In this document: positions 1 to 64,000 of the stretch, one piece after another
How positions within the stretch are numbered: the first letter of the stretch is position 1
Layout of the letters: the number at the start of each line of letters is the position of its first letter
NCBI GenBank assembly: GCA_035310145.1
Contig: DATGEL010000054.1
Coordinates: forward strand, 1-64,000
Length of the DNA stretch: 64,000 bases
Reading direction: 5' to 3'
Source: Dehalococcoidia bacterium
GTDB taxonomy: Bacteria > Chloroflexota > Dehalococcoidia > CAUJGQ01
Program-made: the position numbers and the translations under genes
Notes under the pieces: generated by a model
Told to the model about the DNA's origin: nothing
The model's database searches: none
Seen by the model: only the letters and a program-made list of their open reading frames with translations

Positions 1-1
1 C

Positions 2-391
2 CCGATCTGGCGACTGCCGTACATGGTGGCGCGGCGCGACACGTACGTGGCCGATCTGCTGGCGCTGGCCGGTGGCGTCAGCGTCTTTCCAGACGAGGGT
101 CCGGCGCACTACTTCTCCGTCGAGCTTGCCGGGCTGCCGGCCGCGGCGCCACAGGTCATCCTCCTGCCGGACGAGCCCTATCGTTTCGCCGCCCGCCACC
201 TGGCCGACTTCGCGCCCTACGCCGCGGTGCCCGCCGTCGCGCGGGGGCGGGTCCATCTCGTCGACGGCAAGGCGCTGACCTGGTACGGGCCGCGCATCGC
301 CGGCGCGCTGCGGCTGTTTGCCGGGCTGCTTTGCGGCGAGGGCGAGCCCGCGGGCGCTCTCGCCGGCCCGAGCGCCGAAGGACGCCGATGA
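2..391 (+). CDS. ABC transporter substrate-binding protein, cobalamin/Fe-siderophore type, C-terminal part
   Basis: The frame is open from the window edge, so only the last ~129 residues are present and the true start lies upstream. The visible part reads P-I-W-R-x-P-Y-M followed by R-D-T-Y and a Leu-Ala-Gly-Gly stretch, then V-I-L-L-P-D-E-P-Y-R-F. This arrangement is typical of the C-lobe of periplasmic-type binding proteins of the BtuF/FepB class, which deliver cobalamin or Fe(III) chelates to an ABC importer. Ligand identity cannot be told from this fragment. The stop codon overlaps the start of the next gene by 4 bp (ATGA), so the two are probably cotranscribed. Confidence 0.75.
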   Translation, partial: PIWRLPYMVARRDTYVADLLALAGGVSVFPDEGPAHYFSVELAGLPAAAPQVILLPDEPYRFAARHLADFAPYAAVPAVARGRVHLVDGKALTWYGPRIAGALRLFAGLLCGEGEPAGALAGPSAEGRR

Positions 392-1380
392 ACACGAAGC
401 TGCTGCTGACGGGCGCGGGCCTGGCGGCGCTGGGGGCGGGCGCCGTGCTGGCCGATCGCCTGGCGCAGCGGGCGCTGGCCCGCTTCGAAACGCTGGATGC
501 CGACACGGCCGAACTGCCCGGTCAGCGCTTCTGGGTGCGCGGCGTTGCCCTGCACTTCGAGGAGCAGGGCGAAGGCTTCCCCGTCCTGCTGATTCCCGGC
601 TTTCTCGGCTCAACCTTCTCCTTCCGCCACACGATGCCGGCGTTGGCGGCGCAGTTTCGCGTGCTGGCCGTCGATCTCCCCGGTTTCGGCTACTCGGACC
701 GCGGCGCCCAGATCGAGTACTCGGCGAGCAACTGGGTGAGCCTGCTGGCCGAGTTCCTGGGCCGGCAGGGCATCGAGCGTGCGGTGGTGCTGGGGCACTC
801 GCTGGGCGGCGGCGTGGCGCAGCGGCTGGCGCTCGAACACCCGGAGCTGGTGGAGCGGCTGGTGCTGGTAAGCTCGACCTCCGCCGCCGAGCCGCCGCGG
901 CTGCCGCCGCGGGGCAGCCGCCGCTTGTACCGCCTGGGGCAGGCCTGGGTGATGCCGCGGCATGGCGCGATGCGCTGGTTCGCGCAACGTTCGGCCTTCG
1001 ACCCAGCGTTCATCACCGACGACGTGGTCGAAGGCTATGCGCGATCGTCACGGCTGCCGGGCTCCGCCGCCGCCGTGCGCAAAGTGCTGCGGGATGCGGC
1101 GAAGGACGCGCGGCTGGACCTGTCGCAGATCGCGGCGCCCGCGCTGCTGCTCTGGGGCGAGGGCGACCGCGTGGTCGATCTGAAGGTCGGCCGCCGCCTG
1201 GCCGAACAGCTCCCGCACGCGCGGCTGGAAGTCGTGGAGCAGGCTGGCCACCTGCCGCTGGAGGAGCAGCCGGAGGCCTGCAACCGCCTGCTGCTCGACT
1301 TCCTGCACGATCTCGGCCGCGCGCCCGCCCAGGCGCAGGCATCGCTGAGCGGCGGCGCCCGGCGCAACGGCGCCGAGTGA
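388..1380 (+). CDS. alpha/beta hydrolase, probably membrane-anchored
   Basis: A 330-residue alpha/beta hydrolase fold protein. An Ala/Leu/Gly-rich hydrophobic N-terminus (residues ~4-22) may be a membrane anchor or uncleaved signal. The fold follows: H-F-E-E-Q-G with a P-G-F-L-G oxyanion segment (~70-74), the nucleophile elbow G-H-S-L-G with Ser138, an acid in W-G-E-G-D and a His in A-G-H-L-P near the C-terminus. The complete triad predicts esterase, lipase or C-C hydrolase activity. The substrate is not evident. The ATG overlaps the preceding stop by 4 bp and the stop overlaps the next start (TGATG), placing it mid-operon. Confidence 0.85.
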   Translation: MNTKLLLTGAGLAALGAGAVLADRLAQRALARFETLDADTAELPGQRFWVRGVALHFEEQGEGFPVLLIPGFLGSTFSFRHTMPALAAQFRVLAVDLPGFGYSDRGAQIEYSASNWVSLLAEFLGRQGIERAVVLGHSLGGGVAQRLALEHPELVERLVLVSSTSAAEPPRLPPRGSRRLYRLGQAWVMPRHGAMRWFAQRSAFDPAFITDDVVEGYARSSRLPGSAAAVRKVLRDAAKDARLDLSQIAAPALLLWGEGDRVVDLKVGRRLAEQLPHARLEVVEQAGHLPLEEQPEACNRLLLDFLHDLGRAPAQAQASLSGGARRNGAE

Positions 1381-2174
1381 TGCGCCTCGACCGCGGCGCG
1401 GGTGTGGTTTGCCTGCGCTTCTCGTTGCTCGACGCCGTACCCGGCGTGCGGCACGCGCTTACCACGCGTCTCGGCGGCGTCAGCCGCGGGCCGTACAGCT
1501 CAGCCAACCTCGGCCTGACCGTGGGCGATGTGCGCGAGGCGGTGCTGGAAAATCGGAGGCTGGCCGCGGACCTCGTTGTTGCGGGGGCACACCCGGCAAC
1601 GGTAAAGCAGGTGCACGGCGTGCAGGCGGCGCTGGCAGAGGCGCCGGGCGAGCCGGGCGTGCCGCTCTGCGAAGCCGACATGCTGGCCACGCGTGCACCG
1701 GGCGTGCCGCTGCTGGTGCAGGCCGCGGACTGCGCCCCGATCGTCCTCGTTGACCCGGCGCAGCGCGCCGTGGCCGTGGTGCACGCCGGCTGGCGCGGCG
1801 CCGCGGCGGGCGTCGGACGCGAGGCGGTCGCCTCGATGCAGCGCCTGTTCGGCTCCCGGCCAGAGCGGCTCGTGGCCGGCATCGGCCCGGCGATCGGCGT
1901 CTGCTGCTACGAGGTGGGTGAAGAGGTGGCCGAGGCGGTGGCAGCGGCCAGCGGCCGCGCTGCCGGCATCGTCGACCGCTCGCACGGTGAACGCCCGCAT
2001 CTCTCGCTCGAAACGGCCCTGCGCGCCCAGCTGCTTGCCGCCGGCCTGCCCGAGGCCGGCATCGACTGCGCCGACCTCTGCACCGCCTGCCGCCTCGACC
2101 TCTTCTACTCGCACCGCCGCGAAGGCGTTCCGACGGGCCGCTTCGGCGCGCTCGTGGCTGCCTCGTTGGACTGA
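1380..2174 (+). CDS. pgeF: peptidoglycan editing factor / purine nucleoside phosphorylase (YfiH/LACC1 family)
   Basis: A 264-residue protein of the DUF152/Cu-oxidase_4 family. The three zinc ligands expected for this family are visible: His79 in K-Q-V-H-G, Cys118 in Q-A-A-D-C and His135 in V-V-H-A-G-W-R-G. Family members cleave purine nucleosides by phosphorolysis, and E. coli YfiH also guards peptidoglycan precursor composition. The ATG at 1380 shares its A with the stop of the preceding hydrolase. It is chosen over longer upstream frames because those run antiparallel to the hydrolase coding sequence and show no family similarity. Confidence 0.92.
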   Translation: MRLDRGAGVVCLRFSLLDAVPGVRHALTTRLGGVSRGPYSSANLGLTVGDVREAVLENRRLAADLVVAGAHPATVKQVHGVQAALAEAPGEPGVPLCEADMLATRAPGVPLLVQAADCAPIVLVDPAQRAVAVVHAGWRGAAAGVGREAVASMQRLFGSRPERLVAGIGPAIGVCCYEVGEEVAEAVAAASGRAAGIVDRSHGERPHLSLETALRAQLLAAGLPEAGIDCADLCTACRLDLFYSHRREGVPTGRFGALVAASLD

Positions 2175-2300
2175 GGGCAGAGGCGTGGTTGCGCCCGGCG
2201 GTTCTGGCCTCCCGATCGGTGCAGCGACATCGTGCGCTCGGGCATGGGGGCGACGTTCCTCGATGCGCTACTCCGCCAGCCATTCCGCCGCCGTGCACCC

Positions 2301-2330
2301 TTGACCGGCGGCGGCGATGCGGGCTATGGT
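2301..2330 (+). promoter_or_regulatory. candidate sigma-A promoter for thiC
   Basis: TTGACC at 2301-2306 and TATGGT at 2325-2330 are separated by 18 bp. Transcription would begin about 2337, some 15 nt before the riboswitch. This is a good match for a high-GC genome, and its position fits the leader exactly. Confidence 0.6.
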
Positions 2331-2352
2331 CGAGCCACCAACTGAATAGGCG

Positions 2353-4315
<1,963 letters not shown>

Positions 4316-4333
4316 CCCGCTGCCAGGCTACGG

Positions 4334-4361
4334 AGCGCCCCGCCACTCAGTGCGGCGCGCT
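4334..4361. terminator. hairpin between convergent genes
   Basis: Arms 4334-4343 and 4352-4361 pair over 10 bp with one mismatch and an 8-nt loop. The hairpin sits between convergent thiC and the CocE-type gene and overlaps the latter's stop codon. It may terminate either transcript, but no long T run follows on either side. Confidence 0.35.
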
Positions 4362-6069
4362 TCCACTCACTCCCGCGTCCGGGGTTCCGGGGCCGGCTCC
4401 CTCGGGTTGTACCGCGGGGACCAGCAACCGTGCCTCGTAGCGGCCGCCGCAATGCAAGACGATGGTGCTCCGGGAGCTCGGCTCGTAGCGAGCCGGGAAC
4501 TGACCCACGAGCGGGTTCCAGCGGAAGAACGCTTCCCCTTGCACATCCAGCCGCAAGGTCTCGCCCCGCCGAAAGAGCGTCGCCGACGGCAACAGCTCGA
4601 TGTCGACCGGTACCACCTGACCGACCTGCAACGATTCGGCACGCTCATGCCGGTGCACGGGCTGCCACGGGGTTGACCGCTGCACATCGAGCTCTCGGTG
4701 CGAGACTTTCAGCATCCCGCGGGTCACCAGGTCGTGGTCGAACCCGTAGGAACCTTCGAAGACCACCTCCCGCTCTCCACGAAGCTTGCGCACGCCGACG
4801 AAGAGGTGCGCGTCCGACGCGCCGCAGCACTCCACCCAGAGCCGCAGGGCCATCGGTCCGGTCAGTTCGAGGTCGTAAGGGACGGCCCAGGCAAAGGAGG
4901 CTCGACCGCCACGGGACGCAAAGCGCCGTGCGCCGGCCGCCGCCGGTCGCTCCCGCAACGTGCCGTCCGGGTGCAGGTGCAGCGGCGTCCACCGGGTCGC
5001 GGGGAGCGGCCAAGTGCGCTCCTCGCAAACCGCGTGCACCGCCTTCCCGGTCTCGCGCACCTCTAATCGCACGGGCGGCACGTCCCGCATGCCGTTCTCT
5101 GCGCCCTTTAGAAAGTGGTCGAAGAAGCGGAGCTGAAACGCCTGCGCCTCCGGCGAATAGTAGGTCGCCCACTTGCCGCCACGATGGGTATACAGCCAGC
5201 GCTGCGCCGAGGCGATGCGCTGAAACGCGGCGAACGAGCCGCGGCTATGGAGGCAGTGGTCCGAGAAGCTCGCGCAGATGAGTGCGGGGACCACGATCCG
5301 CTCCAGCGCGGGCGTGAGAGCGGCCCACCAGTGATCCCAGAGCGGCCGCGCGAGCTGCTCCCTGCGGGGATCGTCGCGCAGCCGGCCAGACCGCCACGAC
5401 TGCGCGCTCCAGAGCGGGAAGAAGCCGTCCTCCTGGATCCCGCCCGGGCGGGCAAAATCCCGGTACACGTCGCTGAAGCCCTCCCATGGGCAGATCGCTG
5501 AGAGGTGGGGCGGCTGCAGCGCCGCGACCATCCACTGGCTGAGGGCGAGATAGGAGACGCCGTTCAGCCCGACCCGTCCGCTGGACCACGGCTGGGCCGC
5601 CGCCCACTCGACGATCTCGTAGTAATCCCGCGCCTCGGCGTCGGAGAGGAGCGAGCCCTCACCGTCTGAACGGCCGAACCCCCGCAGGTCTACATTGACG
5701 ACCACATAGCCACACGGCACCCAGAATGCCGGGTCTGGTGCCTCCCCACCCGGTCCAGGCCGATAGCGTGACCGAACCGCTTACCCGCACGAGGCGGTAC
5801 TGAAGCGGCAGCCTGTAGCCGAAGCGCCAGCGGTGCGGCAGGTTATCCTTGCGGTAGGGATGGGCGCAGATGAGGACGGGATAGCGACCGCCGGTTGCCG
5901 GCCGACAGACGTTGGCTCGCAGAATGGTGCCGTCTCGCATGGGTATCGGCACGTCGCGGAGGAAGCGGACGCCGGCCGGTGAAGGTGTCACGGTAATCGG
6001 GGGCCGCACAGTTCGACGCAGGCGGTCGATGGCGTAAGCAAATCCAGCGGCAGTCGCGGGCATGGCCAC
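4347..6069 (-). pseudogene. CocE/NonD family (S15-type) acyl hydrolase, frameshifted
   Basis: Two minus-strand frames together encode one CocE-like hydrolase of ~570 residues. The upstream frame (from GTG 6069 or ATG 6063) gives the start, with P-M-R-D-G-T-I-L-R-A-N. After the C-run at 5744-5747 the protein continues in another frame as E-A-P-D-P-A-F-W, then G-Y-V-V-V-N-V-D-L-R-G-F-G. Removing one base of that run restores a single frame. The downstream frame holds the nucleophile motif G-V-S-Y, an Asp/His-bearing region and the C-terminal jelly-roll domain. Family members hydrolyse esters or Xaa-Pro dipeptides. The break may be a real mutation or a homopolymer sequencing error; the rest of the gene shows no decay. 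Confidence 0.8.
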
Positions 6070-6115
6070 CCCGTGGACTAATTGGGCATGCCTTACACAT
6101 GACTCTGCCCATCCC

Positions 6116-6667
6116 CTATGGATTCAAGCCGATCTCCGTTGCCACCGGCTTCAGCGCTTCGGCGACGAACACGATCTGCTCGTCTAAATCGACACCCAGC
6201 TCGTCGGCGCCCTTATAAATATCGTCGCGCAGCACGGCGCGGGCGAAGGCCTTGTCCTTCAGCTTCTTGCGCACGCTCTTCGGCTCGATCTCCGAGAGGC
6301 TCTTCGTCGGCTTCACCAGCGTGCAGGCGATGATGAAGCCCGTCAGCTCGTCCACGGCGAAGATCATCTTCTCCATCGGCGTCTCGCGCGTCAGGCCCAA
6401 AAAGTCGGCGTGGCACTGGATCGCGCGCACGATGTCTGCCGGATAGCCGTGCGCTTCGAGGATCGGCTTGCCGGCCGTGGGGTGCTGGTCGGGGAAGCTC
6501 TCGTAGTCAAAGTCGTGCAGCAGGCCGACGATGCCCCAGCGGTCCGGGTCTTCGCCGTGCTTCACCGCCGCGGCGCGCATCACCGCCTCGACCGAGAGGC
6601 CGTGGCGGCGCAACTGGTCGGTCTTGGTGTATTCGCAGAGCAGCTCCCAGGCCTGGTTGCGGTCCAT
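6116..6667 (-). CDS. HD-domain metal-dependent hydrolase
   Basis: A 183-residue protein with an N-terminal His (R-R-H-G, ~22) and the metal-binding pair His51-Asp52 in L-L-H-D-F-D-Y-E, followed by further His residues (H-P-T, H-A-D-F). This is the compact HD phosphohydrolase arrangement, often seen in uncharacterised nucleotidase-like proteins. The C-terminal half (F-A-V-D-E-L-T-G-F) matches small HD proteins found widely in Chloroflexota and Firmicutes. The natural substrate is not known. It follows the CocE-type gene's upstream end on the same strand by ~45 bp and has its own start. Confidence 0.8.
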   Translation of the reverse strand: MDRNQAWELLCEYTKTDQLRRHGLSVEAVMRAAAVKHGEDPDRWGIVGLLHDFDYESFPDQHPTAGKPILEAHGYPADIVRAIQCHADFLGLTRETPMEKMIFAVDELTGFIIACTLVKPTKSLSEIEPKSVRKKLKDKAFARAVLRDDIYKGADELGVDLDEQIVFVAEALKPVATEIGLNP

Positions 6668-6673
6668 CGGCCC

Positions 6674-6715
6674 TCATCCTCCCTTCCTCCTTCTCCCAAT
6701 CCTGGGAGAAGGAGG
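6674..6715. repeat. dispersed palindromic repeat, copy 1
   Basis: A perfect 13-bp stem (6686-6698 with 6703-6715) and an ATCC loop, preceded by a CCCTCATCCTCC lead-in. It belongs to the same family as the copies near 23545, 25892, 54289 and 58668. All have a C-rich left arm and a complementary GGAGAGGGGG-like right arm. Confidence 0.7.
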
Positions 6716-6838
6716 CGATCCGACATGCAGCGTTCCGATCAGTGTTCGGTTAACCCGGCGCCCTCTCGTACCAGATCCGCCCGATCGCCCCTCGCTCATC
6801 GTGCAACGAGTGGGCGAGGGGAGGGGGTGAGAGCCAAT

Positions 6839-7663
6839 TCAGAACGGGATTGCCGTGACGAACTGCAGGCCGCGGGCCAGCGCCTCGCCGGCCAGCACGG
6901 CGCCCATCGCCACGTACAGCAGCCCCGTCGCCGACATCATGCCGCGAACCACGCTCGAACGCCACGCCATCACCGCCAGCACGATCGGGAAGGCCAGCCC
7001 CACACCCAGCCGCAGCCAGAGCGCCGGGTTCTGGATCAGCGGCCCCGCCGCGCTGTCCGGCGTCAGCTTCACCGGAATGGCGAGGTTCACCAGCACGATC
7101 ACGGCCTGCACCGCCAGCACGGCGATCAGCGCCAGCGTCAGCTCGTTCAATGGCTGCTCCGGCAGGCGCGGCGTCACCAGGTACCAGTGTCCCAGCACCA
7201 TGCCCATCGTCACCGCGCCCAGGCTGAGCGCGCCGGCCAGCAGGCTGAGCAGCACGCCGGCGTAGCCCCAGGCCGGCAGGCGGAAGACGGCCGCACAGAT
7301 GCCCAGCGCACCGAGCGAGACGGCGCTCGCCGCCGCGCCGCAGAGCCTGCCGGCCGGCTCGCGCTCCTGCCAAACCAACAGTGTGTACGGCGCCAGCAGG
7401 CCGGCAAGCAGCAGCAGGGCGATCCGCGCCGGGTTGAGCAAGCGATCATCCAGCGGGTAGCCGCCCACATCGGCGAGGCCGCCCAGGCTGAAACCGACCC
7501 AGACGGCCAGCAGTCCGCTCGCCAGCACCGTGGCCGCGCCCATCTTCAGGAAGCCGCGCGTTACCAGACCGCGCAGGTGCGCCGCGAACAGCACCAGCGT
7601 GCCGCCGACGGTGAACTCCACCAGCACGAGGAACACCATGTAGGGCAGCGAATCGATGCTCAT
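6839..7663 (-). CDS. integral membrane protein of unknown function
   Basis: About 274 residues from the ATG at 7663; a 14-residue longer start at 7705 is possible. Eight or so hydrophobic segments run along the whole protein, with short polar loops. A conserved-looking G-H-W-Y-L-V-T-P-R-L-P motif lies in the middle. I do not recognise a named family or any cofactor motif beyond that His. The mostly Leu/Ala/Val segments and lack of charged loops suggest a polytopic permease-like or quinone-interacting membrane subunit, but this is only inference. It lies just downstream of the UDG gene on the same strand. Confidence 0.7.
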   Translation of the reverse strand: MSIDSLPYMVFLVLVEFTVGGTLVLFAAHLRGLVTRGFLKMGAATVLASGLLAVWVGFSLGGLADVGGYPLDDRLLNPARIALLLLAGLLAPYTLLVWQEREPAGRLCGAAASAVSLGALGICAAVFRLPAWGYAGVLLSLLAGALSLGAVTMGMVLGHWYLVTPRLPEQPLNELTLALIAVLAVQAVIVLVNLAIPVKLTPDSAAGPLIQNPALWLRLGVGLAFPIVLAVMAWRSSVVRGMMSATGLLYVAMGAVLAGEALARGLQFVTAIPF

Positions 7664-7711
7664 GCGGCCCAGGCGGAGCGAGCGGGTTTGTGCGCTGCTG
7701 CACAAATCATG

Positions 7712-8407
7712 CTACGCAGCGCCGCCCGGCCGGGCAAACCCGGCGCGCCGCAGCCATGCGCCCAGCCGGCGAAAATCCTCGTCCTGCTCTGCATAGGGCC
7801 GGCTGAGCCCGGCACGCGGCGAGGGATGATACAGCGGATAGAGCCAGCGCCCGTCCCAGCGCGCGGGACAGCCCACGGAACCGCGCAGCGCCCGGCCGTG
7901 CGGCTCCAGCCGGTCGAGCGCGGCCAGCGCCGTGGCGCCGAGTGTGACGACCACCGCTGGATCGACGACGCGCAGTGTCTCGGCCAGCCAGCCGGCGCAG
8001 TTGGCCAGCTCGGCGCGCACGGGCGGGCGGTTGCGGCCGCGTGCGTCCTGGGGGTTGCAGAGCGCCGCGTTGCTGATGAAGACCTCCGCCCGCGCCAGGC
8101 CGGCCAGGCGCAGCAACCGCTCGAAACGGCGGCCGGATTGGTCGGCGGAGAGCGGCACGCCGGTCAGCTCGCCGCCAAGCCGGCCCGGCGCCTCGGCCAG
8201 GAAGAGCACGCACGCCGGCGGACTGCCGTTGGCCGGGCCAAGCACGCGGCGGCGGCCTTCCATCGCCGGGCAGGCGCGGCAGGCCCGCGCCGCCTGCACG
8301 AGCGCCTCGAACGCCGCTTGCGCGCGCGCCGCGGCCGGCGCATCGCCTCCGCGCTCGTCCGGCGCGGGCCCGTTCGGGTTGCCGGGGAATGGGGCTGCTG
8401 ATAACAT
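7712..8407 (-). CDS. uracil-DNA glycosylase, FeS-cluster family 4/5
   Basis: A 231-residue enzyme that excises uracil from DNA. Four cysteines sit where the [4Fe-4S] cluster of thermophile-type UDGs is bound: Cys43-x2-Cys46, Cys117 and Cys137. The water-activating loop is A-E-A-P-G (71-75) and the DNA-intercalation motif is H-P-S-P-R (194-198). The ATG at 8407 is chosen because the longer frame would run through the tRNA-Trp gene on the other strand. Motif details differ from canonical family 4 (G-E-A-P-G), so the exact subfamily is open. Confidence 0.88.
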   Translation of the reverse strand: MLSAAPFPGNPNGPAPDERGGDAPAAARAQAAFEALVQAARACRACPAMEGRRRVLGPANGSPPACVLFLAEAPGRLGGELTGVPLSADQSGRRFERLLRLAGLARAEVFISNAALCNPQDARGRNRPPVRAELANCAGWLAETLRVVDPAVVVTLGATALAALDRLEPHGRALRGSVGCPARWDGRWLYPLYHPSPRAGLSRPYAEQDEDFRRLGAWLRRAGFARPGGAA

Positions 8408-8425
8408 AGGCTTCTGGCCGCACAC

Positions 8426-8498
8426 AGGAGTGTAGCTCAGCCGGTAGAGCAGCGGTCTCCAAAACCGCCGGTCGGGGGTTCGAGTCCCTCCACTCCTG
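8426..8498 (+). tRNA. tRNA-Trp (CCA anticodon)
   Basis: Acceptor arms AGGAGTG/CACTCCT pair perfectly. The anticodon loop CTCCAAA (8457-8463) gives CCA, and GGTTCGAGTCC forms the T arm. The 3' terminal CCA is not fully encoded. Confidence 0.96.
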
Positions 8499-8526
8499 CC
8501 GCACCGGCGTTGTGCGCGGACCGCCT

Positions 8527-8610
8527 GCCGAGGTGGTGGAATAGGCAGACACGCCATCTTGAGGGGGTGGTGCCCTTACGGGCGTAGGAGTTCAAATCTC
8601 CTCCTCGGCA
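8527..8610 (+). tRNA. tRNA-Leu (GAG anticodon)
   Basis: GCCGAGG/CCTCGGC acceptor stem, class II length (84 nt) with a long variable arm (TGCCC..GGGC), and anticodon GAG in the loop TTGAGGG. CCA is not encoded; CCC follows the discriminator A. Confidence 0.96.
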
Positions 8611-8644
8611 CCCGAACCGGCCGGCTCGCGCGAGCCGGCGCTTT

Positions 8645-8719
<75 letters not shown>

Positions 8720-8747
8720 GATCGTCCGCCCGGCACGCTTCCTCCCC

Positions 8748-8821
<74 letters not shown>

Positions 8822-8879
8822 ACCGCACCGTCTGCGAGGCGCTCTGTACGGGGCGCCTCGTCGTGTTTGAGGCGGGCGC

Positions 8880-8960
8880 GCCCGGGTGGCGGAACGGCAG
8901 ACGCAGCGGACTTAAAATCCGTCGCCGCAAGGCATGCGGGTTCGACTCCCGCCCCGGGTA
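8880..8960 (+). tRNA. tRNA-Leu (TAA anticodon)
   Basis: GCCCGGG/CCCGGGT acceptor stem, class II variable arm, and loop CTTAAAA giving anticodon TAA. It is the last of five tandem tRNA genes. CCA is not encoded. Confidence 0.96.
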
Positions 8961-9011
8961 CCTCCGGTCCACCCCTCCCGCGGGCCAGCGCGCAGCGCAA
9001 CGGTTCCAGAG

Positions 9012-9075
9012 GGGCGCAGTGCGCCCGGAGCAGACGGAGACTCCCCGCAGAGACGAACGCTCGCGTTCTGCGGGG
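9012..9075 (+). terminator. paired hairpins after the tRNA cluster
   Basis: A 7-bp palindrome (9012-9018/9020-9026) is followed by a 9-bp stem CCCCGCAGA/TCTGCGGGG (9043-9051/9067-9075) whose loop can add ACG/CGT pairs. The hairpins sit 50-115 nt after the last tRNA. They probably mark the end of the tRNA transcript, although no T run follows. The rest of 8961-9159 shows no gene. Confidence 0.4.
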
Positions 9076-9159
9076 TGAGGCGGCCCGCCGGCGGATGTTC
9101 GTTCCGGTCTACAATGGTGCGCGGAACGGCAAGCCGCCGGTTGTCCGCGGAGCTAGATC

Positions 9160-9561
9160 GTGACCGAAGTTGTACCGCTGATCGTGCTCTGCTCGCCGGA
9201 CCTGATGCTGGCCGTGCGTGTCGAGGGCGTCGCGGTGGCGCTTGGTTGCCGCCTGCGCACGGCCGAATCGGCCGCGGCGGCGGCCGGGATCGTCGCGGAG
9301 GCGGCGCCGGTGGCCGCGGTGATCGACCTGGCCGCGCCCGGGCTGGCGCTGGCCGAGACGGTCGCGGCGCTGCGCCGCCTGGACGCCGCCCTGTTCGTGC
9401 TCGGCTTTTTCCCGCACGTGCAGCGCGAGCTGGGCGCGGCGGGCCGAGCCGCGGGCTGCTCGCTCGTGGTGCCGCGCTCGCGCTTCATGGCCGAGCTGCC
9501 GCAGTTGCTCCGGCAGGCAGTCGAAGCCGGCGGGACGGCCGCTCGATCCACTGAGAAGTAG
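9160..9561 (+). CDS. small receiver-like (CheY-fold) protein of unknown function
   Basis: A 133-residue protein starting at GTG. The pattern of hydrophobic strands ([23 protein letters not shown]) alternating with Ala-rich helices resembles a response-regulator receiver fold. There is an Asp at the end of strand 3 (V-I-D-L), but the usual acidic pair after strand 1 and the conserved Lys are missing. Phosphotransfer is therefore doubtful. No output domain is present. It precedes gatB by 58 bp on the same strand and may be cotranscribed. The function is unknown. Confidence 0.6.
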
Positions 9562-9619
9562 TGCACGCGTGCAACCACGCGTCGGAATCCGCGTTTCTGC
9601 TGACAGGAGTGAGGCTACG

Positions 9620-11113
9620 ATGACCGCCGCCACGGAAGTCGCCTACGAGGTCGTGATCGGCCTTGAGGTGCACGCCCAGTTGCTCACGCACAGCAAGATG
9701 TTCTGCGGCTGCTCCGCGGAGTACGCGCACGCCGCGCCCAACAGCCATGTCTGCCCGATCTGCATGGGTATGCCCGGCGTGCTGCCCGTGATCAACCGCC
9801 AGGCCGTCGAGTACACGATCATGACCGGTCTGGCGCTGCACTGCTCGGTCCCGGAGCACTCGAAGTTCGACCGCAAAAACTATCCCTACCCCGACCTGAT
9901 GAAGGGCTATCAGATCTCGCAGTACGACATGCCGCTCTGCCTGAACGGCTACCTCACGATCAGCACCGAGGCGGGCGAGAAGCGTCCCGGCATCACGCGG
10001 GTGCACCTCGAAGAGGACACGGCGACCTCGAAGCACTTCGACGGCGCCGCGGGTACTGGGGGCGAGGGTGACGGCTACAGCCTGATCGACGTGAACCGCG
10101 CCGGCTGCGCCCTGATGGAGATCGTGGGCGAGCCCGACCTGCGCTCGTCCGAAGAGGCGCGGCAGTACCTGATCAAGCTGCAGCAGATCCTGCGCTACAT
10201 CGGCGTGAGCAAGGCGAACATGGAGGAGGGCAACTTCCGCTGCGACGCCAACATCAGCCTGCGCCGCTTCGGCGACCCGCAGCTTGGCGCCAAGGTCGAG
10301 ATCAAGAACATGAACAGCTTCCGCTCCGTGGCGCGGGCGCTGGAGTACGAAATCAAGCGCCAGTCGCAGATGCTCGACCGCGGCGAGCGCATCGCCCAGG
10401 AGACGCGCGGCTGGGTGGACGACCAGGCGCGCACCGTTTCGCAGCGCAGCAAGGAGTTTGCCCACGACTACCGCTACTTCCCCGAACCAGACCTGCCGCC
10501 GCTCAACATCACCGCCGCCGAGGTCGCGACCATCCGCGCGAAGCTGCCTGAGCTGCCCGACGCCCGCCGCGCCCGCTTCGAGCAGCAGTACGGGTTGCAC
10601 GCCTACGACGCCGAGCTTTTGACCGAGACCCGCGCCCGCGCCGACTACTACGAGGCCGCTGTGCAGGCTGCCGGCGCCAACGGCGCCGCCCATGCCCGCG
10701 CCATCGCCAACTGGCTGAACGGCGACTTCGCCCGGCTGCTGCACGCCGGCGGCATCGAGATCGCGGACGCGAAGCTGACGCCGCAGCAGTTGGCCGAGCT
10801 GGTGGACCTGATCGAGTCCGGCACGATCACCGGCAAGGCGGCGAAGGACGTCTTCGAAGAGGCGTTCGCCGAGGGACGCTCGCCGCGCGCGATCGTCGAG
10901 GCGAAGGGGCTGACGCGCATCAGCGACGCCGGGGCGATCGACGCCGCCGCCCGCCGCGTGATCGAGGCGAACGCGAAGGCCGTTGCCGACTACCGGAGCG
11001 GCAAAGCCGCGGCGATCAACGCCTTGAAGGGGCGCCTGATGGGCGAAACGAAGGGCCGCGCCGACCCGGCGCTGGCGGAGGCGACGCTCAAGCGGCTGCT
11101 GGACGAGGGCTGA
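9620..11113 (+). CDS. gatB: aspartyl/glutamyl-tRNA amidotransferase subunit B
   Basis: A 497-residue GatB. With GatA and GatC it amidates misacylated Glu-tRNA(Gln) and Asp-tRNA(Asn). The sequence begins [12 protein letters not shown], carries zinc-type cysteines (C-G-C-S and C-P-I-C) and the Y-P-Y-P-D-L motif, and ends in the tail and YqeY-like domains. The ATG at 9620 follows AGGAG at 9605-9609; the in-frame upstream start at 9569 is less likely. gatA and gatC are not in the window, so the subunits are split in this genome. Confidence 0.97.
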
Positions 11114-11169
11114 GCAACGAAACCGCCCCACCCCGGCCGAGAACTGCGGCGAGGACTGGACGGACGACG

Positions 11170-12483
11170 ATGCGCCTGGTGCGCGGCACCCCGTACGTGA
11201 AGCTGCTCAAGCCCGGCATGCATATCAAGCGCTGGCTGGCGCTGCAGGTCATCGGCGTGGCGATCCTGGGCCTCGGCATCGCCTACGTGCTGCGCGAGGC
11301 GTACCTGAGCTACCGCTTTCCCGGCGCCTTCTACTACCTGACGTTGCAGTTCATCCCGCGCTACTGGCGCGGCGCCCTGTTCATCGTGCTCGCCTTCGCC
11401 TGCCTGGGCGTCGGGCTATGGCGCTGGAGCATGGCGTTGCTGGCGCCGTATCAGAGCGAAGAGTCCGGCTCCCTCGTCGACCGCCTGCACGCCTACCGCT
11501 TTCCCACGAAGGGGCCGCGCATCGCCGCGATCGGCGGCGGCACGGGGCTGTCGAACCTGCTGCGCGGCCTCAAAGAGGTCTCGCCGCATCTCACCGCGAT
11601 CGTCACCGTGGCGGACGACGGCGGCAGCTCTGGGCGCCTGCGGCGCGACTTCGGCGTGCTGCCGCCCGGCGACGTGCGCAACTGCATCGCCGCCCTCTCC
11701 GACACCGAGCCGCTGCTGCGCAGCCTCTTCCAGTACCGCTTCTCCGAAGGCAGCGATTTGGAGGGCCACAGCTTCGGCAACCTCTTCATCGTGGCGATGA
11801 GCGCCGTCACCGGCAGCTTCGAGGAGGCGATCCGCGCCACCAGCCGCGTGCTCGCCACCAGCGGCCAGATCGTGCCCTCCACCCTGGCCGACGTGACGCT
11901 CTCCGCCATCACCAAGGACGGCGATCGCATCTACGGCGAATCGACGATCGGCCACAGCGAGAAGCCGATCCGCGAGGTCTTCATCGAGCCGCCCGATGCC
12001 GCCGCCCACCCCGACGCGATCGCGGCGATCCTGGATGCCGACCTGATCGTGTTCGGTCCCGGCAGCCTCTACACCAGTATCCTGCCCAACCTGCTGGTGC
12101 GCGGCATTCAAGAGGCGATCAAGCGCTCGCCCGCGCTCAAGATTTACGTGGCGAACGTGGCGACGCAGCACGGGGAGACCGACCACTTCAGCGTCTCCGA
12201 CCACATCCGCGCCCTCGAAAACCACGTCGGGCGGCATCTGTTCGACCTGGTGATCGCCAACAGCAACGTGCAGGACGACCTGCCGGCGGACTGGCACTCT
12301 GCGCCGGTGGCGCTGCGGCCCGACGAGGAGCGCGACCCGCGCATCGTGGAGATGGATGTCATAAGCGAGGAGAACCGCTACAAGCACGACCACACCAAGC
12401 TTGCCCACGCGATCCTGCAACTGTACCATTCCACCAGGGAGACCAGGGTCGAAGAGTTCGGCAGCCCCGTCCTCGTGGACTAG
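11170..12483 (+). CDS. yvcK: YvcK/CofD family gluconeogenesis-factor-like protein with membrane anchor
   Basis: A 437-residue protein. Two predicted membrane segments (~21-41 and ~69-91) precede a YvcK/CofD nucleotide-binding domain that opens I-A-A-I-G-G-G-T-G (GGGTG at 122-126), with V-A-D-D-G-G-S-S-G and G-D-V-R-N-C following. YvcK proteins bind UDP-sugars and are linked to cell-wall and carbon metabolism in Bacillus and Mycobacterium. The soluble Bacillus form lacks the N-terminal hairpin. The gene sits between gatB and secG. No rapZ or whiA homologue, the usual neighbours, is seen. Confidence 0.88.
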   Translation: MRLVRGTPYVKLLKPGMHIKRWLALQVIGVAILGLGIAYVLREAYLSYRFPGAFYYLTLQFIPRYWRGALFIVLAFACLGVGLWRWSMALLAPYQSEESGSLVDRLHAYRFPTKGPRIAAIGGGTGLSNLLRGLKEVSPHLTAIVTVADDGGSSGRLRRDFGVLPPGDVRNCIAALSDTEPLLRSLFQYRFSEGSDLEGHSFGNLFIVAMSAVTGSFEEAIRATSRVLATSGQIVPSTLADVTLSAITKDGDRIYGESTIGHSEKPIREVFIEPPDAAAHPDAIAAILDADLIVFGPGSLYTSILPNLLVRGIQEAIKRSPALKIYVANVATQHGETDHFSVSDHIRALENHVGRHLFDLVIANSNVQDDLPADWHSAPVALRPDEERDPRIVEMDVISEENRYKHDHTKLAHAILQLYHSTRETRVEEFGSPVLVD

Positions 12484-12514
12484 CCCCCGCACCCGGCAAA
12501 GGACGCTTCCGCGC

Positions 12515-12754
12515 ATGCTCCTCGCGCTCAGTCTTTTCCATACACTGAACATCGCCCAGCTTGTCGTCGCGATCGCCCTCTCGATCGTGCTGGTGTTGCA
12601 GGCCAAGGGTTCCGGCTTCGGCGCCGGGCTTGGCGGCTCGACCTCCGTCTTCCGTACCCGGCGCGGCGTGGAAAAGACGCTCTTCCAGCTCACGATCGTG
12701 CTGGTGATCATCTTCGTGGGCGTCTCGATCCTCAGCGTGCGCGCCGCGCAGTAG
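12515..12754 (+). CDS. secG: preprotein translocase subunit SecG
   Basis: A 79-residue protein with two membrane helices (~8-28 and ~57-76). They flank a Gly-rich cytoplasmic loop with G-S-G-F-G-A-G-L-G-G-S and V-F-R-T-R-R-G, the diagnostic SecG pattern. SecG stimulates SecYEG translocation. The ATG at 12515 follows AAAGGA at ~12498. Longer upstream frames overlap the YvcK gene and are not used. Confidence 0.93.
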   Translation: MLLALSLFHTLNIAQLVVAIALSIVLVLQAKGSGFGAGLGGSTSVFRTRRGVEKTLFQLTIVLVIIFVGVSILSVRAAQ

Positions 12755-12788
12755 CGACGCGGCGGCCCGGTCGTCCGGGGGTACCCGC

Positions 12789-14462
12789 GTGAGCGCCAGC
12801 CGGCGGCAAGCAGCGATCAGCACCTGGGCCTGGTTGAAGCGCTTTCGCCGGCCGGGCGTCTGGCCGCTGGCACTGCTCGTCGCCGGGCTGCCGCTGCTGC
12901 TGGCGGGCTGGACCGCCGCCGCCGCCGCCCGTTCCGGCAGCCTGCCCGCAGAAGGCGGCACGCTGACCGAAGGCGTCGTCGGTCCGGCGCCGCGCACGAT
13001 CAACCCGCTCTTCTCCGACAGTCCCAGCGAACGCGACCTCGCCGCGCTCGTCTTCTCCGGCCTCACGCGGCCAGGTCCGGACGGCAATCCGCAGCCCGAC
13101 CTGGCGGAAAGCTGGGTGGTTTCGACCGACGCCACCAGCTTCACCTTTGTCCTGCGCCGCAACGTGCTCTGGCAGGACGGCAAGCCCGTCACCGCCGAAG
13201 ACGTACTGTTCACGCAGCAGGCGTTCTCCGCGCCGGGTGTGAAGGCCGATCCGTCGATGGCTGAGGTCTGGCGCCGCGCTCGCGTGCAGGTGCGCGACCT
13301 GTATACCGTGACCTTCCAGTTCGACGCCTCGTTTTCACCCTTCCTCGCCTACAGCTCCGCCGGCATCCTGCCGAGCCACATCCTCGGCGGTGACACACCC
13401 CAGCAGTTGATCAACGACCCTTTCAACCAGCATCCGATCGGCACCGGACCTTTCAAGCTCACCGCCCTCTCCGCCGGCGGTGCGAAGCTGCGGCGCAACG
13501 ATGCCTACTACCTGGCGCCGCCGTACTTGAAAGGCATCGCGCTGCGCTTCCTGCCGGACGGCGGCTCGCTGCTGCAGGCGCTCGAGCAGAAGCGTCTCGA
13601 CAGCGGCCTGCTGCCGCCGCCGTTGCTGCCCGAGGATCTCGACCGCCTGCGTGCGTCGGGTAAGACCTTGATCGGCGGCCTGCGCCCGGCGTACAGCCTG
13701 GTCTACCTCAACCTCAACAGCGCCCAGTTCCAGGATCCGGTCGTGCGCCGCGCCCTGAGCATGGCGACCGACCGCAACACCCTGACGCAGGCGATCATGG
13801 ACGGGCAGGCGACGCCGGCAGACGCGCCGCTGCCGCCCGGCACCTGGGCCGGGGCGGACACCAGCGGCACGGCAGATGTGAACGGCGCCAGGGCCCTCCT
13901 GCAGGCGGCCGGCTGGCAACCCGGCCCCGACGGCGTGCTGCAACAGAAAGGGATCACCCTTAGCTTCGCGCTGCAAACGACGAACGACTCGCAGCGCACG
14001 GCGCTGGCCAACGAGCTGGCGCGCGAGTGGCGTGCGATCGGCGTCGAGGCGCGCGTGCAAACGCTGGCCGAAGGCGACTTGCTGCAAAACGTGCTGCTGC
14101 CGCATAAGTACGAGGCCGTGCTCTACGGCTGGGATCCCGGCCCCGACCCGGACCCCTTCCCAGCCTGGCACAGCTCGCAGCGCGGCGAAGAGGGGCGCAA
14201 CCTCAGCAACTACGCCAGCCCCCGCGCCGACCAGTTACTCGAGGCCGCCCGCCTCACGGCCGACCCCGACCAGCGCGCCGCGATCTACGGCGCCTTCATC
14301 GACTTGTTCCGGCAGGACGTGCCGGCCGTGATCCTCTTCTTCCCGCGCTACGTCTACGCCGTGCCGCAGTCGCTCGCGGGCGTTCACCTGAGCCTGCTGA
14401 GCAGCACCGCCGACCGCTTCGCCGACGTCGAGGAGTGGTCGCTGGCCGCGCGGCGCCGCTGA
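12789..14462 (+). CDS. ABC peptide/opine substrate-binding protein (SBP family 5)
   Basis: A 557-residue extracytoplasmic binding protein from GTG 12789. A positively charged start and hydrophobic segment (~25-47) form a signal/anchor. The SBP_bac_5 domain follows: L-T-E-G-V-V-G, N-P-L-F, L-A-E-S-W, F-V-L-R-R-N-V-L-W-Q-D-G, the G-T-G-P-F-K motif and Y-G-W-D-P-G-P-D-P-D-P-F near the C-terminus. It binds oligopeptides or related ligands for an ABC importer. No permease or ATPase gene is adjacent, so its partners lie elsewhere. Its stop shares bases with the next start (TGATG). Confidence 0.92.
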   Translation: MSASRRQAAISTWAWLKRFRRPGVWPLALLVAGLPLLLAGWTAAAAARSGSLPAEGGTLTEGVVGPAPRTINPLFSDSPSERDLAALVFSGLTRPGPDGNPQPDLAESWVVSTDATSFTFVLRRNVLWQDGKPVTAEDVLFTQQAFSAPGVKADPSMAEVWRRARVQVRDLYTVTFQFDASFSPFLAYSSAGILPSHILGGDTPQQLINDPFNQHPIGTGPFKLTALSAGGAKLRRNDAYYLAPPYLKGIALRFLPDGGSLLQALEQKRLDSGLLPPPLLPEDLDRLRASGKTLIGGLRPAYSLVYLNLNSAQFQDPVVRRALSMATDRNTLTQAIMDGQATPADAPLPPGTWAGADTSGTADVNGARALLQAAGWQPGPDGVLQQKGITLSFALQTTNDSQRTALANELAREWRAIGVEARVQTLAEGDLLQNVLLPHKYEAVLYGWDPGPDPDPFPAWHSSQRGEEGRNLSNYASPRADQLLEAARLTADPDQRAAIYGAFIDLFRQDVPAVILFFPRYVYAVPQSLAGVHLSLLSSTADRFADVEEWSLAARRR

Positions 14463-15289
14463 TGCCGCCGGCCCGCCCGCTGATCAGCTTCCTCAGCGAT
14501 TTCGGCCTGCTCGATCCATACGCAGGCACGGTAAAGGGTGTGATCCTCGGCATCTGCCCGAACTGCGCGATCGTTGACGTCACGCACGCGGTGACGCCAC
14601 AGAACGTCTCGGAAGCGGTCTTCCTCGCGCGGCAGGCGTGGCCGTACTTTGCCGACGGCGCCGTGCATCTCGCGGTGGTCGATCCCGGCGTGGGCACCGA
14701 GCGTCCGGCCGTTGCTCTGCGCACGCCGCGGGGTTACGCGGTGGGGCCGGACAACGGTGTGCTCAGCGCCGCGCTGGACGGCGCGGTGAGCGGAGAGGAA
14801 GCCGGCGGCGTCGAACCGCGCCTTCTATCCGTACCCGGCGGCTGTGAGGCGCGGGAGCTTCGCTCCGATCGCGTGATCCGCGGCGGGCCGAGCGCGACCT
14901 TCCACGGGCGGGACATCTTCGGCCCGGCGGCCGCCTGGCTCGCCACCGGCTTCCCCTTCGCCGAGCTGGGGCCGAAGCTGGAGCGTGTGTGGTATTTGCC
15001 CGTGGCGCGGGCGCAGAGCACCGCCGCCGGCCCGCGTGGCGTCGTCGTGCACGTCGATCGCTTCGGCAACCTGATCACCTCGATCCGCGCCGCCGATCTG
15101 CCGTCGGGAGTGGCCGCCGTGGCGGCGGCGGGGCGGCGTCTGCCGCTGGTGCGCACCTACGGCGACCAGCGCGAGCTGTGTGCGCTGATCGGCAGCGGAG
15201 GCTATCTTGAGATCGCCCTGCCCAACGGCAGCGCCGCCGACGCACTCGCAGCCGGCGTCGGCCTGGAAGTGAGCGTGCCGGCGCCATGA
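14462..15289 (+). CDS. SAM hydroxide adenosyltransferase (DUF62 family)
   Basis: A 275-residue protein. The N-terminus has the SAM-binding start I-S-F-L-S-D-F-G (Asp ligand), then T-H-A-V-T-P and V-V-D-P-G-V-G. The C-terminal domain has V-D-R-F-G-N-L-I-T. This is the fluorinase/chlorinase fold in the variant that hydrolyses S-adenosylmethionine to adenosine and methionine. The ATG at 14462 overlaps the preceding stop. The 3' end overlaps fmt by 4 bp (ATGA), indicating translational coupling. An insert (~100-125) after the V-G-P-D-N-G motif is Gly/Glu-rich and looks dispensable. Confidence 0.92.
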   Translation: MPPARPLISFLSDFGLLDPYAGTVKGVILGICPNCAIVDVTHAVTPQNVSEAVFLARQAWPYFADGAVHLAVVDPGVGTERPAVALRTPRGYAVGPDNGVLSAALDGAVSGEEAGGVEPRLLSVPGGCEARELRSDRVIRGGPSATFHGRDIFGPAAAWLATGFPFAELGPKLERVWYLPVARAQSTAAGPRGVVVHVDRFGNLITSIRAADLPSGVAAVAAAGRRLPLVRTYGDQRELCALIGSGGYLEIALPNGSAADALAAGVGLEVSVPAP

Positions 15290-16266
15290 ACCCGCACGAG
15301 ATCCGCACGATCTTCATGGGCTCGCCCGCCTTCGCCGTGCCGGCGCTGCGGGCGCTGGTCGAGGCCGGCTACCCGATCGTCGCGGTCTACGCGCAGCCCG
15401 ACCGGCCCGCCGGCCGCGGCCGTGCCCTGGTGGCGCCCGAGGTGAAGCGGGTGGCGGCGGAGTACGGCCTGACGGTGCTGCAGCCGGAGCGGCTGCGCAC
15501 CGCCGAGGCGCGCGAGCAGTTGCAGCAGCTGCGGCCCGACCTGATCGTCGTCGCCGCCTACGGCCAGATCCTGCGGCCGGCGGTGATCGCTCTGCCGCGC
15601 TTCGGCTGCCTCAACGTGCACGCTTCGCTTTTGCCGCGGCACCGCGGCGCTTCGGCCGTGGCGGCGGCGATCCTGGCGGGCGACGCCGAGAGCGGCGTCT
15701 CGATCATGCAGATCGATCCGGGCATGGACACCGGCCCCGTGCTCGGCCGGCGCAGCACGCCCGTGCTGGATGGCGACACCACCGGCACGCTGGCCGATCG
15801 TCTGAGCCGCATCGGCGCCGAGCTGCTGATCGAGACGCTGCCCGGCTGGATCGCCGGTCATTTGCGTGCCGTGCCGCAGGACGAGTCGCACGCGACGCTG
15901 GCGCCGCCGATCGCCAAGGAAGACGGCACGCTCGACTGGACGAAGCCGGCGCTCCGGCTCTGGCGCGAGGTGCGGGCCTACTATCCCTGGCCGGTGAGCA
16001 GCACGCGCCTGCGCGGCGAGCCGCTGCAGATCCTGGAGGCCTGGCCGCTGGGAGACACCGCGCCGGGCGCCACGCCGGGTACGGTGCTGACGTTGCCGGT
16101 GGACGCCGCGCTTAGCGATGAGCAGCGCGGGCAGGCGGCGTTCGCGGTGGCCACGGGCGCGGGCCTGCTGGCGCCGCTGCGCGTGCGCCGCGCCGGCCGC
16201 GGCGCCGCCTCGGCGGCGGAGTTCGCCCGCGGAGCGCGCGAGCTGCTCGGCAGCGTGCTTGGCTGA
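15286..16266 (+). CDS. fmt: methionyl-tRNA formyltransferase
   Basis: A 326-residue enzyme that formylates initiator Met-tRNA with 10-formyl-THF. The catalytic trio is visible: Asn110, His112 (in N-V-H-A-S-L-L-P) and Asp148 (P-G-M-D-T-G). S-L-L-P-R-H-R-G-A is the family signature, and the C-terminal OB-like tRNA-binding domain is complete. The A-for-P change after the signature (G-A-S-A instead of G-A-A-P-I) is a minor variant. No def gene is adjacent. Confidence 0.96.
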   Translation: MNPHEIRTIFMGSPAFAVPALRALVEAGYPIVAVYAQPDRPAGRGRALVAPEVKRVAAEYGLTVLQPERLRTAEAREQLQQLRPDLIVVAAYGQILRPAVIALPRFGCLNVHASLLPRHRGASAVAAAILAGDAESGVSIMQIDPGMDTGPVLGRRSTPVLDGDTTGTLADRLSRIGAELLIETLPGWIAGHLRAVPQDESHATLAPPIAKEDGTLDWTKPALRLWREVRAYYPWPVSSTRLRGEPLQILEAWPLGDTAPGATPGTVLTLPVDAALSDEQRGQAAFAVATGAGLLAPLRVRRAGRGAASAAEFARGARELLGSVLG

Positions 16267-16319
16267 GCCGATTCAGCGCGCTTGCAGCGAAGCGAAGACC
16301 GGCTGATACACTCCGTTCG

Positions 16320-17390
16320 ATGACAGCACGTGCGTTCTGGGACCTCACGCCGGCCGATCTGCGCGAGCGCCTTGCGGAGCTTGGCGAGCCGGCCTACCGC
16401 GCCGACCAGCTCTGCCGCTGGGTGTATCAACGCTTCGCCCGCGGCTACGAGGAGATGACGGACCTGCCCGCGCGCCTGCGCGGCCGGCTCGCGGTCGAGC
16501 TGCCGCTGGCGACGGCGCCGGTGCTCGCCGAGCAGTACTCGCGCGACGGCAGCACGCGCAAGGCGCTGCTGCAGCTCGACGCCGGCACGTCGGTCGAGTC
16601 GGTGCTGATGCAGTACGACCCGACAGAGCAGAGCCGCGCCCGCGCCACGGTTTGCGTCTCGACGCAGGCCGGCTGCGCGATGGGCTGCGTCTTCTGCGCC
16701 ACGGGCCAGCAGGGCTTCCTGCGCAACCTGGCGACGAGAGAGATCGCACAGCAGGTGATGCACTTCGCCCGCGAGCTGCACAGCAGCGGCGAGCGCCTCA
16801 GCAACATCGTCTTCATGGGCATGGGCGAGCCGCTGGCGAACTACGCGGCGACCCTGCGAGCGGTGCGTATCCTCAGCGATCCACTGGCTTTCGCCCTCGG
16901 ACAGCGCCGCATCACCGTCAGTACCGTCGGCCTGGTGCCGCAGATGCGCCGCCTCGCGGCCGAAGGGCTGCAGATCGGGCTGGCCGTTTCGCTGCACAGC
17001 CCGGACGACGCCCTGCGGCACGAGCTGGTGCCCACGGCGCGTACCTCGATCGCCGAGATCCTCGCCGCCGCTGACGAGTACACGGTCGGGACCGGCCGCC
17101 GCTACTCCGTCGAATACGCGCTGATCGACCGCACGAACGACAGCCTGGCGCTGGCAAAAGATCTCGCCGTCTTGCTGCGCGGCCGGCCGTGCCACGTCAA
17201 CCTGATCCCGTTGAATCCCACGGCGAACGGCCGCATGCGGCGCCCCTCGCGCCAGCGTGTGCTCGCCTTCGAGCGGGTGTTGCGCGAGGGCGGCGCCAAC
17301 GTCACCGTGCGTGTGGAGAAGGGCGTCGAGATCGCCGCGGCCTGCGGTCAACTGCGCGGCGAGCAGAGCGGCCGCCGCGCCGCCGTTTGA
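16320..17390 (+). CDS. rlmN: 23S rRNA/tRNA adenine-C2 methyltransferase RlmN
   Basis: A 356-residue radical SAM methylase that modifies A2503 of 23S rRNA and A37 of some tRNAs. The cluster motif is Cys119-x3-Cys123-x2-Cys126 (C-A-M-G-C-V-F-C). The methyl-carrying Cys lies near the C-terminus in E-I-A-A-A-C-G-Q-L. G-M-G-E-P-L-A-N-Y and S-L-H-S-P-D are present. The N-terminal HhH-like RNA-binding part (P-A-Y-R-A-D-Q) is typical of RlmN rather than Cfr. Confidence 0.97.
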   Translation: MTARAFWDLTPADLRERLAELGEPAYRADQLCRWVYQRFARGYEEMTDLPARLRGRLAVELPLATAPVLAEQYSRDGSTRKALLQLDAGTSVESVLMQYDPTEQSRARATVCVSTQAGCAMGCVFCATGQQGFLRNLATREIAQQVMHFARELHSSGERLSNIVFMGMGEPLANYAATLRAVRILSDPLAFALGQRRITVSTVGLVPQMRRLAAEGLQIGLAVSLHSPDDALRHELVPTARTSIAEILAAADEYTVGTGRRYSVEYALIDRTNDSLALAKDLAVLLRGRPCHVNLIPLNPTANGRMRRPSRQRVLAFERVLREGGANVTVRVEKGVEIAAACGQLRGEQSGRRAAV

Positions 17391-17414
17391 CCGGTTGCCA
17401 ACCGCCCGGATACC

Positions 17415-17921
17415 ATGCCTCGCACGATGAGACGACGCGCCACACCCCTGCTCCTGTTGCTTGTTTTGATAACGAGCCTGGCCCTGGTCCGCAACGCGCC
17501 GGTCCTGGCGCAGGCGCCGGATGGCGGCGCCGCCGCGCACGTGATCGTCTACTGGGGCAACGTCAACGCGCCGTTCGACCCGAACAACCCGCTTGGCCTG
17601 GCGCCGGTGCTGATGTTCTCCAACCGCGCCGATATCGCCACCTTCACCCTGGAGCAGTACTTCAAAGGCCCGCCGCCGGAGATCGCTGCCGCCGGCTTCT
17701 TCCCCGACGTGGACACCGGCGCGATCAGCGACGGCAAGGTCTTCACGATCGCGCTGGATAACGGCGTGGCCACGGTGGACATCGTGCAGCCCATCAGCTT
17801 CTTCGGCGACCTTTCCCAGGGACGCATGGCCATGGCGATCACCTGGACGCTGACGCAGTTCAAGACGATCGACAGCGTCACCATCCTGCTCAACGGCCAG
17901 CCGCTCGACGGGCTGCGCTGA
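17415..17921 (+). CDS. secreted GerMN-domain protein
   Basis: A 168-residue protein with a clear signal peptide (~10-30, cleavage likely after V-L-A-Q-A) and a GerMN-type domain. The domain runs from V-I-V-Y-W-G-N through L-E-Q-Y-F-K-G-P-P to the Asn-Gly-Val-Ala-Thr-Val-Asp strand, ending with V-T-I-L-L-N-G-Q-P. GerMN domains occur in spore germination and envelope proteins and are common in non-sporulating Chloroflexota and Actinobacteria, where the role is undefined. There is no lipobox Cys, so it is probably secreted or anchored by the uncleaved segment. Confidence 0.8.
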   Translation: MPRTMRRRATPLLLLLVLITSLALVRNAPVLAQAPDGGAAAHVIVYWGNVNAPFDPNNPLGLAPVLMFSNRADIATFTLEQYFKGPPPEIAAAGFFPDVDTGAISDGKVFTIALDNGVATVDIVQPISFFGDLSQGRMAMAITWTLTQFKTIDSVTILLNGQPLDGLR

Positions 17922-17973
17922 GCCTCGCTTCCGGAATGCAGCACCATGGCACAAGGCACTGGAGTTCCGCATC

Positions 17974-18810
17974 ATGCCGGCTGATATGCAACGGCTGCTG
18001 GTCGTGATCGCGCACCCCGACGACGAATCCTTCGGCATCGGCGGCACCATGGCGCGCCTGCGCCGCGCAGGCTGGCCGGTCACCCTGCTCTGCGCCACGC
18101 GCGGCGAAGTGGGCGAAATCAGCGATCCGATGCTGGCGACGCCGGAGACGCTGGGCCAGGTCCGCGAGCGCGAGCTGCGCGAGGCCTGCGCCGTGCTCGG
18201 CGTCGAGGACGTGCGCTTTCTCGACTTCCGCGACTCCGGCATGGCCGGCACGCCGGAAAACGCCGACCCGCGCGCCCTCTGCAACGCCGCCCCGGCCGCC
18301 GCCGTCGAGGCGATCGCGGCGCAGATGCGCGATGTGCGGCCGAGCCTGGTGATCACCTGGGATCCGAGCGGCGGCTACGGCCATCCCGATCACCTGGCGG
18401 TGCATCGCCACGCCACCGCGGCCTTCCAGCGGGAGGCGGCGCGGCTGGACGGGCCGCGGGCGCTGTACTACATGGCGCTGCCGGTGCACCTGTTCGAGCA
18501 GATGGAGGCCGAGCTGCGCAGCCAGGGCATTCAGTTCGGCAGCGACGACCTACGCGAGGCGGCGCGCGATCTGCCGCGCCTCTCCGTCACCACCGAGATC
18601 GACGTTTCCGGCCTTGAAGAGCTGAAGGTGGAATCGGGCCGCAAGCACGCGACGCAACTGCCGCCGGACATGCCATTCGACCGCCTTTCGCCGGAGCTGC
18701 GCCGCGCCTTCCTCAGCGTCGAGTATTTCCACCGTGTCGTGCCGCACTGGCACGACGGTGACCCGATCGAGCACGAGTTTGTCCCGGCCGCCGGCTCAGG
18801 CGGCGCCTGA
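17974..18810 (+). CDS. PIG-L/LmbE family N-deacetylase
   Basis: A 278-residue zinc-dependent deacetylase. The metal and base motif A-H-P-D-D-E is at residues 13-18 and the third ligand is in G-H-P-D-H. Relatives remove acetyl from GlcNAc moieties in mycothiol, bacillithiol and other glycoconjugates. The C-terminal extension and ~280-residue length are closer to the MshB/Mca group than to BshB, but no other thiol biosynthesis gene is nearby, so the substrate is left open. It is followed by a RidA gene on the same strand. Confidence 0.9.
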   Translation: MPADMQRLLVVIAHPDDESFGIGGTMARLRRAGWPVTLLCATRGEVGEISDPMLATPETLGQVRERELREACAVLGVEDVRFLDFRDSGMAGTPENADPRALCNAAPAAAVEAIAAQMRDVRPSLVITWDPSGGYGHPDHLAVHRHATAAFQREAARLDGPRALYYMALPVHLFEQMEAELRSQGIQFGSDDLREAARDLPRLSVTTEIDVSGLEELKVESGRKHATQLPPDMPFDRLSPELRRAFLSVEYFHRVVPHWHDGDPIEHEFVPAAGSGGA

Positions 18811-18846
18811 AGGCCGTGTGTGGCGGCCGGTGAAGGATACAGGGCG

Positions 18847-19236
18847 ATGCGCAGGAACCACGGCACGGGCCGGCCGCTGGAGGCGCAGGTCGGCTTCAGT
18901 CGGGCCGTGCGCATCGGCAACGTGATCGAGGTCTCCGGCACGGCGCCGACCGCGCCCGACGGCTCGACGATCGCGCCCGGCGACGCGTACGCGCAGGCGA
19001 AGGCGATCTTCGCGATCATCGAGCGGGCGCTGGCGGAACTCGGCGGCTCGCTCAGCGATGTTGTGCGCACGCGCCTGTTTCTCACCAACGCCGCCGACTG
19101 GCAGGCGGTCGGCCGCGCCCACGGTGAAGCGTTTGCCGCCGTGCGCCCGGCCGCGACGATGCTGGAGATCGGCCGCCTGCTCGACCCCGAGTGGCTGGTC
19201 GAGATCGAGGCGACGGCGGTTGTCGGCGAAGCGTGA
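18847..19236 (+). CDS. RidA/YjgF family protein
   Basis: About 129 residues. The ATG at 18847 has AAGGA at ~18833-18837; a GTG at 18820 is also possible. The fold signature is V-S-G-T-A-P, Q-A-K-A-I-F-A-I-I-E, V-V-R-T-R-L-F-L-T and the ending R-P-A-A-T-M-L-E-I, L-V-E-I-E-A-T-A. RidA proteins hydrolyse reactive enamine/imine intermediates. The catalytic Arg region (V-V-R-T-R) is present. Non-canonical N-terminal residues suggest a Rid2-like subgroup rather than archetypal RidA. Confidence 0.88.
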   Translation: MRRNHGTGRPLEAQVGFSRAVRIGNVIEVSGTAPTAPDGSTIAPGDAYAQAKAIFAIIERALAELGGSLSDVVRTRLFLTNAADWQAVGRAHGEAFAAVRPAATMLEIGRLLDPEWLVEIEATAVVGEA

Positions 19237-19413
19237 CGGGACCGCGGCCATGAGCGCAGAAATAGCTACCGCGAGGGATGGACACGGCTCCCCGGCGTGG
19301 TGAGATACCGGCACTCGGCCGCGCGTAGGCCGGCATCCGTCTGTCCTGATGCCGTAAGGTCATTCTGGCCGCGAACGGCGTTCGCGCCCGGTCGAGCAGG
19401 GGGGAGCAACGCG

Positions 19414-19668
19414 ATGATGAGCGCACGGAAGCCCGAGGCGGAGCTCATCGCCGAGGCGCTGCAGACGGGCCAGCTCAGCGTTCCCGATGAGCACGGCTTC
19501 CACCATGAGCTGTACGCCGCCTGCCCGACAGACGATTCGCATGTGGCCCCGGCGCGGACCATCTGGAAGCGCGACGCCTCCGGCCGGCACATCGACCAGC
19601 TGGAGTTCCACTGTCCGCGCTGCGGGCATACGTGGCAGGCGGCTCGCGCCGAGCTGCACCTGCGCTGA
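19414..19668 (+). CDS. small zinc-ribbon-like protein of unknown function
   Basis: An 84-residue acidic/polar protein with one C-P-R-C-G-H-T-W motif near the C-terminus and a lone upstream Cys. This could be half of a zinc ribbon. Two overlapping ATGs at 19414 and 19417 follow GGGGGGAGC, a strong ribosome binding site. There is no membrane or signal segment. I do not recognise a family. The 19237-19413 gap before it holds no other gene. Confidence 0.6.
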   Translation: MMSARKPEAELIAEALQTGQLSVPDEHGFHHELYAACPTDDSHVAPARTIWKRDASGRHIDQLEFHCPRCGHTWQAARAELHLR

Positions 19669-19710
19669 TTCCCGCGCCTCCGGCCGAGCCGGCGCCTGCC
19701 CGCGGCCGCC

Positions 19711-21438
19711 TCAGAAGCCGCTGGCCACACCGTGCGCGTAGGGGTCGGCGCCGCCGCGCAGCTCGCCCGTGTGCGGCTGGCGCGTGATGCCCGCCGGCCG
19801 GGCGAAGTGGCCGGGGTGGAAGTCGGCCCGGCGCAGGACGAAGCGGTGGCCGCGGCGCTCCAGTTCCGCGATCACCGCCGGATCGACGCGCTCGTCGATG
19901 CCCGTCTCCGCCGCGCTGCTGTCGATGAACGGCCCGGAGACCGCGTCCTGGATGCCGCGGCCGTGATCGAGCACACTGAGCAGCACCTGCGTCACCGTGT
20001 CGAGGATGCGGCGCCCGCCCGGCGCCCCGGCCACCAGCACGACTTCGCCGTCGCGCACAACGATCGCGTGCGCCATGCTCGATGCCGGCCGTTTGCGCGG
20101 CGCGATCGAGTTGGCCGTGCCGGGCCGCGGGTCGAAGAGTGTCATCGCGTTGTTCAGCAGCACGCCGGTGCCCGGCACGGCGACGCCGCAGCCCCAGGCC
20201 GAGGTCAGCGTCTGCGTCACCGCCACGGCATTGCCCCGCCTGTCCACGGCCGAGAGGTGCGTGGTATGCGCCTCGGGTCCGTGGTTGCCGGCCGGCGCGA
20301 CGGCGGCGCCTGCTCCGGCGATGGTGAGCAGGTCGCCGGGCGTGGCCTCCGTGTGGCGACGCGCGTCGATCGTGGTACGGCGGACGGCGGCGTACGGCTT
20401 GCCGGTCAGCACTGCCCAGGGCACGTCGCGCACTTCGGGGTCGCCGAGGTATTCGAGACGGTCGGCGTGGCTGCGGCGCATCGCCTCGATCGTCAGGTGC
20501 AGCGTCTCCGCCGAGTTGAAGCCGAGCGCGCCGAGCTGCCAGCCTTCGAGGATGTTGAGCGTTTCGAGCTGGAGGGCGCCGCTCGCCGGCCCCGGCAGCG
20601 CCACGATGCGGTCGCCGCGGTAGCTGCCGGTCAGCGGCTCGATGACCTTCGCCTGGTACTGTGCCAGGTCGGCCTCGGAGATATGGCCGCTGGCCCGTTC
20701 CATCTCGGCCGTGATCGCCCGCGCCGTCGGGCCGCGGTAAAAGCCGTCCGGTCCCTCGGCGGCGATCCGGCGCAGCGTCGCGGCCAGCTCCGGCTGGCGC
20801 AGCAGCACGGGCGCGGCGGCTGCGGGCGCCCAGGGCCGTCCCTCGTCGAGGAAGATCGCCGCGCTCGCCGGGAAGCGTTGCAGCAGCTTGAGGTTGACGG
20901 CAAGCGAGAGCGTCAGCGGCCACTCCACCTCCACGCCCTCTTCGGCCAGGGCGATCGCCGGCTCCAGCAGCGCCGCCAGCGGCCGCGTGCCGAAGCGATC
21001 GCGCGCCGCCGCCAGGCCGCTCGCCAGGCCGGGCACGGCGGCGGCGCGCGGGCCGCTGTAGTTCGCGTCGTCCTTCACGCCGACGAAGCCCTGCGCGTCG
21101 GCGTGGAAGTCGGGCGTCAACTCGTACATTGTCTCGTGCGCGGCCAGCGGCGCCCGCACCTGGTAGTCGACCACCGCCTCGCGGCCGTCGGCCAGGCGCA
21201 CCGTCATGAAGCCGCCGCCGCCGAGGCCGCTCATCATCGGCTCGGCTACGCCGGTGGCGAAGCACATGGCGACCGCGGCATCGACCGCGTTGCCGCCGTC
21301 GCGCAGCACGCGCAGGCCCGCCTCGGCTACGGCGGCGTGCTTGGCCGTGACCATGCCGCCCGTGCCCCGCGCCTCCGTGCGGGTGACGACGCGGCTGGTC
21401 GTGCTCTGCGTAGCGCGGACGTCCTGCGTGGCGGTCAT
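19711..21438 (-). CDS. gamma-glutamyltransferase family protein (Ntn hydrolase)
   Basis: A 575-residue protein. The N-terminal segment has G-M-V-T-A-K-H, L-R-D-G-G-N-A-V-D-A-A-V-A and G-L-G-G-G-G-F. The autoprocessing site is H-T-T-H-L-S-A-V-D, where the first Thr of the small subunit is the nucleophile. The C-terminal part (A-G-A-P-G-G) completes the fold. No secretion signal is evident, so it may be cytoplasmic and act on gamma-glutamyl or cephalosporin-like amides rather than extracellular glutathione. The ATG at 21438 has an AGGAG ~8 nt upstream. Longer upstream frames run into the MFS gene. Confidence 0.92.
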   Translation of the reverse strand: MTATQDVRATQSTTSRVVTRTEARGTGGMVTAKHAAVAEAGLRVLRDGGNAVDAAVAMCFATGVAEPMMSGLGGGGFMTVRLADGREAVVDYQVRAPLAAHETMYELTPDFHADAQGFVGVKDDANYSGPRAAAVPGLASGLAAARDRFGTRPLAALLEPAIALAEEGVEVEWPLTLSLAVNLKLLQRFPASAAIFLDEGRPWAPAAAAPVLLRQPELAATLRRIAAEGPDGFYRGPTARAITAEMERASGHISEADLAQYQAKVIEPLTGSYRGDRIVALPGPASGALQLETLNILEGWQLGALGFNSAETLHLTIEAMRRSHADRLEYLGDPEVRDVPWAVLTGKPYAAVRRTTIDARRHTEATPGDLLTIAGAGAAVAPAGNHGPEAHTTHLSAVDRRGNAVAVTQTLTSAWGCGVAVPGTGVLLNNAMTLFDPRPGTANSIAPRKRPASSMAHAIVVRDGEVVLVAGAPGGRRILDTVTQVLLSVLDHGRGIQDAVSGPFIDSSAAETGIDERVDPAVIAELERRGHRFVLRRADFHPGHFARPAGITRQPHTGELRGGADPYAHGVASGF

Positions 21439-21491
21439 TGTGCGCTCCTCGGTTCCCAACGCTTTCCGGCCAGCGGGGTGCCGGCGCCAGT

Positions 21492-22694
21492 CTACCATTC
21501 GCCGTGTGCGATCGCCGCCGTCCGGGCCGGGGCGCGCGTCACGCTGAGGCCGCGCAACGCCAGCAGGGCGCAGCCCGCCATGCCGGCGCTGGCCGCGCAG
21601 ATGAGGACCATGCCCGCGTAGGCGCCGTGTTCCACAAGCAGCAGCCCCAGCAGCCACGGCCCGGCGAGGCCGCCGATCGAGCCGGCCGCTGCCAGCAGCC
21701 CCGAGACGGCGCCCGCCTGCGCCGCGAACTCGCGCGTGGCGACGGCGAAGGCGAGCGGCCAGACCGGGCCGAAGGCGAGGCCCAGCAGCATGATCTCCAC
21801 GGCGCCGCCGCTGCGCCAGCCGGCCCCCGCGAACAGCAGCGCCGAGAGTGCCAGCGAGGCGAGCGACACCGCCGCCAGCAGCGCCGGCTCGCGCAGCCGC
21901 TTCAGCACGGCCGGGCTGAGCGCCCGCCCGAGCATCAGGCCCAGCCAATAACCCGAGGTGACGATCGACGCCGCGGTGTCGCCCACGCCGCCGCGATGCA
22001 GATAGGTGAACGTCCAGTTGCCGAGGCCCACTTCAAGCGCAACGTAGAGCGTGATCAGCAGCGCCAACCACCAGAACAACGGCCGCCGCAGAGCGCCGCC
22101 CAGCCCGCCGCCGTGCACCGCGGGCGGAGCCGCGCGCCCCGGCACACGGAGCGAGAGCAGCACGGCGATGGCGCCGATCTGGCTGGCCGACACCAGCCAG
22201 AGGACGTAGCGGATGTCGCCCAAAAGGCCGAGCGAGGCCGCGGCCAGCGCCGGACCCAGCAAGGCGCCGACGCCGAAGAAGACATTGAGCCGGTTCAGCG
22301 CCGCGCCGCCCTCGTGCGGATACAGCTCAGCCAGCAGCACGTGGTAGCCGACCACGAGCACACTGTCGCCGACGCCCATCAGCACGCCGCTCGCCAGCAC
22401 CTGCGGCCACGATCGGGCGAGCGACAGGCCGAGGCAGCCGCCGGCGTGCACCGCGCAGCCGAAGATCAGCAGCGGCCGGCGGCCCAGGCGGTCCATCGCG
22501 CGGCCGGCCACGGGCGACATCACCAGCCCGCCGGCGAAGATCGCGGTGAGCACGGTGCCGGCCTGCGCCAGCGGCATCTGTGCCCGTGCGGCGATCGAGG
22601 GCAATCCCGGCCCGATTGCGCTGATGTAGGCGCCGATCAGCACGAAGCCGAAGTAGCCAGCCCAGGTCAGCCGCCGGATCTGCGAGGGAAACAT
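21492..22694 (-). CDS. MFS transporter, FucP/sugar-type
   Basis: A 400-residue protein with ~12 hydrophobic segments. The MFS loop motif G-R-A-M-D-R-L-G-R-R-P lies between TM2 and TM3, and a short central loop (~195-215) separates the two six-helix halves. The overall look (F-V-L-I-G-A-Y and Leu/Gly-rich helices with few charged residues) resembles the FucP-like sugar group. The substrate is unassigned. It is followed closely by gamma-glutamyltransferase on the same strand, so uptake of a gamma-glutamyl compound is possible but unproven. Confidence 0.85.
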   Translation of the reverse strand: MFPSQIRRLTWAGYFGFVLIGAYISAIGPGLPSIAARAQMPLAQAGTVLTAIFAGGLVMSPVAGRAMDRLGRRPLLIFGCAVHAGGCLGLSLARSWPQVLASGVLMGVGDSVLVVGYHVLLAELYPHEGGAALNRLNVFFGVGALLGPALAAASLGLLGDIRYVLWLVSASQIGAIAVLLSLRVPGRAAPPAVHGGGLGGALRRPLFWWLALLITLYVALEVGLGNWTFTYLHRGGVGDTAASIVTSGYWLGLMLGRALSPAVLKRLREPALLAAVSLASLALSALLFAGAGWRSGGAVEIMLLGLAFGPVWPLAFAVATREFAAQAGAVSGLLAAAGSIGGLAGPWLLGLLLVEHGAYAGMVLICAASAGMAGCALLALRGLSVTRAPARTAAIAHGEW

Positions 22695-22792
22695 AGCCCC
22701 ATGCTAGAGGCCCTGCGCCGGGGAGCGCCATCGCGGCGGTCCTGACCGGCGCAGCCAGTCCTGGCGTCGCGGGCGAAACCGTGCACTGAGGG

Positions 22793-23051
22793 TCAGCGCG
22801 CGGCAGGAGCTGGCAGGCCGTGCGCGTCCTGACCGCAGGCGTTCTGCGGGTCGTAGCCGCACATGCTGCGCTCGATGAACTGGCGGATCAGCGCCTCGTC
22901 GGCCGAGCCGGGGCCGAATGCGCGGCCCGGCCTTGTTCGAACCGCCGCCGCAGGCCGCCAGGAGCAGCGCCCCGGCGAGCGCGGCGGGCAGGGCGAGGTG
23001 CCGTGCGCTCGTACGCGGGCGCTCAGGTGCTCTCAGCGCGGGAACTGCCAC
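22793..23051 (-). pseudogene. small lipoprotein gene with an apparent frameshift
   Basis: From a GTG at 23051 the minus strand encodes a hydrophobic stretch ending in the lipobox L-L-L-A-A-C-G-G-G. This frame loses coding character after S-N-K-A-G. A +1 frame then gives a coherent acidic/polar tail, G-P-G-S-A-D-E-A-L-I-R-Q-F-I-E-R, then C-G-Y-D-P-Q-N-A-C-G-Q-D, ending at TGA 22793. Joining the two frames around ~22920 would make an ~85-residue lipoprotein with a Cys pair. There is no obvious family. A sequencing indel or a real decay event would both explain it. The start overlaps the DUF35 gene. Confidence 0.45.
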
Positions 23052-23527
23052 AAGCCGCTCGCCGGCTGTTCGGCGGCCAGGCGCCACTGCGGCAGGGTGA
23101 TGTCCTCGAGATCGAGGAACGTGACCTCGACGCGCTTGCCGATGGCGACGTTCTCTTGCTTTTCGGCGTTGAAGTTCGGGTCGACGAGGTTCATGACGAC
23201 GCGCAGCGCCTCGTCCGGCGTCGGCTCGCCGCGCTGCTCGTCCAGCTCGACCAGCACGATCGGATACGGCGCCCACTCGCGGAAGCCGGGCTGAATCGCC
23301 TGGCAGACGATCTGGTAGCTGTAGATCGTGCCCTTGCCGCTCACCTCCTGCCAGTGCCATTTCAGACTCTGGCACCAGGGGCAGGCCGGCCCCGGCTCCC
23401 AGCGCAGGCGGTTGCAGGAGTCGCAGGCCTTCATCGCCAGGCGGTGGCGGCGTGCCGCGTCGAAGTAGCCCTGGTTTTCCAGATCGTTGGGCGCAACCTG
23501 CAGTTGCATGCCACGGTACTCGGCCAT
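23033..23527 (-). CDS. Zn-ribbon/OB-fold (DUF35) acyl-CoA-associated protein
   Basis: A 164-residue protein with a rubredoxin-like zinc ribbon (C-D-S-C near residue 35 and C-P-W-C near residue 49) followed by an OB-fold (G-K-G-T-I-Y-S-Y and V-L-V-E-L-D). DUF35 proteins such as ChsH2-type subunits pair with thiolases, HMG-CoA synthases or hydratases and gate acyl-CoA substrates. The thiolase-like gene lies 185 bp upstream on the same strand, as expected for a partner. Confidence 0.88.
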   Translation of the reverse strand: MAEYRGMQLQVAPNDLENQGYFDAARRHRLAMKACDSCNRLRWEPGPACPWCQSLKWHWQEVSGKGTIYSYQIVCQAIQPGFREWAPYPIVLVELDEQRGEPTPDEALRVVMNLVDPNFNAEKQENVAIGKRVEVTFLDLEDITLPQWRLAAEQPASGLWQFPR

Positions 23528-23530
23528 GTC

Positions 23531-23573
23531 GCCTCACCCCCTGCCCCCCTCTCCAGCAGGGCTGGAGAGGGGG
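23531..23573. repeat. dispersed palindromic repeat, copy 2
   Basis: A perfect 13-bp stem (23545-23557/23561-23573) with loop AGG, led by GCCTCACCCCCTG. It lies between the thiolase-like gene and its DUF35 partner, overlapping the latter's upstream region. No gene or clear promoter is seen in the rest of 23574-23711. Confidence 0.75.
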
Positions 23574-23711
23574 AATTGAGGAATGTTTGATTGGAAGCGG
23601 GAGGGGCCGCTCCGCAAAAAGGGCCCGCGCGGTGCGTCGGGAAAGGTTGGCCTTCGGCGGCTCGCGGCTGGCGCCGCGACCGGCCGTTCACTGATGGCCC
23701 CTACCAGCGGT

Positions 23712-24929
23712 TTATCCCCGCCGCATGATTAACGCGCTGCCGGTGGCGGGGTTGGCCCAGGCCATGTTCATCGCGATCTTCGGCTCGCGCACCTGGCGGC
23801 AGTGGCCCTCCGAGTAGTCGTACGTGTGCTCGCCGTTGCGCCAGTTGGGGCAGTAGTCGTCCGCCTGCCAGCGCAGTTGGCGCACGTTCTCGATCACCAG
23901 GTTCATGCCGTGCGTGTACGCCTCGCAAAGGTGGCCGCCGCTGGTGTTGTTCGGCCGCTTGCTGCCCAGCTCCAGGGCGCCGCTGGCGACGAACGGGCCG
24001 CCCTCGCCCTTCTTACAGAAGCCGTACTCTTCCATCTGCAGCATCGTGGTGAAGGTGAAGGCGTCGTAGCAGCCGGTCACGTCGATGTCGTCGTGCGAGA
24101 CATCGGCCATCTTGAAGATCATCGGCGCGGCGTAGTAGCCGGCGACGCGCGTGATCGGGCCGTGGACATAGTGCATGTCGGCGCGCGGCTTGCTCACGCG
24201 GCCGACGACGCCGAGGATATGCGCCGGCCGCTGGCGCAGGTCGCGCGCCCGCTCGGCCGAGGTCACGATGATGCAGGTGGCGTTGTCCGTCTCGACGCAG
24301 CAGTCGAGCAGGTGCAGCGGCTTGGTGATCCAGCGCGAGTTGAGCACGTCGTCCACCGTCACACGCTGCTTGTAGAAGGCCCTGGGATTGTTGCTGGCGT
24401 GCTTGCTGCCGGCGACCTTGACGGCGGCGAGCTGCTCGCTGGTGGTGCCGTACTCCATCATGTGGCGCATGAAGGTGAAGGCGAAGTTCTGGCCGGCGCT
24501 CATCCAGCCGTAGGGCATGCGTAACAACTGGCTTTCGCGCGGGGTGGCGCGGGCACGGGCGCCGGTGCCGCCGATGCGCACTTCGCTGTAGCCGTTCATC
24601 GCGCGAAAGATGGCGACCGTGTTGCACATGCCGCCTTCGATCACGCCGCGGGCGATGCCGATCAGCGCCTCGGTGCTGGAGCCGCCGCCGGAGCAGTCCA
24701 TGTAGAAGTTGAGGCGGATGCCGAGATCGCCGGACACGGCGGTCGAAGTCGTCGAGTCGCCGCCGTGATAGCTGAGCATGCCGTCGATCTCGCCGGGGCC
24801 GAGGCCGGCGTCGTCCATCGCGTTCTTCAGCGCGGTGACGGCGAGCTGGCGGGTCGTGCAGCCGGAGTTGCGGGTGTACGGCGTCTCGCCCACGCCGACG
24901 ATGCAGTAGCGGTCGCGCATATCGCTCAC
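23712..24929 (-). CDS. thiolase-like acetyl-CoA acyltransferase (SCP2-thiolase type)
   Basis: A 405-residue protein from GTG 24929 with AGGAG 8 nt upstream. The thiolase fold begins Y-C-I-V-G-V-G-E-T-P-Y. The nucleophile candidate is in M-D-C-S-G-G-G, and the C-terminal part has the N-N-T-S-G-G-H motif with a further His in Y-T-H-G. Members of this branch act in degradation of steroid side chains or other acyl chains, usually with a DUF35 partner. That partner is the adjacent downstream gene. The substrate is not evident. Confidence 0.85.
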   Translation of the reverse strand: MSDMRDRYCIVGVGETPYTRNSGCTTRQLAVTALKNAMDDAGLGPGEIDGMLSYHGGDSTTSTAVSGDLGIRLNFYMDCSGGGSSTEALIGIARGVIEGGMCNTVAIFRAMNGYSEVRIGGTGARARATPRESQLLRMPYGWMSAGQNFAFTFMRHMMEYGTTSEQLAAVKVAGSKHASNNPRAFYKQRVTVDDVLNSRWITKPLHLLDCCVETDNATCIIVTSAERARDLRQRPAHILGVVGRVSKPRADMHYVHGPITRVAGYYAAPMIFKMADVSHDDIDVTGCYDAFTFTTMLQMEEYGFCKKGEGGPFVASGALELGSKRPNNTSGGHLCEAYTHGMNLVIENVRQLRWQADDYCPNWRNGEHTYDYSEGHCRQVREPKIAMNMAWANPATGSALIMRRG

Positions 24930-25093
24930 GATCGGCTCTCCTGGCGTGTTGCCGTCCGCGCTGCTGCAGGCCGGCACTGACGGTTGTACCACAGCCGGCG
25001 TCGACGCGGGGCCGTATGTGACGCCGCCCATTCGCTCAAGCGCGGCGGCTTACCTATACTGAGTGCGTCGCCGCCGAACCCCTGGGCGCGGCG

Positions 25094-25843
25094 ATGTCGG
25101 CGCGCGATACGCTCGCGTCCCAGCCGGGAGACGCACCCCGTTCTCCCCTCGCAGGCGAACGGCTTGCCATGAGCGAAGAGAGGCTGCCCGCTGAGCACAC
25201 TTCCGACGGCGGCGAGGGCGAGATCGACGAGCGCCCGCAGCGGCGGCGGGAGTGGTCCGGCCCGCTGCGCAGCGTGGGCCTGCCGCTGATCGTGGTGGCG
25301 CTGATCGTCGGCGCGGTCTGGTATCTGCAGAAGGACCACGGCGGCGGCGCCAAGCCCGCATCGGGCACCGGCGTGCTGGCGCTGGACGCGAGCCGCAACC
25401 ACACCGGCCAGCCACCCTCCGCCGAGAAGGGCCGCGCCGCGCCGGACTTCCGCCTGAACACGCTCGACGGCAAGAGCGTGCGGCTCAGCGACCTGCAGGG
25501 CAAGACGGTGCTGATCAACTTCTGGGCCACCTGGTGCGCCCCCTGCCGCGAAGAGATGCCGGAGATCGTCAAGGCCTACAATGCCAACCACGCCAATGGC
25601 TTCGAGGTCGTCTCGGTCGACGAGCAGGAAGACCCGGCCACGGTGAAGAAGTGGGTCGATGCCTTCCAGATCAGCTTCCCGGTCACGCTCGACACCTCCG
25701 GCCAGGTGGGGCAGACGTTCCGCGCCGGCACGCAGTTCCCCACCAGCCTCTGGCTTGACCCGAAGGGAGTGGTTACGGACATTCACTACGGGCCGATGAG
25801 TGAAGACTTCATCAACCAGCACCTGAGCGGACTGGGGCAGTGA
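25094..25843 (+). CDS. membrane-anchored thioredoxin-like protein (TlpA/ResA type)
   Basis: A 249-residue protein (ATG 25094; ATG 25169 is an alternative). A cytoplasmic N-terminus rich in Arg/Glu is followed by one membrane segment (~61-79), then an AhpC-TSA/Redoxin domain with A-P-D-F, the W-C-A-P-C active site (Cys148, Cys151) and F-P-T-S for the cis-Pro region. ResA/CcmG-type proteins reduce apocytochrome c cysteines outside the membrane. The next gene, ResB-like, fits a system II cytochrome c maturation pathway. Confidence 0.92.
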   Translation: MSARDTLASQPGDAPRSPLAGERLAMSEERLPAEHTSDGGEGEIDERPQRRREWSGPLRSVGLPLIVVALIVGAVWYLQKDHGGGAKPASGTGVLALDASRNHTGQPPSAEKGRAAPDFRLNTLDGKSVRLSDLQGKTVLINFWATWCAPCREEMPEIVKAYNANHANGFEVVSVDEQEDPATVKKWVDAFQISFPVTLDTSGQVGQTFRAGTQFPTSLWLDPKGVVTDIHYGPMSEDFINQHLSGLGQ

Positions 25844-25878
25844 GCGAGCGACCTGGTTCAGCTGATGCGCGGGGCGGG

Positions 25879-25918
25879 CCCTCACCCCTGGCCCCTCTCC
25901 CAATCCTGGGCGAGGGGG
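25879..25918. repeat. dispersed palindromic repeat, copy 3
   Basis: CCCTCACCCCTGG lead-in, then an 11-bp stem with one mismatch (25892-25902/25907-25917) and the same ATCC loop as copy 1. It lies between the TlpA-like and ResB-like genes. Confidence 0.7.
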
Positions 25919-25943
25919 AACGTTGGCCCTGTCGTTTCCTTGC

Positions 25944-25971
25944 CTATTCCCTATTCCCTGTTCCCTGTTCC
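25944..25971. repeat. heptamer repeat array, copy A
   Basis: Four tandem 7-nt units: CTATTCC twice, then CTGTTCC twice. The same heptamer, read as GGAATAG or GGAACAG on the other strand, recurs at 40243, 49540, 53090 and 54193. Confidence 0.85.
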
Positions 25972-25987
25972 CTCCGCGGAGCGGCGC

Positions 25988-27733
25988 ATGGCTAACGTCG
26001 TTGCCGCACGTGGCCGGGCGCGGGTCTCGTTTCCCTTCGATCCATTTCGCATCGTCTTCCGTCTGCTGACCTCGGTGCGCGTGGCGCTGCTGCTGATCGG
26101 CTTCGTCGTGCTCGGCGCCTTGCTCGGCGTGATCTTCCCGCAGGCGCCGGACGAAGTGCGGGCCTCGGCCCAGGCGTATGCCGCCTACACCGAGTTCCAG
26201 CGCACGCGCTACGGCGCCTTCACCGACGCGATGCGGCACCTGGGGCTGTTCGAGGTCTTCCACTCCTACTGGTTCAACGGTCTGTTGTTCGTGGTCTTGC
26301 TCGCCGTGGCCGTCTGCACGGCCAACCGCGTTCCGCCGATCGTGCGCAACGTGCGCCGGCCCGTGCGCCGCGTGAACGACCGCTTCTTCACCTCGGCCCG
26401 CCACCGCGCCGAGTTCGTCACGCCGGCCGAGCCGGCGTCGGTCGTCAAGGCGCTGCGCCGGCAGCATTACCGCGTCCAGGTGACGGAGCGCGACGGCGCG
26501 ACGTACCTGTTCGCCGACCGCTTCGGCTGGGCGCAGTTCGGCACGTTTGTCTCGCACCTCTCGCTGATCCTGTTCATGTCCGGCGCGATCGTGACCAAGC
26601 TCGTCGGCTTCAGCGTCGATCTGACCATTCCGCAGGGGCAGACCGCCCCGGTCTTCCCAACCATCCATGCCGGGCAGATGCAGGTGCTGAACCGGAGCGC
26701 GGGCGACACGCCCGACGCCCATGGCAACCCCACCCGCTACTTCAGCAACCTGGCCGTGTTCCGCAACGGCAAGCAGATCTGCGCCGGCACCAGCACCGTC
26801 AACAACCCGATGCACTGCGCCGGTTACACGCTGCACCAGACGACCTTCTCCGGCGACGGCGCCGAGCTGCGCGTGCGCGATCTGAAGACGGGCCAGGTGG
26901 TGTATCAAGAGGTGAGCCAGATCGGCTCCGAAGGCTCCGCGCCCAACCCGCACCTCGTCGTGCGCGACGCCAGCGGCGCATCACTCTTCGACGACAACGT
27001 GGTGCTCGTGCCCTTTGATCAGCAATCGCTGTTCGCGCTGATCCCGCTGCAGCGCCCCGGCGCGGCGAAGCCGATCCCCGTGCTGCTGGCCGCGACCCAG
27101 GGCTTGAGGAATGCGTGGACGGTCGCGGTGCACCATCCTGCCGGTGCCGACCCAGGCGACGCGGCTTTCGATCTGACGCTGCAGCCGGGGCAGAGCGGCG
27201 AGGCGGGCGGCTTGAGCTTCTCGATCCCGACGCTGGGCAGCGTGCCGCTGAGCGTCGTGCAGGGCATTCCAGGTGTCTCGCAGGCGGCGATGCTGCAACT
27301 TGCGCACGCCAACGACGGCACGCCGTACCTCGATCTGCTGGACATGGGCGGCCAGGGCGCGGACGCGGGCAGCGCGGCTGCCGACCCGGCGGACCCCACG
27401 CAGCAGCCCTCCAGGCTCGACCTGCAGCCGAACGCGCCGCAGACGATGAACGGCTACGAGTACACCTTCCTGGGGCAGCGCACGATCACCGGCATCACCG
27501 TGCGCAAGGACCCCGGCTCGACCTTCATCTGGGTGGCGACGGCGCTGATGATGATCGGCCTCGGCGTGACCTTCTACCTGCCGCGCCGTCGCCTGTGGGC
27601 GAAGATCACGCCGCAGCGCACCTATCTGGCCGGCGTGGCGGACTGGATGGTCAACTTCTCGGCGGAGATGCGCGGCATCGGCGTGGCCGCCGGCTCACCC
27701 GACGCGCCGGCGCTGGCCGCGCAGGCGGAATGA
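25988..27733 (+). CDS. resB: cytochrome c biogenesis protein ResB-like
   Basis: A 581-residue protein from ATG 25988; an upstream in-frame start at 25865 would translate the intergenic repeats and is rejected. Four membrane segments are visible: residues ~24-48, one near F-N-G-L-L-F-V-V, F-V-S-H-L-S-L-I-L-F and a C-terminal W-V-A-T-A-L-M-M-I. A large extracytoplasmic domain lies between the third and fourth. ResB (Ccs1) works with ResC/CcsA to export and attach heme to cytochrome c. CcsA/ResC is not in the window. Confidence 0.88.
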   Translation: MANVVAARGRARVSFPFDPFRIVFRLLTSVRVALLLIGFVVLGALLGVIFPQAPDEVRASAQAYAAYTEFQRTRYGAFTDAMRHLGLFEVFHSYWFNGLLFVVLLAVAVCTANRVPPIVRNVRRPVRRVNDRFFTSARHRAEFVTPAEPASVVKALRRQHYRVQVTERDGATYLFADRFGWAQFGTFVSHLSLILFMSGAIVTKLVGFSVDLTIPQGQTAPVFPTIHAGQMQVLNRSAGDTPDAHGNPTRYFSNLAVFRNGKQICAGTSTVNNPMHCAGYTLHQTTFSGDGAELRVRDLKTGQVVYQEVSQIGSEGSAPNPHLVVRDASGASLFDDNVVLVPFDQQSLFALIPLQRPGAAKPIPVLLAATQGLRNAWTVAVHHPAGADPGDAAFDLTLQPGQSGEAGGLSFSIPTLGSVPLSVVQGIPGVSQAAMLQLAHANDGTPYLDLLDMGGQGADAGSAAADPADPTQQPSRLDLQPNAPQTMNGYEYTFLGQRTITGITVRKDPGSTFIWVATALMMIGLGVTFYLPRRRLWAKITPQRTYLAGVADWMVNFSAEMRGIGVAAGSPDAPALAAQAE

Positions 27734-27857
27734 GGGCGCGCGGCCCCGTATTGCGGGTCGCGTTTGCCTTGCCCGAGCCGCCCTCCAGCCCCGACAATGA
27801 ACGCGCCGGGCGGGCGGAGCGTGGCCCGGCGGTGAGGTTTGGCAGAAAGGCCCCGCG

Positions 27858-28781
27858 TTGAACTTGCTCTACATCAACATCAACATCGACCCGAACATCG
27901 GCACGTTCGGGCCGTTCCAGATCACCTGGCACGGCGTCTTTACGGCCGTGGGCATCGCCGTGGCGGTAATTCTCGTCGCCTACTTCGCCCGCCGGCGCAA
28001 CCTGCTGGAAGACGACATTTACAACATCGCGCTGTGGGCGGTGCCGGGCGGCATCGTCGGCGCCCGCCTGCTCTACGTGATCGAGCACTTCGACACGTTC
28101 AAGAACGACATCGGCAGCGTCTTCTCCGTCAACGAGGGCGGCATCTCCATCTATGGCGGCATCATCGGCGGCGCGCTGGTCGGCTTCGCCTACGCCCGCT
28201 GGAAGCATCTCGCCATCCGCCGCATCTCCGACGCGGCGGCGCTGGGGCTTTCGGTGGGCCTGGCCGTGGGCCGCATCGGCGACTTCATCAACGGCGAGCA
28301 CTGGGCCAAGGCGACGAGCCTGCCCTGGGGCTTCTGCTACACCAACCCGAACACGCTCAACGGCGACCCGCACACCAACACGGCCGCCATCTGTGGCTCG
28401 ATCTCGCAGCACCCACTCAACCCGCCGGCCGTGCATCCCGTCGCCGGCGTCTACGAGCCGCTGACGCTGCTGGTGATCTTCGGTGTCCTCTGGTATCTCT
28501 ACCGACGGCTCAACGTCGCTGGCTACGTGTTCTGGGTCTTTGTGCTGCTTTACGCGCTGATGCGCTTCGCCTACTCGCCCCTGCGCCTGAACGAGACAAA
28601 GGCCGACGGCGTCAGCGTGCCGCAGATCATCGCGCTGGGCACGGTGGTCTTCGCGATCGCGGCGCTGTTCGTCGTGCGGCGTATGGCCCAGCGTGACCCG
28701 GAGCACTCCGGCGTGATGGAGCCGCCGCGGCCGCAGGCCGCACAGGCCGCCGCCCTGCGCCAGCGAGCACGGCCCTCATAA
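27858..28781 (+). CDS. lgt: prolipoprotein diacylglyceryl transferase
   Basis: A 307-residue polytopic enzyme that attaches diacylglycerol to the lipobox Cys of prolipoproteins. It starts at TTG 27858, with AGAAAGG 7 nt upstream. The signature G-R-I-G-D-F-I-N-G-E (138-147; canonical N replaced by D) and S-I-Y-G-G-I-I-G-G-A are present. The hydrophobic profile has seven segments. The C-terminus is Pro/Ala/Arg-rich and unconserved. It follows the ResB gene, ~125 bp away. Confidence 0.95.
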   Translation: MNLLYININIDPNIGTFGPFQITWHGVFTAVGIAVAVILVAYFARRRNLLEDDIYNIALWAVPGGIVGARLLYVIEHFDTFKNDIGSVFSVNEGGISIYGGIIGGALVGFAYARWKHLAIRRISDAAALGLSVGLAVGRIGDFINGEHWAKATSLPWGFCYTNPNTLNGDPHTNTAAICGSISQHPLNPPAVHPVAGVYEPLTLLVIFGVLWYLYRRLNVAGYVFWVFVLLYALMRFAYSPLRLNETKADGVSVPQIIALGTVVFAIAALFVVRRMAQRDPEHSGVMEPPRPQAAQAAALRQRARPS

Positions 28782-28792
28782 CCCCGCCTTCT

Positions 28793-28816
28793 CTCCCATA
28801 CACCAGGGTGTGGGAG
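28793..28816 (+). terminator. hairpin after lgt
   Basis: CTCCC and ACACC (28793-28804, separated by a 2-nt bulge) pair with GGTGT and GGGAG (28807-28816), 10 nt after the lgt stop. The position suits a terminator, but no T run follows. Confidence 0.4.
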
Positions 28817-29546
28817 GACGGCTACCTACGAAGAGCAGATGGGAGGGAAGGGCGAAGCTGTGGAGAAGGCGCAGGCCGGGCGCGGCTGCCTGCATCTAGC
28901 TGTGCTCAACGCCGGCGCCTCGAGAGCATCGGATCGTCGATTTGACTCGGCCGGCGCCGCCGTGTGGTGGGTGGACCGAACTCGAACACAGATCTCGGGG
29001 CGGCGTCGAGATGGCACCGCCCCGTTCGTTCATCAGAGGATCGCGCCAGGGCCAACGCACCTTATACGGAAGAGGTAGGCAGTCTGGCAGGCTCCGAGGG
29101 ACCGGACGCTGGTCTGGAAGGCACCGCTGGTGCCGTCTGTGCGCCGGGCGGGGAGCCAGCAGGTTGCCGACCCGCCTGCTCCCTGCGTCGAGCGGACGAA
29201 GCGGCCCCCGCGGCGCAGCCGCGTCACCATCGCACGCGGCGCCGTGCTCCGCGGCGTCGCGTCCTGGGACGAGATCGCGGGCGTTGGCGAGACGCGCCAG
29301 CACGGGTGCGCCGGCTGCCGCGACCTGCCCCACGGCATCCCGCGCACGGCACGTGCAAGCGCGTCTTCACCGCCAGCGACCCCTGCGCCTTGCGGACCGG
29401 TTTCCTCTCCTTAGGGCCGATCGGGCGTTCTCAGCACCCGATCGGTCTGCCTTCTATACCTACAGCATCCTCGTAATCACGACTAATCTTAACAGTTATA
29501 GGCTGACAGCACCCTGCTAATCCCTACTCTGTGCTACACTGGTGCT
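28817..29546. other. 730-bp region without a recognisable gene
   Basis: No frame has protein-family character; the reading frames here are GC-driven. It contains a strong hairpin at 29417-29445. An AT-rich stretch (~29450-29545) leads into the HTH gene and probably holds that gene's promoter, with a possible -10 TACACT at ~29534. It marks the left edge of an accessory island. Confidence 0.5.
29417..29445. terminator. strong hairpin CCGATCGGG/CCCGATCGG
   Basis: A perfect 9-bp stem (29417-29425/29437-29445) with an 11-nt loop. Each arm also contains the self-palindrome CCGATCGG. It may be a terminator or a protein-binding palindrome at the edge of the island. A pyrimidine-rich tract follows, but no T run. 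Confidence 0.4.
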
Positions 29547-29756
29547 ATGATGGCAACCATGACCGACGAACCCTTGCTCACCATTCCCGAAGTCGCCCAG
29601 CGGCTCCGTCTGAACCCGGAGACGGTGCGGCGCTGGCTGCACGACGGTCGCATGCGGGGCTACCGCATCGGCAGCACGCGGGCCGGATGGCGCATCCCGG
29701 AGTCGGAGATCCGCCGCGTGCTCACCGAGGGCACCACACGCCCGGACGGTGCCTGA
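29547..29756 (+). CDS. excisionase-type helix-turn-helix DNA-binding protein
   Basis: A 69-residue protein. L-L-T-I-P-E-V-A-Q-R-L-R-L opens a winged-helix MerR/excisionase-like domain, continuing E-T-V-R-R-W-L-H-D-G-R and Y-R-I-G-S, W-R-I-P-E-S-E-I. Such proteins act as phage excisionases or as small regulators of neighbouring operons. Its stop overlaps the next start (TGATG), so it is translationally coupled to the small gene behind it. It probably regulates the island that follows. Confidence 0.85.
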   Translation: MMATMTDEPLLTIPEVAQRLRLNPETVRRWLHDGRMRGYRIGSTRAGWRIPESEIRRVLTEGTTRPDGA

Positions 29757-29938
29757 TGGTGACGAAAGCCGAGCTGCACGAGGCGATTGAGCAGTTACTG
29801 GAGCCGGCACTGCCGGCGTTCCTGAGGGACTCGCCCCTGGCGGACCCGGAACCGGATGAGCTGGAAGCCATCGCGGGGCTCGATCGCGGCGAGCCCCGCA
29901 TCAGCAACGAGGAGCTTGCGCGTGCGCTCGGCCGGTGA
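29756..29938 (+). CDS. 60-residue acidic protein with antitoxin-like tail
   Basis: A short acidic protein, coupled to the HTH gene by a 1-bp overlap. An amphipathic N-terminal helix (K-A-E-L-H-E-A-I-E-Q-L-L) leads to a Pro/Asp/Glu stretch and the tail L-D-R-G-E-P-R-I-S-N-E-E-L-A-R-A-L. Tails of the form L-x-R-G-E-x(4-5)-E-E-x4-L are common in antitoxins of RelE/ParE toxins. The larger gene at 29966 has a similar tail. The function is inferred only from this shape and context. Confidence 0.6.
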   Translation: MVTKAELHEAIEQLLEPALPAFLRDSPLADPEPDELEAIAGLDRGEPRISNEELARALGR

Positions 29939-29965
29939 GAACCGTCATGGGGAAGAGGTAGGCCA

Positions 29966-30361
29966 ATGAACGGCACAGGATTCGCGCGCGGGAGCTGGTC
30001 CGGGCCAGCGATGCCGGCGAACATCGTACGGTTTCCTGCCAGCAGCTCGGCGCCAAGCGCCAGCGGCACCGGGCCAGCCGCCGTATGGCTCGTCAGCGGC
30101 GTCGTGCTCCTCGGCGTGCTCGCCGTTGGCGTCGCGATCGACATCGCCCTGCGCCTGACTCAGCGCGCCCCCGCCAACGACGCGGACCACGATTCGCTCG
30201 CCAACGTGCCGGTCGACGATGAGGCCGAGACGCCGGAGGAGGCAACCGCCGCGGCGGAAGGGTACGCGGCGCTGGCCCGCGGCGAGGTCGTGCCCTGGGA
30301 GGAGGCCCGGCAGAGCTTGGCGGGCACGAACGGCGCCGCGCAGCCCGCGCACCCCGCGTGA
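29966..30361 (+). CDS. single-membrane-segment protein with antitoxin-like C-terminal tail
   Basis: A 131-residue protein. The N-terminal ~37 residues are Ser/Pro/Ala-rich. One strongly hydrophobic segment (38-62, ending I-D-I-A-L-R) is followed by an acidic linker and the tail E-E-A-T-A-A-A-E-G-Y, then A-L-A-R-G-E-V-V-P-W-E-E-A-R-Q-S-L. That tail has the look of the toxin-neutralising helix of RelB/ParD-type antitoxins. The next gene, a RelE-like toxin, starts inside its stop codon (GTGA overlap), as in toxin-antitoxin operons. A membrane segment in an antitoxin is unusual. It could instead be a separate membrane protein that captured the tail. Confidence 0.6.
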   Translation: MNGTGFARGSWSGPAMPANIVRFPASSSAPSASGTGPAAVWLVSGVVLLGVLAVGVAIDIALRLTQRAPANDADHDSLANVPVDDEAETPEEATAAAEGYAALARGEVVPWEEARQSLAGTNGAAQPAHPA

Positions 30362-30624
30362 GCCGGGCCAGATGGCGACTGCAACTCACCCGCCCGGCCG
30401 AGAAGGCGATGGCCGCGATGCTCGCCCAGGACCGCCCGGCCTTGGAGGCCCGGTTGGAACTGCTCGCGGCCGATGCGACCGAGCGGCTGAACATCCTGAA
30501 GGTGCAGGGCAAAGAAGGTGAGTTCCGGTTGCGCTCCGGCGGCTGGCGGGCAGGCTTCACGCGCGATCCCAGGACGCGCACGGTCACGGTGATCTGGGTC
30601 GAGCAGCGCAAGGACGCGTATTGA
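30358..30624 (+). CDS. RelE/ParE-superfamily toxin-like protein
   Basis: An 88-residue protein from GTG 30358, overlapping the preceding stop by 4 bp. The fold pattern is W-R-L-Q-L-T-R-P-A-E-K, then L-A-A-D-A-T-E-R-L-N-I-L-K-V-Q-G, E-G-E-F-R-L-R-S-G-G-W-R and T-V-T-V-I-W-V-E-Q-R-K-D-A-Y. These match the RelE-type sheet with its basic Arg/Lys residues and terminal R-x-x-x-Y. RelE toxins cut mRNA on ribosomes, whereas ParE relatives poison gyrase; sequence alone cannot decide. The partner is probably one of the two upstream antitoxin-like genes. Confidence 0.78.
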   Translation: MSRARWRLQLTRPAEKAMAAMLAQDRPALEARLELLAADATERLNILKVQGKEGEFRLRSGGWRAGFTRDPRTRTVTVIWVEQRKDAY

Positions 30625-30891
30625 GCGATGGTTACGCCCCGTTTAGCCGCTATCCAAGATCTCCGCATTCGCCCCTGTCTGCCGCCACGCGCCCCACAGC
30701 CGGTGAGAGCGGCGCTGAGCGTCGGCGGCATAAACGGGCGTCGAGTGGCTGTGCATGACAGAACGGCGCTGTCCGCCGACCATGATCGTCACTGGAGCGA
30801 AAGCGGGAGCGAGCTGTCGCGAGGACGCGGGCCGGATCGCACAATAGGGATTCCGTCGAGCTAGTGCTGAAGGTTGCGGTGACGGGAGAAC
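30625..30891. other. intergenic region, no recognisable gene
   Basis: 267 bp between the RelE-like gene and the NYN remnant. I see no coding pattern, promoter or clear hairpin in it. Confidence 0.5.
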
Positions 30892-31200
30892 ATGCGCTTG
30901 GCTGGAGAAGACTCCGCCATCTACCTGCACCCCCCGCCGAATCCACACCTGCTCAAGTGGATGCTGTTCGTCGATGGTGAGAACTTCACTCTCCGGGCGC
31001 AGGAGTTCGCCAAGCAGGATGGCTTCACCTTGCCCCCGGCCCCTACCACGAGCCAGACGTGTTCGTGTGGCTGCTCGGCCAGCAAGCCACGCTCAACCTC
31101 TCGCAGGTTGCACCGACGCCCCTGCAGCCGCATCCGCTGCGCGCGTACTACTACACGACCGCCACGGGCGACACGCAGCGCCTCGAGGGACTGCGTTGGC
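30892..31200 (+). pseudogene. NYN-domain protein remnant, frameshifted and truncated
   Basis: From ATG 30892 one frame gives W-M-L-F-V-D-G-E-N-F-T-L-R-A-Q, the classic opening of a PIN-like NYN (LabA-type) nuclease domain, up to D-G-F-T-L. After the C-rich run near 31033-31040 the domain continues in another frame: P-G-P-Y-H-E-P-D-V-F-V-W-L-L-G, then R-A-Y-Y-Y-T-T-A-T-G-D. It stops looking like the family at about 31190, just before an inverted repeat. The second half of the domain, with the remaining acidic catalytic residues, is missing. This is a decayed gene, possibly cut by an insertion. Confidence 0.75.
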
Positions 31201-31211
31201 CCAGAGCATCG

Positions 31212-31282
31212 CCCCCGTCTCTTCCATACAGCCCTCGATCCGAAGCAGATCTCGGCGCCAACGTGTATGGGAGAGACGGGGG
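31212..31282. repeat. 19-bp inverted repeat
   Basis: Arms 31212-31230 and 31264-31282 are inverted copies with one mismatch (a G:T pair in RNA), separated by 33 bp. They lie exactly where the NYN remnant ends and 26 bp from the next gene's stop. It may be a terminator, a miniature inverted-repeat element or the scar of one. Confidence 0.7.
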
Positions 31283-31308
31283 TCGGGGATTATGCGGGCC
31301 GTTCCGGC

Positions 31309-32058
31309 CTACTGCGCGGCCGGCGTGGCGGTGGCGTTCGGACGTGCTCCGTGGCCGCCGCGCGGACCGCGAAAGGCGAAGCCCCCGAAGGGCAGCGGCC
31401 CGCGGCCGTTCTTGATGCCGTTGACGATGTCCGTCGCCTGCTGCTGCGTAATCGTGCCGGCGCTCACCGCGCTGCTGAGGCAAGACTGTACCGCATCACC
31501 CACCGCATTGCGCAGATCCTGCTCGGTCTTGCCCTTCGCGGAGAGGATGTCGCTCAGCTTCTTGCCGCTCTGCAGGTCGCTGCGGATCTGATCGGGTGTC
31601 TCGCCGGTCACGCTCTGCACGGCCTGCTGGATCTGCGTCTGGCAGCCCTGCAGCGCGGTCATGGCGCCCCTGGCCCCGGCGCGCTCGAAGCCGCCGATGC
31701 CGATCGGAAACTGGCCGTTGGCGATCGCCTGCTTCGCCTGGTCGCCTTCGGCCTGCGTGAGCTGGCCGCTCTGCACGGCCTTGTCGATCTCCTGGTTCGC
31801 CGTCGTCTTCAGCGCCGAGTCGAGGGTGGCGCGGTCGATGTGCAGGTTCGCGGCCAGGTCGTTCAGGAACTGGTCGACGCGCTGGCTCATCTGCGCCTTG
31901 CGCTGGGCGCCCGCGGCCGGTGTGGGCGAGGCCTGGGCAGCGGCGCCGCTGCCGCCGCCCGTCTGCGCCATGGCGACGCCGCCAATCACCGCGGCGCCCA
32001 GGGTGACCACGCCGGCGACCGCACCGAACACCGCCCAGCGTCTCGTGCCGTTAAACAT
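31309..32058 (-). CDS. secreted helical-repeat protein of unknown function
   Basis: About 249 residues from ATG 32058, which has GAGGAG 9 nt upstream. An in-frame ATG 21 codons earlier is less likely. A signal/anchor segment (~7-29, ending V-A-M-A-Q-T) is followed by a Ser/Pro/Thr/Ala-rich linker. Helical segments then carry recurring G-x-L/I-T-Q-x-Q/E motifs (for example S-G-Q-L-T-Q-A-E and A-G-T-I-T-Q-Q-Q). The C-terminus is Gly/Arg/Pro-rich. I do not recognise a named family. It lies downstream of a two-component system on the same strand and may be its target. Confidence 0.75.
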   Translation of the reverse strand: MFNGTRRWAVFGAVAGVVTLGAAVIGGVAMAQTGGGSGAAAQASPTPAAGAQRKAQMSQRVDQFLNDLAANLHIDRATLDSALKTTANQEIDKAVQSGQLTQAEGDQAKQAIANGQFPIGIGGFERAGARGAMTALQGCQTQIQQAVQSVTGETPDQIRSDLQSGKKLSDILSAKGKTEQDLRNAVGDAVQSCLSSAVSAGTITQQQATDIVNGIKNGRGPLPFGGFAFRGPRGGHGARPNATATPAAQ

Positions 32059-32152
32059 TGCCTCCGTCTCCTCGAGCTGCGCCAGGTTGCGCCGTGCCTC
32101 CCGTCCCTGCGTGATGGCCACGTTCCGGGCGGCGCTCGCAGCTCACATCTGC

Positions 32153-32209
32153 AGCTTCGCCGGCGAAGCTGAGTTGCGACTGAAGATTTTCTTAAGGCGA
32201 TGTAAGTTC
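32153..32209 (-). promoter_or_regulatory. candidate operator and palindrome upstream of the secreted protein
   Basis: A perfect 18-bp palindrome AGCTTCGCCGGCGAAGCT lies at 32153-32170. Upstream, on the minus strand, TTACAT and TTAAGA half-sites are spaced 10 nt apart (~32191-32208), as expected for tandem OmpR-family regulator binding. The adjacent response regulator is a natural candidate. No promoter can be fixed with confidence. Confidence 0.35.
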
Positions 32210-32236
32210 TGGGGGCGGGGCGCCGGCCGTGGCGCG

Positions 32237-33790
32237 TCAGTCGGCGCCGGCCACCAGCTCGGGCTGCGCGGCAGCCGCGGTGGCCGGCGGGCTGGGCTGC
32301 GCGGGCAACGTCACCGTGAAGGTGCTGCCGGCTCCCGGCCGGCTCTCCACCCCGATCGTGCCGTCCAGCTCGTGCACAATCCAGGCGGCGATCGCGAGGC
32401 CGAGTCCGGTGCCCTCGCCGTGGCGCGACGGATCGGCGCGATAAAAGCGGTCGAAGATGCGGCGCTGATCCGCCTCGGCGATGCCGACGCCCGTATCGCT
32501 AACGGCCACGCGCAGCGTGCCGTGCTCGAACGATGGCGCGATCGTGACCAGGCCGCCGGCCGGGGTGTATTTGAGCGCGTTGTCCACGAGGATGAAGAAC
32601 AGCTGCAGCAGGTGGTCGCGGTCGCCGGCGACCTTCGCGGCGACGCTGCCGGCAAGATCCAGCTGCACATGTCCGTTGAGCCACGTGGCTTTCTGCAGCA
32701 CTTCCTCGAGCACCGGCTGGACCTCCACCGGCCGCTTCTGGATGTGCAGGCCGCTGTCGGCCCGCGCCAGCGCCAGCAGACTGGCGACCAGGCGGCTCAT
32801 GCGCTCGGTCTCGGAGGCGATGTCGGCCAGCGCCTCCTGCTGGTCGGGGCTGGCGGCGGGCGCGTCGAGCGAGAGCAGCTCGACGTTGCCGCGAATCGTG
32901 GTCAGCGGCGTGCGCAGCTCGTGCGAGGCGTCGGCGACGAAGCGGCGCTGCGCGTCGAGTGCACGGCGTTGCTGCTCGTGCGCGGCGTCCAGGCCGTCAA
33001 GCATCGTGTTGAAGGTGCTGGCGAGGCGCCCGACCTCGTCGTCCGGTCCGCGGTAGGCGACACGGCGCTTGAAGTCCTGCTTGCGGCCGACGCGCTGCGC
33101 CTCCATCGTCAGGCGGTCGATCGGTCTGAGGGCGCCGCGCGCCAGCAGATAGCCCGCGCCGGCGGCCAGCGCCAGCGCGGCGATCGAGCCCAGCAGCAGG
33201 ATGAAGCGCATGTGGCCGAGCGTCTTTTCGACATCCGTGAGCGGGCGAGCGAACTGAATGACATAGGACGTCGTCGCCGAGGGGGCGGCGTCGCCGGCGG
33301 CTGGCCGGGAAGCGACGTTGAGCGGTTGCACGAATACCCGCAGATCGACGCCCTTGACCGTCAGCGTCGTGAAGCGCCGTGAGGACGGCTTCGGCGGCGG
33401 CAGCTTTTCGCCGTTCAGATTGGCCGAGCAGTAGAGGATATTGCCCTGGCTGTCGTTGATCTGCGTGAGGATCGTCGGATCGCCCAGCCGGTCATCGAGA
33501 AAACTCAGCGCCTGCCTGGCCGCTCGCGACGCGTCGCTGCCGGTCGCCGGCGTGCCCGCTCCGCAGTTCGAGGGAGGTAACGGCGGCATGCGCAGCAGCA
33601 GGGCGCCGTCGGCGGCGCGCGGCCCGGCCGACGGGACATAGGCGAGGCGGCCGGAGCGCGCCTGCAGCGAACGGTCGATCTCGCTGCGCAGGCTGCGCGC
33701 GGTCCAGAAGTAGAGCACACCGCCGAGCACCAGCAGCGTGACTGCCAGCACCGCCGTGTACAGCAGCGTCAGCCGCAGCCGGATCGACAT
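32237..33790 (-). CDS. sensor histidine kinase (HAMP, HisKA, HATPase)
   Basis: A 517-residue sensor kinase. TM1 is ~7-29 and an extracytoplasmic sensor domain (~33-190) contains a Cys pair. TM2 is ~195-218, followed by HAMP and a HisKA domain with phospho-acceptor His290 in D-A-S-H-E-L-R-T-P-L-T. The ATP-binding domain shows D-N-A-L-K-Y-T, D-T-G-V-G-I and G-T-G-L-G-L-A. It follows the response regulator by 13 bp on the same strand. The stimulus is unknown. Confidence 0.95.
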   Translation of the reverse strand: MSIRLRLTLLYTAVLAVTLLVLGGVLYFWTARSLRSEIDRSLQARSGRLAYVPSAGPRAADGALLLRMPPLPPSNCGAGTPATGSDASRAARQALSFLDDRLGDPTILTQINDSQGNILYCSANLNGEKLPPPKPSSRRFTTLTVKGVDLRVFVQPLNVASRPAAGDAAPSATTSYVIQFARPLTDVEKTLGHMRFILLLGSIAALALAAGAGYLLARGALRPIDRLTMEAQRVGRKQDFKRRVAYRGPDDEVGRLASTFNTMLDGLDAAHEQQRRALDAQRRFVADASHELRTPLTTIRGNVELLSLDAPAASPDQQEALADIASETERMSRLVASLLALARADSGLHIQKRPVEVQPVLEEVLQKATWLNGHVQLDLAGSVAAKVAGDRDHLLQLFFILVDNALKYTPAGGLVTIAPSFEHGTLRVAVSDTGVGIAEADQRRIFDRFYRADPSRHGEGTGLGLAIAAWIVHELDGTIGVESRPGAGSTFTVTLPAQPSPPATAAAAQPELVAGAD

Positions 33791-33803
33791 CGCGGTTCCT
33801 GAG

Positions 33804-34511
33804 CTAGCGGACTTTCTCCGCGCTGGGCGTTTTCAGCACATAGCCGGCGCCCCGCATCGTGTGAATCAGCCGCGGCTCGCCGGCGGCCTCAAGCTTCTGC
33901 CGCAGGTAGCCCACGTAGACTTCCAGCACGTTCGATTCGCCGCTGTAATCGTAGCCCCAGACCTGGTCCATGATCACATCCCGCGTCAAGACCTGGCGGG
34001 GATGGCGCATGAACAGCGAGAGCAGTTGGTACTCCTTGGTGCTGAGGGCGATCGTGCGCTCACCACGCGCCGCCTCGCGCGTGGCGGTGTCGAGTATCAG
34101 GTCTTCGAACTTGTACTGGCGCGGCTCGGCGTTCGCCTGGGCTCGCCGCAGCAGCACGCGCACACGCGCGAGCAACTCCTGCAAGGCGAAGGGCTTCACG
34201 AGATAATCGTCGGCGCCTTCATCCAGGCCGCGCACGCGGTCGTCGATCTCGTCGCGGGCGGTCAGCATCAGGATCGGCGTCTCGCCGGCGGCGCGCAGCC
34301 GGCGGCAAACCTCGTAGCCGTCGAGATCGGGCAGCATCAGGTCAAGGACGACGAGATCGGGAGGCTCGTCGCGGGCGCCGCTCAGCCCCGCCGTCGCGGT
34401 CAGCGCCGTGCGCACGCTGTAGCCCTCGTACGACAGCGCCCGCCGCAGCAGGCTGACGATCTTGGCGTCGTCATCGATCACGAGGATCGCCGGGCGTTGT
34501 GCCGTGCTCAT
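33804..34511 (-). CDS. OmpR/PhoB-family response regulator
   Basis: A 235-residue regulator. The receiver domain has acidic V-I-D-D-D-A, phospho-acceptor Asp57 (V-V-L-D-L-M-L-P) and the conserved Lys in Y-L-V-K-P-F. The C-terminal winged-helix domain contains L-S-T-K-E-Y-Q-L-L and ends with H-T-M-R-G-A-G-Y-V-L. It is the first gene of the two-component operon. The closest-looking groups are the MprA/TcrX-type regulators, which often control envelope stress genes, but that link is inference. Confidence 0.95.
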   Translation of the reverse strand: MSTAQRPAILVIDDDAKIVSLLRRALSYEGYSVRTALTATAGLSGARDEPPDLVVLDLMLPDLDGYEVCRRLRAAGETPILMLTARDEIDDRVRGLDEGADDYLVKPFALQELLARVRVLLRRAQANAEPRQYKFEDLILDTATREAARGERTIALSTKEYQLLSLFMRHPRQVLTRDVIMDQVWGYDYSGESNVLEVYVGYLRQKLEAAGEPRLIHTMRGAGYVLKTPSAEKVR

Positions 34512-34631
34512 CGCCTCACCGCCGCGTGCCCGGTCTCAAATCGCAAGCTTCATGCTTCACGCTAGCCTCAAAACCTTAGAGCAGGCTGAGAGCGGCGCGT
34601 CTGCCGCACAGGTGGCTGTGCCAATGAGAAA

Positions 34632-34667
34632 AGCACCAGGGCCGCCCGCACGGACGGCCCTGGTGCT
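34632..34667 (-). terminator. Rho-independent terminator of the thioredoxin-like gene
   Basis: On the minus strand AGCACCAGGGCCG pairs perfectly with CGGCCCTGGTGCT (13 bp, 10-nt loop) and TTTTCTC follows. It lies 18 bp after the stop at 34685 and is the strongest terminator in the window. Confidence 0.9.
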
Positions 34668-34684
34668 GCGTGGCGCGGCGTGCG

Positions 34685-35260
34685 TTACTTCGTCGCCGCT
34701 TCCAACTTGCCGGTGATCTCGTCGATCGTGGCGTCGCGCCAGCCCGCCCAGACGGGGCCGCGGCGGAACTTGCGCAGGTCGTCCGCGGCCTCCTCACGCG
34801 TGCGCGTGCCGACGATGTCGCGCATCTGCGAGATCTCCTGGTTCGCCTTCTCCGGCCGCTCGTGCCAGACCAGCACCTGGTCCATGTTGCCGGTGAAGAA
34901 CAGGGCGCAGGGGATCGACTGGAACTCGCCCTTGTTGAGGTAGGCGTTCATGATGTCGAGGTTCTTGTCGCGCGGCAGCGCCTTGAACTCGATGCCCGCC
35001 GCCTCGGCCAGCCGCGCCAGCACGGGCAGGCCGCGGTAAACGTCGGGACACCAGTCCTCGCCGAGCACCAGCAGCTTCTTTGGCCCGTTCGGCTTGGCGG
35101 CCACCGCCTGCAGCCGCTTCTTCGCCGCGTCCGACACCTTCGTGTTCTCGTAGTTGTCCTTGAACTCGTCCAGGTTCTTCTCCGCCTGGGCGATGAAGCC
35201 GTCGTACGACAACGCTGAGGCGTACCGCTCGGGTGAGACCACCTGCTGCTTCGTTACCAC
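34685..35260 (-). CDS. thioredoxin-like protein (Thioredoxin_9 type)
   Basis: A 191-residue protein from GTG 35260, with a GGAGGAAAG ribosome binding site. A helical N-terminus is followed by a thioredoxin fold with G-E-D-W-C-P-D-V-Y-R. Only the first active-site Cys is present, as is usual for this subgroup. I-P-C-A-L-F-F supplies a second Cys near the cis-Pro site. The role is probably redox or thiol handling in the cytoplasm, since there is no signal peptide. The gene has its own terminator and is monocistronic. Confidence 0.85.
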   Translation of the reverse strand: MVTKQQVVSPERYASALSYDGFIAQAEKNLDEFKDNYENTKVSDAAKKRLQAVAAKPNGPKKLLVLGEDWCPDVYRGLPVLARLAEAAGIEFKALPRDKNLDIMNAYLNKGEFQSIPCALFFTGNMDQVLVWHERPEKANQEISQMRDIVGTRTREEAADDLRKFRRGPVWAGWRDATIDEITGKLEAATK

Positions 35261-35407
35261 TGTGCTTTCCTCCGTCCTATATCGCGCGACATGCAACGCC
35301 GCCGGCCGGCCCGTGGCCGCCGCAGACAGTGTAGCCACGGCGGCAACGAAACGTAAGCCGCTATACGCGGAATAGTCGCCTTGCAGTATTCTGGCGGCGC
35401 GACAACG

Positions 35408-35812
35408 TCAGCGAGTTACCCAGCTTTCCAGCCGCTCGGCGAGGGCCAGCACCGCCTCGGCGTCCGCCTCGCGCCCGCCGCTGGAGAGGATCGCGGTCGC
35501 CGTGTTGAGCACGGCCTGGCGCATGATGCGCGTGTCGCGCACGCCGGAGGACGCCGCGTAGGGCGCGCCCGCCTCGGAGAATGAGGAGAACGATCGATCG
35601 GCCTCCGCCTCGACCTCGATCGTGCGCACGAAACCGGCCTTGTCGAGACCGACGCGCACCAGCGTGCCCTCGCCGGGAACCTGCGGCGGCGGGTCGGCGT
35701 AACGCGAGAGGTTCAGCCAGCTCTCCCGCCCGGCGAGCAGGAAGCCGCGCGGGTTCGCCGCCTCGATCACGCCGCTGATCTCCTCGACGACCGGATTGCT
35801 CGCGGGCGGCAT
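35408..35812 (-). CDS. small OB-like protein of unknown function
   Basis: A 134-residue protein with two visible parts. The N-terminal ~70 residues look like a small beta-barrel (V-I-E-A-A-N-P-R-G-F-L-L, W-L-N-L-S-R-Y, V-R-V-G-L-D-K-A-G-F-V). The C-terminal helix segment (R-I-M-R-Q-A-V-L-N-T-A-T and A-L-A-E-R-L-E-S-W) follows an acidic linker. The barrel-plus-helix layout resembles small nucleic-acid-binding proteins of mobile or plasmid origin, but I do not recognise the family. It lies 40 bp downstream of mazG on the same strand. Confidence 0.65.
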   Translation of the reverse strand: MPPASNPVVEEISGVIEAANPRGFLLAGRESWLNLSRYADPPPQVPGEGTLVRVGLDKAGFVRTIEVEAEADRSFSSFSEAGAPYAASSGVRDTRIMRQAVLNTATAILSSGGREADAEAVLALAERLESWVTR

Positions 35813-35852
35813 CGCTCTCCCTCACGGCGCTGGGGTGCAAGCGGGCGGCAGC

Positions 35853-37328
35853 TCACGCTTCTGCCGCGCGCTCTTCCAGCTTAACGCGATCCCAGAGGCT
35901 GTCCATCTCCGCCAGCGTCATTTCTGAGAGCGCGCGCCCCTGCGCCTGCGCCAGCCGCTCGACCGCCGAGAAACGGCGGAGGAACTTGCGGCCCGCCCGC
36001 CGCCCGGCCTCCTCGGCGTCGATCTTCAGCCAGCGCGCCAGGTTGGCGAGCACGAAGAGCACGTCGCCGAACTCGTCCAGCCGCTCGTCGTGCGACTCGG
36101 CGCCGCGCAGCTCCTCGACCTCCTCGGCCAGCTTGGCGAGCACGTCGTCCACCCGCGGCCAGTCGAAGCCGACGGCGGCGGCGCGGTCCTGCACCGCCTG
36201 CGCGTAGGCAAGCGACGGCATGGCCCGCGGCACGCCGGCCAGGATCGACTCCTGCTCGTCGCCGCCGCGGCGCGCCTTTTCGGCCTTCTCCGCCTGCTTG
36301 ATCCGCTGCCAGTTCGCCACAACTTCGCCGGCGCTGCCCGCGGTCACGTCGCCGAAGACGTGCGGGTGACGCCGGATCAGTTTGCCGCTGATCGCCGCGA
36401 ATACGTCGCCATAGCCGAACTCGCCGGCCTCGTCGGCGATCTCCGTGTGCAGGCCGATCTGCAGCAGCAGGTCGCCCAGCTCCTCGGCCAGGGCTTGTGG
36501 GTCCTCTTCATCCAGTGCCTGCAAGACCTCGTAGGCCTCTTCGAGCAGGTGCTGCTTGAGCGAGGCGTGCGTCTGCTCTCGGTCCCAGGGGCAGCCACCC
36601 GGCGCGTAGAGCCGGTGCATGATGCCCTGCAGGCCGCCCCAGCTACGCCGGTTCGCTTCGAGCGGGAGGGCCGGCACGTACAGGGTGGAGAGATGCCCGG
36701 CCCGTTCCGACCGGTCCAGCTCGGCCAGCGGCAGCCGCTCGATGCATTCTTCGCCGGCGATGCCCGCGGCCGAAACCAGCGTGACCTCGTGCGCGGGCGG
36801 ATACAGTTCCAGCAGCGCCAGCTTGAGGTGCGCGGCGGCGCGGCGGCCGTGGATTTGCGCGAACAGCGCCGGCCGCGCCGGGTCGATCGCGCCCGGTTCG
36901 AGCGCGTCCGCGATCTGCAGTCCCGCGGCGAGCGGATCGAGGCCCAGCGCGTGGCAGACCGGCTCCAAAAAGCTGATGCCGGCGACGGTGCGCACCGCCG
37001 GGCCGCCGTCGCTCGCCGCCGCCAGCAGGCGCTGCACCGTCGCCTCGGCGATCAGCGGGTCGCCGGGCACGGCGTAGACGATGCTGCCGGTGCGGCGCTC
37101 GGCCGCGGTGAGCCGGGCGCAGATCGCGTCGTAGACGGCGTCGAAGCTGTCGAGCGTATCGTAGAGGGCGTCGAAGCTCTCGTAGGCGCGATCGCCGACG
37201 ACTTCCGCGACGCCGGGGTGCCGCGCGGTGCGCAGGAAGAGCTGCGGCGCGGCGGCGATCGCCCGTTCGGCGGCGCGGGTGAGCAGATCGGGGTCGCCGG
37301 GGCCCAGGCCGACAACGGTTATGGTCAT
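35853..37328 (-). CDS. mazG: tetrapyrrole methylase-MazG fusion (YabN-type NTP pyrophosphohydrolase)
   Basis: A 491-residue two-domain protein. The N-terminal ~220 residues form an S-adenosylmethionine-dependent tetrapyrrole methylase-like fold (V-V-G-L-G-P-G-D-P-D). The C-terminal MazG domain starts about M-H-R-L-Y-A-P-G-G-C-P-W-D and has E-E-A-Y-E-V and E-E-L-G-D-L-L-L-Q, the Mg-binding acidic motifs. A second MazG-like half (V-E-E-L, E-F-G-D-V-L-F) follows. YabN and MazG proteins remove non-canonical nucleoside triphosphates. The methylase-like half is catalytically uncertain. Confidence 0.93.
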   Translation of the reverse strand: MTITVVGLGPGDPDLLTRAAERAIAAAPQLFLRTARHPGVAEVVGDRAYESFDALYDTLDSFDAVYDAICARLTAAERRTGSIVYAVPGDPLIAEATVQRLLAAASDGGPAVRTVAGISFLEPVCHALGLDPLAAGLQIADALEPGAIDPARPALFAQIHGRRAAAHLKLALLELYPPAHEVTLVSAAGIAGEECIERLPLAELDRSERAGHLSTLYVPALPLEANRRSWGGLQGIMHRLYAPGGCPWDREQTHASLKQHLLEEAYEVLQALDEEDPQALAEELGDLLLQIGLHTEIADEAGEFGYGDVFAAISGKLIRRHPHVFGDVTAGSAGEVVANWQRIKQAEKAEKARRGGDEQESILAGVPRAMPSLAYAQAVQDRAAAVGFDWPRVDDVLAKLAEEVEELRGAESHDERLDEFGDVLFVLANLARWLKIDAEEAGRRAGRKFLRRFSAVERLAQAQGRALSEMTLAEMDSLWDRVKLEERAAEA

Positions 37329-37395
37329 CTAGTCGTCCATGGCGGCAACGTTCGGCCGGATGGGGACGCCGCCTCTGTGTGATAGGATAACGGCG

Positions 37396-38217
37396 ATGGA
37401 GGCGGGGAGCGAGGGGACGCGCGCCCGGGCGGCCGGCCCGTCGCTGCGCCTGCTGGCGCGGGCGCTGTTCTACATCGCGCTGCCGCTGGCGCTGATCACG
37501 ACCAGCGTGCGCGTCGCCTTCAGCGAGCAGCGCGTCTACAGCTACGCCATTGACCACTACGACGCCGCCACGCGCACGGGCATCGACCACGACGACCTGA
37601 TCGCCGCCACACACGATCTGCGCGCCTACTTCACCAACGACGAGCAGTTCCTGCGCACGCGCGTGCACGACGCGGACGGCAATGTGGCGCCGCTGTACAA
37701 CACCAAAGAGATCCTGCACATGCGCGACGTGAAGCGCCTGGTGCGGGTGGTCTACGGCCTGCAGGAGCTTTCGCTGGCGTTCCTGGCGCTGTACATCGCC
37801 GGCGTGGTGCTGTGGGCGCGGGAGGAGAGCCTGGCGGCGCTGGCGCGGCGGGCGCTGACCGGCTCGGCAGCGACGGTTGGTTTACTGATCCTGTTCGGCG
37901 CCGTGGCGGCAACGGGCGGCTTCGACGCGGCCTTCATCAAGTTCCACCAGATCGCGTTTCCCGGCAACAGCGACTGGCAGCTCGACCCGCTGCACGATCA
38001 CCTGATCCAGATGTTTCCCGAGGGCTTCTGGCGGGACGCGACCATCCTGATCGTGCTGCTGATCCTGGCGCAGGCCGCGCTGATCGCCGGCGGCGCCTGG
38101 CTCTACCTGCGCCGCCAGCGGCCGCAGCCGGCGTTGAGCACGGTTGCGCCGCCCGGCGCGGTCGAGGAAACGACGGCCGCGGAGCCCACCGAAGAGATCG
38201 CGCACCCGGTGGCCTGA
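37396..38217 (+). CDS. TIGR01906/DUF1461 family integral membrane protein
   Basis: A 273-residue membrane protein. TM1 (~20-40) is followed by an extracytoplasmic region with Y-S-Y-A-I-D-H-Y and L-Y-N-T-K-E-I-L-H-M-R-D-V-K, the family's conserved stretch. Three further helices follow (one after L-A-F-L-A-L-Y-I, one near L-L-I-L-F-G-A-V, a last near I-V-L-L-I-L-A-Q-A). The function of the family is unknown. The C-terminus is charged and probably cytoplasmic. The ATG at 37396 is preferred to 37339, which would add a polar leader. Confidence 0.85.
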   Translation: MEAGSEGTRARAAGPSLRLLARALFYIALPLALITTSVRVAFSEQRVYSYAIDHYDAATRTGIDHDDLIAATHDLRAYFTNDEQFLRTRVHDADGNVAPLYNTKEILHMRDVKRLVRVVYGLQELSLAFLALYIAGVVLWAREESLAALARRALTGSAATVGLLILFGAVAATGGFDAAFIKFHQIAFPGNSDWQLDPLHDHLIQMFPEGFWRDATILIVLLILAQAALIAGGAWLYLRRQRPQPALSTVAPPGAVEETTAAEPTEEIAHPVA

Positions 38218-38383
38218 GTACGAGCACGAAGGCCCTGGCAGCGGTTCACGCCCGTCATCAAATCTTCGATGTGTAAGACAGTCGCGACAAGATCACGCCT
38301 CGTCCAGGCTCGGTCGTGAGAACGCAATGGGCCGTTCCGCGCCTGGAGCAAGCCTCCAGGGATAAGCTGGGCCGGCGTCCAAT

Positions 38384-39151
38384 CTACTGCGGCCTTGCAC
38401 TGCTGGCTTGCTGACGTAGCAGGGAAATCTGCGCTTCGAGGCGCTGTAACTGGATCATGACATCTTGCAATGTGACTGGTTCCTTGTCTTGACGCTGCGC
38501 AACCAGAAACGCCGAAATACTCGCCGTCAGATAGCTGAAGAGGCCAACGCCAATGAGCATCACAAAGACCGCTATCCCGCGACCTTCTGCCGTGACAGGA
38601 AAGACATCGCCGTAGCCAACCGTTGTGACCGTCGATACCGCCCACCAGAGTGCCGTCCCGAAGTCGGTAATTGTGCCGCCAGAGTCGTGCTCAAAGAATG
38701 TTACCGCGGCTGCTGCAGCCACGACCAGCAGTCCGCCCAGCAGAATCGCGTACTGCAAACCGTGTTGTCGGAGCACATGCCGAGCCGTCGATACAATCTC
38801 GGCACTCGCCGAACCGAGGCGTAAAACGCCTAGAGACCGGACAATTCGGAGAGAGCGAACGAGACGTAGCGGTCGCAGGAAGGGCACGGCGACGATGACG
38901 ATCTCATACCAGTGGGTATAGAGATAACGGCCTGGATGCGGCGAGAGATAGCTCTTGACCGCCAACTCAAGGGCAAAAGCTGCCCAGATTAGCCAGTCTA
39001 CGGTATCGAAGAGGGTGTGGAGGTTCTGAGGTAAGGAGAAGAGAAACGGAACGGCAATTACCACGAGAAAGAGGCCCGAGAGCACCAGCATCGGAAGCTC
39101 AGTGGCCTGTTCGAAGGCGTCGAATGCTCGGGCGTGCTGCTCGCTATCCAT
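38384..39151 (-). CDS. voltage-gated-type potassium/ion channel
   Basis: A 255-residue six-helix ion channel. S1-S3 occupy ~20-92. S4 has Arg at positions 93, 96, 99, 102 and 105, a periodic voltage-sensor pattern. The pore loop carries the selectivity filter T-V-G-Y-G-D (177-182). A short C-terminal coiled-coil-like helix (L-Q-R-L-E-A-Q-I-S-L-L) could mediate tetramerisation. The ATG at 39151 is preceded by AGGAGG. Potassium selectivity is expected from the GYG filter. Confidence 0.93.
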   Translation of the reverse strand: MDSEQHARAFDAFEQATELPMLVLSGLFLVVIAVPFLFSLPQNLHTLFDTVDWLIWAAFALELAVKSYLSPHPGRYLYTHWYEIVIVAVPFLRPLRLVRSLRIVRSLGVLRLGSASAEIVSTARHVLRQHGLQYAILLGGLLVVAAAAAVTFFEHDSGGTITDFGTALWWAVSTVTTVGYGDVFPVTAEGRGIAVFVMLIGVGLFSYLTASISAFLVAQRQDKEPVTLQDVMIQLQRLEAQISLLRQQASSARPQ

Positions 39152-39432
39152 CGCGTGCCTCCTACGTCGTGGCCCAGCCTTGCGGGGAGCCAGATGCATC
39201 CGTGAAACCTCTGAAGCGAGGGGACGCGCCAGCTGCAGGCAGCGTTGGTAAAGAGCTTGCGCACTCGTGCAGGAGTCTCCTAGCAACCTCCTCGAAAAGA
39301 AGGAGGTCTCCGCCGGATCCATTGCACACATCGAGCTCTGACGGCTGGTTCAGGCCAAACGTTCGGTGAGCCCACGTCCTGAGTGCGGACAGGGCGGGCG
39401 CAACGGCGAGCGCTCCCGACCAGATCGCGCCA
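39152..39432. other. 281-bp intergenic region upstream of the channel gene
   Basis: No coding pattern is visible. A 7-bp stem ACCTCCT/AGGAGGT (39286-39292/39301-39307) could be a small terminator or regulatory hairpin. Nothing else stands out. Confidence 0.5.
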
Positions 39433-39660
39433 TCAGTGCCCGCCGCAGGAGCAGGCGCCGCCGCAGGCACAGCCGTCGCCCGATGCCATTGGCAGCTCTT
39501 CAAACGCGCTGCCGCGCGCCGGCCTGGCGAAGATGGAGATCAGCCGCTGCGCCTTCGGGTGACCCGCGGCGCAGGCGACCGGCTGGTCGGCAGCCGCCAT
39601 CGGGCGCAGCTTTTCGAACTTCGTGGTGCACGTCGGGCAGTAGTACTCGTAAACGGGCAT
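39433..39660 (-). CDS. FmdB-family zinc-ribbon protein
   Basis: A 75-residue protein that starts M-P-V-Y-E-Y-Y-C-P-T-C, the typical FmdB opening, with a second Cys region (V-A-C-A-A-G-H) completing the ribbon. The C-terminus ends in a Cys/Gly-rich G-A-C-S-C-G-G-H tail. The role is regulatory or structural and unclear. Confidence 0.9.
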   Translation of the reverse strand: MPVYEYYCPTCTTKFEKLRPMAAADQPVACAAGHPKAQRLISIFARPARGSAFEELPMASGDGCACGGACSCGGH

Positions 39661-39696
39661 CGCTGTATCTCCCTGGCGCGGCCGAGAAGCCGCGGG

Positions 39697-40197
39697 TCAG
39701 CCGTGCAAGCGCTTGATCATGTACGGGCAGTCTTCGCCCTCGATGCCGGGCCGGCCCTCGGCGTCAGTATAGGACCACGTCAGCCGGAAGGGCGCGCTGC
39801 CGGCATCGAGGTAGCCGAGCCGATCATACAGCGCGCGGGCACGCACGTTCTCGACGCCGACGGCGAGGCCGAGCTCGCAGAAGCCGCGCTCCGGCGCCAG
39901 CGCCTCGACCGCCCCGAACAGGCGTGTGCCGACGCCGCGCGACTGGAACTCCGGCAGCACCGCCGCGGCTTCCAGATACGGCCGCTGGCGCAGCGCCGCG
40001 GGCACATCGTCGCGCGGGGCGCCGCCCCAGCGCACGAGCAGGTGCCCCAGCGGCTCCTCCCCGAGCCAGGCAATCAGATACGTCGCCTTGCCGCGCTGCT
40101 GAAAACCGAAGCGCCGCGCGTGCTGTCCTGCATACGCCGGGGAGCCGAGCGCCTGCTCCACGGCAGGCAGCTCGACTCCGGCAAGCGCTCGCACCAC
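39697..40197 (-). CDS. GNAT-family N-acetyltransferase
   Basis: About 166 residues. The domain has Y-L-I-A-W-L-G-E-E-P-L-G-H-L, E-A-A-A-V-L-P-E-F-Q-S-R-G-V-G (the acetyl-CoA loop Q-x-x-G-x-G variant) and N-V-R-A-R-A-L-Y-D-R-L-G-Y. I chose a GTG near 40197 because an in-frame ATG at 40263 would add 22 residues read from the heptamer repeat array. The start is uncertain. The acceptor substrate is unknown. Confidence 0.85.
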   Translation of the reverse strand: MVRALAGVELPAVEQALGSPAYAGQHARRFGFQQRGKATYLIAWLGEEPLGHLLVRWGGAPRDDVPAALRQRPYLEAAAVLPEFQSRGVGTRLFGAVEALAPERGFCELGLAVGVENVRARALYDRLGYLDAGSAPFRLTWSYTDAEGRPGIEGEDCPYMIKRLHG

Positions 40198-40242
40198 GAC
40201 CGAAAAGGCGCCGGCCCTCGCTCGGGCACCCTCCCGACGCTC

Positions 40243-40277
40243 CCGTTCCCTGTTCCCTGCCACCTGTTCCCTAATCC
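40243..40277. repeat. heptamer repeat array, copy B
   Basis: Five 7-nt units of CTGTTCC type (CCCGTTC, CTGTTCC, CTGCCAC, CTGTTCC, CTAATCC). The array overlaps the stop codon of rpoD and lies between it and the acetyltransferase gene. It belongs to the family described at 25944. Confidence 0.8.
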
Positions 40278-41878
40278 AGGTAGTCCTTCAGCTTCTTCGA
40301 GCGCGAGGGATGGCGCAGCTTGCGCAGCGCCTTCGCCTCGATCTGGCGGATGCGCTCGCGCGTAACGCCGAATTCGCGGCCGACCTCTTCCAACGTGCGG
40401 CTGCGGCCGTCTTCCAGACCGAAGCGCAACTGCAGCACACGCCGCTCGCGGCCGGTGAGCGAGGCGAGCACGTCTTCCACCTGCTCCTTGAGCAACTGGT
40501 GCGAGGCCGCATCGGCCGGCGCCAGCGCCGCATCGTCGGGGATGAAGTCGCCCAGGTGGCTGTCTTCCTCCTCGCCGATCGGCGTCTCCAGCGAGACCGG
40601 CTCCTGCGAAACCTTGATGATCTCGCGGACTTTCTCCGGCGTGATCTCCATGCCGCGGCCGATCTCTTCGCTGGTCGGCTCGCGGCCGAACTCCTGCACC
40701 AGCCGCCGGCTGACGCGCACGAGCTTGTTGATCGTCTCCACCATATGCACGGGGATGCGGATCGTGCGCGCCTGGTCGGCGATGGCGCGGGTGATCGCCT
40801 GGCGGATCCACCAGGTTGCGTAGGTGCTGAACTTGTAGCCCTTGCGGTAGTCGAACTTCTCCACCGCGCGGATCAGGCCGATGTTCCCTTCCTGGATCAG
40901 GTCCAGCAGCGACATGCCGCGGCCGATGTACTTCTTCGCCACCGACACCACAAGCCGCAGGTTCGCCTCGGTCAGCCGCTTCTCCGCCTTGCGCCCTTCG
41001 TCGTCGATGCGGCGGAAGAGGTCGGCGTACTGGCGCAGCACGTCCGGCGTAGCGGCGATGCGCTGCGCCAGGCCGTCGGGCGGCGGCAGGATCGCCGTGC
41101 CCTCCGGCAAGGTCGCCTCGGTTTGGCGCACCAGCTCGGGGTTGAGGATATGCGTCACGATCGAGAGCTGCACGATCTTGTGCTCGGCGATCAGTTGCTC
41201 GTCGTTGGGGTAGCCGTGGTCCTGGCGTACCTTTTCGGCGGCCTCGGGGTCCATCTCGGCGTCCACGACCTTGCGGAAGGCCGCGCTGCCGATGATGCCG
41301 GCGAGATCGGTCTCCACAACGGCGGCGTATTCGCAGATCGACTGCATGATCGGCCGCAGCTCGTCCACCTCCATGAAGAGCATGTAGCCGATCTCGGACG
41401 AGCCGGCGACGCGGCCCATGCTCATCTGCCAGGTGTCGGCCAGGCGCAGCAGGTGCTTGCCCTCCTCCATCTGCCGCGCGAGCCGCTTCTCATCGTCGGC
41501 GGAGAGCAGCGAGACCTTGCCGATCTCGCGCAGGTACATGCGCACCGGGTCGTCGATGCCCTCCTGCTCCTCGGCGGGCAGGCCGGCCTCGAGATCCTTT
41601 TCCGGTTCTTCCTCTTCTTCCTCTTCCAGCTTCGCCGCGATCTCCGGCTCGGCCACCTCGTCCAACGGCGCCAGCGAGGCCTGGCGTGCCGCGCGCGTCA
41701 GCGCCGCGCCGACGGCCGAACCCGGTTCCGCCGCGGTTGCCGCGCCGGCCGCAACCAGCGCCTGCTCGGGCGTGGCGGCGGCGTGGCCGTTCTTGCCGTT
41801 CGCAGCGCCGTTGCTGGTTGACCGGGCCGGCCGGGCCAGGGCGGTCTCGCCCCGCGCGGTGGTGTTGTTCTTTGCCAT
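40271..41878 (-). CDS. rpoD: RNA polymerase primary sigma factor
   Basis: A 535-residue sigma-70. A low-complexity N-terminus with an acidic Glu run is followed by region 1.2 ([11 protein letters not shown]), 2.1-2.4 ([12 protein letters not shown] and [12 protein letters not shown]), region 3 and region 4 with R-R-V-L-Q-L-R-F and T-R-E-R-I-R-Q-I-E. It directs core polymerase to housekeeping promoters. dnaG lies 155 bp upstream on the same strand, as in macromolecular synthesis operons, but without rpsU. The start has GAGGA at -10 to -6. Confidence 0.97.
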
Positions 41879-41944
41879 CTGTTCCTCGCCTCTCGTTCCA
41901 GCCGCTCGCTGCAGGCCGTCTTCCGTGATCTCTCGTATGTCGTC

Positions 41945-41974
41945 GTTCAGCTGTTCGACCCGTTCATCCGTTCA
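41945..41974. repeat. four imperfect GTTCA repeats between dnaG and rpoD
   Basis: GTTCA occurs at 41945, 41962 and 41970, and GTTCG at 41953, spaced 8-9 bp. On the coding strand they read TGAAC-like. They lie ~70-100 bp upstream of the rpoD start, where a promoter or binding site would be expected. No clear -35/-10 pair can be set. Confidence 0.35.
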
Positions 41975-42033
41975 AGTGACGCGCCCGCCGCGCCTGCGGC
42001 GTCTCGCCAGGGGAAGCTATTGTCGCTCGTACG

Positions 42034-44031
42034 TCAATACGCCGTCGCGTCGCTCTCCGGTTCAGCGGCGGCCCAGCGCGGCAGTTGGCCGGTGCGCAGC
42101 TCCCACTCCACGGTCAGCGCCTCGCGGCTCAAATAGTGGTTGGCGCGCAGGTGGTTGGTGTGCGCGATCACCGGCTCGGGCACGTCGGCCAGGTCCGGCG
42201 TCTCCGCCGCCTCGGCCAACTGCTGCATCAGCCGGAAGGCTGCGCCCTCGTCGATCTGGCTCTGCACGTCGGCCAGCTCCGCGTCCAGCAGCCGCTTCTG
42301 CTCGATCAACGCGCGGTGGCGCAGCTTTGCGGCGGCATCGGCCAGCGCGGGCTCGGCGTTCAGCGGCGTGAAGGCGGCCAGGTTCTGCCGCCGCAACTCA
42401 TCCAGCGCCGGCCGCAGTTCGACGGGCACGCGCTCATCCACGAGTTCGGGCGCCTCCAGCCACAGGGCGAAGAGGCTGCGGTAGACGGACCGCTGAAACA
42501 GTCCTGGCTCCAGCGCCTCGCCGCTCTGCCGCAGCTCGGGGACGCGCAGCAGCAGGGCCAGCACGAACGCCTCGACCGGATCGGGCCGCGCTGCCGGAAC
42601 CGCCGGCTCTGCCTCGGCCGGCTCGTCGACTGGCCGCGCATCCCGCACACGTTCGCGAACTACGATACGCTGGCCGCGATCTTTGCGCGGCGTCAGCTCG
42701 TGCAGGTGCAGCGCCAGCGTCTGCTCGGGAACCGAGGCCTCCTGCGCCAGCCGCGAGAGATAGGCCGCCTGCAGCGCCGGATCGTCGATCTTCAGCAACA
42801 GCGGCAGCAGGCGGTCGGCCAGCTCGATGCGGGCGCGCGGATCGCTCATAGTGGTGCGGGCCAGCTCCTGCCGCAGGCGGAAATCGAACGGCGAGACCGC
42901 GCCGCCGACCCAGGCCGTCCAGCCCTCAGGCGTCTCGCGGATCGCCTCGTCCGGATCCTTGCCCGAGGGCACGGTGAAGACGCGGACTTCGACGGGCGAG
43001 CGCGCCTGGTGCTGCACCAGCCCGTCCCAGCGCACGATGTCGTCGCCGCGCTCGCCGTCGCCCGTGGCTTCACGAGCGACCTCCTCGCCGCGCATCGCCG
43101 CCTCGATGCCTGCCGTGTCGGCGTCCATCGCCAGCGTCACGCGGCGGGTGAGCCGGCGCAGCAGTTGAATGTGGCGCGGCGTCAGCGCCGTGCCCAGCGT
43201 GGCGACGACGTTCTTGTAGCCGAACTGGTGCGCCGTGATCGCGTCCACATAGCCTTCGACAACCACGGCCTCGCCCGCCTCGCGGATCGCCTCGCGCGCC
43301 CGGTCGAGCGCGAACAGCAGCCCGCCCTTGTCGAACAGCGGCGTCTGCGGCGTGTTCAGGTACTTCGGCTTCGCGTCGTCCAGCGCCCGGCCGCCGAAGC
43401 CGACGGCACGGCCGCGCTCGTCGCGGATCGGGAAGATCAGCCGGCGGCGGAAGCGATCGTAGGGCGAGCCGTGTTCGCCGATCGTCAGCAGGCCCGCTTC
43501 GAGCAGCTCCTCCTCGCGGAAGCCCTTGCCCAGCAGGTAGCCGCGCAGGTTGTCCCAGCCCTCCGGCGCGAAGCCCAGCTCGAAGCCGGCGATCGCCGCC
43601 GCGTCGAAGCCGCGCCGCGCCACGTACTCGCGCGCCTCGGCGCCGGCGCTGCTGCCCGCGAGCGCCTGGCTGAAATAGGCGATCGCCGCCTCGTTCGCGG
43701 CGAACAACCGCTCGTGCGCCGCTTGCGCCACCGGGTCCGGCCCGCGGCCGAGTTCCACGCCGGCGCGCTCGGCAAGCGTGCGCAGCGCCGTGACGAAGTC
43801 CACACCGTCGCGCTTCATCACGAAACTGAAGACGTCGCCGCCGTCGGCGCACTGCCCGAAGCAGCGCCAGGTCTGGCGCTCGGGATTGACCACGAACGAG
43901 GGCGTCTTTTCGTTGTGGAACGGGCACAGCGCCTTGAAGGTGCGGCCCGCCTTCAGCAGCCGCGCCTGCTCGCCGATCAGCTCGACGATATCCACCTGCC
44001 CGCGCACCGTTTCGACGGCGTTGTCGCTCAC
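42034..44031 (-). CDS. dnaG: DNA primase
   Basis: A 665-residue primase from GTG 44031. The N-terminal CHC2 zinc finger has Cys36-x2-His39, Cys57 and Cys61. The RNA polymerase core and TOPRIM domain show V-V-E-G-Y-V-D-A-I and D-A-D-T-A-G. The C-terminal helicase-interaction domain is present but Arg/Ala-rich and divergent. It makes Okazaki RNA primers. The ribosome binding site GAGGG sits inside a hairpin (see the leader entry). Confidence 0.96.
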   Translation of the reverse strand: MSDNAVETVRGQVDIVELIGEQARLLKAGRTFKALCPFHNEKTPSFVVNPERQTWRCFGQCADGGDVFSFVMKRDGVDFVTALRTLAERAGVELGRGPDPVAQAAHERLFAANEAAIAYFSQALAGSSAGAEAREYVARRGFDAAAIAGFELGFAPEGWDNLRGYLLGKGFREEELLEAGLLTIGEHGSPYDRFRRRLIFPIRDERGRAVGFGGRALDDAKPKYLNTPQTPLFDKGGLLFALDRAREAIREAGEAVVVEGYVDAITAHQFGYKNVVATLGTALTPRHIQLLRRLTRRVTLAMDADTAGIEAAMRGEEVAREATGDGERGDDIVRWDGLVQHQARSPVEVRVFTVPSGKDPDEAIRETPEGWTAWVGGAVSPFDFRLRQELARTTMSDPRARIELADRLLPLLLKIDDPALQAAYLSRLAQEASVPEQTLALHLHELTPRKDRGQRIVVRERVRDARPVDEPAEAEPAVPAARPDPVEAFVLALLLRVPELRQSGEALEPGLFQRSVYRSLFALWLEAPELVDERVPVELRPALDELRRQNLAAFTPLNAEPALADAAAKLRHRALIEQKRLLDAELADVQSQIDEGAAFRLMQQLAEAAETPDLADVPEPVIAHTNHLRANHYLSREALTVEWELRTGQLPRWAAAEPESDATAY

Positions 44032-44038
44032 GCAGCAT

Positions 44039-44081
44039 CCCTCACCCGTAGTAACACCGTGAGGGTGCGAAAAGTTACGGG
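44039..44081 (-). promoter_or_regulatory. dnaG leader: possible pseudoknot over the dnaG ribosome binding site
   Basis: On the minus strand CCCTCAC (44065-44059) can pair with GTGAGGG (44045-44039), which contains the ribosome binding site. CCCGTA (44081-44076) can pair with TACGGG (44050-44045), which lies within that hairpin's loop. The two helices are interleaved, giving an H-type pseudoknot in 42 nt. The outer arm overlaps the stop codon of the upstream gene, so the structure could couple or throttle dnaG translation. Confidence 0.4.
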
Positions 44082-44998
44082 TTCGGTGGAAACACGGCCT
44101 TGGTCAACGAATTATTGGTGTCGGGAAAGCCCGGCGGCGCGTCGGACTCGGCGATCGTGTGATTGGGGTTGATCACGACCGTCAGCATCGTGCGGCCCGT
44201 GGGCCTGTAGGCCGTGCGGATCTCCTGCAGGGCGCCCGGCTCGATGCTCAGCGGTCCCGTCGTCAGGTCGAAGACCGTAGCGCCGGTCTGATCGACCCCA
44301 ATCAGCTCGACCGGCTGGCGCGAAAGCGCCGCCCGACCAGCGTTGCCGATTTCGACCACGAGCGAGCCCGCGCCGGCGCCGTTCTGCAACACGCTGAAGT
44401 CGCGCAGCACCAGGTCCGGAAGCTCGGCGCTCGGCCGGGTGGGCGCGGGGCCTGGCGTTGGCATTGGGCTCGGCGAGGGCGTGGGCGAAGGGGATGGCGA
44501 CGGCGATGGAGACGGGGACGGACTTGGTGACGGCGAAGGCGTTTCGGCCGAGCTGAGAATCGGCGCCTGCGCGAGGTCGCCGTTGACTTCGACGCCGCTG
44601 GCCTGCAGCCAGCCGGTGCCGTTGCTGGGCGCGCCCTGCTGCGTGCTGAAGTTGACCAGCAACCACTGGTCGTCGTCGCTGCGGCCGGCCACCGCCAGGG
44701 TCAGACCGCCGGGCAGCCGTGCCACGACGGCGGCGCGCGGATCGGGACTGGCGAAGACGGAGACGGCGCCGCGCGTGCGGGCGCTGATCCCGGAGGGCGT
44801 GGGGCTTGCCGCCGTGCTCGTGGCGGCAGCCGTGGGCGTCGGCGTAGCAGAAGGCGTTGAACTCTGCGTGACCACGTGCACCGGCGGCGCGTTGTGCCCG
44901 CCGCCGGCGCCGACGAGGAGAATCGCGATCAGGAAGACGGCGAGAATGCCGACTACGCCGCCGAGGACGAGCAGGATACGCTGTTGGGCGACGGTCAC
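44075..44998 (-). CDS. membrane-anchored SH3-like and CARDB-domain protein
   Basis: A 307-residue protein from GTG 44998. One N-terminal membrane segment (~9-31) and a Thr/Ser/Pro/Ala linker lead to a bacterial SH3-like domain (A-V-S-V-F-A-S-P-D-P, W-L-L-V-N-F). A long Ser-Pro repeat linker (~155-185) follows, then a CARDB-type beta-sandwich (L-P-D-L-V-L-R-D-F-S-V, V-V-I-N-P-N-H-T-I). The layout suggests a cell-surface protein with a flexible stalk. It is probably cotranscribed with dnaG. Confidence 0.8.
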   Translation of the reverse strand: MTVAQQRILLVLGGVVGILAVFLIAILLVGAGGGHNAPPVHVVTQSSTPSATPTPTAAATSTAASPTPSGISARTRGAVSVFASPDPRAAVVARLPGGLTLAVAGRSDDDQWLLVNFSTQQGAPSNGTGWLQASGVEVNGDLAQAPILSSAETPSPSPSPSPSPSPSPSPSPTPSPSPMPTPGPAPTRPSAELPDLVLRDFSVLQNGAGAGSLVVEIGNAGRAALSRQPVELIGVDQTGATVFDLTTGPLSIEPGALQEIRTAYRPTGRTMLTVVINPNHTIAESDAPPGFPDTNNSLTKAVFPPNP

Positions 44999-45049
44999 GA
45001 ATGGCCCTCGGCCGCGAAGTGCCGCGAGATGGGCTGAAACGGCAGTGAT

Positions 45050-46162
45050 TCAGGGAAGCACGGTGCGGCTCTGCCACTGCTGCGCCGCCTCGCAGCCCAT
45101 GCCCGCGGCCAGGCGAATGGCGAACGGATCGGTCATACCCGAGATGTAGTCTGCCACACGCAGGCGAAGCGGGTCGTCGGGCAGCGAGAAGCCTTCGGGC
45201 AGTTCCTCGGGATGCTCGACGTAATACTCGAAGAGAAAGCCGAGAATCTCGCGCGCCTGCCGCACCTCGGCCTGGCGGTCTTCCAGCAGATAGACGTGCT
45301 CGAACATGAACTCACGCAGCGCGTTGGTGACGGCGCGCACCTCGTCGCTCATGGCGATGCGCGGCTCCGTCACGCCGGCGACTTCGCCGGTGGCGGCCCA
45401 GGAGGCGAGCACGATGTCGTTGACGAGCGTGCTGATCCGCTCGGAGTGGCTGGCGCCGAGCACGCGATGCACCTCGCGCGGCAGCGCGTCCTCCGAGAGC
45501 ATCCCGGCGCGGATCGCGTCGAGAATGTCGTGATTGAGGTAGGCGACGGCGTCGGCGATCTTGAGGATCTGACCTTCCAGCGTGGAGGCGGTGCCCCAGG
45601 CCTCCGCGAAGATGTCCTTGCGCACTTTCGAGCTCTTGATCACACCCTCGCGCACCTCCCAGGTGAGGTTGAGGCCGCGGCCGTCGTTCTCCAGCTTCTC
45701 CACCACGCGGGCGCCCTGCTCATTGTGGCGCCAGCTCACGCCCAACAACTCGGCCAGCGCCTCTTCGCCGGCGTGGCCGAAGGGGGCGTGGCCGATATCG
45801 TGCGCCAGCGAGATCGCTTCCGTTAAATCTTCGTTCAGGTTCAACGCCCGCGCGATCGTGCGCGCGATCTGCGCCACTTCCAGCGTGTGCGTCATGCGTG
45901 TGACGTAGTGGTCGCCGGCGGGGGCGATGAAGACCTGCGTCTTGTGCTTCAGCCGCCGAAACGCCTTCGAGTGCAGGATGCGGTCGCGGTCGCGCTGGAA
46001 CTCCGTGCGCAGCAGCGAGGGCGGCTCGGGACGCTCGCGGCCGCGGCTGCTGGCGCTGCGTGCGGCGAAGGGCGAAAGGGCGCGCTCCCGCGCGGCCAGC
46101 AGCGCCTGCACGCTGGCAAACCGCGCCTGGGCGCTTGCCTCCCGCTCGTCGGTCACGGCCAT
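45050..46162 (-). CDS. dgt: deoxyguanosinetriphosphate triphosphohydrolase-like protein
   Basis: A 370-residue HD-domain enzyme. S-K-A-F-R-R-L-K-H-K-T-Q-V-F is the family opening. H-T-L-E-V and L-A-H-D-I-G-H-A-P-F-G-H carry the metal-binding His and Asp. A C-terminal helical region completes the type 2 dGTPase. It hydrolyses dNTPs to deoxynucleosides and triphosphate, and the precise substrate varies in this group. It is separate from the SH3/CARDB gene by ~50 bp. Confidence 0.93.
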   Translation of the reverse strand: MAVTDEREASAQARFASVQALLAARERALSPFAARSASSRGRERPEPPSLLRTEFQRDRDRILHSKAFRRLKHKTQVFIAPAGDHYVTRMTHTLEVAQIARTIARALNLNEDLTEAISLAHDIGHAPFGHAGEEALAELLGVSWRHNEQGARVVEKLENDGRGLNLTWEVREGVIKSSKVRKDIFAEAWGTASTLEGQILKIADAVAYLNHDILDAIRAGMLSEDALPREVHRVLGASHSERISTLVNDIVLASWAATGEVAGVTEPRIAMSDEVRAVTNALREFMFEHVYLLEDRQAEVRQAREILGFLFEYYVEHPEELPEGFSLPDDPLRLRVADYISGMTDPFAIRLAAGMGCEAAQQWQSRTVLP

Positions 46163-46242
46163 CTCCGCAATCTACTCCAGCGGTATGATCCCCGACCGCG
46201 GCGGCGTTTGTCTACAATCCGGGCGAAGGTGTCAGAACACCC

Positions 46243-46270
46243 TTGTCTCGACCGCTTGTTATGCTATAAC
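46243..46270 (+). promoter_or_regulatory. candidate promoter of the PKD gene
   Basis: TTGTCT at 46243-46248 and TATAAC at 46265-46270 are 16 bp apart, about 95 bp before the start codon. The rest of 46163-46367 holds no gene. Confidence 0.55.
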
Positions 46271-46367
46271 TGGTGCGTATCTGCCGCGGGCTCGGATGGT
46301 CTGGAATGCGGCTGGCCCTCATGCCCCGCGCGGGCGCGTGGCGCCGATCTGAACCAGGAGGAGACGA

Positions 46368-47972
46368 ATGAGGCAGGGACAGGCACTCCGGCGGGCCGCC
46401 GCCGGTGTCCCGCGCGCGTGGCTGCGACGGACGGCGTTGCTGCTGCCGGCGATCGTGTTGCTCGCCGCCGGGGTGCGGGCCGCGGCGCCCGCGCGGGCCG
46501 CCACGCTTACGGTGTCGATCTCCGGCGTGGGCGTGAGCGGCAACGCGCCGAACTACACGATCACCGCCGCCGCGGGCCAGTTGATCCAGCTCGGGGCGGT
46601 GGCTTCCGGCGCCTCCTGCGCGACGACCACCACCTTTTCCTGGTCCTTCAATAACGCCCAGATCGGCACCGGCCCCACGATCTCCTACGCCTTCACCACC
46701 ACCGGCGCCGGCTACGTGATCGCCACCGATAGCTGCGCCCCGTCCAGCGACTCCGGCGCATCGACCTTCTCGGTGACGATCGGGCAGGGCAGCGGCGGCA
46801 CAGGCGCCTGTACGCCGAACCCCGTGACCGGCAATCCGCTCGGCGTGCAGGTGATCGCTCAGCCGGCGAGCGCCAGCGTGAACCAGGTTGTGACCTTTGT
46901 CGCCGTGGTCAGCGGCGGCACACCGCAGACCTACGCCTGGAACTTCGGCGACGGGACGACGCAGGCGGCCACCGCCTCCAATACGGCGTCGCACAGCTAC
47001 TCCTCGGGCAACACCTACAGCGTCACGGCGACCGTGACCGACAACCAGGGACACACGAACTGCGGCACGTCGTCGGTCGTCGTCAGCGGCAGCGGCAGCG
47101 GCGGCACCGGCGGCAGCACCAACCCGAAGATCCAGGTGGCGCCGAACGGGCCGTACACCGGCGCCGTCAACCAGGCGATCAATTTCGGCGGCTTCGCGAC
47201 CACACAGAACGCCGGCGCGTCGATCACCAGCTACACCTGGAACTTCGGCGACGGCGGCACGGGCACCGGCCAGTCGGTGCAACACGCCTACACCGCCGCC
47301 GGTACCTTCACCGTGACGTTGACGGTGACCGATTCTTCGGGCCAGTCGTCGTCGAACACGACGACCGCGACGATCGGCGGTTCCGGCTCCAGCAGCGGCG
47401 GCTCGGGCACGGCGACCATCGGCCAGAACAGCGAGCGCGGCGTTACCGTCAACACGGGCGGGCCCTACACGGGCACGGCCGGGACGGCGATCAACTTCAC
47501 CGGCACGGCCACGACGACCAACCCGGGCGCCACGATCACCTCGTACGTCTGGGCTTTCGGCGACGGCGGCACCGCGACGGGCCAGACCGCGAGCCACACC
47601 TATGCCAGCAGCGGCAGCTACACGCTGACGCTTACGGCGACCGACACGACCGGCGTGGCCGTGGCGGCGACGGCGGTCGTGTCGATCGGCGGCGGCGGCT
47701 CGACCGGTCCGCGCACGGTGCAACTCGTGCAGGGCTGCAACAACGTGGCGTTGACCTTCCCCGACAACACGCCGACGTCGACAGTGGCCAGCGGCATCAG
47801 CCCCGCCTCCGCGCTGCTGGGGATTTGGAAGCTGAGCGACCCCGCGACCTCGAAGTACAAGGCGTTCTTCCCCGGCGCCACGCAGGCGACCGACCTGCCC
47901 TCGGTGAACCGGCTGGATGCGGTGTTCATCTGCGTCAACGCCTCGGCAACGCTGACCGAGCCGGGGGCGTGA
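46368..47972 (+). CDS. secreted protein with PKD-type repeats
   Basis: A 534-residue protein with a long basic signal peptide (hydrophobic ~22-40, ending A-R-A-A). It holds three PKD domains marked by W-N-F-G-D-G, W-N-F-G-D-G and W-A-F-G-D-G, preceded by a related divergent sandwich (~45-140). The last two PKD modules are close copies. The C-terminal domain (V-Q-L-V-Q-G-C-N-N-V) is a separate small module with two Cys. PKD domains mediate adhesion or protein-protein contact. No catalytic domain is visible. GGAGGAGAC precedes the ATG. Confidence 0.88.
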   Translation: MRQGQALRRAAAGVPRAWLRRTALLLPAIVLLAAGVRAAAPARAATLTVSISGVGVSGNAPNYTITAAAGQLIQLGAVASGASCATTTTFSWSFNNAQIGTGPTISYAFTTTGAGYVIATDSCAPSSDSGASTFSVTIGQGSGGTGACTPNPVTGNPLGVQVIAQPASASVNQVVTFVAVVSGGTPQTYAWNFGDGTTQAATASNTASHSYSSGNTYSVTATVTDNQGHTNCGTSSVVVSGSGSGGTGGSTNPKIQVAPNGPYTGAVNQAINFGGFATTQNAGASITSYTWNFGDGGTGTGQSVQHAYTAAGTFTVTLTVTDSSGQSSSNTTTATIGGSGSSSGGSGTATIGQNSERGVTVNTGGPYTGTAGTAINFTGTATTTNPGATITSYVWAFGDGGTATGQTASHTYASSGSYTLTLTATDTTGVAVAATAVVSIGGGGSTGPRTVQLVQGCNNVALTFPDNTPTSTVASGISPASALLGIWKLSDPATSKYKAFFPGATQATDLPSVNRLDAVFICVNASATLTEPGA

Positions 47973-48016
47973 GCAAGCAGGTTCAGGGCTGCGGGATCAC
48001 GATTTGGCGGGATCGG

Positions 48017-48048
48017 CCGGGGAGCGAGGCTCATGCCTCGCTCCCCGG
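48017..48048. terminator. perfect 14-bp hairpin between convergent genes
   Basis: CCGGGGAGCGAGGC (48017-48030) and its complement (48035-48048) enclose a TCAT loop, 45 bp after the PKD stop and 50 bp from the end of the convergent permease gene. It is a likely bidirectional terminator, although the T runs are weak. Confidence 0.6.
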
Positions 48049-48098
48049 CTCTCTGCTACGCCCGGGGTGGCGAGGGCCGGGCCGCGTGTGTGCCCGGC

Positions 48099-49322
48099 TT
48101 AGCTTTCGCGGTTGCGCACGGTCGCTGCCGGGCGATCGTCGGGGGGGGCGGTGCCGTCGGCGGTGAGCGCCGCGTGATCGTCGGCGTGCGGGCGCGGCTC
48201 GCGGCGCAGGGGATACGGCTCGGCGCCCGATTCGCGCGCCAGCGCCATCAGCGCCGCCGGCTGCGGCCGACCGGTGACACGGTAGTAGTAGAGCTGCACC
48301 ACCGACTGGATGATCGCCGCGATCGGCACGCTGAACAGGGCGCCCCAGATGCCCGCGGCGCCGGCGCCGATGAAGAACGCCGCCAGCACCCAGAGCGGGT
48401 GCAGCCCGACGCTCTTGCCCATGATGCGCGGCCGCAGGATCTGCAAGACGAGCTGCTGCAGGGCCACCATCGCGATCACCGCGATGATCACGTTGACCAG
48501 CGACACCGTCACGGCGCCGATCACGATCGTGGGGATCACCGCAACCACGTCGCCGATGAAGGGGATGATCAGCATGAAGCCGGCGAACAGGCTGACGGGC
48601 AGCGCGAAGGGAATGCCCGTCGCCCACATGGTCAGGCCGGTGCCCACGGCATAGATCAGCGCCAGGATCACCGAGGCGCGCACGTAGCCGCCGAAGCTGT
48701 GATCGATGCTGGCGAAGAGCATGCGCACGTCCTGGCGGTAGCGCTCCGGCGTGACGCCGAGCATCGCCGACGTGATCCGCGGCGCGTCCAGCATCATGTA
48801 GAACGAGACGACCAGGATGATCACTGTGTCGAAGATGCCTTCGATGATCTTCGGCGCGAGGCCCACGGCGTTCTGTGCGAGCTGGGCGCCGGATTTGTCG
48901 ATCTGCTTGCTCAGGTCTTCCGTGTTCACGCCGCTGAGGTCGACGTTGATGCCGCGGTGGTGCAGCCAGTCCTGCACGTCGCTGACCAGCTTGCCGGTGT
49001 TCTGGCGATACTCGGGCACCGTTCTGCCCAGCGTCTCGACCTGGTTCACCAGCGGCGGCGCCAGCAGCACGCCGGCCAGCGCCACGACGCCGAACATGCC
49101 GAGATAGACCGCCGCAACCGCTGCCGCGCGGCCCAGCGTCCAGCGCCGCGCCAGCCAGTTGACGGCGGGGTTCAAGATGAAAGACAGCATCCAGGCGAGG
49201 AAGAAGATCAGCAGCGTCTGCGCGAAATGGGCGCCGAAGTGCCAGACCACGAGGAAGAGCTGCACGCCGAGCAAGGCGCAGCCCAGGACGATCAGCAGGC
49301 GAAGCCAGGGATTGCGCTCCAT
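48099..49322 (-). CDS. AI-2E family transporter
   Basis: About 407 residues from ATG 49322. Seven to eight hydrophobic segments, a soluble middle loop (~80-165) with Q-V-E-T-L-G-R and D-W-L-H-H-R-G, and the I-I-P-F-I-G-D-V-V-A-V-I-P motif identify the AI-2E/PerM/TqsA family. Members export autoinducer-like or other small molecules, but most are uncharacterised. The C-terminal ~50 residues are charged and unconserved. The gene is convergent with the PKD gene. Confidence 0.9.
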   Translation of the reverse strand: MERNPWLRLLIVLGCALLGVQLFLVVWHFGAHFAQTLLIFFLAWMLSFILNPAVNWLARRWTLGRAAAVAAVYLGMFGVVALAGVLLAPPLVNQVETLGRTVPEYRQNTGKLVSDVQDWLHHRGINVDLSGVNTEDLSKQIDKSGAQLAQNAVGLAPKIIEGIFDTVIILVVSFYMMLDAPRITSAMLGVTPERYRQDVRMLFASIDHSFGGYVRASVILALIYAVGTGLTMWATGIPFALPVSLFAGFMLIIPFIGDVVAVIPTIVIGAVTVSLVNVIIAVIAMVALQQLVLQILRPRIMGKSVGLHPLWVLAAFFIGAGAAGIWGALFSVPIAAIIQSVVQLYYYRVTGRPQPAALMALARESGAEPYPLRREPRPHADDHAALTADGTAPPDDRPAATVRNRES

Positions 49323-49539
49323 GCGGGCCGCTCCAGCCGTGGCGCGGCCTGCCGCTCCGCCCGCGGCTGCGCGCTGGCGCCGATGATCCGGGTTGCGGAT
49401 GCACATCCGGCGCCCGCGCTTGCCTTCCGGCCCCGACCACCCTGTCCGCGTTATGTGGGCCGGCCGAAAGGACCGCGTGGCCCGCGACCGCGGATCATGG
49501 TTGGATTGTAGGTCCGGCTGTTACACTGCGCCAAGTTAT

Positions 49540-49567
49540 GGAACAGGGAGCAGGGAACAGGGAAGAG
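49540..49567. repeat. heptamer repeat array, copy C
   Basis: Four units GGAACAG, GGAGCAG, GGAACAG and GGAAGAG between the permease gene and dprA, 65 bp before the dprA start. Confidence 0.85.
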
Positions 49568-49632
49568 AGCGCCAGAGCGCCGCGGCCGCCCAAGGCTCCG
49601 ATGGAAGCCGGCCACGTTCTCTGTTTCCTCAG

Positions 49633-50745
49633 ATGGTGCTGACAGAAACCGCCTACTGGGTCGCCTTCAACCGCATTTCCACGATCGGCCGGGCGCGCTA
49701 CGAGCGGCTGGAACGGGCCTTCGGCTCCCTCGCGGCCGCGTGGGAGGCTTCATCCGGCGAGCTGCGCGCCGCCGGGCTGGACGAGCGCAGCGTGACCGCC
49801 GTCGAAGCGCAGCGACCGCGCATCTCGCCCGAGGCCGAGCTGGCCGCGCTGCAGCGGCTGGGCGTCGAGGCGCTCACCTGGCACGACGATCGCTATCCGC
49901 GGCTGCTGAAGGAATCTTTTGACCGCCCTCCGGTGGTATACATACGGGGCAGCTTGCTGCCGGAAGATGATCTGGCCCTCGCCGTGGTCGGTACGCGCAG
50001 GATGTCACGCTACGGCCAGCAGGTCACTGAGCAGCTTGTGCCGGAACTGGTAGGTGCGGGGATCACGATTATCAGCGGACTCGCCCGCGGTGTGGACGCC
50101 ACGGCGCACGCCGCGGCGGTACGGGCAGGCGGGCGCACCCTGGCGGTGATGGCCAACGGCGTCGATATCGTCTATCCGGCGGCGCACGAACGGCTGGCGC
50201 GGCAGATCGTCGAGCACGGCGCCCTGGTCAGCGAGTTGCCGCTGGGCACGCGGCCGATCAAGGATGCCTTCCCGCGGCGCAACCGCATCATCGCCGGCCT
50301 CTCGCTCGGCGTCGTCATCACAGAGGCGCCGGAGCGCAGCGGGGCGCTGTTGACGGGAAAGCTGGCAGCCGATGACAATCGTGACGTCTTCGCGGTTCCG
50401 GGCAGCATCTACTCGCCGATGAGCGCCGGCGCCAACGCCCTGATTCAGGAGGGGGCGCGGCTGGTGCGCACGGCGGACGATATCCTGTCGGAGCTGAATC
50501 TCTCCGCGGTTGTTCAGCAGGCCGAGCTCGCGGCCGCGGTACCCGAGGGGGCGGCGGAGTCGGCGCTGCTCGGGCTGCTCGGCGTCGAGCCGACGCATAT
50601 TGATGAAGTGACGCGGGCCAGCCGGCTCTCGGCGGCCGAAGTCAGCAGCGGGCTGGCGTTGTTAGAGTTGAAAGGATACGTCCGCCAGGTGGGCGGCATG
50701 CAGTACGTCCGGCTGCGGGAGCTTGGGCAGGCGTACTCCGCCTGA
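49633..50745 (+). CDS. dprA: DNA-processing protein DprA
   Basis: A 370-residue protein. An N-terminal SAM-like helical domain is followed by the Rossmann-type core with L-A-V-V-G-T-R-R-M-S-R-Y-G, I-S-G-L-A-R-G-V-D, A-N-G-V-D-I-V-Y-P and F-P-R-R-N-R-I-I-A-G-L-S. A C-terminal winged helix completes it. DprA loads RecA on incoming single-stranded DNA during transformation. The ATG at 49633 is used because upstream residues would come from a heptamer repeat array. It is followed by topA, as in many bacteria. Confidence 0.96.
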   Translation: MVLTETAYWVAFNRISTIGRARYERLERAFGSLAAAWEASSGELRAAGLDERSVTAVEAQRPRISPEAELAALQRLGVEALTWHDDRYPRLLKESFDRPPVVYIRGSLLPEDDLALAVVGTRRMSRYGQQVTEQLVPELVGAGITIISGLARGVDATAHAAAVRAGGRTLAVMANGVDIVYPAAHERLARQIVEHGALVSELPLGTRPIKDAFPRRNRIIAGLSLGVVITEAPERSGALLTGKLAADDNRDVFAVPGSIYSPMSAGANALIQEGARLVRTADDILSELNLSAVVQQAELAAAVPEGAAESALLGLLGVEPTHIDEVTRASRLSAAEVSSGLALLELKGYVRQVGGMQYVRLRELGQAYSA

Positions 50746-50810
50746 CGGCCGATAGAACCATAGAGCAGGGGAACACGCCGCGGGAACGCCGCGGTGCGAA
50801 CGGAAATAAC

Positions 50811-53084
50811 ATGGCACAGGCAAAAAAGCATCTCGTCATCGTCGAGTCGCCCGCCAAGGCGAAGACGGTGGCCAGCATTCTCGGCAAGGACTACGACGTC
50901 AAGGCCTCGATCGGGCACGTGCGCGACCTGCCGAAATCCAAGCTCGGCGTGGACGTGGAGCACGGCTTTCGGCCGCAGTACATCGTCCCGCGCGACAAGT
51001 CAGACGTCGTCGGCCAGATCAAGAAAGCGGCCAAGAACGCCCGCTCGGTCTTCCTGGCCACGGACCCCGACCGCGAGGGCGAGGCGATCTCCTGGCATCT
51101 GCTCGAGGCCGCCGACTTGAAGAAGGTGCCGCATCAGCGCGTCGTCTTCCACGAGATCACGCGCGATGCGATCACCGACGCCGTGAAGCACCCGCGCGAC
51201 ATCGATATGCCGCTGGTCGACGCGTATCAGGCGCGGCGCGTGCTCGACCGGCTGGTGGGCTACAAGATCAGCCCGCTGCTCTGGAACAAGGTGCGGCGCG
51301 GGCTCTCGGCCGGCCGCGTGCAATCCGTCGCGCTGCGCATGGTTGTGGACCGCGAGCGCGAGATCGAGGAGTTCCAGAAGCGCGAGTACTGGACGATCGA
51401 AGCCGACCTGTCGCAGCAGCGCGACGCGGCCGAGTCGTTCCGCGCCCGCCTGCAGGGCTTCGCCGAGAAGAAGCGCGGTGAGCTGGAGCTGGGCAGCGAG
51501 GAGCAGACCACGGCCCTGGTCGAACGGCTGCGCGGCGCTGCCTACGCGGTCTCCGACGTGCGCAAGCGCCAGCAGGCGCGCCGCCCATCGCCGCCGTTCA
51601 CCACCAGCACGCTGCAACAGGAGGCATCGCGGCGGCTGGGCTTCACGGCGCGGCGCACGATGACCGTGGCACAGCAGTTGTACGAAGGCCGCAACCTCGG
51701 CGCCGAGGGCGAGGTCGGCCTGATCACCTATATGCGCACGGACTCGACGGCGATGGCCGACGTGGCAAAGACCGAGATCCGCGACTACATCGCGCAGAAG
51801 TTCGGCAAGGGCTTCGCGCCGGAGAAGCCGCGCAGCTACACGAAGAAGCAGAAAGGCGCGCAAGAAGCGCACGAGGGGATCCGGCCGACCTCCGTCTGGC
51901 GCGAGCCGGAGCGCATCCGCAAGTTCCTCACCACCGACCAGCAGAAGCTCTATCAACTGATCTGGCAGCGGGCCGTCGCCTCGCAGATGTCTGACGCGCT
52001 GCTCGACGTAACCGCCGTCGACATCATTGCCACGCCGGCGGACGGCGAACGCTTCCTCTTCCGCGCCACGGCGAGCCATCTGCGCTTCGCCGGCTTCCGC
52101 GCCGTCTACTTTGAGCGCACGGAAGAGGGCGCCGACGAGGACGCCGACACCCGCGCCCTGCCGGAGCTGACCGCCGGCGAGCCGCTGAACTTGCGGGAGC
52201 TGTTGCCGGAGCAGCACTTCACCGAGCCACCGGCGCGCTTCACCGAGGCGACGCTGGTGAAGGCGCTGGAGGAGAACGGCATCGGCCGGCCCAGCACCTA
52301 CGCGACGATCCTCTCCACCGTCACCGACCGCGGCTACATCGAAAAGGCCGGCCGGGCGCTGAAGCCGACGGAGCTGGGCTGCGACGTGAACGACCTGCTC
52401 GCCAGCTACTTCGCCAACGTCGTGGATCTCAAGTTCACGGCGCAGATGGAGGAGGAGCTGGACGAGATCGCGGCGGGCAACCGGCCCTGGAGCCCCGTGG
52501 TCAACGAGTTCTACCTGCCGCTGCAGAAGTCGCTCGACGAGGCCGAGCGGGCGCCGGCGCTGATGAAGCTGACCGACGAGGTTTGCGAGCTGTGCGGCCG
52601 GCCGATGGCGGTGAAATGGGGCCGTTTCGGCCAGTTCCTGGCCTGCACCGGCTACCCGGAGTGCAAGAACAGCCGGCCGCTCGCCGGCCAGGAGGAGCAG
52701 CAGGCCGTCACCGACGAGAAGTGCCCGATCTGCGACTCGGGCATGGTGGTGAAGATGGGCCGCTTCGGCCGCTTCCTCGCCTGCGAGCGCTACCCGGAGT
52801 GCAAGGGCACCAAGACCTTCCAGAAGAAGATCGGCGTGGATTGCCCCGAAGACGGCGGGCCGCTGGTGGAGCGGCGCACGAAGGGCCGGCGCACCTTCTA
52901 CGGCTGCGGCAACTACCCGACCTGCACCTTCGTGAGCTGGACGCGGCCCACGGGCGAGAAGTGCCCGGTCTGCGGCTACCTCATGGCAAGCGACGGCGCC
53001 AACGCGGTCAAGTGCCTGAAGTGCGGCCACCGCGAGCAGCGCCGCAGCGATGACGCCGCGCAACCGCTGGAGGTCTCGGCGTAG
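50811..53084 (+). CDS. topA: DNA topoisomerase I
   Basis: A 757-residue type IA topoisomerase. It has the TOPRIM start V-I-V-E-S-P-A-K-A and the D-x-D-x-E motif (T-D-P-D-R-E-G-E-A). The active-site Tyr307 lies in L-I-T-Y-M-R-T-D-S. The C-terminus carries four zinc-binding modules, including C-E-L-C-G, C-P-I-C-D and C-P-V-C-G with their partner Cys pairs. It relaxes negative supercoils. It is 65 bp downstream of dprA, probably in one operon. Confidence 0.98.
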   Translation: MAQAKKHLVIVESPAKAKTVASILGKDYDVKASIGHVRDLPKSKLGVDVEHGFRPQYIVPRDKSDVVGQIKKAAKNARSVFLATDPDREGEAISWHLLEAADLKKVPHQRVVFHEITRDAITDAVKHPRDIDMPLVDAYQARRVLDRLVGYKISPLLWNKVRRGLSAGRVQSVALRMVVDREREIEEFQKREYWTIEADLSQQRDAAESFRARLQGFAEKKRGELELGSEEQTTALVERLRGAAYAVSDVRKRQQARRPSPPFTTSTLQQEASRRLGFTARRTMTVAQQLYEGRNLGAEGEVGLITYMRTDSTAMADVAKTEIRDYIAQKFGKGFAPEKPRSYTKKQKGAQEAHEGIRPTSVWREPERIRKFLTTDQQKLYQLIWQRAVASQMSDALLDVTAVDIIATPADGERFLFRATASHLRFAGFRAVYFERTEEGADEDADTRALPELTAGEPLNLRELLPEQHFTEPPARFTEATLVKALEENGIGRPSTYATILSTVTDRGYIEKAGRALKPTELGCDVNDLLASYFANVVDLKFTAQMEEELDEIAAGNRPWSPVVNEFYLPLQKSLDEAERAPALMKLTDEVCELCGRPMAVKWGRFGQFLACTGYPECKNSRPLAGQEEQQAVTDEKCPICDSGMVVKMGRFGRFLACERYPECKGTKTFQKKIGVDCPEDGGPLVERRTKGRRTFYGCGNYPTCTFVSWTRPTGEKCPVCGYLMASDGANAVKCLKCGHREQRRSDDAAQPLEVSA

Positions 53085-53089
53085 CGGCG

Positions 53090-53124
53090 GGAACGAGGAA
53101 ATAGGATACAGGAAATAGGAAATA
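53090..53124. repeat. heptamer repeat array, copy D
   Basis: Five 7-nt units of GGAAATA/GGATACA type start 6 bp after the topA stop and end 33 bp before the Xer gene start. Confidence 0.85.
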
Positions 53125-53156
53125 GGCAGTCGCGAAACATCTCGCGGGGCGCGATC

Positions 53157-54326
53157 TTGCCACAGCGAGGAACAGGGGAGGGGACCGGCGCCACGGGGTC
53201 AGTCCTCTCCGATCTGGCTGCCGAACTGGCCGCGGACACAGGCGACGGGCGTACGGCCGAGCGGGCGCAGCGTGATGCGCCGCCGCCTGAGTTCATCGAA
53301 CGCTACCTCGATGCGCTCGCCGCCGAGCACCGGCGCTCGCCGCTGACACTGCGCAACTACGCGAGCGACCTCGGCGCGTTTGCCCGCTGGCTTGCGGCAG
53401 AGGGGCGCGATCTGCTGGCCATCGACCGGCAGGTGTTCCGCGCCTACCTCGCCACGCTGGCGGACGCGCGGCTGTCGCGCGGCAGCGTGGCACGCAAGGT
53501 CAGCACGATTCACACCTTCTACCGCTGGCTGGTGAGCGAGGAGATCCTGCCGCACGACCCGCTCAACGGCGCCCGGCCGCCGAAGCGCGAGCACCGCCTG
53601 CCGCGCGTGCTGGATGAAGCGGAGACCGCCGCGTTGGTCACTTCGCCTGCGGCCGACGACGCGTTCGGCCTGCGCGACCGCGCCATCCTCGAGCTGCTCT
53701 ACGCCGCCGGCGTGCGTGTGGCCGAGTTGGTGGCGCTCGACCTTGATACCGTGGACTTCGCGCAGGCGCAGATGACGGTGCGCGGCAAGGGGAGCAAGGA
53801 GCGCGTGGTCTTGCTCGGCGTGCCGGCGGTCGAGGCGTTGCAGCGCTACCTGCGCGAGGCGCGGCCCGGGCTGGCGAAGGCGACGGAGAAGCCGGAGCGG
53901 CAGCGGGCGCTGTTCCTCAACCGCGACGGCGGCCGGCTCTCGGCGCGGGCGGTGCAGATCATGGTGCGAGAGGCCGGCGTGCAGGCGGGCGTCTCACTGG
54001 CGGCGCATCCGCACCTGTTGCGCCACTCCTTCGCTACGCACCTGCTCGACGGCGGCGCCGACCTGCGCGTCGTACAGGAGTTGCTCGGCCACGCCAGCGC
54101 CGGCACCACGCAGATCTACACGCACGTCACCGAGGCCCGCCAGCGCCAGGTCTACACCGAGGCGTTCTACAACGTCTGGCAGCCAGGACGGGGAAATAGG
54201 AAGAAGGAAACAGAAAATAGGAACCAGGAGGAAGCCTCCCACGCCGGGCGCTCCTCCCGACCCATTTCAAAAGCTCATACCGCAGCCTCCCCCTCTCCAG
54301 GAACTGGAGAGGGGGCTGGGGGGTGA
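53157..54326 (+). CDS. tyrosine recombinase XerC/XerD
   Basis: A 389-residue frame from TTG 53157; the true start may be later. The N-terminal SAM-like domain contains F-I-E-R-Y-L-D-A-L. The catalytic residues are Arg187 (A-G-V-R-V-A-E-L), the H-x-x-R box in L-L-R-H-S-F, the L-G-H-A-S motif and Tyr321 (Q-I-Y-T-H-V). Xer enzymes resolve chromosome dimers at dif. The last ~50 residues after Y-N-V-W-Q-P are unlike any Xer. They are read from a heptamer array and a palindromic repeat, and the stop overlaps the aroQ start (GTGA). Confidence 0.9.
54193..54234. repeat. heptamer repeat array, copy E
   Basis: Six units (GGAAATA, GGAAGAA, GGAAACA, GAAAATA, GGAACCA, GGAGGAA) inside the 3' part of the Xer reading frame. 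Confidence 0.85.
54289..54326. repeat. dispersed palindromic repeat, copy 4 (inverted orientation)
   Basis: A perfect 12-bp stem (54289-54300/54304-54315) with loop GAA, followed by CTGGGGGGTGAGG, the reverse complement of the family lead-in. The repeat supplies the Xer stop codon and the aroQ start region. Confidence 0.75.
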
Positions 54327-54781
54327 GGCCACTCGTGCGCATCCTGCTGATCAACGGCCCCAACCTCAATACGCTGGGCACGCGCGCGCCGGAGGTCTAC
54401 GGCACGACCACGCTGGCGCAGATCGAGTCGCGGGTGCGCGAGCGGGCGGCCGCGCTCGGCGCGGAGATCGTCGCCTTCCAGTCCAACCACGAGGGCGCTC
54501 TGCTAGACTTCATTCAACGCGAGGCGCCCGCAGCGGACGGGATTCTGATCAATCCGGGCGCCTTCACGCACTACAGCTATGCGCTGCGCGACGCGCTCGA
54601 AGCCTGCGAGCGGCCGCTGGTCGAGGTGCATCTCTCGAACATCCACGCGCGGGAGAGCTTTCGCCACACCTCCGTGATCGCGCCGGTGGCGCTGGGGCAG
54701 GTGGCGGGTCTCGGTTGGAGGGGCTACCTGGCGGCGCTGGACGCGCTGATCGGCATGCTGGAAGAGCGACGGAACGGGTAA
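54323..54781 (+). CDS. aroQ: 3-dehydroquinate dehydratase, type II
   Basis: A 152-residue type II dehydroquinase of the shikimate pathway. The active-site motifs [10 protein letters not shown] (with a downstream Tyr in E-V-Y-G), [15 protein letters not shown] and the V-E-V-H-L-S-N-I region with H-T-S are all present. It starts at GTG 54323, overlapping the Xer stop by 4 bp. The start codon falls inside a palindromic repeat. Confidence 0.96.
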
Positions 54782-54823
54782 TCGCCCGGCGCGCGATCTC
54801 AGGATGTCGGAAGGAGACGCGAG

Positions 54824-55939
54824 GTGATCGACGCACGGCTGGCGCGGTTGCGGGAGAAGCTCGCCGAGCAGCAGTTCGACGCGCTGTTCGTCTCCGACCC
54901 GTTCAACCGCCGCTATCTCTCCGGCTTCACGGGCAGCGCCGGTCACCTGCTGATCACGGCCGGCGAGGCCGTGATCGCCACCGACTTCCGCTACTGGGAG
55001 CAGGCCGGGGTGCAGTGTCCGCGGTTCCGCCTCTACCAGACCGTCGGGACGATGGCGGACTGGCTTCCCGGCCTTATCTTCGGCCTCGGCGGCCAGCGGC
55101 TCGGCTTCGAGGCGGCGAGCCTGAGCTACGCCGACTATCAGCAGATCGTGAAGATCATCGACGCGATGCCCGCGGCGGAGCGGCCGCGGTTTGTCTCCTC
55201 CGAGAGCCTGGTTGAGGCGTTGCGTGCGCTGAAGGATGCGGGCGAGATCGCCGCGCTCGAGCGCGTTGTCGCCCTGGGCGATGCGGCCTTCAACCACGCG
55301 GCGGCCCAGCTGAAGGCCGGCGGGACGGAGCTGCAAACCGCCCGGGCGATCGAGAACTACATCAAGGACCACGGCGGCGAGGGCACAAGCTTCACGCCGA
55401 TCGTCGCCGGCGGCGCCCGCGGCGCCATGCCGCACGCCCGCGCCGGGCAGGATTTGCTGCGCGAGGGCGAGGGCGTGGTGATCGACATGGGCGCCTTGCT
55501 CGACGGCTACTGCTCGGACATGACGCGCACGCTCTTCCTGGGCACGCCCGACGCCCGCTTCAGCGCGATCTACGACATCGTCTTCACCGCGCAGCAGACG
55601 GCGGCGGAGCTGATCGAGCCCGGCATGAGCGGCGAGCTGGCGCACAAGATCGCGCATAAAGTGATCGCAGAGGCCGGCTACGGCGAGAACTTCGGCCACG
55701 GTCTCGGGCACGGCATTGGGCTGCAGGTGCACGAGGAACCCTGGCTGAAGGCGACGTCCAAATCGGTCTTGCAAGAGGGCATGGTCTTCTCGATCGAGCC
55801 GGGCATCTACCTCAGCGGTTGGGGCGGCGTGCGCATCGAGGACCTGTTCGTGCTCGAAAACGGCCGCTGCCGCGTGCTCAGCAACGCCCCGAAGCTGCAT
55901 GTCTCAGATCTGACCAGCGTGACAGGAGTTTCCGGATGA
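54824..55939 (+). CDS. pepP: M24B family Xaa-Pro aminopeptidase
   Basis: A 371-residue metallopeptidase from GTG 54824. The creatinase-like N-domain (F-V-S-D-P-F-N-R-R-Y-L-S-G-F) precedes the pita-bread domain with the two-metal ligands in V-V-I-D-M-G, the second Asp in C-S-D-M-T-R, and downstream His and Glu in G-H-G-L-G-H-G-I-G and E-P-G-I-Y. It removes N-terminal residues preceding Pro. It overlaps efp by 4 bp, the conserved pepP-efp arrangement. Confidence 0.95.
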   Translation: MIDARLARLREKLAEQQFDALFVSDPFNRRYLSGFTGSAGHLLITAGEAVIATDFRYWEQAGVQCPRFRLYQTVGTMADWLPGLIFGLGGQRLGFEAASLSYADYQQIVKIIDAMPAAERPRFVSSESLVEALRALKDAGEIAALERVVALGDAAFNHAAAQLKAGGTELQTARAIENYIKDHGGEGTSFTPIVAGGARGAMPHARAGQDLLREGEGVVIDMGALLDGYCSDMTRTLFLGTPDARFSAIYDIVFTAQQTAAELIEPGMSGELAHKIAHKVIAEAGYGENFGHGLGHGIGLQVHEEPWLKATSKSVLQEGMVFSIEPGIYLSGWGGVRIEDLFVLENGRCRVLSNAPKLHVSDLTSVTGVSG

Positions 55940-56499
55940 TTACCCCCGGCGAGTTCAAACGCGGCATCGCGATCGAGCTGGACGGCAAGCTCTACACCGT
56001 GCTCAGCTACGAGCACAACAAGGTCGGCCGCGGCAGCGCCCAGGTGCGGCTCAAGCTGCGTGACGTGCGCGCCGGCCACACGATCGACCGCACCTTTCAG
56101 GCTTCGGAAAAGTTCGTGCGGGCGCACATCGACCGCTCGCCCATGCAGTTTCTCTACGAGGACAACGGCCTCTACTACTTCATGAACGCCGAGACCTACG
56201 ACCAGATCGCCCTGACCAAGGACCAGGTCGGCGACGCGCTCTACTACCTCAAGGAGAACGAGCTGGTCGACGTGCTCACGCACGGCGACAGCGCGATCGG
56301 CGTGGAGCTGCCCACCAGCGTCAATCTGAAGGTCGTGGATACGGAGCCGGGCTTCAAGGGCGACACGGCCACCGGCGGCAACAAGCCGGCCAAGCTGGAA
56401 ACCGGCCTCACCGTGCAGGTGCCGCTGTTCATCAAGGAAGGCGACGTGCTCAAGGTCGACACGCGCACCGGCGAATACCTGGAGCGTGCCTCATCGTGA
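55936..56499 (+). CDS. efp: elongation factor P
   Basis: A 187-residue EF-P, with the KOW-like N-domain and two OB domains complete. The tip loop is N-K-V-G-R-G-S-A, with Arg32 at the position that is Lys34 in E. coli and is beta-lysylated there. Arg at this site occurs in rhamnosylated EF-P (EarP group) and also in unmodified forms such as Thermus. EF-P rescues ribosomes stalled on polyproline. Both ends overlap neighbours by 4 bp. Confidence 0.97.
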   Translation: MITPGEFKRGIAIELDGKLYTVLSYEHNKVGRGSAQVRLKLRDVRAGHTIDRTFQASEKFVRAHIDRSPMQFLYEDNGLYYFMNAETYDQIALTKDQVGDALYYLKENELVDVLTHGDSAIGVELPTSVNLKVVDTEPGFKGDTATGGNKPAKLETGLTVQVPLFIKEGDVLKVDTRTGEYLERASS

Positions 56500-57713
56500 G
56501 CGCGGCCGCCGGGAGCCGCCCTATGCTCGCCCTGACGGTTCAGCAGGTGGTCGGCTATCTCAAAGAGCTGATCGAGTCGAACGCCACGCTGGGCGACCTC
56601 TGGATCAGCGGCGAGATCTCCAACCTCTCGCGCTCCGCGGCCGGCCACATCTACTTCACGCTGAAGGACGAGGCGGCGCAGATGCGCTGTGCCTTCTTCA
56701 AGCGCGCCAACGCCGGCATGAAGTTGGAGCACGGCGATGCGGTGCTGGCGCACGGCTACGTCTCGGTCTATGAGCAGCGCGGCGAGCTGAACTTCGTCGT
56801 CGACTTCGTGCACCCGCAGGGCGCGGGCGTGCTCAACGCGCAGTTCGAGCGGCTGCGGCAGGCGCTCGAAGCGGAAGGGCTGTTCGACGAGGCGCGCAAG
56901 CGCCCGCTGCCGCCCTTCCCGCGGCGCATCGGCGTCGTCACCTCGCCCACGGGCGCCGTGCTGCACGACATCATCACCGTTGTCGGGCGGCGCTGGCCGC
57001 TGGCCGAGATCGTGCTGGCGCCGACCGCCGTGCAGGGCGAGGCCGCCGCGCCGGGCATCGTCTCGGCCCTGGCCGATCTGAACGAACGCGGCGACGTGGA
57101 CGTGATCATCGTGGCGCGCGGCGGCGGCTCGCAAGAGGACCTCTGGCCCTTCAACGATGAGCGTGTGCCGCGGGCGATCTACGCCAGCCGCGTGCCGGTG
57201 GTCTCTGCCGTGGGGCACGAGACGGATTTCACCCTGGCCGACTTCGCCGCCGATCTGCGGGCGCCCACGCCCTCCGTCGCGGGCGAGCTGGTGGTTCCCG
57301 ACCAGATCGAGCTGGCGATGCGCGTGGGCGGCTACGTCGGGGCGCTGGAGTCCTGGGCACGGCAGGCGCTGGACGACCGGCGCGACGCACTCGACCGGCT
57401 CGTGGACGCGCTTGAAGATGTGCAGCCGGACATTTGCGCCGCGCGCGAACGGCTCGATCGGCTGCTCGCCGGCTGCGAGGAGCGGCTGCGCCGCGCGATC
57501 GAGCGCTCTCTGGCGCTGGTCGAGGCGCGGGAGCTGCAGCTCGGCTCGCTCAGCCCGCTGGCGGTGCTGGGGCGCGGCTACGCCGTGGTGCAGCGCGTGG
57601 ATGGCGGCATCGTGACGCATGTGCGCGACGCCGGCGCCGGCGACCTGGTCAGCATCCGCGTGCAGGACGGGGCGCTGGCCGCCGAAGTCAAGCAGGGCGG
57701 TCAGATCAGATGA
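56496..57713 (+). CDS. xseA: exodeoxyribonuclease VII large subunit
   Basis: A 405-residue protein from GTG 56496. The OB-fold N-terminus (L-W-I-S-G-E-I-S-N-L) is followed by the catalytic core with I-G-V-V-T-S-P-T-G-A and the V-A-R-G-G-G-S-Q-E-D-L-W-P-F-N motif, then a helical C-terminus. With XseB it degrades single-stranded DNA to oligonucleotides. It overlaps xseB by 4 bp. Confidence 0.96.
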   Translation: MSAAAGSRPMLALTVQQVVGYLKELIESNATLGDLWISGEISNLSRSAAGHIYFTLKDEAAQMRCAFFKRANAGMKLEHGDAVLAHGYVSVYEQRGELNFVVDFVHPQGAGVLNAQFERLRQALEAEGLFDEARKRPLPPFPRRIGVVTSPTGAVLHDIITVVGRRWPLAEIVLAPTAVQGEAAAPGIVSALADLNERGDVDVIIVARGGGSQEDLWPFNDERVPRAIYASRVPVVSAVGHETDFTLADFAADLRAPTPSVAGELVVPDQIELAMRVGGYVGALESWARQALDDRRDALDRLVDALEDVQPDICAARERLDRLLAGCEERLRRAIERSLALVEARELQLGSLSPLAVLGRGYAVVQRVDGGIVTHVRDAGAGDLVSIRVQDGALAAEVKQGGQIR

Positions 57714-57958
57714 CGAACGCGAAGAAGGGCGAGCAGCAGAGCTTCGAGGCCGTGTACACGCAGCTCGAAGAGACGGTGCGCCAGCTCGAGGCGGGCGGCC
57801 TGCCGCTGGACGAGTCGATCGGGCTGTTCGAGGAGGGGATGCGGCTGGCGCAGCGCTGCCGCGAATTGCTCGACGGCGCCGAGCTGCGCATCACCACGCT
57901 CAGCGAACAGTTTCGTGCCGCCGGCGTCGCCCAACCGGCCGGCGCGGAGCCGGGCTGA
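57710..57958 (+). CDS. xseB: exodeoxyribonuclease VII small subunit
   Basis: An 82-residue helical protein with F-E-A-V-Y-T-Q-L-E-E-T-V-R-Q-L-E, G-L-P-L-D-E-S-I-G-L-F-E-E-G, the usual XseB signature. It binds and regulates XseA. The ATG at 57710 overlaps the xseA stop. Confidence 0.95.
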   Translation: MTNAKKGEQQSFEAVYTQLEETVRQLEAGGLPLDESIGLFEEGMRLAQRCRELLDGAELRITTLSEQFRAAGVAQPAGAEPG

Positions 57959-57968
57959 GGCCGGGCGC

Positions 57969-58649
57969 ATGCCGCTGATTCGCGCGGACCTGCACAGCCA
58001 CACGCACTTCTCCCGCGATGGCTGGACCACGCCCGAACGCTACGTGCAGCGCGCGGTCGCGCGCGGCATCGGCTGGGCCGCCGTCAGCGACCACAACAAC
58101 ATCGATGGCGCCGTCGCCGTGCGGCGGCTGGCGAAATATGCGGGCGCGCTGAAGGTCATCATCGCCGAGGAGATCCGCTCGACCGAAGGCGAGATCATCG
58201 GCTACTTCCTCAAGGAGCCGATCGCGAAGGGGCTGACGCCGGAGGAGACGGTGCGCGCGATCCGCGAGCAGGGCGGCATCGTCGGCGTGCCGCATCCTTG
58301 CGACCGCTACCGTGGCTCGGCCATCGGCCTGGCGGCGCTGAGCCGCATCGTGGACGACGTCGACGTAATCGAGGTGTTCAATGCGCGCAACATGAAGCAG
58401 GAGGACAACCTGCGCGCCCTGCGCTTCGCCCGCGAGCACGGATTGCTCGAGTCGGCCGGCTCCGACGCGCACGTGCATACGGAGATCGGCTCGGCCTGGG
58501 TGGAGATGCCCGACTTCGAGACGCCCGAAGGGTTCCTGGAGTCGTTGAAGCAGGGCCGCATTCACGGCCGGCTCAGCAGCCCGTTCGTGCACCTGCTCAG
58601 CTCGGCGGCGAAGCTGCGCTTCAAGCTGGGCATGGGGCCGGCGCGGTAG
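57969..58649 (+). CDS. PHP-domain metal-dependent phosphoesterase
   Basis: A 226-residue protein. The four PHP motifs are visible: D-L-H-S-H-T-H-F-S (7-15), V-S-D-H-N-N, the V-P-H-P-C-D region and G-S-D-A-H-V near the end. These ligate a trinuclear metal centre. Relatives hydrolyse phosphate esters, for example 3',5'-nucleotide bisphosphates. It starts 10 bp after xseB and is probably in the same operon. The substrate is not predictable. Confidence 0.88.
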   Translation: MPLIRADLHSHTHFSRDGWTTPERYVQRAVARGIGWAAVSDHNNIDGAVAVRRLAKYAGALKVIIAEEIRSTEGEIIGYFLKEPIAKGLTPEETVRAIREQGGIVGVPHPCDRYRGSAIGLAALSRIVDDVDVIEVFNARNMKQEDNLRALRFAREHGLLESAGSDAHVHTEIGSAWVEMPDFETPEGFLESLKQGRIHGRLSSPFVHLLSSAAKLRFKLGMGPAR

Positions 58650-58653
58650 GGTG

Positions 58654-58697
58654 GCCTCACCCCCCGGCCCCCTCTCTAGCCCGGCTGGAGAGGGGGA
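58654..58697. repeat. dispersed palindromic repeat, copy 5
   Basis: GCCTCACCCCCCGG lead-in, then a 12-bp stem with one G:T (58668-58679/58685-58696). It lies between the PHP gene and the formyltransferase-like gene. Confidence 0.75.
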
Positions 58698-58712
58698 GGC
58701 TATGGAGGTGGT

Positions 58713-59525
58713 TTGGAGAAGCGTTTGAGCGGGCGGCTGCGAGTTGGCTGGTTTTCGACGGGGCGTGGGGCGGGCTCGCGGGCGCTGTTTCGCGCCATCT
58801 GCGCGGCGATCGACAGCGGGCTGCCGGTAGAGCTGACGTACGTCTTCTGCAACCGCGAGCCGGGCGAGGACGAGCAGACGGACCAGTTCTTCACGCTGGT
58901 GCGCGAGCGCGGCGTGCCGCTGCTGACGCTCTCCTCGGCCGCGTTTCGCAAGCAGGCAGGCGGCAAGATCGTGCGTAAGGGTGAGCTGTTGCCGCGGTGG
59001 CGTCTGGACTACGACGACGCGGTGCTGGAGCGGGTCGAGCCGTATTGCGCGACGCTCGGTGTGCTGGCGGGCTACATGCTGATCTTTGGCGCCCGCGCCT
59101 GCGAGCGGCTGCCCCTGCTCAACCTGCACCCGGCGGCGCCCGGCGGCCCGATCGGCATCTGGCAGGACGTGATCTGGCAGCTCATCGCCGCCCGTGCCGA
59201 GCACAGCGGCATCACGATCTTCCGCGCCATTCCCGAAGTCGACGCTGGCCCGCCGCTGGCCTACTGCACGTACCCGCTGCGCGGGCCGGAGATCGACCCG
59301 CTCTGGGCCGGCACGGCGGGCCAGCCGCTGGAACGGCTCAAAGTCGAGACCGGCGAGGAACTGCCGCTCTTCGCCGAGATCCGCCGCCGCGGGGCCCTGC
59401 GCGAGCCGATCTTGATCGTGGAGACACTCCGCGCCGCGGCCGAGCGTGGTCTGCCGCAGGCGGGCGAGGCGCTGGATCTCACCACGCTGGTGGAGATGCG
59501 GCTGGCCGAGGGACGGCGCTCATAA
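58713..59525 (+). CDS. formyltransferase-like protein (PurN/Fmt fold)
   Basis: A 270-residue protein from TTG 58713 with GGAGGTGG just upstream. The formyl-transferase fold is recognisable: L-R-V-G-W-F-S-T-G-R-G-A-G-S-R at the N-terminus, G-Y-M-L-I-F-G-A-R and L-N-L-H-P-A-A-P-G-G-P, where Asn and His are the usual catalytic residues, and an Asp in P-E-V-D-A-G. It is longer than PurN (~200) and lacks the Fmt C-terminal domain. A purine or amino-sugar formyl acceptor is possible. It lies directly upstream of the radical SAM gene, so a joint pathway is possible. Confidence 0.8.
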   Translation: MEKRLSGRLRVGWFSTGRGAGSRALFRAICAAIDSGLPVELTYVFCNREPGEDEQTDQFFTLVRERGVPLLTLSSAAFRKQAGGKIVRKGELLPRWRLDYDDAVLERVEPYCATLGVLAGYMLIFGARACERLPLLNLHPAAPGGPIGIWQDVIWQLIAARAEHSGITIFRAIPEVDAGPPLAYCTYPLRGPEIDPLWAGTAGQPLERLKVETGEELPLFAEIRRRGALREPILIVETLRAAAERGLPQAGEALDLTTLVEMRLAEGRRS

Positions 59526-59594
59526 TGGTGAAGGGAAGCGCTGCCGGGTTTCGGCCGCTCGCGCGCCGCCCGGCGGCGGGAAACGAACGAGTCC

Positions 59595-60995
59595 GTGCGC
59601 GTTCTGCTCCTCTCGACCTATGAGCTCGGACGACAGCCCTTCGGGTTGGCGTCCCCCGCGGCGCGCCTGACTCAGGCCGGCGCAACCGTTCGCTGTCTCG
59701 ACCTGGCGGTGCAGGCGCTGGATGCGCAGGCGATCGCCGCTGCCGACCTGATCGCCTTCTATGTGCCGATGCACACGGCCACGCGGTTGGCGGCGCGGGC
59801 GCTGACATCGGTCAAGCAGCTCAATCCCACGGCGCATCTCTGCTTCTACGGCCTCTATGCGCCGGTCAACGAAGCGTTCTTGCGATCGCTGGGCGCCGGC
59901 ACGATCCTGGGCGGCGAGTTCGAGGATGGACTCGTCGCCCTCGTCAAGCGGCTGGCGACCGCGGGCGCGGCCAGCGCCCAAGAGGAACCGGTGATCTCCC
60001 TCGCTCGCCAGCCGTTTCTGGCGCCAGACCGCCGTGGCCTGCCCGGGCTGGAGCGCTACGCAAAGCTGATCATGGGGCCGGACGATCACCGGCTCGTCGG
60101 CTACACCGAGGCCACGCGCGGTTGTAAGCATCTGTGCCGACACTGCCCGATCGTGCCCGTCTACAATGGGCGCTTCCGCGTGGTGCCGCGCGAGGTCGTG
60201 CTGGAGGATATCGCCCGCCAGGTGGCGGCAGGGGCGCAGCACATCACCTTCGGCGATCCGGATTTCCTTAACGGGCCGCGGCAGGCGCTTCCCCTGGTGG
60301 ATGCCCTGCACGCGCGCTTCCCAGCGCTGACCTACGACGTCACCGTGAAGATCGAGCACCTGGTCAGGCACGCCGAGCTGCTGCCGGCGCTGCGGGATAC
60401 CGGCTGCGTGTTCGTGACCAGCGCGGTCGAAGCCGTCGATGACCTGATCCTGGAAAAGTTCGATAAGCGCCATACGCGGGCCGAATTCGAAGCCGTGGTG
60501 CGACGCTTTCGGACGCTGGGGCTGACGCTCAATCCCACCTTCGTCACGTTTACGCCCTGGACCACGCTCGATGGATACCTCGATCTTCTGCGCACGCTCG
60601 TCGAGCTGGATCTGGTGGCCAACGTCGCGCCGGTTCAGTACGCCATTCGCCTGCTGATTCCCGCAGGCTCGCGCCTGCTGGAACTGCCCGACGTGCAGGC
60701 GCTGGTTGGCCCCTTTGACGAGCAGGCGCTTTCCTATACGTGGGTGCACCCGGACTCACGGGTAGACAAGCTGTACGCGGTCGTTCGCAGGATCGCCACG
60801 GCTGCCGGCGCCCACGCCGACCGCCGTACGGTGTTCGCCCAGGTCTGGGAGGCGGCCCACGCCGCGGCGGGCCTCGCGGCGCCCGCGCCGGCCTGGCAAC
60901 CGCACGACGGCGCGCAAACGCCGGTCCCCTTCTTGAGCGAAGCGTGGTTCTGTTGAGCAGAGCCGGCTGAGGAGCAGGTTGCTCCCATCTACTGA
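59595..60995 (+). CDS. B12-binding-like radical SAM protein, probable selenoprotein with Cys-Sec-Ala-Glu-Pro tail
   Basis: A 466-residue reading from GTG 59595 to TGA 60993, with an in-frame TGA at codon 454 read as selenocysteine. The first ~120 residues resemble a cobalamin-binding-like Rossmann domain without its His motif. The radical SAM cluster motif is Cys177-x3-Cys181-x2-Cys184. A TIM-barrel part and a helical C-terminus follow. The tail is W-F-C-[TGA]-A-E-P-A-E-E-Q-V-A-P-I-Y. From memory, a radical SAM family with C-U-A-E-P or C-C-A-E-P tails is described in protein family databases; this should be confirmed. Stopping at the first TGA would give 453 residues. The reaction is unknown. 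Confidence 0.82.
60954..60985 (+). promoter_or_regulatory. candidate bacterial SECIS element
   Basis: The Sec-candidate TGA is at 60954-60956. A perfect 6-bp stem GGAGCA/TGCTCC (60971-60976/60980-60985) closes a GGT apical loop at 60977-60979, 20 nt after the TGA. Bacterial SECIS hairpins place a G-U-containing apical loop roughly 16-37 nt downstream of UGA, as in E. coli fdhF. The stem also codes for the tail residues, as expected for a bacterial element. Confidence 0.75.
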
Positions 60996-61006
60996 GGCCC
61001 GCTCGA

Positions 61007-61052
61007 TTCCTCCATACCGATCCAAACCAACACAAGGATCGTCGCGGAGGAA
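61007..61052. other. structured intergenic hairpin with symmetric internal loop
   Basis: TTCCTCC (61007-61013) pairs with GGAGGAA (61046-61052), and inside it CGATCC (61018-61023) pairs with GGATCG (61036-61041). They enclose a symmetric 4x4 internal loop (ATAC/TCGC) and a 12-nt A-rich apical loop. It lies 12 bp after the second TGA of the radical SAM gene. It may be a terminator without a T tract, an RNA element or a protein site. Confidence 0.6.
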
Positions 61053-61107
61053 CCCCTGAACGCTGCGGTGGCCAGCTGGCCCGCCTTTGAGCGACCCGGC
61101 GGGTGAA

Positions 61108-61137
61108 TTGTTGCCGGCCACGGGCGCTGGCTATAAT
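61108..61137 (+). promoter_or_regulatory. candidate promoter of the zinc-ribbon gene
   Basis: TTGTTG (61108-61113) and a consensus TATAAT (61132-61137) are separated by 18 bp, about 70 bp before the start codon. Confidence 0.65.
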
Positions 61138-61210
61138 CGCTGCACACTTGCTGTGCCGCAGCGCCGAATCTGTCGGGCGCCGGCCGCTGGCCCCGCGCGT
61201 GAGGTCGCCG

Positions 61211-61540
61211 ATGCACTGCCGCTCATGCCGCGCACGGCTGAACGAGGCCGACAACTACTGCCGCAAGTGCGGCGCCGCGGTCGAGATTCTCGACGTCGAA
61301 GTCGTGCGCCGCGGCCCGGCGGCGCCGGCGCCGACCCTGCGGGAGGCGGCGCTGCCCATGCTGACGCAGGGCGCTGCGATGATCGTCGCGGGCGCGCTGC
61401 TGCGCTTCGCGGTCAAGCACGTGCTGGCGCGGCAGCTTTCGAATCGAGGTCTGCCTGGCCTGCAGCGCCAGCGCGGCGCGTCGGGTGGCATGGTGGTCGA
61501 GGAGTTGCTCTATTACCGGCGCGTCCGGCGCGGCACGTGA
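61211..61540 (+). CDS. zinc-ribbon membrane protein
   Basis: A 109-residue protein that opens M-H-C-R-S-C-R-A-R-L and C-R-K-C-G, a zinc-ribbon of the zf-ribbon_3 type. A Pro/Ala linker, one hydrophobic segment (~47-65, L-P-M-L-T-Q-G-A-A-M-I-V) and a basic C-terminus (Y-Y-R-R-V-R-R-G-T) follow. Proteins of this layout are common in Chloroflexota and their function is unknown. Its stop overlaps the pseudouridine synthase GTG (GTGA). Confidence 0.75.
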   Translation: MHCRSCRARLNEADNYCRKCGAAVEILDVEVVRRGPAAPAPTLREAALPMLTQGAAMIVAGALLRFAVKHVLARQLSNRGLPGLQRQRGASGGMVVEELLYYRRVRRGT

Positions 61541-62454
61541 GCCGGCAGGGGGTTCCAGGCCATCGCGCCGCCGCAACGCCTTCATCGAACCCGGCGACCC
61601 CGGCGAACCCGGCGAACCCGGCGAACTCGACTGCGCCCCGAGCGGCGCCTGGGCACGCGCCGCGCCGCCGCGAGCGCGGAACAAGCGGCACGCACGCGGC
61701 CGGACCCCGGCGCGCCGTCGCCGGGGAAGGCGTGCGCCTGCAGAAACTGATTGCCGATGCGGGTCTGGCCTCGCGCCGCGCGGCCGAGCGGCTGATGCTC
61801 GACGGCGCCGTGACGGTCAATGGCCGCATCGTCACCGAGTTGGGGGCGAAGGCGGTTCCCGGCGTCGACGACGTGCGCGTGTCCGGCCAGCGCGTCGCGC
61901 CTGCGGCGCCGCACGTCTACTACCTGCTGAACAAGCCGCCCGGCTACGTGACCACCCTCAGCGACGAGCACGGCCGCGCTACGGCGCGCGACCTGCTCGG
62001 CGACGTGAAAGCGCGCGTCTTCCCGGTGGGGCGGCTCGATCGGGACAGCGAGGGGTTGTTGCTCTTCACCAACGACGGTGAGTTGACGGCGCGGCTCACA
62101 CACCCGCGCTTCGCCGTCGAAAAAGAGTACCTGGCGCTCGTCGATCGCGAGCCGGCGCCGGCAGAGCTCGACGCACTCCGCCGGGGCGTGTCGGTAGAGG
62201 GCCGGCGCACGGCGCCCGCCCGTGTCGAGCGGCTGCAGCCGGAAGACGGCGGCGTCTGGCTCGGGCTGACGATCCACGAAGGCCGCAAGCGCCAGGTGCG
62301 CCTGATGTGCGAGGCGGTCGGCCTCACGGTGCGGCGGCTGGTGCGCACCCGCTTCGGTTCGCTCACCCTCGAAGGGCTGCCGGCCGGCGCCCATCGCCGG
62401 CTCGCGCCGCGCGAAGTGACGAGACTGCGCCGCGACGCCGATCTGCCTCAGTGA
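61537..62454 (+). CDS. pseudouridine synthase, RsuA/RluB family
   Basis: Up to 305 residues if the GTG at 61537 (overlapping the preceding stop) is used. The conserved part starts at V-R-L-Q-K-L about codon 66, and GTG 61732 is a shorter alternative (240 residues). An S4 RNA-binding domain (A-S-R-R-A-A-E-R-L-M) is followed by the catalytic domain with Asp in G-R-L-D-R-D-S-E-G-L-L-L-F-T. The C-terminal motif G-R-K-R-Q-V-R-L-M is that of RsuA/RluB/RluE-type enzymes. The target rRNA position is not evident. The N-terminal extension contains an N-P-A repeat. Confidence 0.92.
   Translation: MSRQGVPGHRAAATPSSNPATPANPANPANSTAPRAAPGHAPRRRERGTSGTHAAGPRRAVAGEGVRLQKLIADAGLASRRAAERLMLDGAVTVNGRIVTELGAKAVPGVDDVRVSGQRVAPAAPHVYYLLNKPPGYVTTLSDEHGRATARDLLGDVKARVFPVGRLDRDSEGLLLFTNDGELTARLTHPRFAVEKEYLALVDREPAPAELDALRRGVSVEGRRTAPARVERLQPEDGGVWLGLTIHEGRKRQVRLMCEAVGLTVRRLVRTRFGSLTLEGLPAGAHRRLAPREVTRLRRDADLPQ
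61586..61630 (+). repeat. 9-nt tandem repeat
   Basis: Nearly five copies of CGAACCCGG in the N-terminal extension of the pseudouridine synthase. In that frame they code for Asn-Pro-Ala repeats. Length variation at this site would not shift the frame. Confidence 0.8.
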
Positions 62455-62460
62455 GAGGCG

Positions 62461-64000
62461 CTACTCCCCCGCGCCGTCCTCCTGCAGTACCGGCAGGGTG
62501 AAGCGAAACGCCGTGCCGCCGCCGGGGCGCGCCTGCGCCCAGATGCGGCCGCCCATCACCTCAATCAGCCGGCGGCAGACGGCGAGCCCCAGGCCGGCGC
62601 CCTGCGAGCCGGTGCGCACGGCGTCCGCCGTCTTGTAGAACGGTTCGAAGACGCGGTCCATGTCTTCTTTGGGAATGCCGCTGCCGCGGTCGAGTACGCT
62701 GAACTCCACGTTCTTGCCGTCGAGCGCGGCGGTGATCTCGATACGCCGGCCCCTGGGCGAGAACTTGACGGCGTTCTCCAGCAGGTTGCGAAACACCTGC
62801 TCCAGATAGGTTGGATCGGCATCGACCAGCGGCAGATCGGATGGCACGTCGACGGTGAGCGCGTGGTTGCCGACCCTCCCGCCCAGGGAGATGATCACGT
62901 CGTTGACGAAGCGATAGGGAATGGTCGGTTCCAACTGCAGTTGCATGCCTGCCTGCACGCGCTGCATGCCCAGCAGGTCCTCCACCAGGTGATAGAGCCG
63001 CTCGGCCTCCTCGGCCATGTCGTGCAGGAGTTGCTCTCGCACCGACGCATCGAGCTGGTGGCCGCGCTTCAGCAGGGTCAGGGCGCCGCCGCGCACGGTC
63101 GTGGTCGGCGTACGCAGCTCATGCGAGACGGTATTGATAAAGTCGTCCTTCAGCCGGTCGACTTCGCGCAGCCGGCTAATGTCCTGGTAGACGGTGACCA
63201 CGCCGGTGAGCCGGCCGCTGCCGTCGCGGAAGGGCGCCGCGTTCACCAGCACCGGCACGTCCTCGCCGGTGTCGGCGCGGCGCACCACCAGCTCGCGGCC
63301 AAGCTGCGCCGTGCCGTCGTTCAGCACGCGGCAAAGCGGCGACTCCTCCGGCGGCAGCGGCCGGCCGTCGGCGGTGAGCAACGCATGCCCGCTGCCGCGG
63401 CGACGCCCATTGCCCGAGGGAGCAACGCCGAGCAGATCGGCGATCGCCTGGTTGGACAGCGTGGCGTTGCCCTGGGCGTCGAACATGGCGATGCCGACCG
63501 GCAATGCCTCGATCAGCGCCTGCAGGCGTTCACTCTCGGCCTCGGCGCGTTCGAGCTGGCGCAGCGCGTCGAGCTGGCTGCCGAGTTGCGCTCCGACCGT
63601 TTCCAGGAAGGTGCGTTCGTCTTCGGGCAGGGGCCGCGCCGTGCGCGCGGCGAGGGTCAGCAGGCCCGCCACGGCGCTGCGGCTCTTCAACGGCACGTGC
63701 GCGATGCTGACGATGCCCATCCGTTTCGCCAGCTTCTCGTCGGGCGTGCGCGCCGCGCCCTTGCCGTAGCTCTGCACGACGAGCTGCCCGGAGTGGATGG
63801 CGCTGTCGAAGGAGTAGCCGGTGTCCAGCGGCAGCTCGTGCACCGGCGTGCGCAGACGCGACTCGCCGCGGCTGGCGACCATGCGTAGGCGGCTGTCGTC
63901 GGCCTCCAGCAGCCACACGGCCCACATGTCGATGCCGGGGAACTGCGGCGCCAGGTCGTCCAGCAGCTTGACGCAGGCGAGCTGCGCGTCGTCGGTGTCG
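62461..64000 (-). CDS. GAF-PAS-histidine kinase, partial
   Basis: The frame is open at the window edge, so the N-terminus is missing (513 residues visible). A GAF domain (W-A-V-W-L-L-E-A-D-D, ~20-160) and a PAS domain (I-E-A-L-P-V-G-I-A-M-F) precede HisKA with the acceptor His in T-V-S-H-E-L-R-T-P-T. HATPase motifs are N-A-V-K-F-S, D-R-G-S-G-I-P and G-L-G-L-A. There is no membrane segment in the visible part, so it is probably cytoplasmic. No receiver is seen; its regulator lies outside the window. It is convergent with the pseudouridine synthase gene. Confidence 0.93.
   Translation of the reverse strand, partial: DTDDAQLACVKLLDDLAPQFPGIDMWAVWLLEADDSRLRMVASRGESRLRTPVHELPLDTGYSFDSAIHSGQLVVQSYGKGAARTPDEKLAKRMGIVSIAHVPLKSRSAVAGLLTLAARTARPLPEDERTFLETVGAQLGSQLDALRQLERAEAESERLQALIEALPVGIAMFDAQGNATLSNQAIADLLGVAPSGNGRRRGSGHALLTADGRPLPPEESPLCRVLNDGTAQLGRELVVRRADTGEDVPVLVNAAPFRDGSGRLTGVVTVYQDISRLREVDRLKDDFINTVSHELRTPTTTVRGGALTLLKRGHQLDASVREQLLHDMAEEAERLYHLVEDLLGMQRVQAGMQLQLEPTIPYRFVNDVIISLGGRVGNHALTVDVPSDLPLVDADPTYLEQVFRNLLENAVKFSPRGRRIEITAALDGKNVEFSVLDRGSGIPKEDMDRVFEPFYKTADAVRTGSQGAGLGLAVCRRLIEVMGGRIWAQARPGGGTAFRFTLPVLQEDGAGE

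Follow-up and report, generated by a model that had tools for sequence, protein, structure and literature searches.

The gene at 59595-60995 (+) of the window, the 64,000-nt stretch of Dehalococcoidia bacterium contig DATGEL010000054.1 (assembly GCA_035310145.1) analysed here, is predicted with near certainty to encode a selenocysteine (Sec)-containing member of NCBIfam family NF040546, the CUAEP/CCAEP-tail radical SAM (seleno)proteins, its in-frame UGA at 60954-60956 being decoded by SelB and tRNA-Sec with a hairpin at 60971-60985 as the bSECIS. The family had already been named in NCBIfam before this analysis; we add covariation in the SECIS, a partnership with an amino-acid ligase and relatives with tandem or shifted Sec. 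A literature search of partial coverage returned no mention of the CUAEP name, and an earlier description may exist. With a partner enzyme, a decoding signal and ArsL as a chemical analogue, the function of this named but uncharacterised selenoprotein family becomes open to testing.

The in-frame UGA and its decoding

Read directly, the frame begins with GTG at 59595 and is open through TGG TTC TGT (60945-60953) to the first TGA. Beyond it lie GCA GAG CCG (60957-60965) and the nine codons GCT GAG GAG CAG GTT GCT CCC ATC TAC, followed by a second TGA at 60993-60995, the terminal stop, in exact agreement with the preliminary description. The read-through product has 466 residues and ends SEAWFC-U-AEPAEEQVAPIY, the tail AEPAEEQVAPIY being encoded by 60957-60992. 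Cys453 (TGT, 60951-60953) and Sec454 form a vicinal C-U pair; the first position is Cys or Sec in all copies, and the codon of the second is TGA, TGC or TGT in relatives. Ordinary annotation drops 13 residues of this protein, the Sec and hence the probable active selenium among them, in agreement with the loss anticipated in the preliminary description.

The family that the preliminary description had pointed to, a radical SAM group with C-U-A-E-P or C-C-A-E-P tails, exists as NF040546, and the window protein matches it over residues 3-463 with 639.9 bits, well over the curated cut-off of 500 bits. Its C-[U/C]-A-E-P tail is spelled TGT TGA GCA GAG CCG at 60951-60965. The CX3CX2C motif of C177, C181 and C184 (60123-60146, +), the ligands of the radical SAM [4Fe-4S] cluster, is invariant in 65 aligned members, and the Pfam Radical_SAM domain (PF04055) matches above its cut-off with 45.5 bits. 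With a full-length match, the C-U-A-E-P tail and the radical SAM core, the window gene does not differ from the family as defined.

The source genome (5.3 Mb in 148 contigs) holds the Sec machinery that the preliminary description had proposed to search for, namely a tRNA-Sec with UCA anticodon (74.4 bits), selA (520 bits), selB (325 bits) and selD (366 bits). In other genomes a tRNA-Sec was found in 24 of 29 with a UGA-type tail versus 11 of 21 with a Cys-Cys tail (p 0.03). Of the five UGA genomes lacking a strong tRNA-Sec match, three have selA, whole or in pieces; for the remaining two, an incomplete genome or loss of the Sec system may be the reason. The selD match of the source genome (L014, G000:C119:309-1241, -) itself contains one in-frame TGA, and this SelD may be a selenoprotein, as many bacterial SelD proteins are.

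Relatives were gathered as 80 loci from many phyla, 30 from a search of 400 Chloroflexota genomes and 30 found in one class by pattern search, together with a further 15 stretches extracted from the pattern-search genomes, giving 156 copies overall. All share the core W-[YF]-[C/U]-[C/U]-A-E-P, a motif by which the copies were partly collected, and their tails are C-U (94), C-C (54), U-C (5) or U-U (3). Cys-tail C-C-A-E-P homologues align with the window protein column for column, and they carry the tail rather than ending cleanly before it. The codons after the UGA are conserved in relatives and vary nearly exclusively at third positions: among 87 distinct sequences with a UGA, the first and second positions of the A, E and P codons have zero entropy, against 0.8-1.7 bits at the third. 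Variation confined to third positions 3' of the UGA points to purifying selection on a translated protein.

The hairpin at 60971-60985 (+), GGAGCA-GGU-UGCUCC, starts 14 nt past the UGA and has a loop opening with G, and so has the form of a bSECIS, a hairpin 3' of the UGA with G at the start of the apical loop. Folded locally it has an energy of -7.4 kcal/mol. The 45-nt post-UGA stretch as a whole is unremarkable (MFE z-score -0.15), its minimum-energy structure using a competing stem, and support for the hairpin therefore comes from comparison across relatives. UGA genes carry the hairpin at a fixed position. In 75 UGA sequences, selected for a Gln codon (CAA or CAG) at the loop site, the outermost core pair is G-C in 26, C-G in 23 and A-U in 12, and it is formed in 92% of them compared with 44% expected from shuffles, whereas in Cys-Cys genes the corresponding values are 37% and 43%. 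The loop opens with G in 75/75 of these pre-selected sequences, and the Gln codon there is always CAG, while Cys-Cys genes use CAA as well as CAG. Hairpins with a G at either of the first two loop positions are seen in 61% of UGA genes versus 20% of synonymous-codon shuffles, and in 11% of Cys-Cys genes versus 16% of shuffles; the relatives are not independent, and these shuffle counts are descriptive.

The Sec machinery, the post-UGA purifying selection, the Cys homologues and a hairpin that covaries in UGA genes only together bear out the claim of the preliminary description that this is a true selenoprotein. UGA is a normal stop elsewhere, including at the end of the window gene itself, and translation might in principle end at 60954 and leave the tail untranslated; we regard this as extremely unlikely, since it is contradicted by the third-position-only variation, the Cys codon in relatives, the SECIS covariation and the Sec machinery.

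Tandem and shifted selenocysteine

The name of NF040546 leaves out two kinds of tail found in some relatives. Three Anaerolineae-type Chloroflexota genomes encode W-Y-U-U-A-E-P through consecutive TGA-TGA codons (L040:5998-7398, L043:6016-7416 and L056:3-1298). Five further copies carry W-Y-U-C-A-E-P, with TGT or TGC as the second codon of the pair (L049:5995-7395, L187:4750-6141, L188, L189:6699-8099 (-) and L190:1299-2699). All eight genomes have a tRNA-Sec scoring at least 67 bits and seven of the eight have selA, for which the genome of the U-U copy L056 gave no match. In L049, L189 and L190 the terminal stop is also TGA, which argues against a genome-wide reassignment of UGA to a standard amino acid.

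A careful tree from which the tail columns were left out joins the eight U-U and U-C copies in one clade (100/99), within which the U-U lines are basal and the U-C copies a nested group (94/89). A larger quick tree also places the eight in one clade. The simplest reading of this branching order is C-U to U-U to U-C, which suggests that Sec moved from the second to the first position of the pair via a tandem-Sec intermediate, as far as can be judged from sequences.

The CC, CU, UC and UU pairs are interchangeable in the family, and the existence of all four suggests a function of the two residues together rather than of one position. It is possible, although we would stop short of calling it probable, that Sec shifted through a still living U-U intermediate with two UGAs and one SECIS in a single Anaerolineae clade, and that the C/U pair would then serve as a bidentate Se/S unit with interchangeable members, in a pathway of two steps, radical SAM enzyme and ligase, making an undiscovered amino-acid-derived molecule in many soil and water bacteria. 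The tandem tails pose the testable question of how a single bSECIS serves two UGAs in a row, and the shifted tails that of how the site tolerates a one-position move of Sec with its function intact. We found no relevant earlier report of bacterial tandem UGA codons or neighbouring Sec residues in the part of the literature covered, which is weak evidence of absence.

An amino-acid-ligase partner and other neighbours

An all-against-all comparison of the flanks of family loci identified a recurring ATP-grasp gene with ATP-grasp_4 and LAL_C2 domains, whose closest solved relatives are the L-amino acid ligase BL00235 and the alanine-anticapsin ligase BacD. The CUAEP family has a BL00235/BacD-like ATP-grasp protein as its partner, a likeness that concerns the partner gene only, which sits outside the window. 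Among 400 Chloroflexota genomes, 95 of the 99 with the family carry the partner, versus 31 of the 301 others (Fisher p ~9e-59, in a test that ignores genome relatedness). In a set drawn from several phyla, 44 of 50 genomes with a CUAEP gene contain it, among them the three with U-U tails and the only U-C genome of that set.

Partner and CUAEP gene lie within 5 kb of each other in 48 Chloroflexota genomes, with the ligase upstream on the same strand in 20, downstream and convergent in 16, and downstream on the same strand in 12. These three arrangements indicate that the link has been kept or re-made through rearrangements. The source genome carries its partner on the same contig, 24.6 kb downstream of the CUAEP gene (C54:85557-86774, equivalent to L207:1557-2825, +), with 126 bits to PDB 3vot; the partner reaches no NCBIfam equivalog cut-off. 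In-frame TGAs in five partner genes raised the question of a second selenoprotein, which we rejected because tblastn gave no internal stop; in the three of these five whose frame was read out, the TGA proved to be the normal stop at the end of the gene.

Other recurring neighbours of the family are YggX (45 loci), an NfuA-like gene (27) and an Fmt-like formyltransferase (28). YggX (Fe(2+)-trafficking, PF04362) is the immediate upstream neighbour of the selenoprotein gene, or is close to it, in its ~45 loci (for example L146, L136 and L200). In the source genome an NfuA-like gene (L207:3870-4487, -) follows the partner ligase at a distance of about 1 kb. The window itself has a PurN-like formyltransferase upstream of the selenoprotein gene (58713-59525, +; PF00551, 33.6 bits), which belongs to another subfamily than the Fmt-like proteins at family loci, the two giving no mutual tblastn match; its relevance to the selenoprotein is uncertain.

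Predicted fold, likeness to ArsL and possible chemistry

An AlphaFold2 model built from 65 members has a pLDDT of 94.4 and a pTM of 0.92, the tail being lower at 70-88. The closest solved fold is AprD4 (PDB 6fd2; Z 27, 402 residues aligned), followed by B12 methylases and MiaB, with MiaB/RimO among the matches. AprD4 is a radical SAM diol dehydratase that acts on paromamine, an aminoglycoside precursor; it has 18% identity to the window protein and, unlike it, no known Sec tail. The fold resembles both AprD4 and the cobalamin enzymes, and the B12-binding domain PF02310 scores 20 bits, below its cut-off of 32.1. Only five Cys/Sec positions are invariant in the 65 aligned members, C177, C181, C184, C453 and C454 (U), which points to a single radical SAM cluster, with the C-U pair left free.

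The second-best NCBIfam match of the window protein is the model of ArsL, the radical SAM enzyme of arsinothricin biosynthesis (NF040542, 281.7 bits over residues 3-397). We rejected an assignment to ArsL itself because the score is well below the curated cut-off of 450 bits and the tail is WFCUAEP, not RCCLKC. The two proteins are nevertheless homologous, with 31-34% identity in the alignment and the same CX3CX2C motif, and the ArsL tail also holds a vicinal Cys pair near the C-terminus. The alignment places this pair onto C453-U454 across a gap of ~40 columns, which is suggestive only. The window protein differs from ArsL in its CUAEP-type tail, in having Cys-Sec instead of a Cys pair and in ~40 additional residues ahead of the tail. 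For ArsL itself, the predicted reaction is cleavage of SAM to an aminocarboxypropyl radical, which joins As(III) (PMC8552651).

The ArsL homology and the fit of paired C-terminal chalcogens to As(III) would accord with an arsinothricin-like pathway, in which As(III) is the substrate and the ligase makes an arsenical dipeptide, and a Priestia ArsL-like gene does lie near an ATP-grasp gene, a distant relative of the partner, and an ArsR-family gene. However, no ars genes recur near CUAEP family loci, arsR, arsM and arsQ included, and the score is below the ArsL cut-off. The family is also widely distributed, in part vertically, being found in many phyla and in roughly one in four of the Chloroflexota sampled, a breadth that would suit general metabolism better than a specialised arsenical. 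We consider an arsenical product improbable.

As a working model, which we hold tentatively, the window protein would be a radical SAM enzyme with a single cluster, structurally grouped with ArsL and AprD4, and its flexible C-terminal C-U pair would act as a two-pronged soft clamp for a metalloid, metal or chalcogen substrate and present it at the SAM site. There a radical derived from SAM, which by analogy with ArsL would be the 3-amino-3-carboxypropyl radical, would form a carbon-X bond and yield an unusual amino acid, which the co-inherited L-amino-acid-ligase ATP-grasp protein would then join to another. The clamping role of the tail, the aminocarboxypropyl chemistry and the order of the two steps are what we infer from these likenesses, as are a soft-element clamp in ArsL too and an amino acid as the product in the CUAEP family. 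Against the model, 31 Chloroflexota genomes carry the ligase without the CUAEP family. Sec identity and working model taken jointly are our best explanation overall, on which, as a compromise between its two parts, our judgement is evenly balanced.

Vicinal C-U pairs readily form selenenylsulfides, and an H-atom donor Cys is known in some radical SAM epimerases. The C-U pair could accordingly be a redox or H-donor element, in which an Se-S bond is formed and reduced or the selenol gives an H atom to a substrate radical. We think this rather unlikely, but it remains a serious rival to the soft clamp: a mobile C-terminal tail fits shuttling, and the NfuA-like and YggX genes recurrent near the family are iron or Fe-S genes. 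No dedicated reductase recurs alongside the family, and the free swap between CU, UC, UU and CC would be unexpected for a position-specific H donor, although not for an Se-S bond. The NfuA-like genes, in 27 family loci and 1 kb from the source-genome ligase, could also be carriers that repair a sacrificial second cluster held or rebuilt by the C-U pair, making the protein an S- or Se-insertion enzyme, and the presence of MiaB/RimO among the structural matches would agree. Five invariant Cys/Sec positions do not suffice for a complete additional [4Fe-4S] site, and we give this insertion role a very low probability.

Elsewhere in the window, we observed a TPP riboswitch at 2345-2459 (+, 59.8 bits) and a cluster of five tRNA genes at 8426-8962 (+) for Trp, Leu, Gly, Cys and Leu.
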